64,000 nt of DNA from Euphorbia lathyris (taxonomy: Eukaryota; Streptophyta; Magnoliopsida; Malpighiales; Euphorbiaceae), in contig NC_088916.1 of assembly GCF_963576675.1 (NCBI RefSeq), positions 53,941,001 to 54,005,000 on the forward strand, given 5' to 3'. The position numbers and the translations under genes were made by a program. Of this stretch, positions 1 to 64,000 are shown in pieces. The notes beneath the pieces are model-generated. The model saw nothing but the letters and a program-made list of their open reading frames with translations. It was not told the origin of the DNA and did not search any database. How positions within the stretch are numbered: the first letter of the stretch is position 1; every line of letters starts with the position of its first letter.

Positions 1-1190
1 TGTCTAAGGACCGCTTCCAACTCGTTCTAGAGAGATCTAAGATGACAATTCATACTGTGGTCAAAACGGATCTCCAAACAGCGTTGAATGCCTTCCGTCC
101 TCCTTAAGAGTTTATTTTTCCTTCAGATAATATGGCCAAAGATGTTTTTATTCCATCCCACCACATTTCTTCTAAACTCCTCAGCAGTAAGGAGAACATT
201 AGAATGGGGTTGCCAATTATCCTTAACAAAGTTCCTGAACTCAGGATGGGTGTCCCAAGCAACAAGGTACCTAAACGGTCTATTCCCTTTGGGCCGATGA
301 CCTTTAACCAGCTTAACGAGAATAGGACTATGGTCCGAGTGGCGAAAAGGGAGGTTCAGCACGTTTACCTCAGGAAATCTATAGATCGCCGCTACATTCG
401 CATACACTTTATCCAACCGAACAAACACGTTGTTCCTTTTCTAGGTGAACTTGTGGCCAGCCGCACCAAGGTCCGATAGCCCGCAAAGATCCATATTCTG
501 CTTATGGTTAAGGCACCGGTTGATATAATGATTGCCCCCCCTTTCTGATCACTCATCCGGGCAATATCATTAAAGTCACCAGCGACCAACCAAGGATCCA
601 TCATATTCGTACTAATAGAGAACAGGATCTCCCAAAGCCTCTTCCGGTTAGTCAGGATCAGATCGGCATAGACAAAGGACACAAAGAAAGGTTTGTTGCC
701 AGGATAACACACCTTGCTATGAATGAATTGGTTATCAATAGTAATAATATCAATACTTACACGACCTGGCTTCCAAAAAAGCCAGATCCCCCCTGCTCGA
801 CCAGTCGCCTCCGACCTGACACACTTCCAATTCTTAAACTTTTTAACCACCTCATCTGCTTTAGAACCACTAACCTTGGTTTCAAGAAGAGCAAAACAAG
901 AAGGGTTAAATTGCTTAATAAGATCATTAACATGGATGCGGGTTGCCTTGCTAGCCGCACCTCTAACATTCCAAACAAAGAAGTCCATCAGAAGGAAGAC
1001 AACTGATCACAGGCACACACCCTAGAGCAGGTATTTATTCGGGGCTCCTGAGAGCCTAGAAGAGGTACCAGCCGACCCTCTTTTATCCCAAGAATCCAAA
1101 GAACCAAGGTTCTTTTTAAGGTTAGCCTTAGGTTTCTTCAAAAGAGACTTATTAACTCCTATAGACTTCCCAATTAGGGGGTCTACAAGG
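1..1190 (-). mobile_element. L1-type LINE fragment with endonuclease domain, cut by window edge
   Basis: Read leftward, this is the junction of a plant L1-type LINE: the tail of ORF1 (about 1190-1030) and then the start of ORF2 at 988. ORF2 opens with MDFFVWNVRGAASK, the usual start of the apurinic-type endonuclease (EEP) domain. It continues with ALLETKV (catalytic Glu), VAGDFNDI (Asp/Asn) and, in a second frame, SDHSPILV (terminal Asp/His). The change of frame lies roughly between 430 and 560. After the endonuclease comes the linker that normally precedes reverse transcriptase (AWDTHPEF, then WNKNIFG). The reverse transcriptase itself would lie left of base 1, outside the window. The copy is inactive because of the frame change. 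It is a repeat, not a host gene. Confidence 0.85.
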
Positions 1191-1646
1191 GGATTTAATT
1201 TTAATTTTCTAATAATTATTATTAATACTTATTTAGTAATTTATATTAAAAAAATAAAAACAAAAAAGTGAGCCACTTGACTCTCATATGAAAAAAGAAA
1301 GAAAAGAGAAAACGAGAAAGGAGGTATATTCCGAAAATAAAATAAAAAGTTAACCGTTATTATAATGAGATTAATAAAATGGTAAATCCTTAATTTTTAT
1401 TTTTGAACGCGCTCGATCTACCAACGGTTCATAATAATTCTGATATCCATTTCATTGAACACGTAGAGGGTGTTTGTAATTTAAATTTTCACTTTTTTGA
1501 TTCGACATTATTTTTTATTTATAATTTAAAAAACACACCAAAATAGTCTTTAGTTTCAAAATTGACATTATTTTGGTCTATTACCTTATTTATTTATTCA
1601 ATGTTCTTTTATTACAATAAAATCGTAATCGTAAAAAGTACTTTTT
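1191..1646. other. AT-rich stretch without recognisable gene
   Basis: Low-complexity AT-rich sequence between the LINE fragment and a dispersed repeat. No open frame of interest, RNA gene or clear repeat end was seen. Confidence 0.5.
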
Positions 1647-2172
1647 AGGGATAATGTGTAAAAATACCTCTAAAATTTACAGGTAGAAGCAATTTTACTT
1701 ATAATGTTTTAAATGGTGCAATTTTATCTCTAACATTGGCAGCTAAGAGCAATTTTACCCCTAACGTCGAATTTGATCAATTTTAGAAATAATTCATCAG
1801 ACTGTCTTCTCGATAATGAATTTTGTCATCCACACTTCTAATGTGAGTTATTTTATCACACATTAGTGACAAATCATAAATATATGATTAGACGTAAAAA
1901 AATCAAAATATACTATATATTTTACGAGTTGGACAAAAAAAAATTCAAAATGTTTCACCGAACTAATAAATATTAACCTCCAATTCTATTACAGAAAATA
2001 TGATTTTTTTTTAAATGAACTGATATGCAATTAACGTAGAATAATAAACAAAATATATATATTTTATAATAATATATAAAATTAACTAAATATTAGAAAT
2101 AAAATTATTTTTATTAAGGATAAAATTGCACCATATATTACGAATAAAATTTCTCTATTAGTAATAGTATTT
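1647..2172. repeat. Long-TIR repeat, family R, copy A (degenerate)
   Basis: The left part repeats units of the type AGCAATTTTACCCCTAACGT (best at 1749-1769), followed by a stretch about failing to bind that is shared closely with 12180-12300 (AAATAATTCATCA, GTCTTCTCG, ATGAAT.TTGTCATC). The right end near 2115-2160 carries the reverse complement of the left units (GATAAAATTGCACCAT). The layout is that of a non-autonomous DNA transposon with long inverted ends. Copies B (12067-12643) and C (26516-26990) are elsewhere in the window. This copy is worn and its exact ends and target duplication are not visible. Confidence 0.6.
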
Positions 2173-2183
2173 AGCATAAACGA

Positions 2184-2257
2184 TCCATTGTCGTCCAGTC
2201 CGGTTTAGGATATCTGGCCTTCACCCAGGCGACCCGGGTTCAAATCCGGGCAATGGT
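2184..2257 (+). pseudogene. tRNA-Glu(TTC)-like pseudogene
   Basis: The stretch folds as a nuclear tRNA-Glu: acceptor TCCATTG against CAATGG, anticodon stem TCTGG/CCAGG, anticodon loop CCTTCAC with anticodon TTC, and T-loop TTCAAAT. Box-A-like and box-B-like sequences are kept. Several changes argue against a working tRNA. The normally invariant T33 is C, the T stem has a G-G mismatch in the middle, the D loop is about three bases longer than usual, and the first acceptor pair is T-T. It lies about 50-130 bases upstream of the presumed leader exon of the F-box gene. A scan with a tRNA covariance model would settle its status. Confidence 0.7.
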
Positions 2258-2261
2258 TGTC

Positions 2262-2389
2262 TCCTACGTCAGAGAGCGATAGAGAGAGTCCACAGTGGAC
2301 AGTGATCTCAACTTTGTCCTCCTTTCGCAATCACCAGTCTTCCCCACTCTCTCTCTCTCTATATTCCATCACCTTCTTCCTCTCGTCAG
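2262..2389 (+). promoter_or_regulatory. Probable first, non-coding leader exon region of the F-box gene
   Basis: A CT-rich tract (repeated CTCTCT near 2347-2360) typical of plant leader sequences ends at TCGTCAG followed by GTAACA, a good splice donor at 2390. A second leader exon would run from about 2729 (after GAATTAG) to 2812. The transcription start is not determined. The region starts right after the tRNA-like sequence. Confidence 0.45.
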
Positions 2390-2801
2390 GTAACAAAAAA
2401 ATCTTTTATGAATCATACCTTTTTTGATCTTATTATATTTATTAGATCTGATGATTCCTTTTCTTACCTACTCCCCTTCATAACCTAAACATCTTGGAAT
2501 CTGTCCTTTCTTCCTTACCCTACCAATGGTTGGCTGTATTTTGTATGTGTAAATTCTCCTTCATAATTCCCTAAATTGAGGGTTTCTATTGAAATAATGT
2601 TGAATTGCTAATGTCCCTTGAAAGTTGCTTAATTATAATATTGATTTGACGTGAGCTCTTAATTCCTGGAATTTGGAGTTTAAGGTTACAATAAATTGAT
2701 AATAATCTCTCTTTCTTTGGTGAATTAGAATTTGAGCCAAATTATCAATTGAAGCAATCTCTTGGTGGTTCGGCAATCCTCACGATAAAAGCTTGCGCCT
2801 G

Positions 2802-2812
2802 ATGGAAATATG
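2802..2812 (+). promoter_or_regulatory. Minimal upstream ORF overlapping the F-box start codon
   Basis: The exon ends ATGGAAATATG followed by GTAAGC. After splicing to 4236 the first ATG (2802) reads M-E-I-stop. Its TGA is built across the splice junction and overlaps the main start codon (2810) as ATGA. This arrangement only appears in the spliced message. It could lower or couple translation of the main frame. It is inferred from predicted splice sites only. Confidence 0.45.
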
Positions 2813-5800
2813 GTAAGCAAACCTAACCTTCTATACGTGGTTCCTTGCTTTTTGTGTGTGTTCTTAGGCTTTGCTAATGCTAGTGCCAGTTCCCCTTATT
2901 TTCACAGTATATGTTGATTGTTCGTTTCCGAATGTTCTCATAGGGAGCCAACTCTTTTGTTTTGATAAATGTTGTGCCGTTTGAATTTTTGTCTGCAATG
3001 ATGATGACAATTGACATGCTCAATGAATTCGACTTTTTATGCATCTATCCTTGGTACTAGATTGATAAAGCGTATTTGAGGAATTTCTTCTTGTTGATGT
3101 GCGGTTGTAATTCATTTCTGTATTTTGGATAGCATGGTCTTTTGTGGTCGAGGAAGACCTGCATGAGACAGTGAGAAAGTTTTTGAGAGGTTTCATTTCT
3201 CCTTTAAGAATTCTGTTTATTCCACCGGCATCTGCATTGATGCTGCTTTAACAGTGAAAGTATGAGCGTTGAGGAAAAGGGGAGGCAAATATGCCTCATG
3301 AAGAGTGGTATAGATTCTACTAGTCCTTTTAGAAATCCGGTTGTTATCTTGGCTCAATATTCAGCTCCATCTATTCTCTTGTTCTTTCCCAACTTTGCAA
3401 TTCTTTATGTTGAAAATTGGGCTGCTTTTCTTGGAGTATGTATATGCTACTCTTCCTTACAGAATATCCAATCTACTGGAGCTTATCAGTTATCCCTATA
3501 GCAGTCATCTTCATTCTTATGAAAGAATATGTTTAAAAGATTACCTATGAGGTCTCAAGAGGAACCGGCTCTCTCAAAAATATGATTCAACTATCTTTTC
3601 TACAATATAACATTTCTTCCATATTGTATTTTGTTAATCTAAAGTTAGCTGACCAAGAAAAGTTATTTATTCTGACATGCATTCAGGGATATACTTGTAC
3701 CTCTATGAATTAACAGATTTAACATTACCAGAACTGTAAAAATCTGACTTGGAAAGGATGACTTTTATCATAAGTTTAGTTAACAACATGGACGGAGTTC
3801 TCTCTGATTGACATCTTCCTGTTTCCTTATCATTTTATGACTGTATCTAATTCTGTGGTGGATGTTTCTTTAGTTTATCCTGTCATTGGTTTTTTTACCT
3901 TTTTCTATTTTACATCCCAGCACTGTGGAGGCGCTAACATGACCTTTTTTTTGTTATGGAACTATTTCCTTATTGTTAAACCGATGAAGGGGCTGAAAAA
4001 TTAAGGATAGTCTTTTCACTGATGTGAATGTTGTTATTATGAAGTTTGGATGATGTCCTTTTTCTTCCTCATTTCTCCGTAAATGCTTACTAGTCAGAAA
4101 TAACTGACTGGCCTCTGTTTATTTCTGTTGCTGGTGTTTGGTTTGAATTTTTGTTCAAGCATACAGTTGACGAACTTGGTTTCCTTCATCTGTTTATGTG
4201 ATATCTGAATCTTCTTTTCCCCATGAATTTTTCAGAGGCAAAGAGAACCACCAAAAGTCCCTTGCATTGAGACAGTGCAAGACAGAATCAGCAGCTTGCC
4301 TGGGCATGTTGTAGACCAAATTTTGTCACATTTGTCAATTAAAGATGCAGTAAGAACCAGTGCTTTGTCAAGGAAATGGAGGTACAGATGGTCAAAAGTT
4401 CCAAACCTCGTGTTTGATAGTCACTGTCTCTCAGTTCACTCACAAGATCAAACAGTTCTCAGGAATAAGCTTGTGAACGTTGTTGATCATGTGCTTTTAC
4501 TTCATAATGCTCCAATACATAAATTCAAACTTTCGCACCGAGATCTTCTAGGAGTAACTGACATTGATCGATGGATTCTTCATTTATCTAGAAGTTCTGT
4601 GAAAGAATTCGTACTTGAAATATGGAAGGGGCAGCGTTACAAAGTTCCTACTTCTTTGTTCTCGTTTGAGCATTTGAGTCATTTGGAACTATTTAACTGT
4701 TTGCTGAAACCTCCTCTAACATTCAAAGGCTTTCGGAATTTGAAGAGCCTTGACCTTCAGCATATTACCATCACTCAGAATGTGTTTGAGAATTTAATTA
4801 TCAGCTGCCCACTTCTGGAGAGGTTGACTTTGATGAACTTTGATGGTTTTGCTCACCTCAACATCAATGCCCCAAATCTTCAATTTTTTTGACATCGGAG
4901 GTGTTTATGATGATGTTAATTTTGAAAACACCTTTCAATTAACTTTAGTTTCTATTGGCTTGTATGTGAATGTAACAAATAACCGCAATTTGGCCTATGG
5001 GAGTTCTAGCAAATTACTGAGGTTCTTCGCTAATCTGCCTCATATTCGAAGACTCGAGATTCAGAGTTACTTTCTCAAGGTAATGGTTCTAATAATATCC
5101 TTCACAGAGGTTTGTTTTGAAATGTGCAAATATACACTCATCGGAAATATATATATATATATAATAATGCTGATACTGACATGGTGTATTTGATCTGCTA
5201 GACAAAGATATTTGTAAAACATACATGTTTTGAATGCCACTTTGTTATATGTATTTGAGATGTAGATCCATACCGTGATTCTTTTTCTTTTATTTGCTCC
5301 AGTATTTGTGTATTGGCAATACACCCAGCAGATTGCCAAAACCATGCATCGATCTGAATTACCTTTCTATACGCATAAATTTCAATGATATGGATGAGAA
5401 TTCAGCTGCCTTGTGCCTTTTAAGAAGTTCCCCAAATGTGCAAGAGTTGGAGATACTGGTAAGCTTCTTTTTATCTTGTTATGTACATTACTGTGATTTT
5501 TCTGGTGGACTAGTAATTCAAACATTTCCTTCACGTTTCGCCAATTTTATGGCTAGTATTCATTTTTGTAACTGCAACTTATGAAGGAATTTGCAACTTC
5601 CTGACTTCATGTAGGCACGTCCGGAGGATCATGCTAATACAAAAGCAGTAACGAATCTTTGGGAAGATAATCAGTGGAACAATTTATTCAGCCAACTAAG
5701 AATAGCAAAAATTGTTGCCATCAATGGTTCCAAGTCGGAACTTGATTTCATTGAGTTTCTGCTTTCAAACTCTCCTGTGCTGGAGAGAATGACTGTTAAG

Positions 5801-5896
5801 CCAGGTTGTGATGATGGAGGATGGGAGTTGCTAAAAGAGTTGCTGCGTTTCCGGCGTGCCTCGGTTCATGCAGAAATCATCTATCTTGATCCTTAG
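2810..5896 (+). CDS. F-box/FBD/LRR-repeat protein (At1g13570-like), frameshifted copy
   Basis: Likely coding exons are 2810-2812 (only the ATG), 4236-5079, 5303-5458 and 5615-5896, all with GT-AG introns. Ignoring one extra base they give about 427 aa, the usual size for this family. The N-terminus has a classic F-box (DRISSLPGHVVDQILSHL, then RTSALSRKWRYRW). Leucine-rich stretches follow, then an FBD-type C-terminus (ELDFIEFLLSNSPVLERM, then ending HAEIIYLDP). F-box proteins of this type are substrate adaptors of SCF (SKP1-CUL1) ubiquitin ligases. The target here is unknown. The frame breaks at a run of seven T (4884-4890): after NAPNLQFF the reading frame stops, while the family-like sequence continues one base out of frame. 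Everything downstream is open, so the break is recent, an allele, or a sequence error. As read, the product ends at about 219 aa and lacks the FBD part. Confidence 0.85.
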
Positions 5897-6540
5897 TATC
5901 TGTTGTGTTGTTTTGCAGCCATTAAACAAACTACAGCATGTAAATAATTACTAAATTGGTATGAAATTTTGTCATCTTCTACCTGTTACTATATTACCAA
6001 TAATTTGCCTTTTATGATGAATAAGCTGAATCCATGAAATGTTGTTAAGTGTTTCTGTGAGCTAAAATGTTGGTTGTGTTTTACTTTGACGGTATAAGTT
6101 TGTTGACATGAATTTAGTCTTCAGAAAAAAGAAAATGCAGATGATGTCATCATGTACAGAAATAAATAAGAAGAGGCATTATATAAAGACTAAAAATTAT
6201 TCATATGCATTAGTAATAGTTTATTCAACAAGAATCAGAGGACTATTTTTCTAGAATAAATAATAGAAACTTATATCTTAAAGCACTATTTTTCTGCTCA
6301 CCAACCCTTCTACTTGTGGTAGAAGCCTAGCTGAAAGTTTAGGTGCGTTCCAACTTTCCAATTGCATGTTTGCTAAAAACATTCCCATGAATCTGACGAC
6401 AAATCTGATGTTGGTGACGAAGCTGATATTTTATCAGATTCTTAATCTTTTTTTTTTTTTGTCATGTTAATCTCTACTTATCAAATTATTTAATTATAAA
6501 CATTTGATCCAGTTATTTTGACTTTTAAAATAGAACAAAC
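5897..6540. other. 3' UTR of the F-box gene and AT-rich intergenic DNA
   Basis: Transcript end signals are not sharply defined. AATAAA-like words occur around 6160 and 6255. No further gene was seen. Confidence 0.4.
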
Positions 6541-6935
6541 GGGGCGTTTGGTATTCTATTGGGATAGAGATAGGGATAAAGGTTGGGATAGGGATAAGGA
6601 TAAATGGTTGGGAAAAGGATAAAAATATGTTGTCGAGAATTATTATTCAATGTTTGGTACGTGGGATATGGATAGGGATAAAATAATACATTTTACTATT
6701 TTAACCATATTTAAACTACATAACATTAATTTGAGGGATAAGATGGACTTTTCCATCCTATTAAAATCGCAGGAGCTTATCCCACCTCCTTATACCACCC
6801 CCTCCTGGGTATAGGATTTGAGGGATAAATCCCTCGTCCGTCTCACTCTTCTATCTCCCAAACAAACACGGGATAACTTATCTCGTATTTTTTTATCCCT
6901 ATCCCACCTCCTATATCCCTTCTAACAAACACCCC
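6541..6935. mobile_element. MITE-like foldback element with GGGGCGTTTGGTA ends
   Basis: The left end GGGGCGTTTGGTA and the right end TAACAAACACCCC form imperfect inverted repeats that continue inward as GGGATAGGGATAA against TTATCCCTATCCC-type words. The element is about 395 bp, has no coding potential and has the build of a non-autonomous DNA transposon. No convincing target duplication was found (AAA on both sides is possible). Confidence 0.6.
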
Positions 6936-9900
6936 GAAAGAGAACAAACATTTAGACTAACTAACTGTCATTCATGAAAGTTTCTTGAGTCTCTTCCTGG
7001 TGCGAGTTTTGTTAGTCTCTTCCTAGTAAGAGTGTTTTTGCTAATTGTTATTTGAAAGTCTTAACAGAGTCGTGTATGACAAACCTCTCCCTCATGGAAA
7101 TTGAACAAGGTAATCCATTGGATTTCACCTCAGCGCAAGTAAGGGCTTATGATCGTAATAAAGGGTTACCCCTAGTTGGGAAATTCTTGTCTACCCGGCC
7201 GATTAGTTTCTAGGCTACGAAAATCAAGCTAGCAGATCTATGACAACCAAGAAGGAGCATTCCTATCACTGAGTTGGATTCCAATCTGTTTGTGTTCAAG
7301 TTCTTTCATGTTTTTTTTTTTTATCATGATCATGTTCTAGAGAAGGCTTGTGGTCTTTGATAATCATCTTTTGGTTTTGAATGAATGGAAATTGGATAGT
7401 GCGCCGAAAATCAATTTCGCTTGTCTTTGCTGATTTTTGGATCCAGGTGTATGATCTTCCATCGGGTTCTATGTCCGAAACAATTGATAATCAAATTGGT
7501 AACTATAATGACTAGTTATTGGAATATGATTGTACCCATAATGTTGGACTTAACATACAGTCAATGAGAATCAAAGTACATATTGATGTAAGACTCCATC
7601 TGAAACATGTGAAGAAGGTTAAGCAGTCACAATCAAAATGGTCTTTCAATTCATTTAAATATGAGCGTCTGAGCAATTCCTATTATTATTGTGGCTTATT
7701 GGGTCATACATAGCGTTTATGCGAGTTGAATTTTAGTGTTCCGGCAAGAGAACTAAGAAAAGAGTGGGAAGACTGGCTGAAAGCTCTAGTGAGTGGCGAC
7801 CAACGAGGTTTGAAGTGGCTTTGTGAACCAGACAACATTGGTAGTGGCGGTGAAGTCGGAGGTGGCAGCGACGGTGTAGTATTTCAAAACCCTAATTTTT
7901 CTCTTTGTAGTTATGGTAATGTTGCATGTCACGTATTTCGAGGCATGAATAAAGGAAGTTCAAATATTCCCTTTATCTTAAGAATCTGGTAATACTACGG
8001 CTGCTCATCGCTTTCGCTTCGAGATGGTATGGTTGAAGGAGGTTGAATTCTCTAAACTCGTGAAGCATCGGTGATTGAAAGGGCAAAATTTGTTAGTGGT
8101 GCCGAAGCTCTCAACCTGTTTATACTCGATGGAACTATGAGGAAAAATTATGTCTCGTTTTGCGTAGAAGATTAATCAATGTACTCGGCTACTAGCCATT
8201 TTACAAGATAAAGAGGATACTGCTTATGCAAATTGTTTATTTACAGCAAAATAGAATCTTAACTACTAGGTGGAGGTTAAGAAGATCTATTGGTGTCAGA
8301 GGACGAAGAAATTTTGGATTTCTAAAGGTGATTCTAATACTAAGTTTTTTCATGCATGTGTGAATATTTGGAAAAAGGTAAACCGTAATATTGATATGTT
8401 TATTAATGAGAGGGGTGGTGAGGTTACTGATTTTAATGGTATCAACGGTGTTGTTAAAGATTATTATTTTTATCAATGTTTTTCATGTTTCTAAAGTCAA
8501 TTGTTATAATACGTTGAAGTTTTTTCTTATTTTATATCGAATGCTATGAACGAGGGCTTTGTGGTTCCATTTATATTAGAAGAGTTCAGGATTGCAGTTT
8601 TTCAAATGCATTCGGATAAGTCTCCCGGCTTAAATGGTTTAAACCCGAGTTTTCTCAGTATTTCTGGAGTTTGATTAGGCATGAGATTTTTTAAGCGTGT
8701 ATTGATTGGTTGGCCTGGAAGAAATTCCCTCTTAATCTGAACAATACTATTATTATTTTTATTCCTAAGTGTGATGTTCTGACTCGTTTGATTGAGTTAC
8801 AGCCCATTTCATGTTGTAACGTCCTTTACATAATTATCGCGAAGGTTCTAGCTAATAGGTTGAAGGTTTGTCTTCCTGCTCTTATCTTTGATAGCCAGTC
8901 TTCCTTTGTACCTGAAAGGTCTCTGATTAATAATGTTCTTGTCACTTTCGAGTCTTTACATTAGATGAAAAGAAAATCTTTGGGCAAGAAGGGGGAGGTG
9001 GCATTTAAAATTGATATCAATAAAGCCAATGACAAGGTGGATTAGGGTTTCCTAAAGATTGTGATGATTTGTATGGGTTTTAGTGATTGTTGGGTTGACT
9101 AGATCATGCTCTATATTTCGAATGTTTCTTATTCTACCTCTATAAATGGTTCACTTGTTGGCCCTTTCTCTCCGGGTAGAGGCTTAAGGCAGGGAGACCC
9201 ATTCTCGCCTTATCTTTTTTTTTATATGTGTGGAGGTCCTCTCAAAGCTTATTCAGAAGGTTGAGGTGGATGTGAAGATCCAAGGTTGTCGTGTCTGTAG
9301 GGGTGCTCCTATTGTTTCACACCTTCTATTTACTGATGATAATCTTATGTTCTTTGGTGCTCTAATGTTTCATCAGCTACACACAACTCTATTTTCTCGC
9401 TTCTTTAGGTCCATTCGACTCTTGACACTAGGCGTTAACTAGGCTTGCGATCTCTCTTTGGCATGTCTAAATGTGTTATTTTTTTAGTTTCTTAAAGATC
9501 ATTCGAGGAAGAGGTTTAATAGTTTGAGTATGTAGTTTCTTTCTAGTGCTGATAAGGATGTGCTTTTAAAGTCTATTGCTCGGACTTTTCCAATCTTTTG
9601 CATGAGTGTGTTGCTTCTGCCTAAATTAGTATTTGAAGATTTGGGAAAGATGATGAGCTCTTTTTGGTGGGTGTAAGAAGGAGAATTCTAAGCAGAATAT
9701 TCACTGATGTGTTAGGACTCGACTATGTGATAAGAAAGGTAAGGGGATCTCAAGTTTTAAGACTTGTATGCTTATAATATTTCGTTGACTGAAAATCAAG
9801 GGTGGAAGTTTATTAATCAACCTCAGGCTTTGGTTAGTAGGACTTTCAAAGTTAAATACTATTCTAAGGATACTTTCATTTCCTCTAAATTGAGCACTAA

Positions 9901-10154
9901 TCCTAGTAATTTTTGGAGGAGCATGTGGGGTTTTATTGGCTTGGTTGACTTCATTGATGTGTGGAGGGATCCTTAGATGATTTGGGATAGCAATTTTGTT
10001 GTTACCTCTACTTGTATTTCGGGTATGAAAAATGCAAAAGTGGCTGAATTTTTTTTATGGATGGTGCTCAGATTTGGGATTGGGTAAGGTGCATGATTGT
10101 TTCTCTCGAGCGGAGGCTAAGCTTATTTGTAATATGGTTATTCCTTGAAATCAG

Positions 10155-10941
10155 GAGAAAATTTATTATATGCCCGGTATACTACTAGGATAGATGATGT
10201 GGTATGCCTAGCCCAATCAAATTAAAACAACAGTCAAAAGGCCTTTTATTCATGTAAAAGAAAGTGCAGTTAATTAGAAAAATAACTATTCTTGTCCCGC
10301 CTCTTTACGTCCATAGGAAACTTAATCATTAATCTATTAACACCAACCGCCTCTCTCAATTAGTACTCCAATAATTAATTGCTATTCTTCCTTTATTGGT
10401 ATTTGTCTGCCATAAGAGAAAATTTATTATGTGCCCGGCATACCACTAGGATAGATGATGTGGTATGCCTGGCCCAATCAAATTAAAACAGCTGTCAAAA
10501 GGCATTTTATTATTCATGTAAAAGAAAGTGCAATTAATTAGAAAAATAACTATTCTTGTCCCGCCTTTTTACGTCCATAGGAAACCTAATCATTAATCTA
10601 TTAACACCATCCGCCTCTCTCAATTAGTACTCCAATAATTAATTGCTATTCTTCCTTTATTGGCATTTGTTTGCCATAAGAGAAAATTTATTATGTGCCC
10701 GACATACCACTAGGATAGATGATGTGGTATGCCTGGCCCAATCAAATTAAAACAGCGGTCAAAAGGTCTTTTATTATTCATGTAAAAGAAAGTGCAGTTA
10801 ATTAGAAAAATAACTCTTCTTGTCCCGTCTCTTTACGTGCATAGGAAATCTAATCATTAATCTATTAACACCAGCCGCTTCTTTCAATTAGTACTCCAAT
10901 AATTAATTGCTATTCTTCCTTTATTGGCATTTGTCTGCCAT
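10155..10941 (+). repeat. Triplicated MULE left end, three units of about 262 bp
   Basis: Units start at 10155, 10416 and 10680, each with GAGAAAATTTATTAT(A/G)TGCCCGG, and end near the word TTTGTCTGCCATAA. The units differ by only scattered bases. Each contains a complete terminal inverted repeat, so the element has three potential left ends against one right end. Confidence 0.85.
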
Positions 10942-11373
10942 AATTATACAGGAATCAAGTGTAAGTTCCTTCAACATTGAACTTTTCAATATTATTATAT
11001 CAATTTTTCTTTTTCTTTTGCTATTCTTTATTTTGTTATTTTTGTTCATGTTCGATTTTTGGTGTTTTTTTTTAATTTTTTTATAAAATTTAAACCCAAT
11101 TTACTAAATAGCTTTAGAAATTGATTAAATATATCATGATTATTGATTATTTATATATTAATTGTATATTGCAGACTAATCATATACATTAGACATGGTT
11201 ATTCAATATTCTATATTATATATTCTGTTGAAATAATAATTGTTATGATGGTTTGTAAATTATTATTTTTTTATGAAACTCCATAATATATATTGATTTT
11301 GATCCGACTCCTTAATACGATTTTTTATACATTCTAAAATTATATGTTTTTCTATTCATTCATTATAGGAGAC

Positions 11374-11720
11374 ATGGAAGAATCAATTGAAACTACAATA
11401 AATTTAAGTGAGGAAAATCAGGTTAATAAAGTGGATAATCTTATTGTTCAAAAAAAAAAGTGGATAATCTTATGGGAACTACCGTAAATGGAGAAAAAGA
11501 AGCATACAATTTGCATAACAGTTATGCAATACGAATTGGATTTAGTATTAGAAAATCTAGAAAAAGACATGGTGCTGATGGAAACATACGACATAGAGAA
11601 TATTGTTGCTCAAAAGAAGGTAAAATGTATGATAAAGACTTTTCAACAAAGCAACGCCATATTATGCTCCCATTTGATAACACAGAGGTCAACAATTGTA
11701 GCAGGAGGACCCTTTCTCGC
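11374..11720 (+). pseudogene. FAR1/FRS-type DNA-binding domain remnant
   Basis: After a splice-acceptor-like CATTATAG, an ATG at 11374 opens an acidic N-terminus. A duplication of GTGGATAATCTTAT flanking an A10 run shifts the frame. The second frame gives EKEAYNLHNSYAIRIGFSI, then RKSRKR and REYCCSKEGK. That is the hallmark N-terminal part of the FAR1 (WRKY-GCM1-type zinc finger) domain. Family similarity is lost after SKEGK and no MULE transposase core or SWIM finger follows. It is best seen as a relic of the MULE's own gene or a captured FRS fragment. Confidence 0.65.
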
Positions 11721-12066
11721 AGCGTCGAACGCGAACTCTCCGTGGATCCAAACATAATGGGGATCTATTTTCTAATAATTAATCTCTAATATTTGATTAA
11801 AGCCTTTTGACAGTTGTTTTAATTTGATTGGGCCAAACATATCACATCATCTATCCTAGTGGTATGCCGGGCACATGATAAATTTTCTCATTCTCTGTGA
11901 CATGAGTTCTAATTCTATTGTGATTGGTGGGTGCCCTTCTCCATAGGATCTTAAGCTTCCCCCAAAAGTGTTGATGTTTATGTGGAAGATAGAAAATAAT
12001 TGTATTCCAACTCATTGTAGGCTCTTTGATAAACATGTGGATGTTCCTTAACGTCTAAAATATTAC

Positions 12067-12643
12067 GTTAAGGTGTAAAAATACCCCTAACGTTTTGGGC
12101 AAAGAGCAATTTTACCCTTAACGTCTAAAATGGTAAAATTTTACCCCTAACGTTGGAAACCAAGAGCAATTTTACCCCTAACATTAATAAATTTGGTCAA
12201 TTTGAGAAATAATTCATCAAATTGTCTTCTCGGTCATGAATCTTGTCATCTACACTTCATATGTGTGTCATTTTATCAGTAACAAACCACAAACATACGT
12301 TGGGATGTGAAAAAAAATAAAAAAATACACTGTCTTTATGTACGAATTAGACAAAAAAATTCAAAAAATTCACCGGATTTATAAATATTAATCTCAAATT
12401 CTATTATTAAATTATAAAAAGCATGAATCCTTTTTTAGAACGAATTGTTATGCAATTGATGCAGAATAAGGAACAAAAACATTTGTGTTTTATAATAGTA
12501 TCTGAAATTGACCCAATTTATCAACGTTAGGGGGGTAAAATTGCTCTTGGTTTCCAACGTTAGGGGTAAAATTGCACCATTTTAGACGTTAAGGGTAAAA
12601 TTGCTCCTGACCCAAAACGTTAGGGGTATTTTTGCACCTTAAC
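12067..12643. mobile_element. Long-TIR repeat, family R, copy B
   Basis: Left end GTTAAGGTGTAAAAATACCCCTAACGTTTTGGG. The right end is its reverse complement (CCCAAAACGTTAGGGGTATTTTTGCACCTTAAC). The inverted ends run about 130 bases and hold direct units built on AGCAATTTTACCCCTAACGT. The middle is AT-rich and non-coding. Imperfect flanking duplication (TAAAATATT / TATAAATATT) is possible. This is the best preserved copy of the family in the window. Confidence 0.8.
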
Positions 12644-13030
12644 CTATAAATATTTGGCTCTTAATGATTTAAGAGTGACTAATACATATCATCTTCAACA
12701 ATACTACTTATATTCACTCATTATTTATTAATAAAATTAGGTCTAATGCCCCTCCAGCCCCCTTATTTTGTTCAAATTGGTCATTTTACCCTCTCCCAAC
12801 TTATCGAATGTCCTATTTACCCCATTAACTCCATAAAAGTTGTATTTCTCACCCCCTCAACTTGTCCATTTACCTCCCCAAACTCATAGAATGTCCTGTT
12901 TACCCCCTTAACTCCATAAAAGTTGTATTTCTCACCCCCTTAACTTGTCCATTTACCTCCCCAAACTCATAGAATGTCATGTTTACCCCCTTAACTCCAC
13001 AAAAGTGATATTTCTCACCCCTTACAATCC

Positions 13031-13065
13031 GTTATCGATGCCTAAATTGATACATTTTTTTAAAC
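13031..13065. repeat. Left remnant of a foldback-family (F) repeat
   Basis: GATGCCTAAATTGATAC followed by AAACGTT matches units of the palindromic repeat at 63147-64000. It is separated from its right part (24855-24935) by the hAT insertion. Confidence 0.5.
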
Positions 13066-13161
13066 GTTAAACCTAGGGATGTAAACGGGGCGGGGCGGAG
13101 ATTGGAGTTCCCATCCCCGTTCCCCGACTAAATGGGGAATCCCCATATCCGCCCCGCGAAA

Positions 13162-14974
13162 TGATGCGGCGTTTACGTAGAGCTGTCAAATGACGAAATG
13201 TATATTATGATAAGTGCGTTACAACTACGGATGTGATCTTCCTAAATGCTCTATCTCTACTAGACGCCACTACTTAGGGGCAAGTGTACCCCGTCGTATC
13301 AAGTAATAATCCGGTTAAGACCGGGTATCGAATCCACAAGATTTATAACTACAAGTATTAAACGACTCGGTTTTATATGTTATCTAAGCGGTGAATACTT
13401 TGAGTTGAATCGGGGAGCAACTACAAACTACTCCTAACTACGGGTGAGACAATTTTATATAACAAAAACTCTTACGAAATGATGCGGATGGTGATAAGTT
13501 ATAAATATGACAAACAATGACTCCCAATATATATACGGTTAATGATTTACTCTTGCAATGACGACTACGTGTAGTGTGACCGACCCGTGAAGTACTTAGA
13601 CTACGTGGTTCCTAGTCAAGGTGTGTCTAATGCTCGGGATCAGAAATTAGGGCCCGTAAGTTCCGTGGTTTATCAATTCCTACGGTTTCCGGAGCGTCAC
13701 TTCCGGTAAGGCAACACTTATATGAATCCCTAAAGATAGCCCGAATGGCGTCGGAAATCGCGTTCTCCTACACAATAATCAATTAAGAGTATCAAAACAA
13801 GCAATAAACATCAACACATATATAGAAAAAGAGATTATGAATCATAAATTATAAATATGGAGAATGTAAATATGAAATACAACCAAGCCTAGTACATAGG
13901 AAGAGTACAAGCTAATTAGCAAGTGAAAAGGGAAGAATCCACCCTCGAAACTAGCTAACCGGACTCAAGGCCGTCTCTTAGGACTTGGAGGTGGAGCTTT
14001 CGAGCTTGGTGAATGGAGATGAAATGGAACTTTGACGGAATGTCGGAATCAACGAACAAGCCCTCAAGGTGAAAGAGTTTTGCTATGTAAAATAAAATCT
14101 CAAACTATATAACAAGAACTTAAACTATAGTAACAATTGTATATCAAAAGCTTTTTTTTCAAATGAGTGCTAGTCACTCCTATTTATACACATCAAGCTA
14201 GGTAGAATTGTAATTTCACAAGATACAAGCATGGAGGAACATGATTTTCTGCAGATTTCCCATGACACGCCTCGCGTATGGTGGTGTACGCCCCGCGTAT
14301 TTGCCCATTCCGTTAGAAATCTCCTGCATGTGGACCAAATCCAGATCTTGTTGTCTCAACCACGCCCCGCGTGGACTGGGATGCGCCTCGCGTGGTTGAG
14401 TTTCTAAGATTTTATTGCTTGAATTGGGTCTTTTACGCCACGCGTAGCTGAAGCACGCCTCGCGTAAATAAGTCCCTGAGTCTTTTAGGTTGAAGAACTT
14501 CCTTACACGCCCCGCGTGTAAGGTGGGACGCCCCGCGTAGGAGCAGTTGACTCTGGGAGACCATGTAGTCTGACTTTCAGGATTAGGCTTATCATTTCTG
14601 ACATATGTCACACGCCTCGCATGGTGGTTGATACGCCCCACGTATAGGTGAGTAGATCCCACGTGGTGCCTGTGGATTGAACAATTATTTCTGACCAAGT
14701 GTTCCATGCCCCGCGTGAAGGGTGATACACCCCGCGTATGTCGATGGATTTTCGCTCCTTGCTCGTACCTAAAATACAATTCTCGAGAGCCGAGTTAGCT
14801 TGACGTTTTATTTTCTAAATTAATCAAAAATAAGGAAAATTAACCGAAAGTACGGAATTTATTTTTATTTCGTTATTTTATTAAAACATTCTATTTTTGC
14901 AATTAAACTTATTTATTTCATCTAAAATTAAACCGTAAATCACGCTAAAAGATAGGGACGAAACGCCCATATCA
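13162..14974 (-). repeat. LTR (3' copy) of the Athila-like element
   Basis: 1813 bp, begins TGATGCGGCG and ends CCCATATCA. It carries six pairs of the ACGCCCCGCGT motif at 14267-14737. The long open frame on the minus strand over the motif zone (14216-14779) is explained by the stop-free motif and is not called as a gene. Confidence 0.9.
14267..14737. repeat. Array of six paired ACGCCCCGCGT near-palindromes (left LTR)
   Basis: Eleven-base sites start at 14267/14288, 14362/14383, 14435/14455, 14507/14528, 14612/14633 and 14706/14727. Five pairs are spaced 21 bp start to start and one 20 bp. Pair-to-pair steps are 95, 73, 72, 105 and 94 bp. Most variation is CG changed to TG or CA. All sites have the CCCC orientation on the plus strand. 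Confidence 0.9.
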
Positions 14975-16436
14975 AACCTCCTCGAACTTTAAAGTTTTAC
15001 TTGTCCTCAAGTAAAAGAAATCGAAAGACAAGTGATTGAGATTATTAAGAAACAAACCGTCGGTTGGTTTTACCAAGTGCGTGATTCCGAAACTAAAGTT
15101 TTATGCAAAGTTTTCGGCAAGTACCTACGCAAACAAATGAGTGACCAAAACTTGTTTGAAACCTCCATGATCAAATTTAATAGGCAATATTAACGGGGGT
15201 CGATTATCTTTTGAGAACCCGATAGTACCTCACCAAGGGATTTCACTCTTACGCTCAAATTTTGGTGGGTCGGTGTTTTTGCACTCTCCTTTGCACTTAC
15301 TCGAAGTCACTTTGAGTTTGCATTTTCATCCGGTTTTTCCTCCTATATTATGGTCTAGGCAATATTAAAAATGAACCCGGAGGGGGTTGTAATGTGGGTG
15401 GCTTTTTAGTGGTTAATTTTTGGAAACTCGAGTTTAAACACCATTTTGATGATCGCACCGTGCTTTTATTTTGGCCTTAGTAAGTTCGTAAAGTATAACT
15501 CGAAATTGCTCGGGTGGAGCTTGAGAATGCCTTTTGTTCTTTATTGTGTTTTTCTTTTTCTTTTTGTTTTGAGAGCGGCACAAAAACGATTTCGAAAGCT
15601 TATGGTGCTTACTTATCAAGGCCTTGGCTTATTTCAGGTGCGATTTGATTTTGTTGGTATTTAACCAAGAGGAAAAAGGGTTAAATGTTAAAAGGGGATT
15701 AACAAAAAAAGTCGGTTAATAGGCTCGAGGGGGTTTCCTAGAGTTTAATGAAAACGAGAAAAATAAGTTAAGAAAAGAATTAGACTAAGTGGGTTCGTTT
15801 TATCATCTATTGCCATTTTAACCAAAATAAGTGTACTTAACCCGGTATTAGGTGCAAACTCTATGAATCGAGTGAAGTCAAAGCTCTCGAAAAATTGTGA
15901 AAGAAATAGAGTTCTCGCACGAACTCTTTTAGGCTCAAAAATATCTCACAAAAGTTCGGGTTAAATTGTGTACGTTCAAGTTCTCGTCAAATTTTCAACT
16001 ATCCCGTTTTTATTGCCTTTTTAAATTTCATTATAGAGATAACCTTTGGGTTAGGACTCAATGCTTTTGTTTAGTACAATCCTAGGCTTTGCATAAATTC
16101 TATAACTTCAGAATTAAGACTAAAATTTCTTACTAAAACCGATCCTTTGTGTCAACGTCTTTTCATTTAGGAACAAATAACAGAACTTTTAATTAATTTT
16201 CGAGGGAGGTAGTATGTCGGAAAAATTTTAAGAATCAATAAATTAGTTTAATTATTTTGTTGTTTATTTGATTTTTATTTTTGTTTTTGTTAGTGCAAGA
16301 CAAACGGTGAGTGCGGGGTTGCACGATCCTCCGCGTTATTAAAATGACGTCTATTCCAAGGACGTCGCAAAAGAAAAGAAAAACAAAAACAAAAATAAAG
16401 ATGGAATTTAAAAAGGACCCTTGAAGGTCAGGTCCT
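14975..16436. other. Internal region of the Athila-like element without recognised coding sequence
   Basis: This is the 3' part of the element in its own direction. It starts next to the 3' LTR with the polypurine-like tract (14975-14984 read on the minus strand) and a CTTGAGGACAAG-type word common before the end of plant Ty3-type elements. Short open frames here show no family features. Confidence 0.6.
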
Positions 16437-16613
16437 ACGCGTGGCGTGCCCAGGCGGCGCCCCGCGTAGGAGGTGCGTTTTAAGCCGATTTTGGCCAGAG
16501 ACTCAGATACGCGGGGCGCACTAAGAAGGGCGCCCCACGTGTTCCGAGCTCTGGGCCAGTTATACGGGTAAAACGGTGGGCACACGGGGCGTAAAATGGG
16601 GCACGCCCTGCGT
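16437..16613. repeat. Three inverted pairs of ACGCGGGGCGT sites, zone 1
   Basis: Sites start at 16437/16457, 16509/16530 and 16582/16603. Within each pair the first site has GGGG and the second CCCC orientation. The in-pair step is 20-21 bp and pairs repeat every 72-73 bp. The zone lies downstream of ORF1 in element direction. Confidence 0.85.
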
Positions 16614-16844
16614 GAAGTTTATTAATTGATGCGTAAACAGAGAAAAATGAACACGAAAAGAGAAAATAAACAAAACGAAACATAAAGGAAAATCATAAAT
16701 ATATTAAAATAAAATAAGAAAGTACAATAGAAACACAAAAAGATAACAAAAATAACAAAAGAAACACATAAAACAAAACGAACTAAGAAAACATGAAAAG
16801 AGAAGACACAAAACAAAGAAAAACATAAAACAAAGAAAAATAAA

Positions 16845-18013
16845 CTAGGATGGAGGTGGAGGAGGATTGCCGTGGATGTTAAAATGTGTGAAGAAGGTGT
16901 TGGCGAAAGCATCGAAGCTGGCCCTATCCGCTTGCCTTTGAGCCTCGGAGGCGTCGAAGCGCGAGTCGAAGTGGGCCCGATCACGTCATTGGTTGTCCTC
17001 CAAAATATCCAACCGGGCGTAGATGGAGTTGAAGTCGTGGTTGGGGGTGGACTAAAGTTGAGGCCCATGTCCTCGTCCTCGTCCTCATCGTCTTGGGGTT
17101 GGGCTGCCCCCGAACTCTCACTCGGGCCGGAGGTAGGGCGCTTGAGTGATTGGAAGGCATTTTTGTCCAAGGGTCACAGCTCCAAGCTGGGAAGGCGGTC
17201 AAGGGCAGCTTCGCCAAGAGCGGAGGTGGCGAAGATGGTGATGAGATGGCCCAACCCGATTTTGCCACATTTCCGGGTGGGCATGTGGTGGAGTTGGACG
17301 GCCACGAGGTAGGAAAGGTCGTAGGTGAGGCCGTTTGCACAGCAATAGAGGGCCAAAAGCTCGTGCTTATTGACCTTGGTGGACTCGGACTTCCCCGAGA
17401 AGTAGAAGGAGATGAAGCGGTGGAGAAGTTGGAGGAGTGGATCGCGGATGCGGGCCGGGCGGAGGTTGGAGATATCGTAATCGTCGGACCCGGTGATGGA
17501 GGTCCAAAAATCACGAGGGGAGACACCCTCGGGCCAATGCGCTATGCCCTCCTCCATTTGATGTGTGAAATGGTGGCGGAGCCATTGTGTGTCAATAGAG
17601 AAAGGTTGGTTGTGAAGGCGAAAGTTGAAGAGGGCGGCTCCGGGAACCCCGTTGGACTCGAGGGTGGTGTAGAACTCCACGACCAATGAAGAATAAACAT
17701 GGTGGCGTGCCCGATAGTGATCGAGCCAATTTAGAGCGTGGAGGCGGTCCTCAAAAGCACCTCCCAAGCCGAAACGATCAAAGGTGCTGCGGTTGATGTA
17801 TGGAAGTTCCATTATGTGGGCAGCGAAGAGTGTTTGGTAGGATTGGGCTTCTTCTTCGGTGAGAAGATGGAAAGGAGCCCGGTATTGGTGGGTGAGTGGC
17901 AGTGTTTCCTCTCGTTCAGGAGGTGGTGGTGATTGGCGTAGTTGGGTACGAGAGGTACGGGCCCGAGTGGACCGCGGGGGGCGCATGTCGGCAACATGTT
18001 TGCGTCTTGCCAT
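16845..18013 (-). pseudogene. Athila ORF1-like (gag-position) protein, broken
   Basis: From an ATG at 18011-18013 (MARRKHVADMRPPR) the frame runs leftward through a helical domain resembling the Arabidopsis retrotransposon ORF1 family (AHIMELPYINRSTFDRFGLG, LVVEFYTTLESNG, HKHELLALYCC-like region). An in-frame TGA at 17174-17176 follows LPSLEL. The same frame then goes on (DKNAFQSLKRPTSG, an acidic DEDEDED run). A frame change at a CCCCC run near 17055 leads to a coiled-coil-like tail with one more stop, ending at 16845. If unbroken it would be about 390 aa. ORF1 sits in the gag position of Athila elements and its biochemical role is poorly known. The damage makes this copy non-functional. Confidence 0.7.
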
Positions 18014-18152
18014 GGTGTTAGTGAGGGATTGAGAGAGAGTGTTAGGAAGAGTGTGGGAAGTTAGGGTGAGTTGTGAGGAAGAAGAAAAAAAAGGGGAGTA
18101 TTTATAGGGGAGGAGTTGGGAATCCAAGTAAAACTCGGATTCCCAGAGGGGT

Positions 18153-18330
18153 ACGCGAGGCGTGAAGAGGCCACACCACGCGTATCCCACCTCCTGCCCA
18201 TTATTTGATGCAAAAACGGCACGGTACGCGGGGCGTGCAGGGAAGCACGCCTCGCGTATCACACCTCCTGGCCGTAAATTGGTGGGAGAAAGGTGAGGAC
18301 GCGGGGCGTAAATGGGGGTACGCCCTGCGT
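18153..18330. repeat. Three inverted pairs of ACGCGGGGCGT sites, zone 2
   Basis: Sites start at 18153/18173, 18226/18247 and 18299/18320, with pair-to-pair steps of exactly 73 and 73 bp. Spacer words CCCACCTCCTG / ACACCTCCTGGCC recur between pairs, so the unit is a 73-bp tandem repeat. It lies just upstream of the ORF1 start in element direction, where a promoter or leader would be. A single unpaired site sits at 18645-18655. Confidence 0.85.
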
Positions 18331-18659
18331 GGAGGACGGAAGTGGAAGCATTATTTTTCGGTTTTTAAGGGGTTTTTTCAATTTTTATGGGTTTAATTTG
18401 GTGGTTTATGGTTTTATTAATGAGTATTTAATGGTTTTATTGTAATTGAGGTGGTGGTTAAGGTGAAATTAATGTGGAGGGAAGGTGAATAATTTTTGAA
18501 TTTGAAAGGGTATGATGTGATTGGAGGTGAGAGGAGGTGGAGTGTGGAAGTGGGAAAGATATATGGGGAAGAGGGAAGAGTGATGGGAGAGGTGGAAGAT
18601 GAAAAGGTTGCCATGGGGAGTTGCAATTCGCAACTCCCTAAGGATACGCGAGGCGTGCT

Positions 18660-19920
18660 GTTAGGCATGAAATTGACTACGGTTAACTGGATAAGTTTAA
18701 GGGATTTGGGCGTTATTTATGCTCTATGGCAAAGAATAAGGACTGATTTGTGTCTTTATGCAGATTAGTAAAGATAAATGCTAAACTCGCTGGAAACAGT
18801 TTGTTTTGCTACGGCCAAAGAGGAGTGGAGCCTATATTATGTCCAGCGGTCAAACGCCGGATTATCCAATGACGGACAGCGACAGATCAGAGGTGGCAGA
18901 GGCAGAGACAGAGCAGCAAGTGGAGAAGTACAGAGGCGGCATTACCGAAAGAAGCATGATGACATGAAATATCAACCCCTTGAGTGTTCAAGGGTCAAAC
19001 GATCTTTAATCATTTTAGTTATTTTGTCTTAGCTTTTAGTTGATTTTATTTTGTGGTAAGGTACGAAGGTTGTACCATTTTTGCCCCTGTCTTTCTCCTT
19101 TAAGTAGACGTAGCAAAGGAGAGATAGGGAGTTTGGAACTTTTATTAATTTTAAGAAGTAGAATAGTTGTCTGTAAAAAAGAGCTCGAATGGAGTCTCTC
19201 AACGTTTCAAGAACTTCAGATTACTCTTTGCTCAATATGAGTGAGTAATCTATTTTGAATGGGCACGGCCAGGCCGAGCCGGTAATGTAAGTTTTACATC
19301 GTTTTAATGAATATTAGTATTTTGTCAATGATGTGATTGATGAGGATTTAACTTTCATGCTTCGGCATTTATGCATGTGTTAGATGGATGATAGGACACT
19401 GCTTACATCTACACTGATATCTCTATTAATCTCCCAACCTCGAAGCTGACCAGTTAGATGGTTGTGTCATGGGTTTTCTTAATTAGAAATGCAGTTTTGT
19501 TCTTAATGCAAGAAAGAACGTATCTTTAGGACGCTAAAGGTTCTAGTAACTCTTAGGAGCTTGAGAACACACGACAGTTGACTCAAGCTCACGTCAAAAC
19601 TGATACTTTGGCTTCATTGGCATTATCTTGTATTCATTGGAATGTTGTAAGGCTTTGCACACCTGTTCGGCAGTGTCGAGCCTGTTCTATTTTCTAAATC
19701 ATTACCAAGTTGTCTTATTTCTTACAATCAGCCCTCTTACATCTTACGAAACCAACATCACACAATCAACTTAAAAAGGAGAAAGCTTGTTCGACACACA
19801 CACACGCTGTTTAGCAACAATTTCTGATGTACATTTGAATTTCAATCCCTGTGGAGATGATACTTAACTTATCACTTTATTACTTGTATCTAGTGCACTT
19901 GCTAGAGTCTAATCATAGGA
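18660..19920 (+). repeat. Possible LTR-derived insertion inside the Athila-like element
   Basis: The paired-site pattern breaks off at 18655. The following 1.25 kb differ in character and end with ATCCCTGTGGAGATGATAC and TTATTACTTGTATCTAGTGC, words typical of the 3' end of plant Ty3-type LTRs (compare 22650-22700). Neither exact ends nor a target duplication could be fixed. Alternatively it is part of the element's own spacer. Confidence 0.35.
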
Positions 19921-19996
19921 CAACACGTGCCCTAGGGCACATCCCGCATGTCCTTCCACGTGGCTTTTATTCCGGAGCAACTAACTGCTGAATGTT

Positions 19997-20105
19997 ACGC
20001 GGGGCGTGGTAGGGTAAACGCCCCGCGTAACATGCCTTCTACTGCGAGAAAAAAAAAGGTTAGATACGCAGATGCGCGGGGCGTATAGGTGTGTACGCCC
20101 CGCGT
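19997..20105. repeat. Two inverted pairs of ACGCGGGGCGT sites, zone 3
   Basis: Sites start at 19997/20018 and 20074/20095. The in-pair step is 21 bp in both and the pair-to-pair step is 77 bp. Each pair can form a hairpin with a 10-base loop. Confidence 0.85.
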
Positions 20106-20295
20106 GGCTTATTTTCTTTTGGATTAAAAGTGGGATTTGTTTTTCTTTTGATTTTTATTTTAAAGAAATGACATGAGTCGGCGGGAAAACAAATTACGGA
20201 AAATAAAAGTTGGGAAAGAAAACTCCCTTATTCGAGCTTGGGTTGCCTCCCAAGAAGCTACTTTAGAGTCGGTGAGCTCGACCTAGAATTTCCTC

Positions 20296-20910
20296 CTAGG
20301 TGTATGCTTCCATTCGCGTTAGAAATGCAAATTCTTGAATAAACAATCCGTACCTGCAAAACGGGTTGTTAGATTCAAAGAAATTTAATGAAAACCAAAA
20401 GCTATATTTAAAGAAGTTTTTGAAGAGTTTAGTTTGCTCCCTTTTTGACTCCTTTGGTAGTTCAAAAAGAGCGAAATATTCCGAGGTAGAAGGAACCTCC
20501 AACTCTTCTAGCTTTGGATTTATTTCCATGGGCCCGCACATAACCAGCTCATCGATTAGGATTTCCGGTTCCTCGCAGTTGAGACAGCCTACATAATTTG
20601 GGGACTCTTCTTGAGAGAGCTCAATTAACTGGAGCTCTACATTTTGATCACCTGGATTAGCGTCTTTATTTGATTCGTCCGCGGTTGAATCGATGCGAGA
20701 CGTCAATCTAGCGATTTGATTTCCCAAATCCCTGCAATATGCCTCATTGTTAGATAATCTCACTTGAATATCTTTAAGCATAGAGATTACCACATCGAAT
20801 TGCGAGGTTGAGTGTTGGTGTGGGCATTCGTCATCCATGCGGTCGTCCCGCAGATGACGACTATGAGGCATCATACCATGAAACAAATCATTAGTAACAA
20901 CAAGAAACAA
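20296..20910 (-). CDS. Unidentified 204-aa frame, first ORF of the Athila-like element
   Basis: This is the first open frame after the primer-binding site and 5' LTR in element direction. It is hydrophilic, with a possible coiled coil (about residues 38-72: VVISMLKDIQVRLSNNEAY), an acidic middle rich in Glu and a Cys pair (GCLNCEE). No family was recognised and no signal peptide or membrane segment is visible. It could be an accessory protein, a leader peptide or chance. Its codon structure has not been tested. Confidence 0.35.
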   Translation of the reverse strand: MFLVVTNDLFHGMMPHSRHLRDDRMDDECPHQHSTSQFDVVISMLKDIQVRLSNNEAYCRDLGNQIARLTSRIDSTADESNKDANPGDQNVELQLIELSQEESPNYVGCLNCEEPEILIDELVMCGPMEINPKLEELEVPSTSEYFALFELPKESKREQTKLFKNFFKYSFWFSLNFFESNNPFCRYGLFIQEFAFLTRMEAYT

Positions 20911-21000
20911 AATAAATTATTCACAAAAAGAAAGTAATATCTACAAATGCTTAGACTAACAACAAAACGTTTTTGTCTAATATTGCAATAAATTATAAAT

Positions 21001-21017
21001 TCCCGGCAACGACGCCA
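21001..21017 (-). promoter_or_regulatory. Primer-binding site complementary to tRNA-Asp
   Basis: The minus strand reads TGGCGTCGTTGCCGGGA, starting six bases inside the 5' LTR end. It is complementary to the 3' end of plant tRNA-Asp (CCCCGGCAACGGCGCCA) with about two mismatches. This fits Athila/Tat-type elements and sets the polarity as minus. Confidence 0.75.
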
Positions 21018-21151
21018 AAAACTTGATGCGGCGTTTACGTAGAGCTGTCAAATGACGAAATGTATATTATGATAAGTGCGTTACGACTACGGATGTGATC
21101 TTCCTAAATGCTCTATCTCTACTAGACGCCACTACTTAGGGGCAAGTGTAC

Positions 21152-22748
21152 TGATAGGGGTCAAAAACCCTATCTTTGGGTATGGTTTTAGGACGGTTTT
21201 TAGTGTTATTTCATGAATAAGCGAGCAATTCTCGCATTTATATGCCTTTGAGTGAGTGAGTTAGGAATTGGAAATGTTTTATTAACTTTTTGTTGTTTAG
21301 GCTCGTTTTCTGATCATTTTAGGCAAATTAGGCCAAAATGACATGTATGTTATAATTCCGTTATCTTTTATAGCTAATTGATCCACCAAAAGTTGCACCA
21401 AACGGAGCATTTGCTCGAAATGAGCGATTGGCGGGTCAATTTAGCATCGAGACTAATGTTATTTGGAGTTTTCGTGCATGCGCAGGGACAAATTCGGGCG
21501 AAAATTACATCGTGGAACATCGAGCAACCATGCGGAAGCGTGCATGGCAAAACGGCTCGTCGAACTGACCTTTTTAAGCCAGCTCGTTATAGGCCAGCTC
21601 GCCGAGCAGGCCTCCAGGGGCCTGCTCGGGCGAGCTGGGGGCCAGCTCGCCGAGCAGCGCGCCCTACTCGGCGAGCTGACCTGCGGGAATTGGTTAAAAT
21701 AAGCAGTTTTGACTCCACGACCGGTCCCACGACTTCCCACCTGCATAAGGATACGAAATAGGTCAAAAAGAGGGCCCGAGCTACAACTATAAATAGAACT
21801 TTTCCATTGTAAATTATATATCTTTTATCCTTGTAATTTCTTAGCTTCCACCTTGAGAAATCCTCTCCACCTCCTCCATATCCTTCAAACCTCCATTGAA
21901 GACACCTCCGAAGCTCCGCTCACCGAGGATTGCTCAAGCTCCATCCTTAAGTCCTAGGAAGACGCCTGCATTGGTAGACAGGTTCCCTGAAAGGGATTTT
22001 TCTTCTTTTATATTCTGTCTAGCCTCTGATCCATGTTATGAATCCTAGGCTCATTGTATCTTCGTGACAATACTTTCATCTTTGATATATATTATAGTTT
22101 TGTTCATTCAATTGTTTTATTGCTTTAATCTTTGTCTTACGCTTTGTCTGATTGGTTTAACTCATTTGATAATCCCAAAATTAAGTTGGCACATATTGTG
22201 AGCTGAATCTGACCTAGTCAGTGCCTATAGGATTGACGACCCTATAGAAGATTAAGCCCAAATTGCTGAGCCTTAGAGCTAGTTTCGGCCTTACAAGGGA
22301 ATCACGAACTAGGGACCTCAGGAGGATAGGTAGGGTTAATCGCCTCGGACACAAGTGACTTAGATTAGGTTTTAATTCTGTTTGTCTAAACAATCTATTT
22401 TCATCATCATCGTATCCCTTCATGTTCCTTCGGATAATTACATTGGTAAAAGATCACCTAGGAGTAGTTTAACTTAATTAGGGGTAGAGTAACTTAATTA
22501 GGCGTAGAATAACTTAGTTAGGATTAGATAACTTAGCTAGGAGTCGTATAGTTCAACCTAGGAGTAGATTAACTTAAGAAAAACCAAACTCAAAACCCCC
22601 AAAGCCTAGATAACACCTGAGACCAAGTAGCTTGATACTTGCAGAAATAAATCCTGTGGACAATACCTGGACTTTCCAGAATTTTATTACTTGATAACGA
22701 CGGGGTACACTTATCCCTTAGTGAGTCTCCTTTACGGGAGGCACATCA
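21152..22748 (+). mobile_element. Solo LTR of a second Ty3-type family
   Basis: 1597 bp, starts TGATAGGGGTCAAAAACC and ends GGAGGCACATCA, flanked by the perfect 5-bp duplication TGTAC (21147-21151, 22749-22753). A diverged copy in the opposite orientation is at 61136-62772. It holds a cluster of GCTCGCCGAGC near-palindromes at 21554-21677, and the word TTATTACTTGATAACGACGGGGTACACTT near its end is shared with the Athila-like LTR. A solo LTR arises by recombination between the two LTRs of a full element. Confidence 0.9.
21554..21677. repeat. Cluster of GCTCGCCGAGC near-palindromes in the solo LTR
   Basis: Sites centre near 21560, 21587 (half-site), 21602, 21629, 21650 and 21670. The last three are about 20.5 bp apart. 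The CpG in the middle (CGCCG or CGGCG) is kept in most. The other copy of this LTR (61136-62772) has no such cluster at the matching place. Confidence 0.75.
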
Positions 22749-23731
22749 TGTACCCCGTCGTATCAAGTAATAATCCGGTTAAGACCGGGTATCGAATCCA
22801 CGGGATTTATAACTACAAGTATTAAACGACTCGGTTTTATATGTTACCTAAGCGGTGAATACTTTGAGTTGATTCGGGGAACAACTACAAACTACTCCTA
22901 ACTATGGGTGAGACAATTTTATATAACAAAAACTCTTACGAAATGATACGGATGGCGATAAGTTATAAATATGACAAACAATGACTCCCAATATATATAC
23001 GGTTAATGATTTACTCTTGCAATGACGACTACGTGTAGTGTGACCGACCCGTGAAGTACTTAGACTACGTGGTTCCTAGTCAAGGCGTGTCTAATGCTCG
23101 GGATCAGAAATTAGGGCCCGTAAGTTCTGTGGTTTGTCAATTCCTACGGTTTCCGGAGCGTCACTTCCGGTAAGGCAACACCTATATGAATCCCTAAAGA
23201 TAGCCCGAATGGCGTCGGAAATCGCGTTCTCCTACACAATAATCAATTACGAGTATCAAAACAAGCAATAAACATCAACACATATATAGAAAAAGAGATT
23301 ATGAATCATAAATTATAAATATGGAGAATGTAAATATGAAATACAACCAAGCCTATTACATACGAAGAGTACAAGCTAATTAGCAAGTGAAAAGGGAAGA
23401 ATCCACCCTCGAAACTAGCTAACCGGACTCAAGGCCGTCTCTTAGGACTTGGAGGTGGAGCTTTCGAGCTTGGTGAACGGAGATGAAATGGAACTTTGAC
23501 AGAATGTCGGAATCAACGAACAAGCCCTCAAGGTGAAAGAGTTTTGCTATGTAAAATAAAATCTCAAACTATATAACAAGAACTTAAACTATAGTAACAA
23601 TTGTATATCAAAAGCTTTTTTTTTCAAATGAGTGCTAGTCACTCCTATTTATACACATCAAGCTAGGTAGAATTGTAATTTCACAAGATACAAGCATGGA
23701 GGAACATGATTTTCTGCAGATTTCCCATGAC

Positions 23732-24202
23732 ACGCCTCGCGTATGGTGGTGTATGCCCCGCGTATTTGCCCATTCCGTCAGAAATCTCCTGCATGTGGAC
23801 CAAATCCAGATCTTATTGTCTCAACCACGCCCCGCGTAGACTGGGATGCGCCTCGCGTGGTTGAGTTTCTGAGATTTTATTGCTTGAATTAGGTCTTTTA
23901 CGCCACGCGTAGCTGAAGTACGCCTCGCGTAAATAAGTCCTTGAGTCTTTTAGGTTGAAGAACTTCCTTACACGCCCCGCGTGTAAGGTGGGACGCCCCG
24001 TGTAGGAGCAGTTGACTCTGGGAGACCATGCAGTCTGACTTTCAGGATTAGGCTTATCATTTCTGACATATGTCACACGCTTCGCGTGGTGGTTGATACG
24101 CCCCGCGTATCGGTGAGTAGATCCCACGTGGTGCCTGTGGATTGAACAATTATTTCTGACCAAGTGTTCCACGCCCCGCGTGAAGGGTGATACGCCCCGC
24201 GT
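23732..24202. repeat. Array of six paired ACGCCCCGCGT near-palindromes (right LTR)
   Basis: Same six pairs and spacing as at 14267-14737. The two arrays differ mainly by C/T and G/A changes inside the motifs. Confidence 0.9.
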
Positions 24203-24854
24203 ATGTTGGTGGATTTTCGCTCCTTGCTCGTACCTGAAATACAATTCTCGAGAGCTGAGTTAGCTTGACGTTTTATTTTCTAAATTAATCAAAAATAAGG
24301 AAAATTAACCGAAAGTACGAAATTTATTTTTATTTCGTTATTTTATTAAAACATTCTATTTTTGCAATTAAACTTATTTATTTCATCTAAAATTAAACCG
24401 TAAATCATGCTAAAAGATAGGGACGAAACGCCCCTATCACGAAACAAACGGGGACAAAATTCATCCCGACCCTACGGGTATCCCCGTTTACCCATTTAAA
24501 GTTTTAAAAGATATATGAAAAAAGAAATAAATGAAAATAATAGAGAAAATAAGAGAATATGATGAACAAATAGATATAGAGTGAAATAGAGGTAAAACAT
24601 TTGGATTTGATTAATCATAGGTTCAAGTTTTTCTATGCGTATTTTTTTATTTTCTATGATTAATAATATGTTATCGGGGATTAAATAGGTAATCCGCCGG
24701 GAATCCCCATGGGGCACAATACGGGGCGGGGATACCCTTTCCCATCCCCGCTAATGGGGCACATATTAGTCCCCGTCCCCGCCCCATAATAAAACGGGGC
24801 GGGACCATGTCGGGGACGGGTAAATTCCGCCCTATTTACATCCCTAGTTAAACC

Positions 24855-24935
24855 TATATTGGTGTTATTTTATATGTGGTACCTAAAGTGATACTTCTCC
24901 AAAAGCCATAGGCCTATTTTTGGTACCTTATCCCT
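24855..24935. repeat. Right part of the foldback-family (F) repeat
   Basis: CACTTTAGG-type units and the terminus GGCCTATTTTTGGTACCTTATCCCT are the reverse complement of the terminus of the palindromic element at 63147. Confidence 0.6.
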
Positions 24936-24949
24936 ACATATAATTAGAC

Positions 24950-25400
24950 CTCGGCATGGGCCGGGCCTATCGGGCTTGTAATAAAACCTGATAAGCCCAA
25001 GCCCAGTCCAAGCCCATACTAATTAGAGTCGGGCTCGGGCTCGGGCGGGCTCGGGCCTAAAAAAGGAATCCCAAGCCCGCCCGCCCAAGCCCATATCTAT
25101 ATTAAAAAAAATTCAATTAAAATAAAATACTCACTTTTTTTTAATAAAAAATAATAAACATAATAGTTAATAAGTCTTAGAAAATTATAATAAACTAATA
25201 GTTAAATTCAAAATAAAATTACAACATAACAATAAAAAATAGATAGAGTTAGAAAGTATATATATGAGGCATTTAAATAAATATTAAATTTATAAATGTA
25301 TATATAGATAACAGGCCGGGTCGAGCCCGACGGGTATTTATATAGTCCAAACCCGCCCATTTTCTAGATGGGCTTATTCGGGCTTGGATTTGCTAGTTAA
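24950..25400. repeat. GGGC/GCCC-rich MITE-like repeat
   Basis: TAGACCTCGGCATGGGCCGGGC starts a run of CGGGCTC and CCCAAGCCC words, followed by an AT-rich core and a second GC-rich part near 25310-25390. This resembles non-autonomous hAT-type repeats with such ends. The right terminus is not intact. Confidence 0.45.
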
Positions 25401-25730
25401 ATTTTGATTATCTAATTATTGTAATAAAATATTATTGTAATAAACATATGAAGTATAATATAATTATCAAATTAAAACAAAATAAAAAAGTTGATATAAA
25501 AAAAAATATTTTCAAACTTATTTGAATAAGTCCTATTAATTTTTCACTATAAAGGGGTAAGAAATACCACTTTTATAGAGTTGAAAGGGGTAAATAGGAT
25601 CATAAGGGGTGAAAAATACCACTTTTATGGAGTTAATGGGGTAAATAGAACGTTCGATGAGTTTAGGAGAGGTAAAATGACCAATTTGGACAAGTTAAGA
25701 GGGTTGGAGGAGCATCAGGCCTTAAAATTA

Positions 25731-26515
25731 TTAATTATTGTTATATTTATCAATAGTGAGAGGATAGAGACTCATTAATAATAAATTATTAATAAAAAAT
25801 AAAATAAGGAGGCATTAAGAGTGGAGAGAGACTCTCTATTAATATAGAGGATGAAGATGCTCTTAGTGATTTGAGGAGCCACTAAGAGATTGTTGGAGCT
25901 GATTTTTATTTCTCCTTTCTCAAATTTTAACTTAAGAGCTAAACTAAGAGGTTGTTAGAGATGCTCTGAAATTGCAGAGACAACAACTCTTCATAGTGGT
26001 ATCATGTGGATTATTTCTCTCAATCTTCATAATGTATGGCTTGAGGTTGATGCTAAGTTTGTGGTTGATAGCATCCACTCTTCTAAGTGTGATATATCCC
26101 AGTTTGGAATCATAATCTATGAGTGTAAGGTTTTTTTTTAACTTCAATAAATTTTCAATAATTTTAACTTCAAAAAGTTCTTGGAGTATACGCAACATTT
26201 CACTCATATAGTCAGAAAGATTAAAAAATCAGTTGAAATTTTTGGATAATAATCCACTACTTTGACAAACCAAAAAATTTCAAATACGGACATCCACACT
26301 TTAGCAAAATCATTTACAACACTTTTATTTATAAAAAAAAACCATCCGCATCAACATCCAAACAATTAGACCTAAGGATTATAATTATTGTCGTTACATC
26401 TTTTGATATTTTTTATTTTTATTAAAATGTTACTTTTGGCCCTTAACTCCCTTGGTCCTAGGATTATTGTTGTAACCGTAGCATTTTTAGATTTAGTTTA
26501 TGTATTTTTTGTAAG
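25731..26515. other. AT-rich intergenic DNA
   Basis: No gene or RNA was seen. Short words like TAAGAGATTGTTGGAGCTG and AGGTTGTTAGAGATGCTC near 25885-25965 hint at a small decayed MITE end. Confidence 0.4.
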
Positions 26516-26990
26516 GGTTAAGATGCAAAAAAAAAAAAAAAAAAAAAAACCCAAACGTTGACAGACAAAAGTAATATTACCACAATGTTTAAAATAGTGC
26601 AATTTGATTATTAATGTTGACAAGTTGGGTCAAGTTCAGACATTATTAAAAAACACAGATATTTTCTTCTTCTATTCTACATCAATTACATATTAGTTGG
26701 TTGTAATTTTTCTAATTTTTTTGTAATTTTATAATAAAATTAGAGATTAATATTTTTAAATTAGATAAAATACTTGGATTCTTTGTCCAACTTGTATAAA
26801 ACACAGTATAATTTTTTAATTTATTTCACGTGCATACATATGTTTATGATCTGTTATTAATAAGTGATAAAATGATGTACATATATGTGGTGGGGACAAT
26901 ATAATTCATGATTGAGAAGACACAATTTGATAAATTATTTCTCAAAGTGATCCAACTTCTTAATGTTAAGCTGTAAAATTGCTCTTAATT
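26516..26990. repeat. Long-TIR repeat, family R, copy C (degenerate)
   Basis: It starts GGTTAAGATGCAAAA with an expanded A run (26528-26550) and goes on with AAACGTTGACAGACAAAAGTAAT and AAAATAGTGCAATTTG. It ends near TTAATGTTAAGCTGTAAAATTGCTCTTAA. Order and wording parallel copies A and B. Confidence 0.55.
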
Positions 26991-27509
26991 ACTGTTATCG
27001 TAATTCTAGATAAATGCTTCTATGTTGATCTTCCGCTCATTTGAGATCACAATGTCAGAAAAGGGGCGGCCTGCTGTTAATAGTAAAGAATGATAGAAAT
27101 GTAATTATTAAATTGAAAGATAGTTTGCGTTTGATCAATAATAGAAAATGAGTCACTATGTCATACCCAATAAGTTAGACCAATAAGTCGTGCATTGAAT
27201 GGAGGGAGGGGCCACTCACCCCTTTTTTTGTATTTTAGTTCATTTGGAAACTTACACTTGTAATTCTTGAAAATCCAAATCAAATTTCATAGATAACACC
27301 TCAGCAAATTAAAAATAAATGTAACTAGGATGGAAATACTTGTTGTGCTAAATCTTCCAATGGTGGTTGAGATTATGACCGTACTAAACTAACCCAAAAA
27401 ATCATTTTTCAAATTGAAACCAAAGGAAAAATATAAATTAACTAAACTCAAATGGGATACGATATCATTTTTCATTTAAAAAACATATAACAACCGATTA
27501 TATATTGAT

Positions 27510-27975
27510 ATTAGGGGCATATAAGCTCATCAATGATACTGAAGAAATTCAACCCAGTAAGAGGAGAATAGGAACATGTGGCACCTCTATAACTAAACTG
27601 GACAATACGACTTCGTAATATAGACCTCAACTCGAGAAGTCTCTCAAAAGACCCAGTTTACATCTGTTACAACAATCACGCTCAATCTCGTGAATCTTGA
27701 GCCTAGTGGGTTTGAAGAACGTCATGTTTCGATATCTTGGCACATGTTCACCTATCAACAGGTGACATGTACCACACCTCGCTCCTCAACTCATAATCGT
27801 CTTCTACAGTCCGGTCACAATATAAATAGAATAAACTCAACTCATAGTACACTACTTCATTCATTCATTAAGCTTACATAACAACTTTGATTTACTGTTA
27901 TGTTCATTCCCGAGTCATACTTCAAACTAACTTAGGCATTAGAGCGGGTGAGCCGGATAACGGTCCCTCTTTGAC
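27510..27975 (+). repeat. LTR-like remnant (Tat-type)
   Basis: A TATA word (AATATAAATAGA, 27817-27828) and an end of the form GAGTCATACTTCAAACTAACTTAGGCATTAGAGCGGGTGAGCCGG resemble the 3' end of plant Tat-type LTRs, where an ACTTAGGCATCGGAG-like word precedes the end. No partner LTR or target duplication was found. The 500 bp upstream (26991-27510) hold nothing recognisable. Confidence 0.35.
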
Positions 27976-29480
27976 TTTATTTCTGTCCAATTGCATGTCT
28001 CCAAGATGACTTTTATGATTTAACCACATCATATGTATATATATATATATATAACCATATATTAAACGAATTTCTAAATACAAAGCTTGAACAATAAAAT
28101 CTAGAGATCTAGAAGACCACACCATAAGTCCTAACCTACAATAAGAAGCTCTAGCAAGATTATGAGCGACTTTATTTGCAAAATGATTAACAAAACTGAT
28201 ATAAACATCATTAAAAGAACCTAACAATTTCCTAAAATCATCTAACACTAGACCATTAGGAGATCATTAGTCACTACGACTTCAGCATCTGTCTCAATAA
28301 TGCACCCATCAACTCTTTTGTTCTTTAACCAACTAAGCGCTTCTCGGATCCCTAGAACTTCTCCAACACGAGACACATACTTTCCTTTCACAAGCTTATT
28401 AACTCAGAAAAGATCCAGTAGAACACGAACTGATCGTGGATTGCCCAACACGCGACAGTTCCAAATAAGGATACTCATGATGATAAGTGGGAATGTCCGA
28501 CAGAGCCCACCTTTGACCTGTGTTTTAGCACACTTCCATTTTTTTTAATTTCCGAAACTGCTATTCCTTTAATGATTCCCTCATTCTTCTATGATTTGGG
28601 GTCCAATATAACCACATCCTCATTTAAAAAAAGTATTAATTGTCTTACCATTTTCAATATTCCCCCACTTATTACGTCAACTATCATTTGAGTAACCCCC
28701 CGATCTTCTATTTGATTCAAGATGACAACTCCACTAATTACGTCACTCAACAATGATGAACCAGGAATCATCATTGCCTGAAACCCACCGCCACTCCTAG
28801 CATCGATGTTACTCACCATCCACCTTGCATCCTTAAGTGCTTGCTTTCGACCAACATATGTTACCATTCTCTGATTTGTCTTTTTAACTTCATTCTACTC
28901 ACCATCAACCTTCTAACATCCATTGAAACTCCAACGTGAATGAACTTTCTCCAAATCCCCTGGAAATTATTAGGGCCAGAGACAATACACTTCCCCATAT
29001 GATTACCAATAGCCTTAGCTACTTTCCAGACATGAATCCACTAGGCAGAATGAACACATATACCCAGATATCAATATGGAATAATGGTACTTTAACCAGT
29101 CAATTATTCGTAGATAATCTTTGATTAATTGGGATTTTATTATGAAAACTGCAAGGACCGTTCTCCATAACTCTCCTTATATCAAACTCATGAAAAAACT
29201 AGAAAAGGAACAATTTTGGGTTAATTAATCTGATATAAACTCCTTTACCTGGTCTCCATAGAGAAGCCATGAGATCATGCATAACCTGAAAATCCACTAA
29301 CTTATCTATTAAAAATCTTCCAAATAAACATCAACGAAAATCCAAATGATCAACATTCAAATATGTCCTCCACAATAACACCACCACCATCCTCCTCCTT
29401 GAGGCTCAAATTCACGTAGGACAGTTCCAATTTGCTCGATGAAGCCATTAGTGAAAATCAACGAGAAAAAATCGATCCAT
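27922..29480 (-). mobile_element. L1-type LINE with large internal deletion
   Basis: Read leftward: an ORF1 DUF4283-like region (29450-28870: LVDFQVMHDLMASLWRPGKG, IGNHMGK, VGVSMDVRRLM), the ORF1 tail to about 28500, then the ORF2 start at 28478 (MSILIWNCRVLGNPRS). Only about 25 codons later a stop is followed directly by a C-terminal RNase H domain (EVLGIREALSWLKNKRVDG, IETDAEVVV, then SFVNHFANKVAHNLARAS) to about 27960. The bulk of the endonuclease, all reverse transcriptase and the zf-RVT region are missing. An (AT)n tract near 28030 lies in the end region. It is non-functional. Confidence 0.8.
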
Positions 29481-30470
29481 GTGTCTTGAGAGTTACTCAC
29501 ATTGACCTAGTTTGATCTGAAGGCTTTCTTTGTGACACACTTTCTTGCTTCTCTCAATGAGGCTACGTGTACAACCCTTTACATTTTTCTGACATCATAT
29601 GTCCCCCTTCGGCTTTCGAAGTTCTTTATAGCTTCGATCACTTGTGGGGCTAAAGAATAGAAAGTTTTGAGGAATGTCCAACAATAGCCGAAGTAGAAAT
29701 TAGGTCTTACAACTAGTGCAACAACATGTTTCTACATTATATCAAATTCTTTTTTCTTGGTAAGTGAGACGTCTAAACGCACTCCCTGAAAAACTAACAT
29801 CACTATAAAATGCACAATCCTCTATGAAAGCGTCCCTTCCCACCATTTATTATTTCCATATCAAAGGCACCACATGCCTAACGTCACCCTACTGAGGAGT
29901 ATATAGGTAAAAAAACTGTCCAAGTTTCTAAGAAGTGCTGTTTGGGGGGGGGGGGGAGATCTCCATTGAATGCGTTGTTTCACCATCCTAACGAGTAGAT
30001 CCCATAAAAGGAGCCCAAGGTGAAACATTTTCTTCTTTCTATGGTCTATGTTTTTTCACATTTCTTCGCAATTTCCTTTTTTCTCCCAAACTTCAGATTC
30101 AGTAAGTTAAACTCTCCCTTATTTTCCTTTTATTGTATGGAAGTGTTGAGAAGAAATAATTTTTGGAACCCATAAATTCTCGTTATCATAGATCAAACCT
30201 CCTCTAGAGAATATGAGATAATGACCCCAAAGAAGCAAATCCAGATCTCCACTAGAGCTCCAAAGGAAAACATAAAAAGGTGGCTCCTCCCCAAAAAACC
30301 CAGACTTTTATCGTGAAAAGATCAAACCCCAAGGCATGAGATCAAGGCTCATCTTTGTCGACGACACAACTGGTGGAACTAGCTCAAGGGTATAACCTTG
30401 TAGCAGTAGGTTCCCCCGAGTGTGATGAAACTAGTTTTTTTTTCATATCGCCCTTACCCATATCTATTTG
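29481..30470. other. No gene recognised; contains a G homopolymer
   Basis: Intergenic or decayed repeat sequence. A run of about 13 G lies near 29943-29956. Short frames show no family features. It may include the worn 3' part of the neighbouring Tat-like element. Confidence 0.4.
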
Positions 30471-33290
30471 GTGGTATCTGACCGCTACATCTAATAAAGA
30501 GTAAATGGAATAGCCCACTATTGAATCAATCAACATATTTATGTAAGGCAACATTTATGAATCCACTAGACAAGTTTTGTTGAGGTTTGTGAAGTCAAAA
30601 TGTAACCCCCACTTATCATTGGCCTTTTTTACTAACACCACATTTTCCAACCATGAGGCATAATGTAGTGCTTGGATGTGGCTGCACCTTATCAATTTAT
30701 CAACTACTACTTTGTTGGCTTTCTTCTGCCTTACTAGTTCTGCATCTGGGTATACATCAAATGAGTGGGTCATAACTTCTGGCGAGACTTTGATACATAC
30801 TTTGGACACCACACAAAGGCTTTGTCATTTCTTTTTAATATTTCCACCGTGTCCATTTTCACTACTACCGAAAGTACTACTACAAATTTAACCGACTTTC
30901 GTTCAACCAACCATACTGATTTTATCTCTCCTATATGTTATGCATGTTCTCTCTCTTCCTCTAGAATTTTAGAGTCCATATGTTTAATTTGAAGTGAGGC
31001 CATTTATGTTTCCTTGGAAATCACCTGATTTCCCTGGGAAGTTTTGTTTCCTTCCTCTCTAGGGATCCACCATGCCAGCTGATAAATTGATAAGCTTCGA
31101 CTGATTCTAACAATAAAGATTGTCCTGTGATGGTGTTATATGGTAGGACCATATCTACAATAAGGAATTATGCTTTGATTTTCAACTTTGAGTGATCGTC
31201 CCTCACATTCACCTTAAGTTTAATATTGTCGAGTAGAGGGACTATATGGCCACTAATTTCTACCAGCAGAGCGAAAGTGGGAACCGGCCCATCACATTTA
31301 ACAAAGTCCTTAACCTGTTGCATGAGTTCTAGGAGGTTTTGGGTTGTCATGTTGTTAGCTCTTGGGACAAAGCCTCACTTCGACAATTTACTTCCATAGC
31401 ATACATAAGTACATCAACACTAAGGTGCCAGATCTAAATTGTAGTTTTCTAAAAGCTCTCTACCCACTTCTGAAGGGTTTTGCCTGGTTCTTGAACCAAA
31501 TAGTTGAGGTCTTGTATCTTGTTTCTCTCAGGTATTGAAGTGATAAAGTGTTGAAATAATTTATTTCCCATTTGGTTAAAGCTTCAGATTGATCTGATTG
31601 GCAATTGCTCATACTAGTAAGTTGCTACCTCTTTTAAGGTCATAGGGAAGAGGTGACATATGATGCCATCAGTGGTTATTATAATTTCTAATGCCCTCCT
31701 GCAGTTCTTTACATGGATGGTTAGGTCTTCGACCCCATTGTATTTTTTCAGAGAAGGATAATTGAATTCCCGAGGAATTAGTTTGCCCAAAATACATGCA
31801 TAAAGTGGAGAGCTAGTGTATGTTAGCTATGACATTTAAGCATGAATTCCTGCGTCTACCATTTCGCTCCTACGCTCCTTTTGGATGACATCATACATGG
31901 AATCTTTATCCACGTGCCTTTTGTAGTCTTGACTGTCCAAAGATGTCCTTCGATACGTTGCCCATCGATCTTTAGGAGATCTTGGTAAAATAGTATTTCT
32001 CGAGACTTGGATCCAGTATAGTTTTTCTGTGTTTTTGTCTTACCTTATAAAGGTTCATATTCGTTAGAGTACTTCCATGATTTGCATTTATGTGTGGGAG
32101 ATTTTGGTCTACCCAAATGTTCATTAGGTGTGTGACAATTTGGTGAAAATTCGGCTTCTTTTATGAATCTCCATCGATATGGTGGATATTTGATCTAATT
32201 GTGCTCCATGTAGGATTCTTTCCAACTGCTTTCGTTATGGGGTGAGGAAAGTGACTGGGAGCTATTGCTTCACTGTTTGCGAGGGTTTCACTTCTTTTCC
32301 ATAGGTTTCGTTTTTAAGCCGTCCAGCCTAGATTCTGGCGATATGTCTCTTTCATGAGGGTAGCCACAGATAGTGTGATGTCTCGTAGAATATGTGATAG
32401 AATCTTGAAGTTTCACGATCTTGATGGCATGTTCTACTATATCTAAATTCTCTTGCAATTATGCCATTGTAGATGCATTTATGTTTGTAGCCTCTTAAAA
32501 AGTTCCAATGTTGTAGAGGAATTGCTTGGTGTTTCTGTTCATAAATTCTCTGCTCACAGGATCAACTAAGCTCAAACATTCCTCGATACATCTGTCAATG
32601 TCAAGGGTGATCTGGAGGATTCCAAAGGGATTTCCATCGACATCTACGGGGATTCTGGGCTCATTGATTTGATGTGAGGATGACAAATTCATCTTGTTCT
32701 CTATATGAGCCATGGATGCGTTTTGTTTATTCTATCTTCACTATACCAATTTGATATGAGTAAATATGTGAGTAGTGCTCTGATATTAGTTGAGACTGCT
32801 TTAGTGCTTGAGATAAGACATAAAAGAGATTAAGGTGATGGTGACCGCAATCCACTTCGATGCTTAAGTTAGTAGAGTTTAGGAAGACAAGGACTAAACA
32901 ATTGAGTATAATTGTATAAAAAAAATTGTATGTACCTTAATTGTATGACATCACGTTCTATTTATAGTTGGCAGATGTAATTATGATAGTCTGTTTAGAA
33001 TGTATGCCTTAACATTTTTAAGGACATGTGTCAACCTCTGAATAGTGGATGTTCGATGTATTGAAGACAATTCGTATTGTGCCAAAACTGTCTTTCCTCG
33101 ATTATAAACGTAGAAACATTGGCCTATTCCAGAGTGATTTCAAAACTTCCCTCATTGATCCACGTGTCTTAGCAATACTCATCCTTTGTATATCACTTAT
33201 TAAATTCTTTTTTTGTATGATTTGTATTTGTCACATTCTTTTTCCATTTGTTCATTTTCCAGTTTAGCATTAGGAGAAACGGTTTATCTC
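30471..33290 (-). mobile_element. Tat-like Ty3/gypsy remnant (LTR, gag, protease, start of RT)
   Basis: Minus strand, read from the right. LTR-like DNA at about 33290-32760 contains a TCGATGCTTAAGTTAG word typical of such LTRs. Gag fragments run 32720-31400 (FITSIPERNKIQDL and a YLVQEPGKTLQKWVESF stretch). A protease-like piece follows at 31350-31100 (LLVEISGHIVPLLDNIKLKV, YNTITGQSLL). The first part of reverse transcriptase is at 30812-30555 (HSFDVYPDAELVRQKKA, WLENVVLVKKANDKW, DFTNLNKTC). Stops and frame changes are frequent, and the catalytic YVDD region, RNase H and integrase are absent. It is a 3'-truncated relic. Confidence 0.7.
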
Positions 33291-36200
33291 GATAACTCAT
33301 GCCCAGTGCAACGCAAATTATTTACAGCCGGTCCCAAGCTCAGACAAAGGAGGAGGGTTGCGGTAGGTTTATGGCGGCCAGCGTAAAACTTAGCCACATC
33401 TTATGACATGAACCATAATATGAATATCGTGGGGGCGTTCCCTACTTAGCGATGCGCTGCACTTCTTAGACCTGGGTGTAGTGAAAAATATGCAAGGGTT
33501 GCTAGGTCGTCGCCCCGAAGCGGCGCGCCACCCCAAGACCCGGGGGTGGTGTCAAATATGTAAGGGTTGTGGGTAAATAAGCTAGTCCATGGTAATGGTA
33601 GGGGTAATAGGTTACGCTTTGAAACATGGAACATAGGCTCTTTGATAGGAAAATTAGCTGAAATTGTAGATGTTATGAAGAGGAGGAGAATAAATATAAT
33701 GTGCCTACAAGAAACCAAGTGGGTTGGAGCCAAGGCTAGAGAGATAGCTCCTTAGGGTTATAAACTGTGGTACTCAAGAAAAGATAAGGGTAGAAATGGA
33801 GTAGGTATTCTTATTGATAGGGAGTATATTGATGATGTAGTAGCGGTGTCTAGGAAGAGCGATAGGATTATGAGTGTTAAGCTTGTGATAGAAGATGAGG
33901 TTGTGAATGTCATAAGTGCATATGCACCACAAATAGGATTAGATGTCTCTATAAGACAAGCTTTTTGGGAGGACTTGGAGGAAGTGGTGCAACAGGTTCC
34001 TAGCGATGAAAAGATGGTACTAGGTGGTGATCTCAATGGACACGTAGGTTCTAGGCGAAATGGGTTTGAGAGTGTTCATGGAGGGTATGGTTTTGGAGAT
34101 AAAAATGAAGCAGGGAATGATATCTTGGAATTCGCATCAGCCTATGACTTGAGTATCATGAACACATGGTTTATAAAAAGAACATCCCACTTAGTGACGT
34201 ATCGGAGTGGCGGTAATGCGAGCCAAATTGACTTCTTCCTAGTAAGGAGTGCTTGGAGAAAGAGTTATATTGATTGTAAGGTGATCCCTGGTGAGAGTAC
34301 TACAACCCAACATAGAGTAGTGGTGCTTGATTTTCGAAGTAGGAGATGTATGAGAAAAAGAACACCATAAGTGGAGACTAAGATTAAGTGGTGGAAACTG
34401 CAAGGGGAGAATCAACAAAAATTTGTGGATGAGATGACCAAAAAAGATATTTGGACTTGTAATATGGATTTAGATTTAGATATAGATTCGATATGGACTA
34501 AGATGGAGCATAGTATAAGGGAAGTAGCGAAGGAAGTTTTAGGGGAATCTAAAGGTAGCATGCCATCGGGTAAGGACACATCTTGGTGGACAGAAGAAGT
34601 ACGACAAGCAGTAAAGAGTAAGTGAGAATCCTATAAAATATTAGGGAAGTGCAGGAGTGATGAGAACTACGAAAAGTACAAAGAGGCTAAAAGGGAAGTA
34701 AAGAAGGTCATACGAGATGCTAGAGCAGTGAATTGGGATCTGTACACAAGATTGGATACGAAGGAAGGGGAAAGAGGCATATATAGAATTGCTTGGATGA
34801 GAGATAGGAAGACGCGAGATCTCAGAAAAGTTAAATGTGCGAAGGATGTGGACCAAAAAGTCCTAGTTGGAGATAAGGATATCAAGGAACGATGGATGTC
34901 CTATTTTAATAAATTATTTAATGGAGATCGCGGACAAGAGGTTGGAGATATAAGTATCCCTCACGATATGATAAATTGTGAATGCATACGGAGAATTCAA
35001 AAGGGTGGAGTCAAAATGGCATTAAATAAGATGAGATTGAAGAAAGCAGTAGGACCTGATGGCACCCCTATTGAGATTTGGAGATGTTTGGGAGAGAGAG
35101 GAATCGAATGGTTGACGACGTTCTTCAACAAAATTTGGAGAAACAATAAGATGCCATCCGAATGGAGGAAAAGTATCCTAATCCCGTTGTATAAGAACAA
35201 AGGCGATGTCCAAGATTATGCCAACTATCGAGGAATCAAATTAATGAGCCACATTATGAAACTGTGGGAGCGAGTGATCGAACAAAGGCTAAGGAGGACG
35301 GTGAAGATCTCGGAAAACCAGTTTGGCTTTATGCCGGGAAGATCAACTATGGAAGCCATCCACCTAATGAGACAATTAATGGAGCACTATCGAAATAAGA
35401 AGAAAGACTTGCATATGGTTTTCATTGACTTGGAGAAGACATATGATAAGGTACCAAGGAAAGTACTTTGGTGGGCCCTAATAAGGAAAGGTATTTTGCG
35501 GAAATATGTTGACATCATAAAGGACATGTATGAGGGAGCATGCATGAGTGTACGCACCAGTGTTGGGAAGACTGAAGAGTTTCCTATTACGATTGGAGTG
35601 CATCAATGTTCTGCACTAAGCCCATTTCTTTTTGCCATTGTTATGGATGAACTAACGAGTTCACTTCAAGATGGTATACCATGGTGCATGTTGTTTGCAG
35701 ATGACATTGTGTTGGTTGATGAGACGAAAGAAGGCGTGGAGAGGAAGTTGGAACTATGGAGACAAACTTTAGAATCTAGAGGCTTTAAGTTGAGCCGAAG
35801 TAAGACATAATATTTGGAGTGTAAGTTTAGCGGCGATATGAATAGGGAGGCATGGACAATCACCCTAGATGGGAGGGTTGTTCAGGCATCGGATTGCTTT
35901 CGATATTTAGGATCTATTATCCAAACGGATGGAGAAGTAGATGGAGATGTTGCTCATAGGATTAAATCTGGTTGGGCGAAGTGAAGAGTGCTACGGGTTT
36001 CCTTTGTGACCCCGACATGCCAAATAGATTGAAGGAAAAATTCTACCGCACGGCAATCAAACCAGCACTGTTATATGGTACGGAGTGTTGGGCAGTGAAA
36101 CACTGTCACACTCATAAGATGTCGGTGGCGGAGATGCGTATGTTGAGATGGATGTGTGGTCATACGAGAAATGATCGGGTGAGTAATGAAATAATTAGGA

Positions 36201-36548
36201 CAAAAGTAGGGGTTACATCTATTGAGAATAAAATGAGGGAAAACCGACTAAGGTGGTTTGGCCATGTAAGACGAAGAGCGCTTGATGCGCCGGTTAGGAG
36301 GACTGAAGAGTGGCAAATGGATGTAGTGGTGAGGGGTAAGGGAATACCTAAGCAAACTTGGAGGAGGGTGATCGAGAGTGATATGAGTGTATTGGGGATT
36401 GAGGAAAATATGGCAGTGGATAGGAAAGAGTGGAGGGAGAGAATTTGTCTCGCTGACACGACTTGATTTTCAAGTTTTTATATGATGGTTCATGTTAGCC
36501 GACCCCGAATCATTTCGGGACTAAAGCTTTGTTGTTGTTGTTGTAGTA
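33290..36548 (+). mobile_element. RTE-type LINE, nearly full length
   Basis: A 5' region with words typical of plant RTE elements (GGTCGTCGCCCCGAAGCGGCGCGCCACCCC near 33510) precedes one long coding region (33572-36466). The 3' end has the conserved AGCCGACCCCGAATCATTTCGGGACTAAAGCTTTG and a (TTG)n tail at 36528-36544, which replaces poly(A) in this clade. The element sits about 0.5 kb upstream of the MATE gene and in the same orientation. A target duplication was not evident. Confidence 0.85.
33572..36466 (+). pseudogene. RTE-type LINE polyprotein (endonuclease plus reverse transcriptase), broken
   Basis: The endonuclease shows LQETKW, a GGDLNGHVGS core, SQIDFFLV and a TTTQHR end. The reverse transcriptase shows [38 protein letters not shown] and the catalytic FADDIVLV (about 35695-35718). 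The C-terminal part has MLRWMCGHTR and LRWFGHVRRR, as in plant RTE proteins. The frame is interrupted by stops at 33753, 34368, 34623 and 35808 and by a frame change near 35983. Between these the protein is well kept, so decay is mild. All breaks together rule out activity of this copy. Confidence 0.85.
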
Positions 36549-37035
36549 GTAGAATCAATACAAATCCTTTATTTTAAAAAATTTAAACGATATAGATTAA
36601 AATTATCTTTTTTTTTTTTCTGCTCTATATTCCATTCCATTCCTAATTTGTTTTAGGGAATGTTTCTTTTCTTTTGTGGTTAATAATCAACAAAACTTCT
36701 TATCCAAAAAAAAAAAAAAAAAAATCAACAAAACCGAGCAATTGGGTTGTGACCAACCCGAATTTCAAACCTTGAATATATTATTACATACCAAAAAGAA
36801 AACAAACCTTGTTTGTTTGTTCTTTTGCTACGGAAAGATAACTAACTTTCAAAAGAAAACATCAGCTCTCCTCACCAAAAAAAGACTAAAAACAAAAATT
36901 AGCTCATACCACAAATCCACACCTACCTGGAAATTAGCATTCCTTAAACCCTAAATCATATCTCCCTCCATCTTATTATATATTACATTCAGTTCAGACC
37001 AAATCTTTCTATAGTGAAACTGAACTGTAAAAGCC
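36549..37035 (+). promoter_or_regulatory. Upstream region of the MATE gene
   Basis: AT-rich, with poly-T and poly-A runs (36607-36620, 36706-36723). A TATA-like word (TTATATATTAC, 36975-36985) lies about 50-60 bases before the ATG. The RTE tail ends at its left border, so the usable promoter may be less than 500 bp unless elements lie beyond the insertion. Confidence 0.4.
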
Positions 37036-40000
37036 ATGGCCATAGATACTCCTCTTCTTCTTAATAACCATAGCAATAGCAATAATGGGGATGAAGAAGA
37101 AAAGTCAACTAGTTTTGTTACAGAATTCAAAGAAGAATCAAAGAGGCTATGGCATATTGCAGGCCCGGCTATTTTCACAGCCATTTGTCAATACTCATTG
37201 GGTGCACTTACTCAGACCTTTGCTGGTCTTGTAGGTGAGCTTGATCTCGCCGCTGTCTCCGTTGAGAACTCTGTCATTGCTGGTCTAGCCTTCGGTGTCA
37301 TGGTCAGTTCAGTTCTTCTCTTCTTCCTCAACTAACTTTTCTTTTTTGGGTTTATAACACAGAGATTCATTACTAATTAAGATGCTTTATGTTTGGGTAA
37401 AAATAGTTGTTAACAATCCCAAATTGGGTAATTAGTGAGCCATTATATCTGCAATCAATTTTACCCTTTGAATGAAGTAAGGTCTATTTGTATAGAGCTG
37501 TCTATTTCAATGTTGGGTCATTTGGGGTCAATGGACACAAATTTATTAAGAAAATGTGGTAAATTGATGTTAAATTTGTCATTGAATCTGGAAATAATGC
37601 AATATACGAATGTTTATATTTGGGACGGAAGTTTCTGTCCTAAATTTATTTTTTTTTGTTATTTTCTCTTTGGAGTCGGGGTCGATGGACCCTCTATGAC
37701 CCCTATTGTTCGGCCCTGTTCACGTTCTATATGGCTCTCTACCTTCACATGTGTTCAATTCTCCACTCAATCAAAATTTAACCGTTATTGATAGTCATCC
37801 ACTAAATTTCATTATAAATTTTCATGGAAGTGTTGTAGTCTCGAGAGTGTAGATACACTTACCTAAACTTTTGTAACAAAATAAATTTTTTTTTTTTTTG
37901 TTATAAATAGGGATCAAAAGCAAACAGTTGTATCTTTATTAGTACCGACTAAGATACTTTATGTCTGGTTTGGTAAAAGGAGCATTGCTAGTAATAGTAA
38001 TAAACCTGAATTTTGTTGTTTTGAGTTACGTTGAGAAATGATAAAGATAGTAAATTTATTTGTAGAGACGTCAAAATGTTATCCAGTCATAGTCGTATTA
38101 TGTGAATCTATATATTCAACATAATTATATATGATACAAATGACACAAAAATGATAGTCATATCAAATGGGTCGTGTCAAGCGGATTGTCTCTGTAAATC
38201 GTATTGTCATGTTAGAAATTGACAAGCTTATTTATGTGCAGTTGGGAATGGGGAGTGCATTGGAAACATTATGTGGGCAAGCATATGGAGCAGGGCAGCT
38301 AAGAATGTTGGGCATATATATGCAAAGATCATGGGTCATTTTGTTGACAACTGCTTGCTTCTTGGTTCCTATATATGTTTGGTCTCCTCCTATTTTAGAG
38401 CTCATTGGAGAGACTACTGAGATTTCTGAGGCTGCAGGTTACTCCTCTTTTCCCTTGTTTTTCTTTTGTTTGTTAATTAGAAACAAAAAGATTCCTCCTC
38501 ACTTTCTGCTGCTACTCTGTCAAAAACAGCCGCTAAATATTATCCTTAAAATGCTTACTTTTGAGTGGGGAATTCTGCAGGAAAATTTGCTCTATGGATG
38601 CTTCCACAGTTGTTCGCATATGCACTGAATTTTCCTATACAAAAATTCTTGCAATCACAGAGGAAAGTGTATGTAATGGCCTGGATATCAGCAGTAGTGC
38701 TGGTGTTGCATGCTTTTTTCAGCTGGTTGTTCATTCTCCATCTCGGTTGGGGCTTAACTGGAGCAGCTATCACTCTTAATACTTCATGGTGGCTCATTGT
38801 CATTGGTCAATTGTTGTACATTTTCATTACCAAATCAGATGGTGCTTGGACTGGCTTTTCATGGCTTGCTTTTGCTGATTTGTGGGGTTTTGTCAAGCTT
38901 TCTCTCGCTTCTGCTGTTATGTTGTGGTAATTTTTATCTACTTTTTCATCTCCTTCTGGATCTCAATGTCTGTATGTTAATGATGTTATTCGGAAAACTT
39001 GAATTGCAGCTTGGAATTTTGGTACTTAATGATTCTCGTTGTTATAACTGGTCGTTTGCCTAACCCTCTCATACCAGTTGATGCCATTTCTATCTGGTAA
39101 AGTTTCTTTCTTTTCTAGCTTTAAACTGTAAAAGTATAATGCAATACCATACCATGTAGGTATTGTCCAAAAGATCATTTCTTCAATTAATTTTGTTTGG
39201 AAATTTTGCAGCATGAATATTCAAGGATGGGATGCAATGATTGCACTCGGGTTCAATGCTGCGATAAGGTGAGGAATCTACTTATTCTTTATATTCCAGA
39301 AAAACAGAATGAAACAAGACATGATCATAAGTAACTAACATGTTTTTATGAAAACAGTGTGAGAGTATCAAATGAACTCGGAGCTGGTAATTCAAAGCTT
39401 GCAAAATTATCAGTGAAAGTGGTATCAATAACATCAATCGCAATAGGTGTTGTTTGTATGATCCTTGTTTTCTCAACACGAGAATATTTCCCATACCTCT
39501 TTACAACCAGTGATGCCGTGGCGGAAGAAACGACTAAACTAGCTATCTTGCTTGGTGTTACTGTACTTATGAACAGCCTTCAGCCTGTCTTATCTGGTAA
39601 GCACTAAAACATTCATTCGTCTTCAGCCTGTTCGTTATATCTCATCTGATCTGATCCGCTGCTGCTTGTGTTAAAGGCGTTGCTGTCGGAGCTGGATGGC
39701 AATCTATTGTTGCATACATCAATATTGCTTGTTACTATATTGTTGGATTACCGGCCGGTATTCTCTTGGGATTCACATTTAGTTTTGGCGCTGAGGTAAA
39801 TAACTTGAATCAGAAAAGATTTTGATGATCATAAACAGTATAATATTGACTACAGAAGACTATAGGATATTTACTAGCTTATTCGGGACCAACAATTACA
39901 TTTATCAACTCAAATTTCTTCTGTGCTTGCTGATGCATATCTTGAGTCTCCTCTTTCAGGGAATTTGGTCCGGAATGATCGGAGGAATTCTCTTACAGAC

Positions 40001-40175
40001 CATAATCTTGATTATACTCACTTCAGTAACAAACTGGAAAAAGGAGGTCAGCATTTCTCATTCTAGTTAGTTCTTCCACAAAGTGGGTTCAATTTGCTAA
40101 CAATGTATTGATTTACAGGCCGAAGAAGCTGAGAGCCGTGTTAGGAAATGGGGAGGAGCTGCCATAGATCATTGA
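37036..40175 (+). CDS. MATE family efflux transporter (DETOXIFICATION/DTX type)
   Basis: Nine exons, all GT-AG: 37036-37302, 38242-38437, 38581-38926, 39010-39096, 39212-39268, 39358-39596, 39677-39795, 39960-40046, 40119-40175. They join in frame to 484 aa. A short acidic cytosolic N-terminus is followed by twelve hydrophobic segments expected of MATE proteins. Family words include [58 protein letters not shown] and [17 protein letters not shown]. The exon pattern with a 39-aa GVAVGAGWQ exon matches plant DTX genes. MATE proteins exchange organic cations or flavonoid conjugates for H+ or Na+ at the plasma membrane or tonoplast. The closest relatives seem to be the DTX clade that includes flavonoid transporters, but the substrate is unknown. 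There is no sign of damage. Confidence 0.93.
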
Positions 40176-41056
40176 TCTAAATACAAGTTAATAAAGCTGA
40201 CAAGGATTACACCAGCTTTTTTCAGACAGAGGAACATCAAGTAGAAGATATGGATTCCTTTTTCCTATACAGTTAGAATCAGAATCTTGATTGAAAAGAT
40301 GCATTGATTTCAAGCTCAAGTGATGTTTTTTTACCAGAATGAGTGGCACATTGATATTGTTGTATTCAGGAATAGATTGATGATTTTTTTTTTAGGAGAA
40401 AACATTTGTATGCCATTTCTACAATGGTTTAGTTTGATAATTTTGTAATCTTATTTGAAATGTCTATGCCAAGGAAATCTGAGTAGTTTGTTCACAAATT
40501 AAGTGTTTCTGACTTTACTAATCAACCATGGAGACCAATTTAACGAGACTAATATGATGCAGATCAACTTGGAAATCGGACATGATTCAAATGTAGAATC
40601 TGTTCATCAGGGTGTCGGGTCTAATCGGGTTTTGCAACTGTGTGTAAAGTTCTGGTAATTTACTGAGATGACAGTAAGGCAAAAATTGCAGAAGAAAGGA
40701 AAAGAATTGTGCAGTAAACACTGCAAAATGCAAATGAAGTAAACTTCTCTCCTCAATATAGTTAATTAAACAGCAAGAGGAAAACACAAAACACATTTCC
40801 TCAACAATGACATCTCTTCATCCAATGTAATCATCAATTCTTAAAGCATAAACAAAGTTGCACCAAATGAGAATAACATAATTCTTGCAAAGAAAGACAA
40901 CTTTATTCCGCGTCAAAAGTTATCACATCAATTTCCATTGAAAACTTTAAACTGTAAATTTTTTGACTAGAGATCAAGGTTGAAGAAAACAAATTACTCA
41001 GAAATATCCATCCTTGTGAACAAAGGACAGAGATCCAATATGTTCCACAGGCTAAG
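40176..41056. other. Convergent 3' regions of MATE and uS14m genes
   Basis: The 3' UTR of the MATE gene probably ends near 40450 (TTTGTATGCC and TTTGTAATC words). The uS14m transcript would end left of 41057. No other feature was seen. Confidence 0.45.
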
Positions 41057-41368
41057 TCACCAAGATGCTTTCTTAACACCATTCAACATACCATTGGACG
41101 CCAATTCACGGAAAACAATACGAGACATACGGAAAAACGAATAAACACCACGAGAGCGACCAGTGAAAATACACCGATTCCGGAGTCTTGTAAAAGAACT
41201 GTTTCTAGGCAGCTGGGAAAGCTTCTGCTGAAATTTCTCACGTACTTCAATAGGTAGTTCTGGATCCCTAACAAGGGATTTGAAAAGATTCCGCTTCAAT
41301 TCAAATTTTTCAGCAAGTAATCTGTGTTTGTGATCTTTTATGCACCGATTCTCTTCATACACAGACAT
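41057..41368 (-). CDS. RPS14: Mitochondrial ribosomal protein S14 (uS14m), nuclear gene
   Basis: 103 aa, single exon. The sequence matches the bacterial/mitochondrial S14 type: [20 protein letters not shown] near the start and the signature [20 protein letters not shown], followed by a [16 protein letters not shown] stretch and the end GVKKASW. uS14 sits in the head of the small ribosomal subunit, here of mitochondria. In many plants rps14 has moved from the mitochondrial to the nuclear genome. The frame is intact and the protein clearly diverged from typical plant mitochondrial copies, and a telo-box lies upstream, so it looks like an expressed nuclear gene. There is no N-terminal extension: only about eight residues precede the conserved core, so import must use an internal signal, the basic N-terminal helix, or an upstream exon not seen. 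Confidence 0.88.
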
Positions 41369-41483
41369 CTTTCAATCGATCACACTACAAGAATAACACA
41401 AAAATCAGAAGAAACGATGAAAAGGGAAGATAAGGAAGGATTAGAAGGAAGAAAGACTAAGGAGTTAGCAGTTTGAAAAAACC

Positions 41484-41494
41484 GCTAGGGTTTT
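41484..41494 (-). promoter_or_regulatory. Telo-box upstream of the uS14m gene
   Basis: On the minus strand AAAACCCTAGC lies about 115-125 bases upstream of the start codon, followed by a pyrimidine-rich leader (TCTTTCTTCCTTCTAATCC). Telo-boxes (AAACCCTA) in this position are typical of plant ribosomal protein genes. Confidence 0.6.
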
Positions 41495-41539
41495 GGCAGT
41501 AACAAGCAAACGGAAATGGAACTATCAGTGGCAGGAAAA

Positions 41540-42576
41540 AGCAAAAGTAGAGATAACAGGACTAAGTTTTCATTCAGATAAATGGCAAGGGTAGTTTTGT
41601 TATGAAAAAGATTTATCTAGGCAATTCGTGTCATCATGTCATGTCAAATTTCGCATTACTGTCAAAAAGCAAGACACGAACACAACAAGTAAACTTATTC
41701 CTGTTTAAAACTCAAACACTCACACGACTACAAACAAGAAAGTACAACACGACAGGAGTTACACGCTAAAATAACTAAATGTGTTAACCTGACATGACCC
41801 AACCTGCTAACACGAACCCAACCTGTTAGACAGATACCTGTTAACACGACCCAACCTATTAAAATTGCCCAATATGCTAATATAACTTTAAAAATGAACA
41901 ACATAAACTCATCAAAATTTGCATAGAACATATAAAACCATCAAATACTTTAAATAATCATCAACTAAAAACATTCATCAAATTAAAATATCCATCAAAT
42001 CTGAAAATATGGATAAGCATGCATCAAACCAAAAAGAGAGAGAAGGTCCTTAAATTTTTAGCTGGTGTATTTCATAAATTAATTCATTCCTTTGCCCTTC
42101 TTTTAGAGACAAGTTCTGTCTCTCTGACTTTTCCCTTTGAGACCTAACTGAAGTGACTTGGGCACTTCGCATTCAAGCCAACCTAAATCATACTAAAAAT
42201 CAGAAGCAATTTACATCTAAATTCAAGTTACTCATAGATAAAGGTCCACAAAATATTTGCTTTGTTTCCAACCATACAAGAAAATGAGATCATATTCATT
42301 CCAAGTATTCCAATTCATTCTCATTTCCAGAAAGAACTACATATGACCTTATTGCGTACCAACTTCCCATAAGTTTTTAAGAATTGGTTTTTGACTCAAC
42401 TCTCTGCAATACTCTGCGAATTTTGGTTTACTAAACTGATAAAACTTGGCATTATAGCACAATAAACTTCCAACAGAAGATTTTATCAAGCCAGAGCAGT
42501 CAAATTAGTTCTTTTCTCATAATTTATATATCAGCAAATTAGTAAGACTCGAGCTTCACTGCTCATTATTTAAAAA
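41540..42576. other. Intergenic DNA
   Basis: AT-rich. A small zone near 41775-41870 repeats words such as ACCTGTTAACACGACCCAACCT (a short imperfect direct repeat). No gene was seen. Confidence 0.4.
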
Positions 42577-43366
42577 AGGCATAAAGCTCATTTGGATCCC
42601 TGAACTATACAGCCAAAATCAATTAGCCCCTCATTCTCTTCAAATCAACAATTGAGTCCCTAAACTTTAAAAAACCCATCAATTAAACACAAACTAACAG
42701 ATAAATTTTACTAATATCTTGTAGATCAACCACATTTCCTAATTCTGATGCATTTTCCAGAGCTGGGAACATGCCATTCAATGCTTTTGGTGACTGTTCA
42801 TTCAACGGCAGCATTGAAACTCATGTGATGAAACAAAGGCTGAACTGTTCTTTGATTTCCCAAACCATCAAAATCAGCTACGAGAATTCCACTTCTTAAA
42901 GGCTTAAACACATTCCTGAAGTGGTCGAATTTTGTGGTTATTGAATTGCAGGTCATTGAGAAATTTCATGTCACTGAACCAAGGACATTTGAACCGGAAT
43001 ATGCATTCATATTGATGAGGACGACCAGTGCAAAAATCATGGATTCGAGATGAATTATAGATAAGGGTTGGAATTATGACAACCACATGTAAATTCATAA
43101 GTATTGAGTTTAATCTTTTGGACCAGTTACAGAACCGAAGAAGAATGAAAACAAATGTTAATAGAATTCCTGCATATACAACGATTGCCATTTTCTTCCA
43201 CTAGACAAAAGAAGATGACTGTTTTTTTAAAAGAAAAGATGGCTATATTAATTGTGTTTAATTGATGGATTTTACAAAGTTTAAGGACCCAATTGCTGAT
43301 TTAAGGAGAATAAGCGGTTAATTGATTTTGACTCTATAGTTTAGGGGCTCAAATGAGCTTTATGCC
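42577..43366. mobile_element. TIR element of 0.8 kb with a captured-looking ORF
   Basis: The ends AGGCATAAAGCTCATTTGGATCCCTGAACTATA and, inverted, AGGCATAAAGCTCATTTGAGCCCCTAAACTATA match over more than 100 bases (including ATCAATTA and the GTCC(C/T)TAAACTTT words). The flanks TTAAAAA on both sides could be a target duplication. The middle (42904-43191, minus strand) holds a 95-aa frame with one strong membrane segment (VVYAGILLTFVFILLRFCNW) of no recognised family. It is probably non-autonomous. Confidence 0.65.
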
Positions 43367-43690
43367 TTTAAAAAAGAAAGTAAATAGTCTGAAAAAAAAA
43401 CTGTAAGCAACGCGAAGCATATACAAATTCTATTATGAAATTATGACACAGAAAAAAAGAGAGATAAGTTGCAAGTTTTCCAAATTCAATACAAGGGTTT
43501 CAAAAATCGAAGGGAATGTAATGTTAAATCCCACTTCAAACCTACTGGATTCAAATTGGGAGACATTCTGTACAAACATATCCTAGCAAAAGGAACAGAA
43601 ACTTGATACTGTAACTGAAAATGGAGCGGAGAACTTGCCTTAAGGAGTCTGATACTCCGATCTACAAGACGCCTCTGGGTTTCCTTCAAA

Positions 43691-43716
43691 TTGCGATTGC
43701 GATTGCGATTGCGATT
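43691..43716. repeat. Hexanucleotide repeat (ATTGCG)n
   Basis: About four units of ATTGCG. On the minus strand it would encode an Asn-Arg repeat in a 105-aa frame (43486-43803) that is not recognised and is not called as a gene. Apart from this, 43367-44325 is AT-rich intergenic DNA. Confidence 0.6.
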
Positions 43717-44325
43717 CTCTGATGACTGCAGCAGAAAGAATGGTTTGTATATAGTTATTATATACATATGGACCTTTGTTATGAAGCCCACTGGCTTTTC
43801 CATCTCATTTAGGGAAGAAAACGGGTCAGGTTAAACTTTTATCGTCTCATTCCCCTACCTGATATAGTTTTTTAATCAATAAAAAAAAAATAGTTTAATG
43901 TTATCCCTCAAATAATAATATTTTTTAATATATAAAAGATTTACAACGGATAACAGGTACCAAATACTCTGAGAGTATTCATATACCCATCACGGTATAT
44001 TACTACGTCTACCGTATATAAGTTTTTTTAAAGAGAAAATCACGTATAAGTTACTCACAAAAAAAAAACTAACAAACTATCTAAAATATTTATTGTATTA
44101 CCAACACAGTTACAAATAACCTACTAAAATTCACGAAACTACTTTAATTTTTAGTTAAATTTGTTTAAAAGATTCAATTTGACAATCAAATAACAAAATT
44201 TGTTCAAATTTTCAATTAGTTTTGAATAAAATTGATCTTACTTGAAAATGTTAGAAATGAATTTTTACCATTTCGTATTTCTCCAAAAACCATTGAGATA
44301 AATTTGAACTCTAGTCCATTAATTA

Positions 44326-44785
44326 CATTTTTTTTTTTTTTTGTTACAAATGAAATTAAACAAAACAGCAGCAAATCAGCACAAGAACACTACATGAACT
44401 CCCACCCCACCCCCCACCCCCCAAAAAAAAAAAAAAAAACTACAGAAAAATAAATCTTCAAACACATAGGCTGCCATTAGCAGGGTAAGGCTTTACCCCT
44501 CAAATCCATTACCAGCACATTTTGCATCTATGCGGGAGCAACCACAAGCTCTATGACTCCACCTGGAAAATCATGGGCTTTCTTAGCTAAAAAATCCGCA
44601 CTTCGATTATCTTTCCGCAGGACATGAATTAGTCGGGCCTCTCTAAAACCGAATAGCAGCATTTGCGTTTGTCAAATTAAGGATCTTAAGGGATGGTGCA
44701 AGGGACAAATTTCTAAAATGAATTTTACTGCTTCCTTACTGTGAAACTCAATAATCAAATTTTTAATACACAGATCTTTGGACAT
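44326..44785 (-). mobile_element. 5'-truncated LINE, RNase H end only
   Basis: The minus strand carries the C-terminal RNase H part of an L1-type LINE (SKEAVKFILENLSLAPSLK, then RLIHVLRKDNRSADFLAKKA) followed by a 3' UTR. The poly-T run at 44327-44342 is its poly(A) tail. Loss of everything upstream is the usual outcome of incomplete reverse transcription. Confidence 0.7.
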
Positions 44786-44848
44786 CACGCCTCACCAGTA
44801 GGTGAGCCGTGTGGCTATCACGCCCCATCATAGTGGTGAGGCGTGATA
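44784..44848. repeat. Foldback hairpin ATCACGCCTCACCA
   Basis: ATCACGCCTCACCA at the left and TGGTGAGGCGTGAT at the right are perfect inverted copies around a 37-base loop that repeats ATCACGCCCCA and GTGAGCCGTG. It is a small stem-loop, perhaps a mini-MITE. Confidence 0.6.
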
Positions 44849-45242
44849 TCCCCACGCCCGCGTGTTGGGAGAAAAAAAAAATAACTCCATTTCCCACCCC
44901 AACACCTGAAAGGGCATTTTTGTCATTTCAGGAGGCAATGGGTGGAAAATTGAGGTTGGGTATAACAACACCCTTAATCAATGGTGGAAACTTGAGAGAG
45001 AGCAAACTTAATCGACATCTATGTTATCTAAATTTTAGATAATTTGAAATTCAAATTGAACCGAAACAAAACAAATCGAGATAAGCTAAACAAATGAAGA
45101 TAAGCTAGAACTCCACCGATGTAGGGAGGAGCGACATATGTGAGGGAAGAGAGAAAGTGACTGAACCAATGAATAGATGTATACGGAACATCGCAAATCA
45201 AGAGGAAAGTGGTTATAACTTAGAGCGAAAGATAGATGCACG

Positions 45243-45330
45243 TACAGTGAAACCTCGATAAATGAATAATCTCACTTAATGAATTTTTTTTCCGGTCCCA
45301 ATGATATGCATTTATCGAGATTTTACTGTA
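45243..45330. mobile_element. Short MITE with TACAGTGAAACCTCGATAAATG ends
   Basis: 88 bp. The left end TACAGTGAAACCTCGATAAATG pairs with the right end CATTTATCGAGATTTTACTGTA. It resembles widespread plant MITEs whose ends start TACAGT(C/G)AAACCTC. No clear target duplication was found. The surrounding 44850-46120 has no gene. Confidence 0.7.
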
Positions 45331-46149
45331 CTTGGCTGTAGATGGTGTCTCTCCTAATAATTTATTGGGAACCACAGAGCAATCTTATCCTTTAACTTGA
45401 AATTGAAAAATAAATTCGTTTATTAATAGATACCATAAATAATACTATTGCTGTTTTTTATTCACATTACGTGATATATATGAATTCTAATTTAATTGAT
45501 TATAAAAATACATTAATTTAGAGAATGACACATAAGAAACTCTTTTAATATGGTGCCACATCAGCATGTTAATGCTTTAATTGCTTGACATGTGGTGGTT
45601 TGTTTTCACACTTTACGTATATAATAGAAGATTTTATATTATCGAATATTTTTTTTGGATAAGTATAAAAGTAAAATTTGTGAATTTGTGTATATATTTA
45701 AGTAGTTTAATAATTTGCAAATGCTGTAACTCACACTGAAACGAAGGTTTTTACATTTTTAATGACCACGACATGGTTCTTTTATTGCAATGAGATCAGA
45801 GATTAGGATCATTATCTAAGATATGATAAGATTAAACCAAATTAAGAAAGTAGATAAATTTGAATAGCTTTAATGAAAAAAAATCTGTTTTGTTTGTTTC
45901 ATTCTTTATCAATTATTTAGGCCCTTTGGGATGATTCTGTACTAAGAAATGGCATTTTTAGGATCCCTTTTATTTTTTCTATTCGAAAATTTGAAAACTA
46001 TACTCGAAAAGAAAACTATAGAAAAGTCAAATGTTTTGTCAAATTTCAACTAATCTCACCGTTGAAATGAAATTATATTATAATTAGCGGAAAGAGAGAA
46101 TATTAAAATGGCATAGATTTAGCTGTGGTTATACGCGTCTCCAAAACCC

Positions 46150-46637
46150 AGAGAATCTTGTTTTGGTTTGGGGTGTCGTTGTAGACGAATACAGGGTAAT
46201 ATATGCATATATCTTCCTTATAATCCCAATTCCTATTACTTAATTACCCATCAAATTGGGTTTTGATGATCTTTCCTTCATCGTCAAAACCCAATTTGGT
46301 ATAAATCTCACACCTTTTCACCGTTTTTTGTCCAAATTTGACTTTGAATTTGCGTACAATTCAAGCACTCCTAACCTACATTCTTAGCGTCTTTCTCTTG
46401 TTATTTTCTCTCTTACACGTGAACTCTCCTCTTCTTTTCTCAATTTTACACAACTGCTTCTGCTTCTGCGTCTGTACAATAGATGATTGTAAATTGCTGC
46501 ACAGGAAGATAGAGAAGGAGTTCAAAACTGTTTTATTCTTAGCAAGATTGAGCATTTCCTTCGATTTTTGTGTCTTCTGTGCTGATTGGGATCTCATCTG
46601 ATCTGGGTTTGTTCTGCTTCGACTATATCTTTTCTAG
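46150..46637 (+). promoter_or_regulatory. Probable leader exon of the DA1-type gene
   Basis: A CT-rich leader (TCTTCTTTTCTC, TTCTGCTTCTGCGTCTG) ends at TTTTCTAG followed by GTGAGTC, a good donor at 46638. The next exon begins at 47194 after TTTCAG and carries the start codon at 47212. The transcription start is approximate. Confidence 0.5.
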
Positions 46638-47211
46638 GTGAGTCATTCCTCTTGCATTATATTCTTTATCTCTCTATTTGGAAACCAATACAAGATGTTC
46701 TATGTCGTGAATCTGATGGGCATGTTGAGCGGCAGCAGTGGCAGTTTCTATATCTGCATATTGACTTCAGATGATAAAAAGTTTTGATATTATGCAATAT
46801 ATTTGTAGCTGAAATGTTCTGGGCTCTTCAGTGCTGGTTGATGATTTTGCTTTCTATAGTGTGTTTATAATTTCTGATGATCCTTAAAAGAATGTAAATT
46901 TTTAATAGGATTGCAGAGTTAATTATCCTAGCCCTTGTTGAGATTTTATTGAATTGCAAGGATACTTAGGTAGCTACCAGCTAGGCAACCCATTTACATT
47001 GTTATTGTATAATCAGTTACTTGTGGATTTGCCTTCAACTACATTTTTCTTTGTATTTGATTACATAATCTTTAACATTGTCACCTATGTAAAGTTAGTT
47101 CCAGACTTAATTTCGAGTTCAAAGCAGGTCCCAGAGCTAAGATTATGATATTTTTGTGCAATCAGGGATAATTGTGTGAATGCTATCTTTCAGGTAAGAA
47201 CTTCATCGACC

Positions 47212-50200
47212 ATGAGCAAATGGCTTAGCAAATTTTTTAAAGGCTCCAGCCATAATTTATCAGAAGGTCATTACCGTGGGAACTATGAAGACAATTCTAA
47301 TTATTATGCACCTTCTACTTCAGGCGTATGTACCAAGACCACTTCTTTGCCATCAATATTATATGTTTGTATTTCTTTGTAGTTGCATTAGATTGTTAAG
47401 TCGGGACATGCGAATAACCACCTTTATTACTTCAATTTCACTACTATCAAGAAAATAAAAATTTCTGTGGATTTTTTTTAAAATGCTAATCCTGATTCCA
47501 TCTTTCTTTTCTTATTTTCGCTTGGGTCGTGGATATAGGTTTCATGGTCAGAGCAGGAGAATGAAGAGATTGACCGTGCTATAGCTTTATCCCTTCTAGA
47601 GGAAAATCATAGTGGAAGAACTGTTGTTAGTAAGTAATGTCTGTTAGATGCTGATCTTAGTTCTTATGTATTGTTGAAGAATTACTGCTATGGATTGTGC
47701 TTCAACTGTTGCATCCTTTTGTGCAAACTAGTCCTTCTAAAACATTTCCTTGACATTCGGAATACTTGTTTCTTCCAGAGAAATAATTGTGACGAGTGAG
47801 TGATATGTATGAGATGCGTTATTATTATTGCATTGTTCTGTGTTGCTGTCTGGAATTTTACTTAAACCATTCCAAATATATTCATCTAAAATCAACAAAT
47901 GACATTCTTAAAGAAATTTCAGCAATTAACTGATGATAAGTGCCGTTACTCTCATGTTCTTACTTCCTATTGTATTGGTACTGGGTTGACTTATTGGCAG
48001 TCCCTTTCTCAATTGAAATAATATATTGAAAGGTTTAAACCGCAAAATTAAGTCATTGTGCTAAAATGATTAGCTTTCGTCCCAAGACGAGACATATTGT
48101 ATGCCCTTTCCATGCATGACAACCATTTGGAGTTTCACATAGAAATGCTACTTCATAGTTTCTCTCTGTAAATTTTACTGCTCTTGTATAACTTGTTAAT
48201 ACAGCATTTCTAATGCTATAGGATTTGTAATCAAAATGCTGCAGCTTCAATTTAATTATTGGTGTCTATCTATATTGATATAAAACAAGCTATATGATTA
48301 TAATTTTGTAATCAGAAGTCTTTTACAATGTAGGTATTATTGTTTGTTCAATTTTGCATCTGCTTTGAGTGTTGGAAAATGTGAAAGCTGGTCTTCCATC
48401 TGTCAGGAAGTTAGTTAGAGCATCTCCAATAGAGGGTGCCTAAAATAGCGCCAAAACTTAACACATAATCCCAAAATATAATATTTTATTGTCTCTTTCA
48501 TCCACATCACTTTTGGCAACCTTTACTTAAAAAATGCTCCAGCAGAGGTTGCTTAAAAAGTTGCCATTATAATCCTACAAATTATTATTTTATTATAAAT
48601 ATTAAAAATAAAAGGCTCCAGATTTTATTATTTCTAGGAGAGGGACCACAGATTTTATATTAAAAGATAATAAACAAGGTTGCCAAGAGGTTGCCAAAAA
48701 TTGGCAACTTTCCTTGGCACCCACAATCACTCCAATAGTGGGCACCCCTTAAAAGTTGCCAAACCTGATGCCACATCAGCTGACACTCTTTTGGGCACCC
48801 TCTATTGGAGATGCTCTTAAGACACACTTAAGGTTCATCAATAAGAAGAAAGATATTTGTACCTGCTATCATGTATGCATTTTGTTTATTATCGATGTCC
48901 TAGATTCATTTTTTACAGTAATGTGATTCTTTGATATGTCAACAATTGGTCTGTCTCTTCTACGTTCAACTGTAAAAACTTTTTGCAATTGTTAGAATGG
49001 CTAATAAACAATTGAGCCCTCTCTCTCCATTTTTTGAAATTCTTTTATACTCTGCAGCTCATTATCTAATGATTGCTACAATCTAAAAGTTTATGTTTCT
49101 CAATTACTGGATAGATAATGAGAGTCAACTGGAAGAAGATGAAGAACTCGCCAAAGCTCTACAAGAAAGCTTGAATGTTGAATCTCCTCCTCGATATGGA
49201 AATGGATATGGACATGGACATGGACATGGTCATGGACCTGGATATGGAAATGGATATGGGAATGGAAATGCAAGCGGAAACGCATATCAAGGAAATATTT
49301 ATCAACCTATTCCAGTACACTTTCCAATGGGATATAGGTACCTTCATTGTATTTCTGAATAATTTTTTTAAGCAGTTCCATTATTTGTTTTGCTTTCTTC
49401 TTCATTCATCTACCGATAGATGCTTGTTAAATGCTGCTGAGAAACCATCAATTGTATCTATGTCATTCACCATTATTTTCCCCACCTCCTTCCATTAGGA
49501 AAGTGACGAAAAAACAGCTCACACCTACATTTTTATGGTTTGTTAGTTGTTACCTTCTTCATTCCAATTCCCTTCTTTGTCTATTTTAAGGTCCTTAATT
49601 TCAATTGAAGATTCTGAAAAGGTGGTTAATTTTTTAACTCATACTCTAGTTTCATTTCATATTTTGGTTATCAAATCACTAATTGAATAATCTTCTTGTA
49701 ATGAATTAACTATTTTGTGCTGTATGATAACCTTCTTTTTTCTCGGGTGGTTCATATTTCCTTCCTGGTTTTTAAATACTACATTGGTTAATAAGTCTGT
49801 ATGCATAAGTGAGGAGGATGACACAAGAATGCTGTCCTTTTATTTGGCAGGATTTGTTCTGGTTGCAATATTGAGATCGGTCATGGAAGATTTCTGAATT
49901 GTCTTAATGGATTTTGGCATCCAGAATGTTTCCGGTGCCATGCCTGCAACCTACCAATTTCTGATAATGAGGTGCAAACTAGAATCCTGGCGAGCTGCCA
50001 ATACAACTTTTTCCTTTTTAATGACTACATTGTTGTTCCATCATTGACTATATAACTAAAAATTTTGTTTTGATGGAGTTGGTTTGAACTGTTACACATA
50101 TTTTCTTCTGCAGTTCTCTATGACTGGGAATTACCCTTATCATAAATCTTGCTACAAGGAACGCTACCATCCAAAATGTGATGTTTGCAAGTATTTTGTA

Positions 50201-53086
50201 AGTATTCTCTCCCATATTAATTTCAATCTTGGATAGTTGTTTGCATCAGGCCAGGGTTGGAATTTTCTTTTCACAGTCAAATACTCAAACTTTGGTAAAA
50301 TGAACATCTCAATATATTATTTTATATAAGAGATCTAAAGTGTATTTATATGTATTTATATTTTAGATCAGATAACAGCAAACTACCGTATTCTTACTAG
50401 ATACTTGCACATTTCAACATTTTGTTTCCTTTACGTTTTCTCTTCCCTGTCTAGACAAATTCATTTATTGCCAATAGCAAAAGATTATTTCTAGTTACTT
50501 GGATGAGGTTTTGCGTAAATTGGAATGCAACAAGCTCAACAACTCTTAGGGTTTTCTTTAGTTTTCGCTGTGTCGTGTCCAATCATGCCACTCATTTTCA
50601 AGTCTTTGACTTGTTATTGATTATATATATATTTCTTCTGACAGATTCCAACAAATACTGCTGGTCTTATTGAATATAGAGCTCATCCTTTTTGGATACA
50701 GAAATATTGCCCCTCTCACGAACATGATGGCACTCCTCGGTGCTGCAGCTGTGAGCGAATGGAGGTTTGTAGAATACAGTTTAGTTGAAAGTTGAAACTT
50801 TATGGGTAAAGCTCTGACGATATCATTCCGTAACAAAATATAAATTTCAAAACATGCAGCCTCGGGAGACTGGATATATTCCACTTAATGATGGTCGGAA
50901 GCTGTGCCTAGAGTGCCTTGACTCTGCAGTAATGGATACAAATGAATGTGAACCCCTTCATCTTGATATACGAGAATTTTATGAACGTTTGAATATGAGA
51001 GTGGAGCAGCATGTCCCGCTTCTCTTGGTTGAAAGACAAGCATTGAATGAAGCTAGAGAGGGGGAGAAGAATGTAAGGGAAAATGTGCTGATTTACATTT
51101 CATGTTTCTAGAGACAAGAAATATTTTACTTGTTGATTATTGGCTTGTTGGACATGAAGTCAAACCTTTGGCTCTTTCGAAAATATCCATCTGAGTTCCA
51201 TAAAATGCCGTAACCTTATATTACTTGAAACAAATTGGAGAAAATGTCAAGTGTATTATAAATCTTTTTTGAAACTAAAATTGGAGTTTAAATAATTATG
51301 GGTTTCCAGTTTTGTCTACTTTGTATGAAATCAAACAGTTGTATGACAATCTTCGGACCAGGAGGTACTGGCAGAAGTATGACATTGACACATTTGTTTT
51401 AGAAAATTATGAAAGAGAAAATATGCTTATATCAAAGCTACAAACGTTATTTTACTTATTTAAGTAGAATTCTTTATACCATCAGGTCTTTTTTTTCGCT
51501 ATATATATATATTGCTGGATTTTGAAGATTATTTCTTGGGCAGGGCCATTACCACATGCCAGAAACCAGGGGACTTTGTCTTTCTGAAGAACAAACAATC
51601 AGTCGGGTAAGAAATGCTTCTTTCAACACCTTTGTTGGGCATTTTTAATTGGAATGGATTGTGGTGCACTTAGGTGTTTATTGGTGGGAAATTTGTATCA
51701 TAACGGCTTTGAATGATCAGATATTAAGACGGCCAAGGTTTGGGGCAGGAAGCCGATCCTCAGGACTGGTCACAGAGCCTTACAAATTGACACGCCGTTG
51801 TGAAGTGACAGCAATCCTCATATTGTTTGGCCTCCCAAGGTATATCTTATGTTTAGATATTTTTGCTATTCAACTTCTACCGAAGGTATAGTAAACAATA
51901 TAAATTTGTTGTTCTATGAAATATGAGTTGCAAGTAAATAAAAGCACTGGTTATAACAAGAACTATGACAGGAAACGAGCATGTGGAGTAGCAATGAAAC
52001 AAGAATATACTGTCTTGGTAAAAAAAATTGAAAGAAGTCCATCTGATAAACCCATGTAAACGTTAAAATCATGCAAAATACTATATAACAGAGCAGAATT
52101 GAGTCAGAAAATGCTGAGTTATTATTAAGGGAACATACAGATCTTTGGGAGTTCCGATGAATGAAACGAACTTTATACCATGAGATTTACGTAACAACTT
52201 AAGGGACATGTTATTGCAGTGTCCCTTGAAATATTAATTAGGTGCGATAGAGTATAAAAATATCACCCAGATACCTTTTCCTTTGATTTATTTTAATTGC
52301 ATTGCATCTATTGCAGCTAACAAGTGATTCTGTTAGTTATTTGCATATGGCTGCTAGTATGAAAAGGACCCTGAACTTATCCATATTAACTTTTTGCGAC
52401 AAATAGGCTTTAGAACTATTCAACTAAATACGAGTTGCACTGTGTCAAGAAAAAGCGGGGTCTATATTGGACATGTGCAGGTTTTAAGATTACTCCTCGT
52501 ATCTTGCACGACCCCTATTAATTTTGGATATGTAACTATTAGTTGGGTGTTTCTTGATATATCTTCTCATGCAGGTTGCTTACTGGATCAATTCTGGCTC
52601 ATGAGATGATGCATGCATGGATGCGACTTAGAGGTACCTATATTTATATTTATTTTAGTTCATATTCTTTTTAGCACTCACATAAATTGTGGTAATATAT
52701 GATAGCAATTTCTTCAGACAAAAGGATACCCCAATTGTTGACTGTATTTTGGTGATCCTGAGCTTCATTTTATTCTTTGAATTGTTTAAGGTTTCCAACA
52801 TCTGAGTCAAGACGTTGAGGAGGGTATCTGCCAGGTGCTTGCGCACATGTGGTTGGAGACTCAGCTCAATCTCAATCTTGCGTCTTCCTCTGCTTCCAGA
52901 TCTTCAAAACGGGGCACAGGATCTCCATTTGAGAGAAAGCTTGGAGACTTTTTCAAGCATCAAATTGAATCTGACACTTCTCCAGTATATGGAGATGGAT
53001 TCAGAATGGGCCAGCGAGCCGTGCAAAAGTATGGCCTTGAAAAGACACTTGAACATATTCGAATGACAGGGAGGTTTCCACATTGA
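47212..53086 (+). CDS. DAR1: DA1/DAR1-type ubiquitin-binding LIM-domain peptidase
   Basis: Coding exons: 47212-47325, 47539-47629, 49115-49337, 49851-49971, 50114-50197, 50645-50764, 50860-51072, 51544-51606, 51721-51839, 52575-52633, 52791-53086. All are GT-AG and in frame, giving 500 aa. Order of domains: [14 protein letters not shown]-terminus, two ubiquitin-interacting motifs ([14 protein letters not shown] near 50; [12 protein letters not shown] near 80), a Gly/His/Tyr repeat (about 92-125), a LIM domain ([14 protein letters not shown], from about 144), a second Cys-rich unit (CDVC..CPSH..CCSC), and a peptidase domain with zinc motif HEMMH near 392. DA1 proteins limit organ growth: they are activated by ubiquitination and cleave growth regulators. 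N-terminal and ILRRPR wording favours DAR1 over DA1, but the split is uncertain. The gene is intact. Confidence 0.93.
48418..48816. mobile_element. PIF/Harbinger-type (Tourist-like) MITE in a DA1-type gene intron
   Basis: The ends GAGCATCTCCAATAGAGGGTGCC and GGCACCCTCTATTGGAGATGCTC are inverted repeats flanked by TTA on both sides (48415-48417, 48817-48819), the classic 3-bp duplication. It is 399 bp without coding capacity, in the 1.5-kb intron between 47630 and 49114. Confidence 0.9.
49195..49276 (+). repeat. GGA(T/C)AT-type hexamer repeat coding the Gly/His/Tyr tract
   Basis: Imperfect 6-base units (GGACAT, GGATAT, GGAAAT) encode alternating Gly with His, Tyr or Asn in the DA1-type protein. 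Replication slippage could vary its length between alleles. Antisense frames here are shadows. Confidence 0.8.
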
Positions 53087-53546
53087 AGATGTCGGAATAC
53101 AACTTTTTCTTTTTTTAATTTACACAGTTACGAAGCTTTCGTCTTCTTCTCCCATATGACCCAAGCACACTGCACATAGATTGATTCACTAGAGAGGCAG
53201 TTTTCAGGAGTGCCCATATTTTTTAGGTCTCAGGGCTATGATGCCATTGAACTGAATATAGCAATGTTTCATATCATTTTAATGAGAAATATTCATTCTT
53301 TTCATTCTGTCTCGTGTCAATCTTAATTCTGGTATAAGGATCTTGCTAATCCTTCACCGAATATTTGATAATTTTTTGGAAGTACGAGTCAAAATCATTT
53401 ATCAGAAATTTGTTTGCTCAACAAAAGAATGGAGATCTGCAGATTTATTGCTCAGTAGAATAAAAACTACAACATTTTAGATGAACATTCACATTTAAAA
53501 CATTGGTCCTGAAATATGTACTAAGAACTACTACATTGAAATTAAT
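53087..53546. other. Convergent 3' regions of the DA1-type and LYK genes
   Basis: 460 bp between two stop codons. It must hold both 3' UTRs. An AATGAGAAATATT word near 53280 may serve the plus-strand transcript. The transcripts may overlap. Confidence 0.5.
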
Positions 53547-55460
53547 TCATCTCTCAAAATTTGTTTCTCCAATTGATGAATGCCACAGAGGTGCTGCTAC
53601 ATCAGCAGATTTAACGTCCAGTGAGTCTGATTTCTCTGAAGCTGCTTGAATTTTCAACAGCAGAGACACTACTTCTTCCATGGCCAGTCTCCTTGCTGGT
53701 TCTCTTGTCAAGCAGGCCATACTTACTCTAGCAAGTCGTAGAGCCAGGGTTTTTTCATGGCTTCGACAGAGAGCAGGATCAATGAAGAAAAGCAGGTCTG
53801 TTTCTGCATTTTCTTTCTGCGCAATTGAAATGATCGCTGCAGAAAGTAGTACTTCACTTCCATCCTGTATAAAGACAGCATCCTTCCCTGTGATCAACTC
53901 CAGAAGCACCACTCCGAAAGCATAGACATCCATTTTCGGAGACACTTTCCCTGTCTGCAAATATTCCGGCGCCATGTAACCTCTAGTCCCCTCAACATGC
54001 ATTGTCGTGGCAATGTTTGTTGTTCCCCTTGCTGTTGCTCTTGCAAGAGCGAAATTTGCAACCTTCGCTCTTAGATTTCTGTCTAATAAAATGTTGCTGC
54101 TGTCTATGTCCTTGTGCACACATGGAGGGTCAGTGAAGCTGTGAAGATAGTAAAGTCCATTGGCAACATCAAGAGCAATCTGAATCTTCTTTTTCCAACT
54201 TCCGGTTTCTTCACGCCTCGATAGCCATTCTCGTAGACTACCATTTTTCATGTACTCGAAAATGAGATAGAAACAACCAAGATTCTCACACACACCGTGA
54301 AGCTTGATCAAATTGAAGTGGTTGAACCTCTTCAAAATGTTCACTTCTTTCGACACATCTCTACTCGTCTTCTTTACAGCTAGAATATCTCCATTAAACT
54401 CACCCCAGTAAACAGAACCCTTGATTCTGTGTTTAGAACTGAAATCTTCAGTGGCTTTCTTTACCTCCTTAATTCCGAAAACTTTCAGGGTATACTCAAC
54501 GCTTGCAATCTCAACACGAAGATCTCCAGGAAATCCTTGTTTAACTTCAGCACCGCTTTCAGGCACCCTCTTTCTACTCTCTCTGTGAAACAGAAACAGA
54601 ATAGCTAGAACGATCGCCAGTAGAAACAAACAAGCTACTGCAATCCCAACCCTTTCATATAGTTTTCGCTTCGATCTCTTACTTTCAGGACTATAAGGCA
54701 AGGAAGGCAGCATGCTTGGCGGCTCATTGTGAACTACAGTATTCAAACTGGTAGGCTTAGTAGCAAGAGGTATCAGAATCGTTGTTTCCGTGTAAATCAC
54801 AGAGTTTTCTCCCAAACCATTTGCATCTAGTATAATCTCTAAGCTTACATTGAATCTATCAGCTATATCAGATATCGAATCACCGGAATTAACAGGATAA
54901 GTAAGTAGAAAATTCGTTCCATTCCTAATCTGGTTAAGTGTAGGACAAGCACAACGAAGTGGTACCTGCAGTTCCTGATCAAGACTCAAATTGAATTCGC
55001 TGTGTGTATTCGCTCTCTTGATATCAGCACAAGTCGAAAGTCCCTTGTACATTCGAGTAGCTATGACATAATACGTTCTGTAATCATTGCTGACACGATA
55101 TGTAGAATTGGCCTGATAATACTGGCCTAAACAAGAACAATTTACAGGAACTATCACCTCTTTGTTTAGAGGAAACTCGGACTGCGGCGTAACTTGGTTG
55201 AGCTTTGCAAGCTCTTCTTTGTTTGTAGAAGTGATGGATGAAATAGTAGGAACCGAGTTATAAAAAGGTTGAGATTTGAAGATTAGAAAAGCTTCACAGC
55301 TTGTGGTGTGGCCATTACAAGTGTAAAGAAGTGCAGAAGAAGGTCCAGTGTCTTCACTGGTGTTGCAGTCAAAAGCAGAACTTGCTGAGTAGTTTTGCTG
55401 AGCAGAAGCTAGTGAAGTGAAGAAAAGAATTAAGAGTAAGCTAAGAAACAAGTGGTCCAT
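53547..55460 (-). CDS. LYK4: LysM receptor-like pseudokinase (LYK4/LYK5-like)
   Basis: Single exon, 637 aa. Signal peptide 1-20 (ILFFTSLASA), three-LysM ectodomain with the family's CxC spacers (CSC 108-110, CAC 170-172), many N-glycosylation sites, one membrane span (about 271-291) and a kinase-like domain (about 335-605). The glycine loop is lost (IKGSVYWGEF), the lysine is present (LAVKK), HRD reads HKD and DFG reads NFA. Catalytic inactivity is therefore likely, as known for LYK4 and LYK5, which bind chitin oligomers and work with the active kinase CERK1 at the plasma membrane. Which of the two clades this belongs to cannot be settled by eye. The intronless structure also fits LYK4/5. The frame is intact. 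Confidence 0.9.
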   Translation of the reverse strand: MDHLFLSLLLILFFTSLASAQQNYSASSAFDCNTSEDTGPSSALLYTCNGHTTSCEAFLIFKSQPFYNSVPTISSITSTNKEELAKLNQVTPQSEFPLNKEVIVPVNCSCLGQYYQANSTYRVSNDYRTYYVIATRMYKGLSTCADIKRANTHSEFNLSLDQELQVPLRCACPTLNQIRNGTNFLLTYPVNSGDSISDIADRFNVSLEIILDANGLGENSVIYTETTILIPLATKPTSLNTVVHNEPPSMLPSLPYSPESKRSKRKLYERVGIAVACLFLLAIVLAILFLFHRESRKRVPESGAEVKQGFPGDLRVEIASVEYTLKVFGIKEVKKATEDFSSKHRIKGSVYWGEFNGDILAVKKTSRDVSKEVNILKRFNHFNLIKLHGVCENLGCFYLIFEYMKNGSLREWLSRREETGSWKKKIQIALDVANGLYYLHSFTDPPCVHKDIDSSNILLDRNLRAKVANFALARATARGTTNIATTMHVEGTRGYMAPEYLQTGKVSPKMDVYAFGVVLLELITGKDAVFIQDGSEVLLSAAIISIAQKENAETDLLFFIDPALCRSHEKTLALRLARVSMACLTREPARRLAMEEVVSLLLKIQAASEKSDSLDVKSADVAAPLWHSSIGETNFER

Positions 55461-56389
55461 GGAATTTGGAAAAGAAGTAATTTTTGGGGTGAGAAAGAAG
55501 AAGGGTGGTTACAGGGATAAGCAGTTTAAGGAATATAAAAAGTTGGATTAGTTGAACAGAGTTTGATTTGACTTGTTGGAGCATTAATTCATCAGGAGGA
55601 GTACAAAAGGAAGCTCCAAAACGCGCAATTTGTGGCCTAATATCTGTATTAGTTTAAGAGAAGAAAAAGGAAGATTGACTAGATCAAGTCTTTTGTGTTG
55701 TTATGTTTTCAGACATAGATTCTTTGTCAACAAATGAGAGTATTTGCAGTTACTTAATTCAGATTATGCTGGCCCGTGATATACGTATGCTGCTGTTGCA
55801 CAACAAGACCCAATAATCCCTCTCTGTACAAGCCCAAATTCTATTACTTCATAATTTATTACTCAGCTATATTTTCCGAGCGTGGGTGAAAAGAAGATTT
55901 CTTTTCGTTTTTATTTTTCACACTTTTCCCTTTTTCAAAATTTTTCCGTATTTCTTTTATTTTTCACGTTTTTCGCTCTTCTTTTTCATCTTCATATTTT
56001 TTCTATTTTTACTGTTTTTCACATTTTTCTCATTTTTTTTCATATTTTCTTTTTTTTCCCGCTTATTATAATATATAATTTTTAATATAAAATATATTTA
56101 TAAATCAATATAACATTATATATTTAAGTTCGTGAAAGTATTTTCCTATAACATAAATAAATACCGTAAAGTATTTTCCAGTGTCATCCAAATATCCGAA
56201 AATATTTTATTTTCAATAAAAAGTTCTGTTTCTTAATATTTTTCAAAATAATATTTTCTTATAAATAAATGGGACTTATATTTATAATTCTAAATAAGTA
56301 ATTAATATTTTAAATGCTCATTTCTAAATGAAATAATATTAAAATAACTTTTTTAGTCTCTAGCCTTGGGAAAATAAAATACAGATGCT
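55461..56389. other. Upstream region of the LYK gene, T-rich low complexity
   Basis: The first 150 bases form the leader/promoter side of LYK. From 55860 to 56080 there is a TTTTTC-rich tract giving Phe-rich chance frames. No other gene was seen. Confidence 0.45.
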
Positions 56390-56924
56390 GCAAAACTAGA
56401 GTAAATTACAAAACTAGATCAAATGGGAGGTCCATTTACATATTTAACCCATTTACTCAACCTACTACATATCTAGACTGATTGTGTGTGACTTTTTCAT
56501 AATATCCCTAACCTTTCCCCTTCCTACAAAGCGAACGCCGCTCCCCCCCCCCCCCCCCTTCTCCTTGGTTACGCAAAAAGTTGATCCTCCATTAATGATT
56601 TGAAGACTTTTGATCTTCCTATCTTCCTTTAAATTGCACGAAATCTGCACCATTTCGCCAAATCACAATGAATTTCTCTTTTTCCTCTCTTCATCTCTTG
56701 ATTCTGCAACTTCCTAATCCTAGAAAATGAAGCCATGATTCTTCATCTTCCTGTTCCTGCTCGTTACTTGGTTTCTTTCTTCTTGTTACCATCAAAGAAA
56801 TGGTTATTCTACGTTATTTCCATCGTTTTTCCCAGTTTATCATATTATTATTATCGCTTTTAAGAGTGAAAGGCGCGAAAAATGTAAGTATCTGCTATTT
56901 TTTCTGCGTTTTTTCATGAATACA

Positions 56925-57195
56925 CTTTGCGTAGTCGATGATTTTGTGAAGATCTGCGAAGAGAAAGAGCCTAAAACGTGACGATCTACTTCGTGAATCG
57001 ATTAGTTCGCAAAGTCTGCGAGTATAAAAGTTCATGATTTGACTCACAGACTTCGCGAAAGCATCGTTATGCGACGTAGATCGTCACGTTTCAGGTTTCG
57101 CATACCTCGCGAAAACATCGATTAGCGAAGTAAAATCACCTCTTTCCCTGCACATTTACATTCGCATGCTTCGCTAATCCTCATTTCGCGAAGCC
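56925..57195. repeat. Cluster of TTCGCGAA-like palindromes
   Basis: About a dozen sites, from perfect CTTCGCGAA (57051-57059, 57185-57192) to one- or two-base variants. Centres fall in groups with steps of about 9 and 15-17 bases (for example 57064.5-equivalents at 57100, 57109, 57125 and at 57164, 57173, 57188). Confidence 0.7.
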
Positions 57196-57502
57196 AAAAT
57201 CGTCTTTTTCCCTGCCTAACACGATTAATTTTTTCTGAAGGCGGTTGATTACATAACATCCCTTTCTAGAAGGCGGCGTCCTCGGATGCAGGGGAGATAA
57301 CTTTCCTTCCTGTAAAGGGAGAAATTTCCCTCAAGATTGGCACATTCACTCCTAAAATGGTTGATTAGGAGAGATTGTACCAATCTTGGTGTGCACCATG
57401 GGACACGTCCATCTCAAAAGGTTTGGACTTCCTGTAGAGAGAGAAATTACTCATCCGCTTCAGAATTGGTACCGGATTAGTTAGGTTCACTTTGTTAGGA
57501 GT

Positions 57503-57606
57503 TTATTGTGGCAATCTTGTTGTAAATTTTGATAATGTTATGATTTTAATGTTGTTATTGTGGCAATCTTGTTGTAAATTTTGATAATGTTATGATTTTA
57601 ATGTTA
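57503..57606. repeat. 52-bp tandem duplication
   Basis: Two copies of TTATTGTGGCAATCTTGTTG... in direct order with a 52-base period, essentially identical, so recent. Confidence 0.9.
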
Positions 57607-57654
57607 GAATCCGTTGTTGTTTGACATTTTTTGTTATATACCACTTCGCGAATT

Positions 57655-57845
57655 AGCTTCAAAACACATCCAGGCTTCGAATATGCGAATTAAATTCATC
57701 AAGTAAACCAAACATTAGCTTCGCAGGCTTCGCATATGCTAATTAAATTCATCAAGTAAACCAAACATTAGCTTCACAAGCTTCGCATATGCTAATTAAA
57801 TTCATCAAGTAAACCCAAACATTAGCTTCGCAAGCTTCGCATAAT
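57655..57845. repeat. 53-bp tandem triplication
   Basis: Units around AATTAAATTCATCAAGTAAACC start at 57688, 57741 and 57794. Each carries a GCTTCGCATATGC-type site, so it extends the TTCGCGAA-like motif theme. Confidence 0.9.
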
Positions 57846-58359
57846 ATCGAATCTGCGAAGTCAGACGGGAGAGGGCGAGACGCGCGTAAATATTGAGGGT
57901 ATTATGGGAAAGTCATACAAAATCAGTCTAGATATGTAGTAGGTTGAGTAAATGAGTTAAATATGTAAATAGGCCTCCCATTTGACTCATTTTTATAATT
58001 AACCCGCAAAACTAAAACAAACAGATAAAATTAATAAAAGTGATAATAAGTTTTCAAACAGAATTGAATGAGGAGAAAGTATTTTCTCATTGATTTTAAT
58101 TACCGAAAGCATGATGCATAATATCTATTTGGAAAATTTATACACAAAATTTATAACGTAAACAGAAACCAAGTTTACATCTAGAAGAATATATATAATG
58201 GGCCATGTAATGGAACATCCTGTTGTAACAGACCCAATAAATAGCGGTGAGTTTGTGCCATGCATCAGGATGTTGAAATGTCTACGGATGGAAGATAGGG
58301 CACCCGACAAAGAGTAAGAGAATCCGTCGTAGGCTTACTGGTTGTACATAGTAAGAGAG

Positions 58360-59860
58360 TTACATGCGTCATGATCCTTAGGTTCTAGTCTTATTTTTGT
58401 CCGATTAGAGTTATAAAAGTTGGATAAGACCAAGCTCTTTTAGGTAGAGTTATGATGAAGTTCAACTACATGTTTCTGTCGTAGCTCGTCGAGCAGCTAC
58501 TAGATTACGCTTTTCTACGATTTTGACTTAAGTTTCCTTCATTGACTCTGATCTAGAACTACTCATCGAGTAAGTGATGTAGCTCGTCGAGTTGTATAAA
58601 GTAGCTCACCGAGTTACATGTTGATTTTTGTCTTTTTACTTCGTTTAATGCCCAAAACTACCTGAAATACTTAAAACTCTAATCAAGACCATAATAAGGC
58701 AGAAGTCACCAATAATCAGGGAAAATACATAGAAAACTAGAAAAAGGAGATAAAACTATGTTATAAAACCCTATCTAAAATGATGATAATATATATAAAT
58801 TGGAGCTTAATGTGTGCCCAATCATGGATTAACTAACCAAATCTTCATTGTTTGACTAATGGAGGAAAATTTGGTAGTTAATTGATGATTGGATATAGAT
58901 TTAATATGATTTCATAAGATTTGACAGATTTTAAGGAGATTAAGACAATCAAGGAATGTCTGACTGAGATTTAAAAAGATTCTTGCCGAACTTCAATATC
59001 TGCCTCCTAGCTCATCGAGCTGGCCCATTTTGTCGCCCAACTCCGATTTCTGCCTCCCAGCTCGACGAGCTGAAATTTGCATCTTGCCGACCTAGCGTGA
59101 TTTCTGCGAATTTTACTTGTGTAATCATAGTTGTGCCATTTAGGTTTAATTTTCTATTTAAAGACTTTAGATTATTCATTTCTGATGCATCTAAAGATAA
59201 ATTTTAGCCTTTACCCTTTCCTTTGAAAGTAACCATCACTTTCTCCATATTTATCTTCCATCTCAAGCTTTCAATACTCCGTCAATTTCAACAAGCAATC
59301 AAAGTTTCTCCTCCGATTCAAACGACTATTGCTCAAATTGGCAAAGTGCCAATGACGATTTCCTATCATTTGTCCTTAGTTAATTTGTAAGATCTTTTCA
59401 GATTTGAATTGGTTGTAAACATTACTATTCTTGTCCATCTTTAATTTTGAATTTGATTTTAATTTCATCTCTCTCTATATGATTTTGATATTTGTATATG
59501 TTAGGTTTGGTGGTTGAGTTTTTCATAAATCTTCATATTAACCTGAGTCATATTATGAGAGTCTTAACGGTATTCATACCAGAATTCGTAGGTATTGACA
59601 ACACCATGGTAAACGGATCCTACTTCCCGAACCATTTGAGTTAGTTACAACCCAGTTATGGAATCACGTTTTAAGAACAATCATAGGATAAATTGGTTCA
59701 ACCCCTAATTTATTTATGCATGAATGTTAAATTGTTAATTAGGTTTTGATTATTGATTCAACTTTCTTATTATTGTGTCATCTCCATTTTCACTCATAAA
59801 GAGTAATAGTTGGTTTGGATCACTCGTTAGAAATACGAGCAGAATTAACTAGTAGACTTT
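58360..59860 (+). repeat. Degenerate LTR-like sequence with GCTCGNCGAGC sites
   Basis: No coding sequence. Near-palindromes AGCTCGTCGAGC, ACTCATCGAGT, AGCTCGTCGAGT, GCTCACCGAGT, GCTCATCGAGCT and GCTCGACGAGCT lie at 58483-58616 and 59010-59071, the same word type as in the solo LTR at 21152. Layout parallels that LTR loosely (TTGTAAACATT...GTATTCATACC part). Ends and target duplication were not found. Confidence 0.4.
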
Positions 59861-59999
59861 AGAAATAATATAGCAATGAAAAAACCCAACCTTTCACCAC
59901 TTAAATTTTCGTCCCATCATGTACGCTAATGGTTTATCCAATATGGTGAATTCACAGTTGCCTCTAAAGGTCTCACTGTTATCCCTAAAATGGCACTCC

Positions 60000-61135
60000 A
60001 ATACCACCTAGCCATATGTCGAAGTTGAATGACTCGTGAGATCTATCAATATGACTTGCACTAAATCCATTCTTACTAGATCTACACGTAAACTTTTGAG
60101 GGAACTAATCACATTCACAAAGCTTCCCATATCAATTGAGGTCGGTTTGACTTGGTGTCCCTCTAGTACCATTATAACTTATAAGTACTAAAATGTCAAC
60201 GTGGGGATATGGTACTGAGTTAGTTGAAAAAAAGTTTGATTCAAGGTGTCGTACATCACATGAACGAGAGATTCAGAGCTTGAATGACGAGCTCTCTTGT
60301 GGGGAGGTTCAGGACTTAATCCTCCTACTAACACATTGCCATTGTGATCAATCCATTGGGGTTTGGCCAAAACCTGTGTTTTCAACCTTTTTTTGGCACC
60401 GTTCGTGCACTCGACCCATAGCTTTCCCCCTCCATCTCTAGCGACCCTAGAAAGTGGTCGTTGTTCTTTAGAGTGTTTATCCCGCGATCTCTGATGTTTT
60501 ACTTCTAAGCTAGGTATTTTTTTACTCTAGTGTTATCATTTTCTCGAGGAAAACACTTGGGTGTTCCATTGTTGCATCATATCTGGTTTTTTTAGGGATT
60601 GATGGATGGATTTTGTAACACCATCACCAACAATTATCGTCTCTAAAGTCGATAGATTCATGATAAAATCTTGGCTCCACGCTCACTACATCAAATGAAA
60701 AAGAGAGTATATTTTTTGAAATCTTGTCGATTTTCCTTCACCGGATTATGTCCCTATGAGGCGCCGTTGGGATCGGTCGGGGACACTCCGATGCCAAAGT
60801 CAGTAATATTCTTGAGAGAATAAACAGTAATCACAAAGTAGCGTTAGAATAATGTGTACCTCAATGCCTTGGGGCATGTTTATTTATACTAAAATTTAGT
60901 AACCAGCGAATTAATAACTAGTAAAGCCCTTCATTAATGTTCCCTTAATGCAAGATTGTTACATTATTTATGTATGGCTGTTAGCTCATTTATGGAGCTG
61001 TTTCTAGTTATTAATGATGTCAGTTTCTTTCTAGAAGTGTGTGCTGCCATCCTTGAGCTGACCAAGGCTGGATGGTAGATCTTTTATCTTTGGCGGATGG
61101 AACCTCATAAAGGCTTTGGCCTTTATGAGGCGTAT
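60000..61135 (-). mobile_element. Tat-like element remnant: gag start and part of 5' LTR
   Basis: The minus strand at 60385-60188 reads a gag-N-terminus-like frame (QWIDHNGNVLVGGL, PPHKRARHSS). To its right, 60740-61135 holds LTR-like DNA (GGTCGGGGACACTCCGATGCCAAAGTCAG), similar in kind to 32830-32870. The LTR is interrupted by the solo LTR at 61136 and resumes at 62778. No other coding part remains. Confidence 0.45.
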
Positions 61136-62772
61136 TGATGCGCCTCATGGTTGAGACTCATTAAGGGATAAGTGTACCCCGTCGTTATCAAGTAATAATC
61201 TGGACAAGTCCAGGTATCGAATCCACAGGATTTACTCATGCAAGTATCGAGCTACTCGGTGTTTGGTGTTATCTAGGCTTTGGGGGGTTTTGATTTTGGT
61301 TTTGATTAAGTTAACCTACTCCTAATTAAGTTATTCTACTCCTAGTTAAGTTATTCTACTCCTAAATGATCTTTCACTAATGAAATTACCCGAAGGGACA
61401 TGGAGTGATACAATAATAATGAAGATAGGTTGTTAAGTCAATTGATTAAAAACCTAATCCAAGTCATTTGTACTCGAGGCGATTAACCATACTTATCCTT
61501 CTGAAGTCCCTAGTTCGTGATTCCCTTGTAAGGCCGAAACTAGCTCTAAGGCTCAGCAATTTGGGCTTAATCAACTAAGAGGTCGTCAATCTCCTAGGCT
61601 CTGACTATGTCAGATTCAGCTCGTAATATGTGTCAACTTAATTTTTGGACTTATGAATTAGTTAACCCAATCGAATAAAGCGTAAGACAATGATTAAATA
61701 AATAAACCAATTGAACAAAACAAGAGCTATAATATCATTAAAGATGAAGAAACATTGTCACAGGGATACAATTAGCCTAGGATTCATAGACTATATCAAG
61801 GGTTAAACAAATTATAAAAAGGATGAGAAAATCCATTTCAGGGAACCTGTCTACCCTGCAGGCGTCTTCCTAGGACTTAAGGATGGACCTAGAACAATTC
61901 TCGGTGAGCGGAGCTTCGAAGGTTCTTCAATGGAGGTTGAAAGAGATGGAGGAGGTGGAGAGGATTCTTCAAAGGAGAAAGCTAGGGTTTTTTACAATAA
62001 TGAAAGATGGAAAAACTAAAACTAAAAATTGATAGGTGAAAAACGAATTACAAAAACTCTCTCTAAAATAATTACAACTCCTAATTCCTAACAAATGGAA
62101 CTATTTATAATGAAAAATTAAAACCTATTCCTAATGAAAACTAATTAATAAAACCTATTTCTAATAAAAGACTGATTAATAAAAAGCTTTCCTAATGAAA
62201 GACTAATTAATAAAAAGATATTCTAATGGAAAAATAACTCTCCAAATATTATCTAATCAAAACTAATTTATCTTTGAGGATAAAAAAATCTAATTATTTA
62301 AATACAAAAAGCCCAAAGATAATCCCTAAAAATCTGCTAAAATATTCTGCATGATTTTTATTTGAATTTGATACGCCGAGTGAGTCCTGATTCTGATCCT
62401 TAAAAATCTCCACCTTTATCTCTAAAAATTTGCACATAATCTCATAAAATCTTATTTAGATAACTCACCCAAAAGTAATTAATTATCCTACCAAAAATCA
62501 TTTTTAATTAGCAAGTCAAATTTGATTTATTTTTGGTAGGTTAATTTCTTAATTTTGGGTACAGATAAAGCTCAAAATAACATATAGAGATTAATTTATT
62601 AAAAGTAACAAAATATTTGACAAAAGTTGGGAATATTTAATAAAAAGCTAAAAAGTAATTTTAAAACCTAAAATTGTCAAAACAATAATATATTGTTATT
62701 AAAGTAAATAAAAAGAAAATACAAAATAGTCCCTAAAACCGTACTAAAAGATAGGGGTTTTTTACCCTATCA
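61136..62772 (-). mobile_element. Solo LTR, same family as 21152-22748, opposite strand
   Basis: 1637 bp, starts TGATGCGCCTCATGG and ends TTTACCCTATCA, flanked by perfect CGTAT duplications (61131-61135, 62773-62777). Its reverse complement follows the 21152 LTR throughout (AAGGGATAAGTGTACCCCGTCG, the four-fold TAAGTTA.TCTACTCCTA unit, GGCGTCTTCCTAGGACTTAAGGATGGA). It lacks the GCTCGCCGAGC cluster. Confidence 0.9.
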
Positions 62773-62777
62773 CGTAT

Positions 62778-63140
62778 CTGTATGTTGTGGTCTCCTCAGG
62801 GCGCATAACCTCCTTTATACGCCATCTATCTGGCGGACCTCGGCGGACGATGAGGCTTAAATGCTCTTTTAGTCCTCTGATTACGAGGCTCCTCGGGAAT
62901 TTGCCCCAAGATAATATTTTTGATGTTATCATTTTTCGATAGGATAGATATCAAATTCACTTTGCCTTCCAATTGATTTCTTGCAAAACAGGAGAGATAC
63001 TCATTAGACATTTGGATATGTCTCATATCAGCTTACATTCAGATGTCAACTTTCAGACGCTGGATCTTCAAGTGACCGCTCATCAATCCTCATTTGAATT
63101 CTCTCGAAGCTTCCCGCGGAAGCCCAAAAGGTAGTTTTTA
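62778..63140 (-). repeat. Second part of the interrupted Tat-like LTR
   Basis: GC-richer sequence with GGCGGACCTCGGCGG and GAGGCTCCTCGGG words continues the LTR interrupted at 61131. No coding sequence. Confidence 0.4.
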
Positions 63141-63146
63141 CATTTT

Positions 63147-64000
63147 ATTAAGGGATAAGGTACCAAAATAGGCCTAAGGTTTTTGGGGAAGTACCAATTT
63201 AGGCTCAACGTTCAAAATAGTACCAATATAGGCTTAACGTTTACAACATAATATCAATTTAGACTTAACGTTTACAATATAGCATCAATTTAGGCATCAC
63301 GTACAAAATAGCACCAATATAGGCTTAATGTACAAAATAATACGAATTTAAGCTTAACGTTTACAAAATATATCCAATTTAAGCTAAACGTCACAATTAA
63401 ATTAACCATATTATATTCTTTTCTTATTAACTTTATATGTTATCTTTTTATTTAGTTCTATATTCTTGTTTATTATAATACAATTTAATTAGTTTTCTTG
63501 CCCATTAAAAGTTTATATTTGTTTTTTATCAACCATTCTATGACTCCGAAATTTCATGGCTCATGTAATATATGCAAACTAAAAGTAATTGAATATCCAC
63601 GATATTTTGAACACTAGTTAAAATAATATTGATACATGTTAGTGTTTGAAATATTGTGGATATTCAATTACTTTTAGTTTGCATATATCACATGAGCAAT
63701 GAAATTTAGTAGTCATGGAATCATTTATGAAAAATAAATATAAGATTTTAATGGACAAGAATACTAATTAATTGTATTATAATAAACAAGAATATAAAAC
63801 TAAATAAAAAGATAACATATAAAGTTAATTGGGAAAGAATATAATATGATTAATTTAATTATGACGTTTAGCTTAAATTGTATATATTTTATAAAACAAT
63901 AAGTTTAAATTCGTATTATTTTGTAAACGTTAAGCCTATATTGGTACTATTTTGTACGTGAGGCCTAAATTGATGCTATATTATAAATGTTGTAAACGTT
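63147..64000. repeat. Large foldback element (family F), cut by the window end
   Basis: Arms of more than 370 bases are inverted around about 63625: for example CATGTAATATATGCAAACTAAAAGTAATTG at 63562 against CAATTACTTTTAGTTTGCATATATCACATG at 63665, and the AATACAATTAAT/TTAGTTCTATATTCTTG parts further out. The outer arms hold direct units of about 35 bases built on CAATTTAGGCTTAACGTTTACAAAATA. The left terminus is TAAGGGATAAGGTACCAAAATAGGCC. The right terminus lies beyond base 64000. It has no coding capacity. Fragments of the same family flank the hAT element at 13 and 24.9 kb. Confidence 0.8.

What the first reader, a model, noticed from the sequence alone, without database searches (positions are those of the whole stretch)
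14267..20105. Helically phased pairs of a CpG near-palindrome throughout an Athila-like retrotransposon
The 11-base word ACGCCCCGCGT (or its reverse complement) occurs in 14 complete pairs if one LTR is counted (6 in the LTR, 8 internal), and 20 if both are. In every pair the two sites start 20 or 21 bp apart. Neighbouring pairs are often 72, 73 or 77 bp apart (73 and 73 at 18153-18330; 72 and 73 at 16437-16613; 73 and 72 at 14362-14507). This is close to 2 and 7 turns of B-DNA, so all sites would face the same side. In LTRs the pair members are in the same orientation, in the internal zones they are inverted. A 73-bp period is not a multiple of three, so a protein repeat does not explain it. 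Zones lie just upstream and downstream of ORF1 and in both LTRs. Known parallels are the TnpA sites of Spm and the VANC-bound motif clusters of VANDAL transposons. A dimeric or tetrameric factor (silencing, anti-silencing or packaging) is inferred. I know of no described system with this motif.
Basis: partly seen in the sequence, partly recalled or inferred. Interest (0 to 1): 0.88.

Follow-up and report, generated by a model that had tools for sequence, protein, structure and literature searches.

The report
Phased site ladder in retrotransposon promoters
In a plant genome, at least three families of LTR retrotransposons carry ladders of one 11-base DNA site, set about whole turns of the DNA helix apart and mostly upstream of TATA-like sequences; the ladders are likely docking arrays for one DNA-binding protein that would switch the elements on.

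Summary
All 14 pairs (20 with both LTRs) are at the stated places; I found a fifteenth, split by a later solo-LTR insertion. The element lies on the minus strand (13162-24439, TSD CGAAA), is Athila-like, and has no detectable pol.

The spacing rule holds across the 1.02-Gb genome: 13,091 exact pairs with starts 20-22 bp apart, 11,952 at exactly 21 bp, 0 for the reversed pattern. In 15 of 15 family LTR copies the sites are better kept than the spacers and gaps around them, but in 6 of 15, the closest copies, less well than the LTR's other half.

In the LTR the ladder ends 79-81 bp before TATAAATA in 16 of 16 LTRs. An internal ladder ends 46-47 bp before a second TATA box in 8 of 8 aligned copies, with the ORF1 start codon in line in 7. 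Two other families and one unclassified locus carry ladders of the same site.

Best reading: an upstream activating array for one dimeric factor, probably host-encoded, serving both the LTR and an internal ORF1 promoter. Closest known kind: Sirevirus CGG-CCG repeated-motif boxes; site, clade and phasing differ. No factor is identified.

The parts
13162..14974 (-). 3' LTR (element on the minus strand; U3 begins at 14974)
   Evidence: 97.6% identical to the other LTR over 1691 bp; TG...CA ends and 5-bp TSD CGAAA at 13157-13161 and 24440-24444
14267..14738 (-). U3 ladder: six pairs of ACGCGNGGCGT, members same orientation, all in helical phase
14181..14188 (-). U3 TATA box TATAAATA, 79 bp past the last site
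   Evidence: 89-91 bp from the start of the last site in 16 of 16 aligned LTRs
14975..14985 (-). polypurine-tract-like TCGAGGAGGTT next to the 3' LTR
   Evidence: sequence; role recalled
16437..16613 (-). array III: three inverted pairs, steps 72 and 73, downstream of ORF1
17174..18013 (-). ORF1 (PF03078 ATHILA ORF-1), 279 codons then a TGA stop; beyond it the frame departs from that of open copies, so broken in this copy
   Evidence: departure seen by comparing; open full-length copies exist elsewhere
18099..18106 (-). internal TATA box TATAAATA, 47 bp after array II and 93 bp before the ORF1 start codon; the only TATAWAW on this strand in the internal region
18153..18330 (-). array II: three inverted pairs, steps 73 and 73, at the internal promoter
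18646..20105 (-). array I: three inverted pairs, one of them split by a solo LTR; steps 77 and 79, out of phase
18659..19925 (+). later solo LTR that interrupts a pair; TSD CGTGC; joining the flanks gives 21-bp spacing
20299..20877 (-). 193-aa open frame in gag position, no Pfam match
21001..21017 (-). primer-binding-site-like TGGCGTCGTTGCCGGGA next to the 5' LTR
   Evidence: sequence; tRNA-Asp type recalled
22749..24439 (-). 5' LTR main part (rest at 21024-21151, split by an insert 21152-22748); ladder 23732-24202, TATA 23653

Best explanation
The ladders are likely upstream activating arrays: each 11-base near-palindrome would bind one dimeric DNA-binding protein, neighbouring dimers would line up on one face of the DNA, and the bound array is predicted to drive transcription from the LTR TATA box and from a second, internal TATA box placed just before ORF1. 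Shown here: the sites, their 20/21-bp and 52/73-bp steps, the phasing of the U3 ladder and of arrays II and III (array I does not fit), the fixed distance to TATA in the LTR and at ORF1, the conserved internal TATA box, third-position-biased change in ORF1, and the same site in similar ladders in other retrotransposon families. Inferred: that a protein binds, that it is a dimer, that it activates, and that it is encoded by the host rather than by ORF1. The factor is put down to the host because families in which no ORF1 was recognised carry such ladders too.
For: Genome-wide spacing: 13,091 exact pairs at N9-11, of which 11,952 at N10; reversed-pattern control 0; all 30 spacings N11-40 together 1,473, control 2. 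Conservation over 15 family LTR copies against the window LTR: sites 89.3% of 1895 positions, spacers inside pairs 64.3%, gaps between pairs 79.5%, upstream U3 88.1%, rest of LTR 85.5%; sites above gaps and spacers in 15 of 15 copies; CpGs inside sites kept in 405 of 459 cases, other CpGs in 570 of 816. TATAAATA 89-91 bp from the start of the last site in 16 of 16 LTRs. Internal promoter: 8 of 8 aligned copies have a TATA box 46-47 bp after array II, 7 of these with the ATG in line. Phasing; 51 of 56 steps from six arrays in four groups of elements (arrays I and III left out) lie within 1.5 bp of whole turns of 10.45 bp, 16 expected; the 21 steps above 22 bp alone have mean resultant 0.85. Other families: B (iMet-type PBS in three of four loci; gag, zinc knuckle and protease in L023), D (RVT_3 RNase H and integrase just before the array, L028) and one unclassified locus (L027), each with TATA-like sequences downstream. 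ORF1: third codon positions differ most in 21 of 21 pairs of 7 copies.
Against: Arrays I and III have no TATAWAW box directly after them in this copy, so not every ladder sits at a visible promoter. Array I is out of phase. In 6 of 15 LTR copies, the closest ones, sites are slightly less conserved than the TATA-R-U5 half, and in the window copy they decayed faster than the flanks. Array positions are deleted in copies more often than the rest of the LTR (321 of 7080 against 344 of 19,499), so the array does change. At a fixed 10.45-bp period L027 and L028 fit poorly (mean resultant 0.32 and 0.56; their best periods are 10.22 and 10.30). In family B the TATA-like sequence is 200-230 bp away. 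No binding, expression or methylation data were available.
Confidence: 0.6

Rival explanations
1. The factor is encoded by the element itself, most likely ORF1, which would bind U3 and its own internal promoter (a feedback circuit like that of foamy viruses); other families would be passengers on it.
For: ORF1 lies behind its own promoter with the same kind of array and changes mostly at third codon positions; its N-terminus is rich in arginine and open copies end in a long predicted helix (the last at low confidence).
Against: No ORF1 was recognised in families B and D, in the frames scanned (four frames of L019, L021, L023 and four of L028) or by DNA in B. Pfam gives ORF1 only ATHILA ORF-1 and a sub-threshold Transposase_32 above noise. 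Both fold predictions are of too low confidence to use.
Confidence: 0.2
2. The ladders mainly serve chromatin state: target sites of an anti-silencing (VANC-like) or silencing factor, with promoter activity a by-product.
For: Dense arrays in non-coding parts, as for VANC motifs (PMC5735166, passages). Only 2 of the 34 CpGs of the U3 array lie outside sites. Arrays I and III lack a TATA box.
Against: Fixed TATA distances in U3 and at ORF1 point to transcription. No VANC-like protein was looked for beyond the Pfam scans.
Confidence: 0.12
3. RNA function: the inverted pairs form hairpins used for packaging, dimerisation or siRNA production.
For: Inverted internal pairs can form stems of 9-11 of 11 pairs with 9-10-nt loops.
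Against: Real partners pair no better than swapped partners (91 against a mean of 90.8 pairs). LTR pairs are direct and cannot form this stem, yet obey the same spacing.
Confidence: 0.04
4. A passive tandem repeat or a coding repeat without regulatory role.
For: Array II holds an old tandem duplication. A 192-codon open frame crosses the window's U3 array (0.27% of 3000 flank shuffles reach 190). In family B an open frame runs into the LTR array.
Against: The open frame is absent from the 15 aligned LTR copies (longest runs 75-141 codons) and shows no third-position excess (23.5, 18.3, 22.7%). Gap lengths agree without clear sequence similarity. Sites outlast spacers in 15 of 15 copies.
Confidence: 0.04

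Closest known systems
Sirevirus repeated-motif (RM) boxes (Bousios et al. 2010, PMC2829016; passages and section 9 read)
   Same: High-copy CpG-bearing palindromes clustered in the upper half of the LTR just upstream of the TATA box and again upstream of the 3' ORF (ENV); authors suggest regulation and an internal ENV promoter; factor unknown.
   Different: Sireviruses are Ty1/copia, the authors call the RM Sirevirus-specific, and all but one of the 13 RMs have a CGG-CCG core; here the site is ACGCSNSGCGT in Ty3/gypsy-type elements. A term search of the main text (helical, spacing, distance, interval, apart) finds no statement on spacing between boxes, and the authors could not conclusively identify the internal promoter.
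Maize Grande gene23 (as reviewed in PMC7264820, passages)
   Same: Accessory ORF in the 3' part of a plant gypsy element with its own promoter, encoding a nuclear protein.
   Different: Antisense to gag-pol; no shared array with the LTR mentioned in the passages read.
Foamy virus internal promoter and LTR, both bound by Bel1/Tas (PMC517496, passages)
   Same: Two promoters, LTR and internal, share a response element.
   Different: There the activator is encoded by the virus and its binding is shown; here the factor is unknown and likely a host protein. No relationship by descent is claimed.
VANDAL/VANC motif arrays (PMC5735166, passages)
   Same: Short motif at high density in non-coding parts of a mobile element, evolving by tandem repetition.
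   Different: DNA transposon, motif YAGTATTAY, same orientation within arrays; binding protein known and encoded by the element; no phased pairs in the passages read.
Repeated U3 activator boxes of Tnt1 and Tto1 (recalled, not read)
   Same: Repeated short boxes in U3 that bind host activators.
   Different: Few copies, different sequence, no internal promoter copy (recalled).

Membership tests
Athila lineage of Ty3/gypsy | ATHILA ORF-1 protein (PF03078) | tested here: met
   27.5 and 28.6 bits in the window, cut-off 20.2; 27.6 and 30.7 in L016 and L008, 17.7 (below cut-off) in L026
Athila lineage of Ty3/gypsy | LTRs, TSD, PBS of tRNA-Asp type, PPT | tested here: met
   the tRNA assignment and the PPT role are recalled
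Athila lineage of Ty3/gypsy | gag-pol with Athila-type RT | tested here: not met
   no pol found among the frames scanned in this copy, so lineage by RT cannot be tested; pol-less Athila elements are common in Arabidopsis (PMC2410132, passages)
Sirevirus RM boxes | at least 8 palindromic repeats, most in the upper half of the LTR upstream of TATA | tested here: met
   12 sites per LTR, TATA 79 bp on
Sirevirus RM boxes | further boxes upstream of the ENV-position ORF | tested here: met
   arrays I and II before ORF1; array III lies after it
Sirevirus RM boxes | CGG-CCG core | tested here: not met
   site is ACGCSNSGCGT
Sirevirus RM boxes | host element is a Ty1/copia Sirevirus | tested here: not met
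   ATHILA ORF-1, PBS type
Foamy-virus-like dual promoter circuit | internal promoter and LTR share the response element | tested here: met
   (sequence level only)
Foamy-virus-like dual promoter circuit | activator encoded by the element and expressed from the internal promoter | not testable with these tools
   ORF1 lies after the internal TATA, but binding is unknown; fold predictions unusable
VANC target arrays | arrays bound by an element-encoded VANC protein and demethylated | not testable with these tools
   no methylation or binding data

The most novel reading that the evidence does not exclude
One trans-acting protein reads a helically phased 21-bp ladder of ACGCGNGGCGT that several LTR-retrotransposon families of this plant have converged on or captured, and in the Athila-like family ORF1 is that protein: made from its own internal promoter, it drives both itself and the LTR, a foamy-virus-like feedback circuit in a plant that other families exploit.
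Probability: 0.15. Interest if true: 0.92.

Novelty: new variant of a known kind. Interest (0 to 1): 0.72.

Why it matters
It gives a defined DNA probe (a 32-bp pair present more than 13,000 times in one genome) with which to find the factor that would control many retrotransposon promoters, and a conserved internal promoter that would answer how the 3' ORF of an Athila-like element is expressed, a question left open for Sirevirus ENV. If distinct families really share one factor, it would show mobile elements converging on the same promoter grammar, with helical phasing as a testable rule.

Tried and rejected
Protein and nucleotide collections held no usable relatives: no ORF1 homologue at E 0.001 among 5211 candidates. 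The viral contigs pattern scan gave one hit (L001), which one search shows to lie in 21-bp direct repeats in a 61%-GC contig, not plant-like; rejected. The viral contigs protein scan gave no relative.

Hairpin/RNA reading: rejected by the partner-swap test. Coding reading of the U3 array: rejected. G-quadruplex reading: not computed; disfavoured because the G runs are about 17 bases or more apart and internal second sites are on the other strand. Structure of ORF1: two AlphaFold2 jobs, mean pLDDT 40.1 and 37.5, too poor for a fold search, so none was run.

Naming the factor by motif (CAMTA CGCG box, VOZ GCGT-N7-ACGC, FHY3/FAR1 CACGCGC) was considered from recall only and not adopted: none predicts ACGCSNSGCGT-N10-ACGCSNSGCGT. 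One listing search for retrotransposon, LTR, CGCG box and CAMTA together found 0 papers.

Literature: the 11-mers were searched in 5.39 million papers: 9 papers, one on a plant (a lettuce FISH probe, PMC11598091, passages); the other eight were seen only in the listing. Searches with Athila among the terms listed, in their capped lists, no title describing this array; only listings, and passages of the papers cited here, were read.

Left undone: genome-wide count of the 52-bp step (not completed), of N0-8 spacing (not completed), and the test of the FISH-probe sequence in this genome (not completed).
Full report
WHAT IS THERE. The window is plant-type DNA from a 1.02-Gb genome. The element runs on the minus strand from 24439 to 13162, with 5-bp target duplications CGAAA on both sides. 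Its 3' LTR is 13162-14974. Its 5' LTR is 24439-22749 plus 21151-21024, split by a later insert. The two LTRs are 97.6% identical over 1691 bp. A PBS-like sequence follows the 5' LTR (21017-21001) and a purine-rich stretch precedes the 3' LTR. Inside there is a 193-aa frame without Pfam match in gag position and ORF1 (PF03078 ATHILA ORF-1, 28.6 bits, cut-off 20.2). No pol was found among the frames scanned. ORF1 is broken in this copy: a TGA after 279 codons, and beyond it the frame departs from that of open copies. Pol-less Athila elements are common in Arabidopsis (PMC2410132, passages).

THE OBSERVATION. All 14 pairs are confirmed. A 15th is split by a solo LTR; with the flanks joined its two sites stand exactly 21 bp apart, the second with 3 mismatches. 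Over 30 sites the motif is ACGCGNGGCGT with a free centre, and all 17 departures outside the centre are transitions. The 10-nt spacers are C-rich on the element strand, with no G at spacer positions 2-6 in 12 spacers. In the U3 array only 2 of 34 CpGs lie outside sites, and CpG observed/expected there is 0.13.

PHASING. The six U3 pairs keep one helical phase over 439 bp (mean resultant 0.97 near 10.45 bp, p 0.001 by gap jitter). U3 together with array II gives p 0.0002. Array I (77 and 79 bp between pair centres) does not fit. Gaps of 41-42 bp recur in array II, array III and two of the five U3 gaps, with little or no sequence similarity. Between arrays II and III, 57 of 66 site letters agree, against 23 of 42 and 22 of 46 aligned columns in the gaps; the first gap still shows weak similarity (about 3 s.d. 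above shuffles), the second none. Array II also holds an old internal tandem duplication (z 10.7).

GENOME-WIDE TEST. The pair pattern with N9-11 occurs 13,091 times (reversed control 0), 11,952 of them at N10. All 30 spacings N11-40 together give 1,473 (control 2), and many of the listed ones are triplets 21+21 or steps of about 48-52. I took 20 loci of 10 kb from the first places of these listings, all on contig C1. The 13 taken all match the Athila-like LTR; of the 7 taken, 3 match this family and 4 do not. Of 480 neighbour steps under 200 bp in the 20 loci, 219 are 21, 32 are 20, 98 are 51-53, 55 are 72-74 and 22 are 83-84.

CONSERVATION. Fifteen LTR copies (partial and several second copies left out) aligned to the window LTR give identity 89.3% in sites, 64.3% in the spacers inside pairs, 79.5% in gaps, 88.1% in the upstream U3 and 85.5% in the TATA-R-U5 half. 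Sites exceed gaps and spacers in 15 of 15 copies. They exceed the TATA-R-U5 half in 9 of 15; in the 6 closest copies they are slightly below it. CpGs are kept in 88.2% of cases inside sites (405 of 459) and 69.9% outside (570 of 816). After insertion of the window copy its own sites decayed faster than the flanks (5.3% against 2.05%, 6 of 7 changes at CpG). I read this as CpG decay in single copies no longer under selection, with the site kept by selection among the copies that multiply; that step is inference. Array positions are also deleted in copies more often than the rest of the LTR (4.5% against 1.8%).

PROMOTERS. TATAAATA stands 89-91 bp from the start of the last site in 16 of 16 LTRs. 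At ORF1, eight aligned sequences (the window and seven loci; L017 and L020, which have no ORF1 match, were dropped before the alignment) all have TATA(A/T)A 46-47 bp after array II. Six of eight share an exact inverted repeat GGGAATCC...GGATTCCC between array and TATA, and seven of eight have the ATG in line. In the window this is the only TATAWAW on the minus strand of the internal region. ORF1 looks selected as a protein: third codon positions differ most in 21 of 21 pairs of 7 copies. In the genome 139 ORF1 matches were scored of 8028 candidates, and of the first 12 (the window copy included) 11 have no stop inside.

OTHER FAMILIES. L019, L021, L022 and L023 show no match (E 1e-10) to the Athila-like LTR, internal parts or ORF1. 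Three of them carry TGGTATCAGAGC, an iMet-type PBS by recall, and L023 encodes gag, a zinc knuckle and a protease. Their LTRs carry ladders such as 21-52-21-21-21-52-21. L028 is a gypsy-type element with RVT_3 RNase H and integrase ending just before a ladder of 19-21 and 51-52 bp; its LTRs were not delimited, and it shares an 85-bp, 80% match in the array with L022, so B and D may not be fully independent. L027 is an unclassified locus with a looser ladder. In single arrays the best period ranges from 10.22 to 10.46 bp; at a fixed 10.45 bp L027 (0.32) and L028 (0.56) fit poorly.

HOW IT LIKELY WORKS. Inference: a dimer binds each near-palindrome; two dimers 21 bp apart, and further pairs 52 or 73 bp on, face the same side and cooperate to recruit the transcription machinery to the TATA box downstream. 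The element would use the module twice, for its genome RNA (U3) and for ORF1 (internal promoter). Since families in which no ORF1 was recognised use it too, a host factor is more likely than ORF1. What arrays I and III do is unexplained.

KNOWN OR NEW. Sirevirus RM boxes (PMC2829016, passages and section 9) have the same layout, LTR upstream of TATA plus a cluster before ENV, in another superfamily and with another core, and their authors suggested but could not conclusively identify an internal promoter. So this is a new variant of a known kind, with two additions: strict near-helical spacing, and a conserved internal TATA promoter. Four literature searches with Athila among the terms and one on the 11-mers listed no title describing it; most subscription journals are outside that library.

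Noticed in passing
literature; PMC11598091 Table 2: A lettuce tandem-repeat FISH probe (Oligo-ls350), with weak signals on lettuce chromosomes 1L and 8L, which also carry 18S rDNA signals, contains ACGCGGGGCGT; rDNA spacers of Asteraceae may hold the same site, or it is chance. The test in this genome did not complete.
   Followed up: partly
window 18118-18144 (-), between array II and the internal TATA: Inverted repeat GGGAATCC...GGATTCCC, exact in 6 of 8 aligned copies; a possible second factor site.
   Followed up: partly
window 14612-14664: A decayed third site 21 bp beyond the fifth U3 pair, also in the other LTR, so the unit may be a ladder of 21-bp steps rather than a strict pair.
   Followed up: partly
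window 14216-14794 (-): 192-codon open frame across the U3 array, rare under shuffling but absent from the 15 other LTR copies aligned.
   Followed up: yes
window 21152-22748: Insert in the 5' LTR, part of it (21842-22729) related to 61153-61984 on the other strand (79% identity).
   Followed up: no
L027:3728-4000 (-): DUF1985 fragment (30.6 bits, below the Pfam cut-off of 35.1) about 1.8 kb from a ladder that could not be assigned to an element.
   Followed up: no
window 53547-55508 (-): One 653-aa open frame with LysM and kinase domains, of the LYK4/5 receptor-kinase type.
   Followed up: no
window 10155-10943: Three tandem copies of a 264-bp unit.
   Followed up: no
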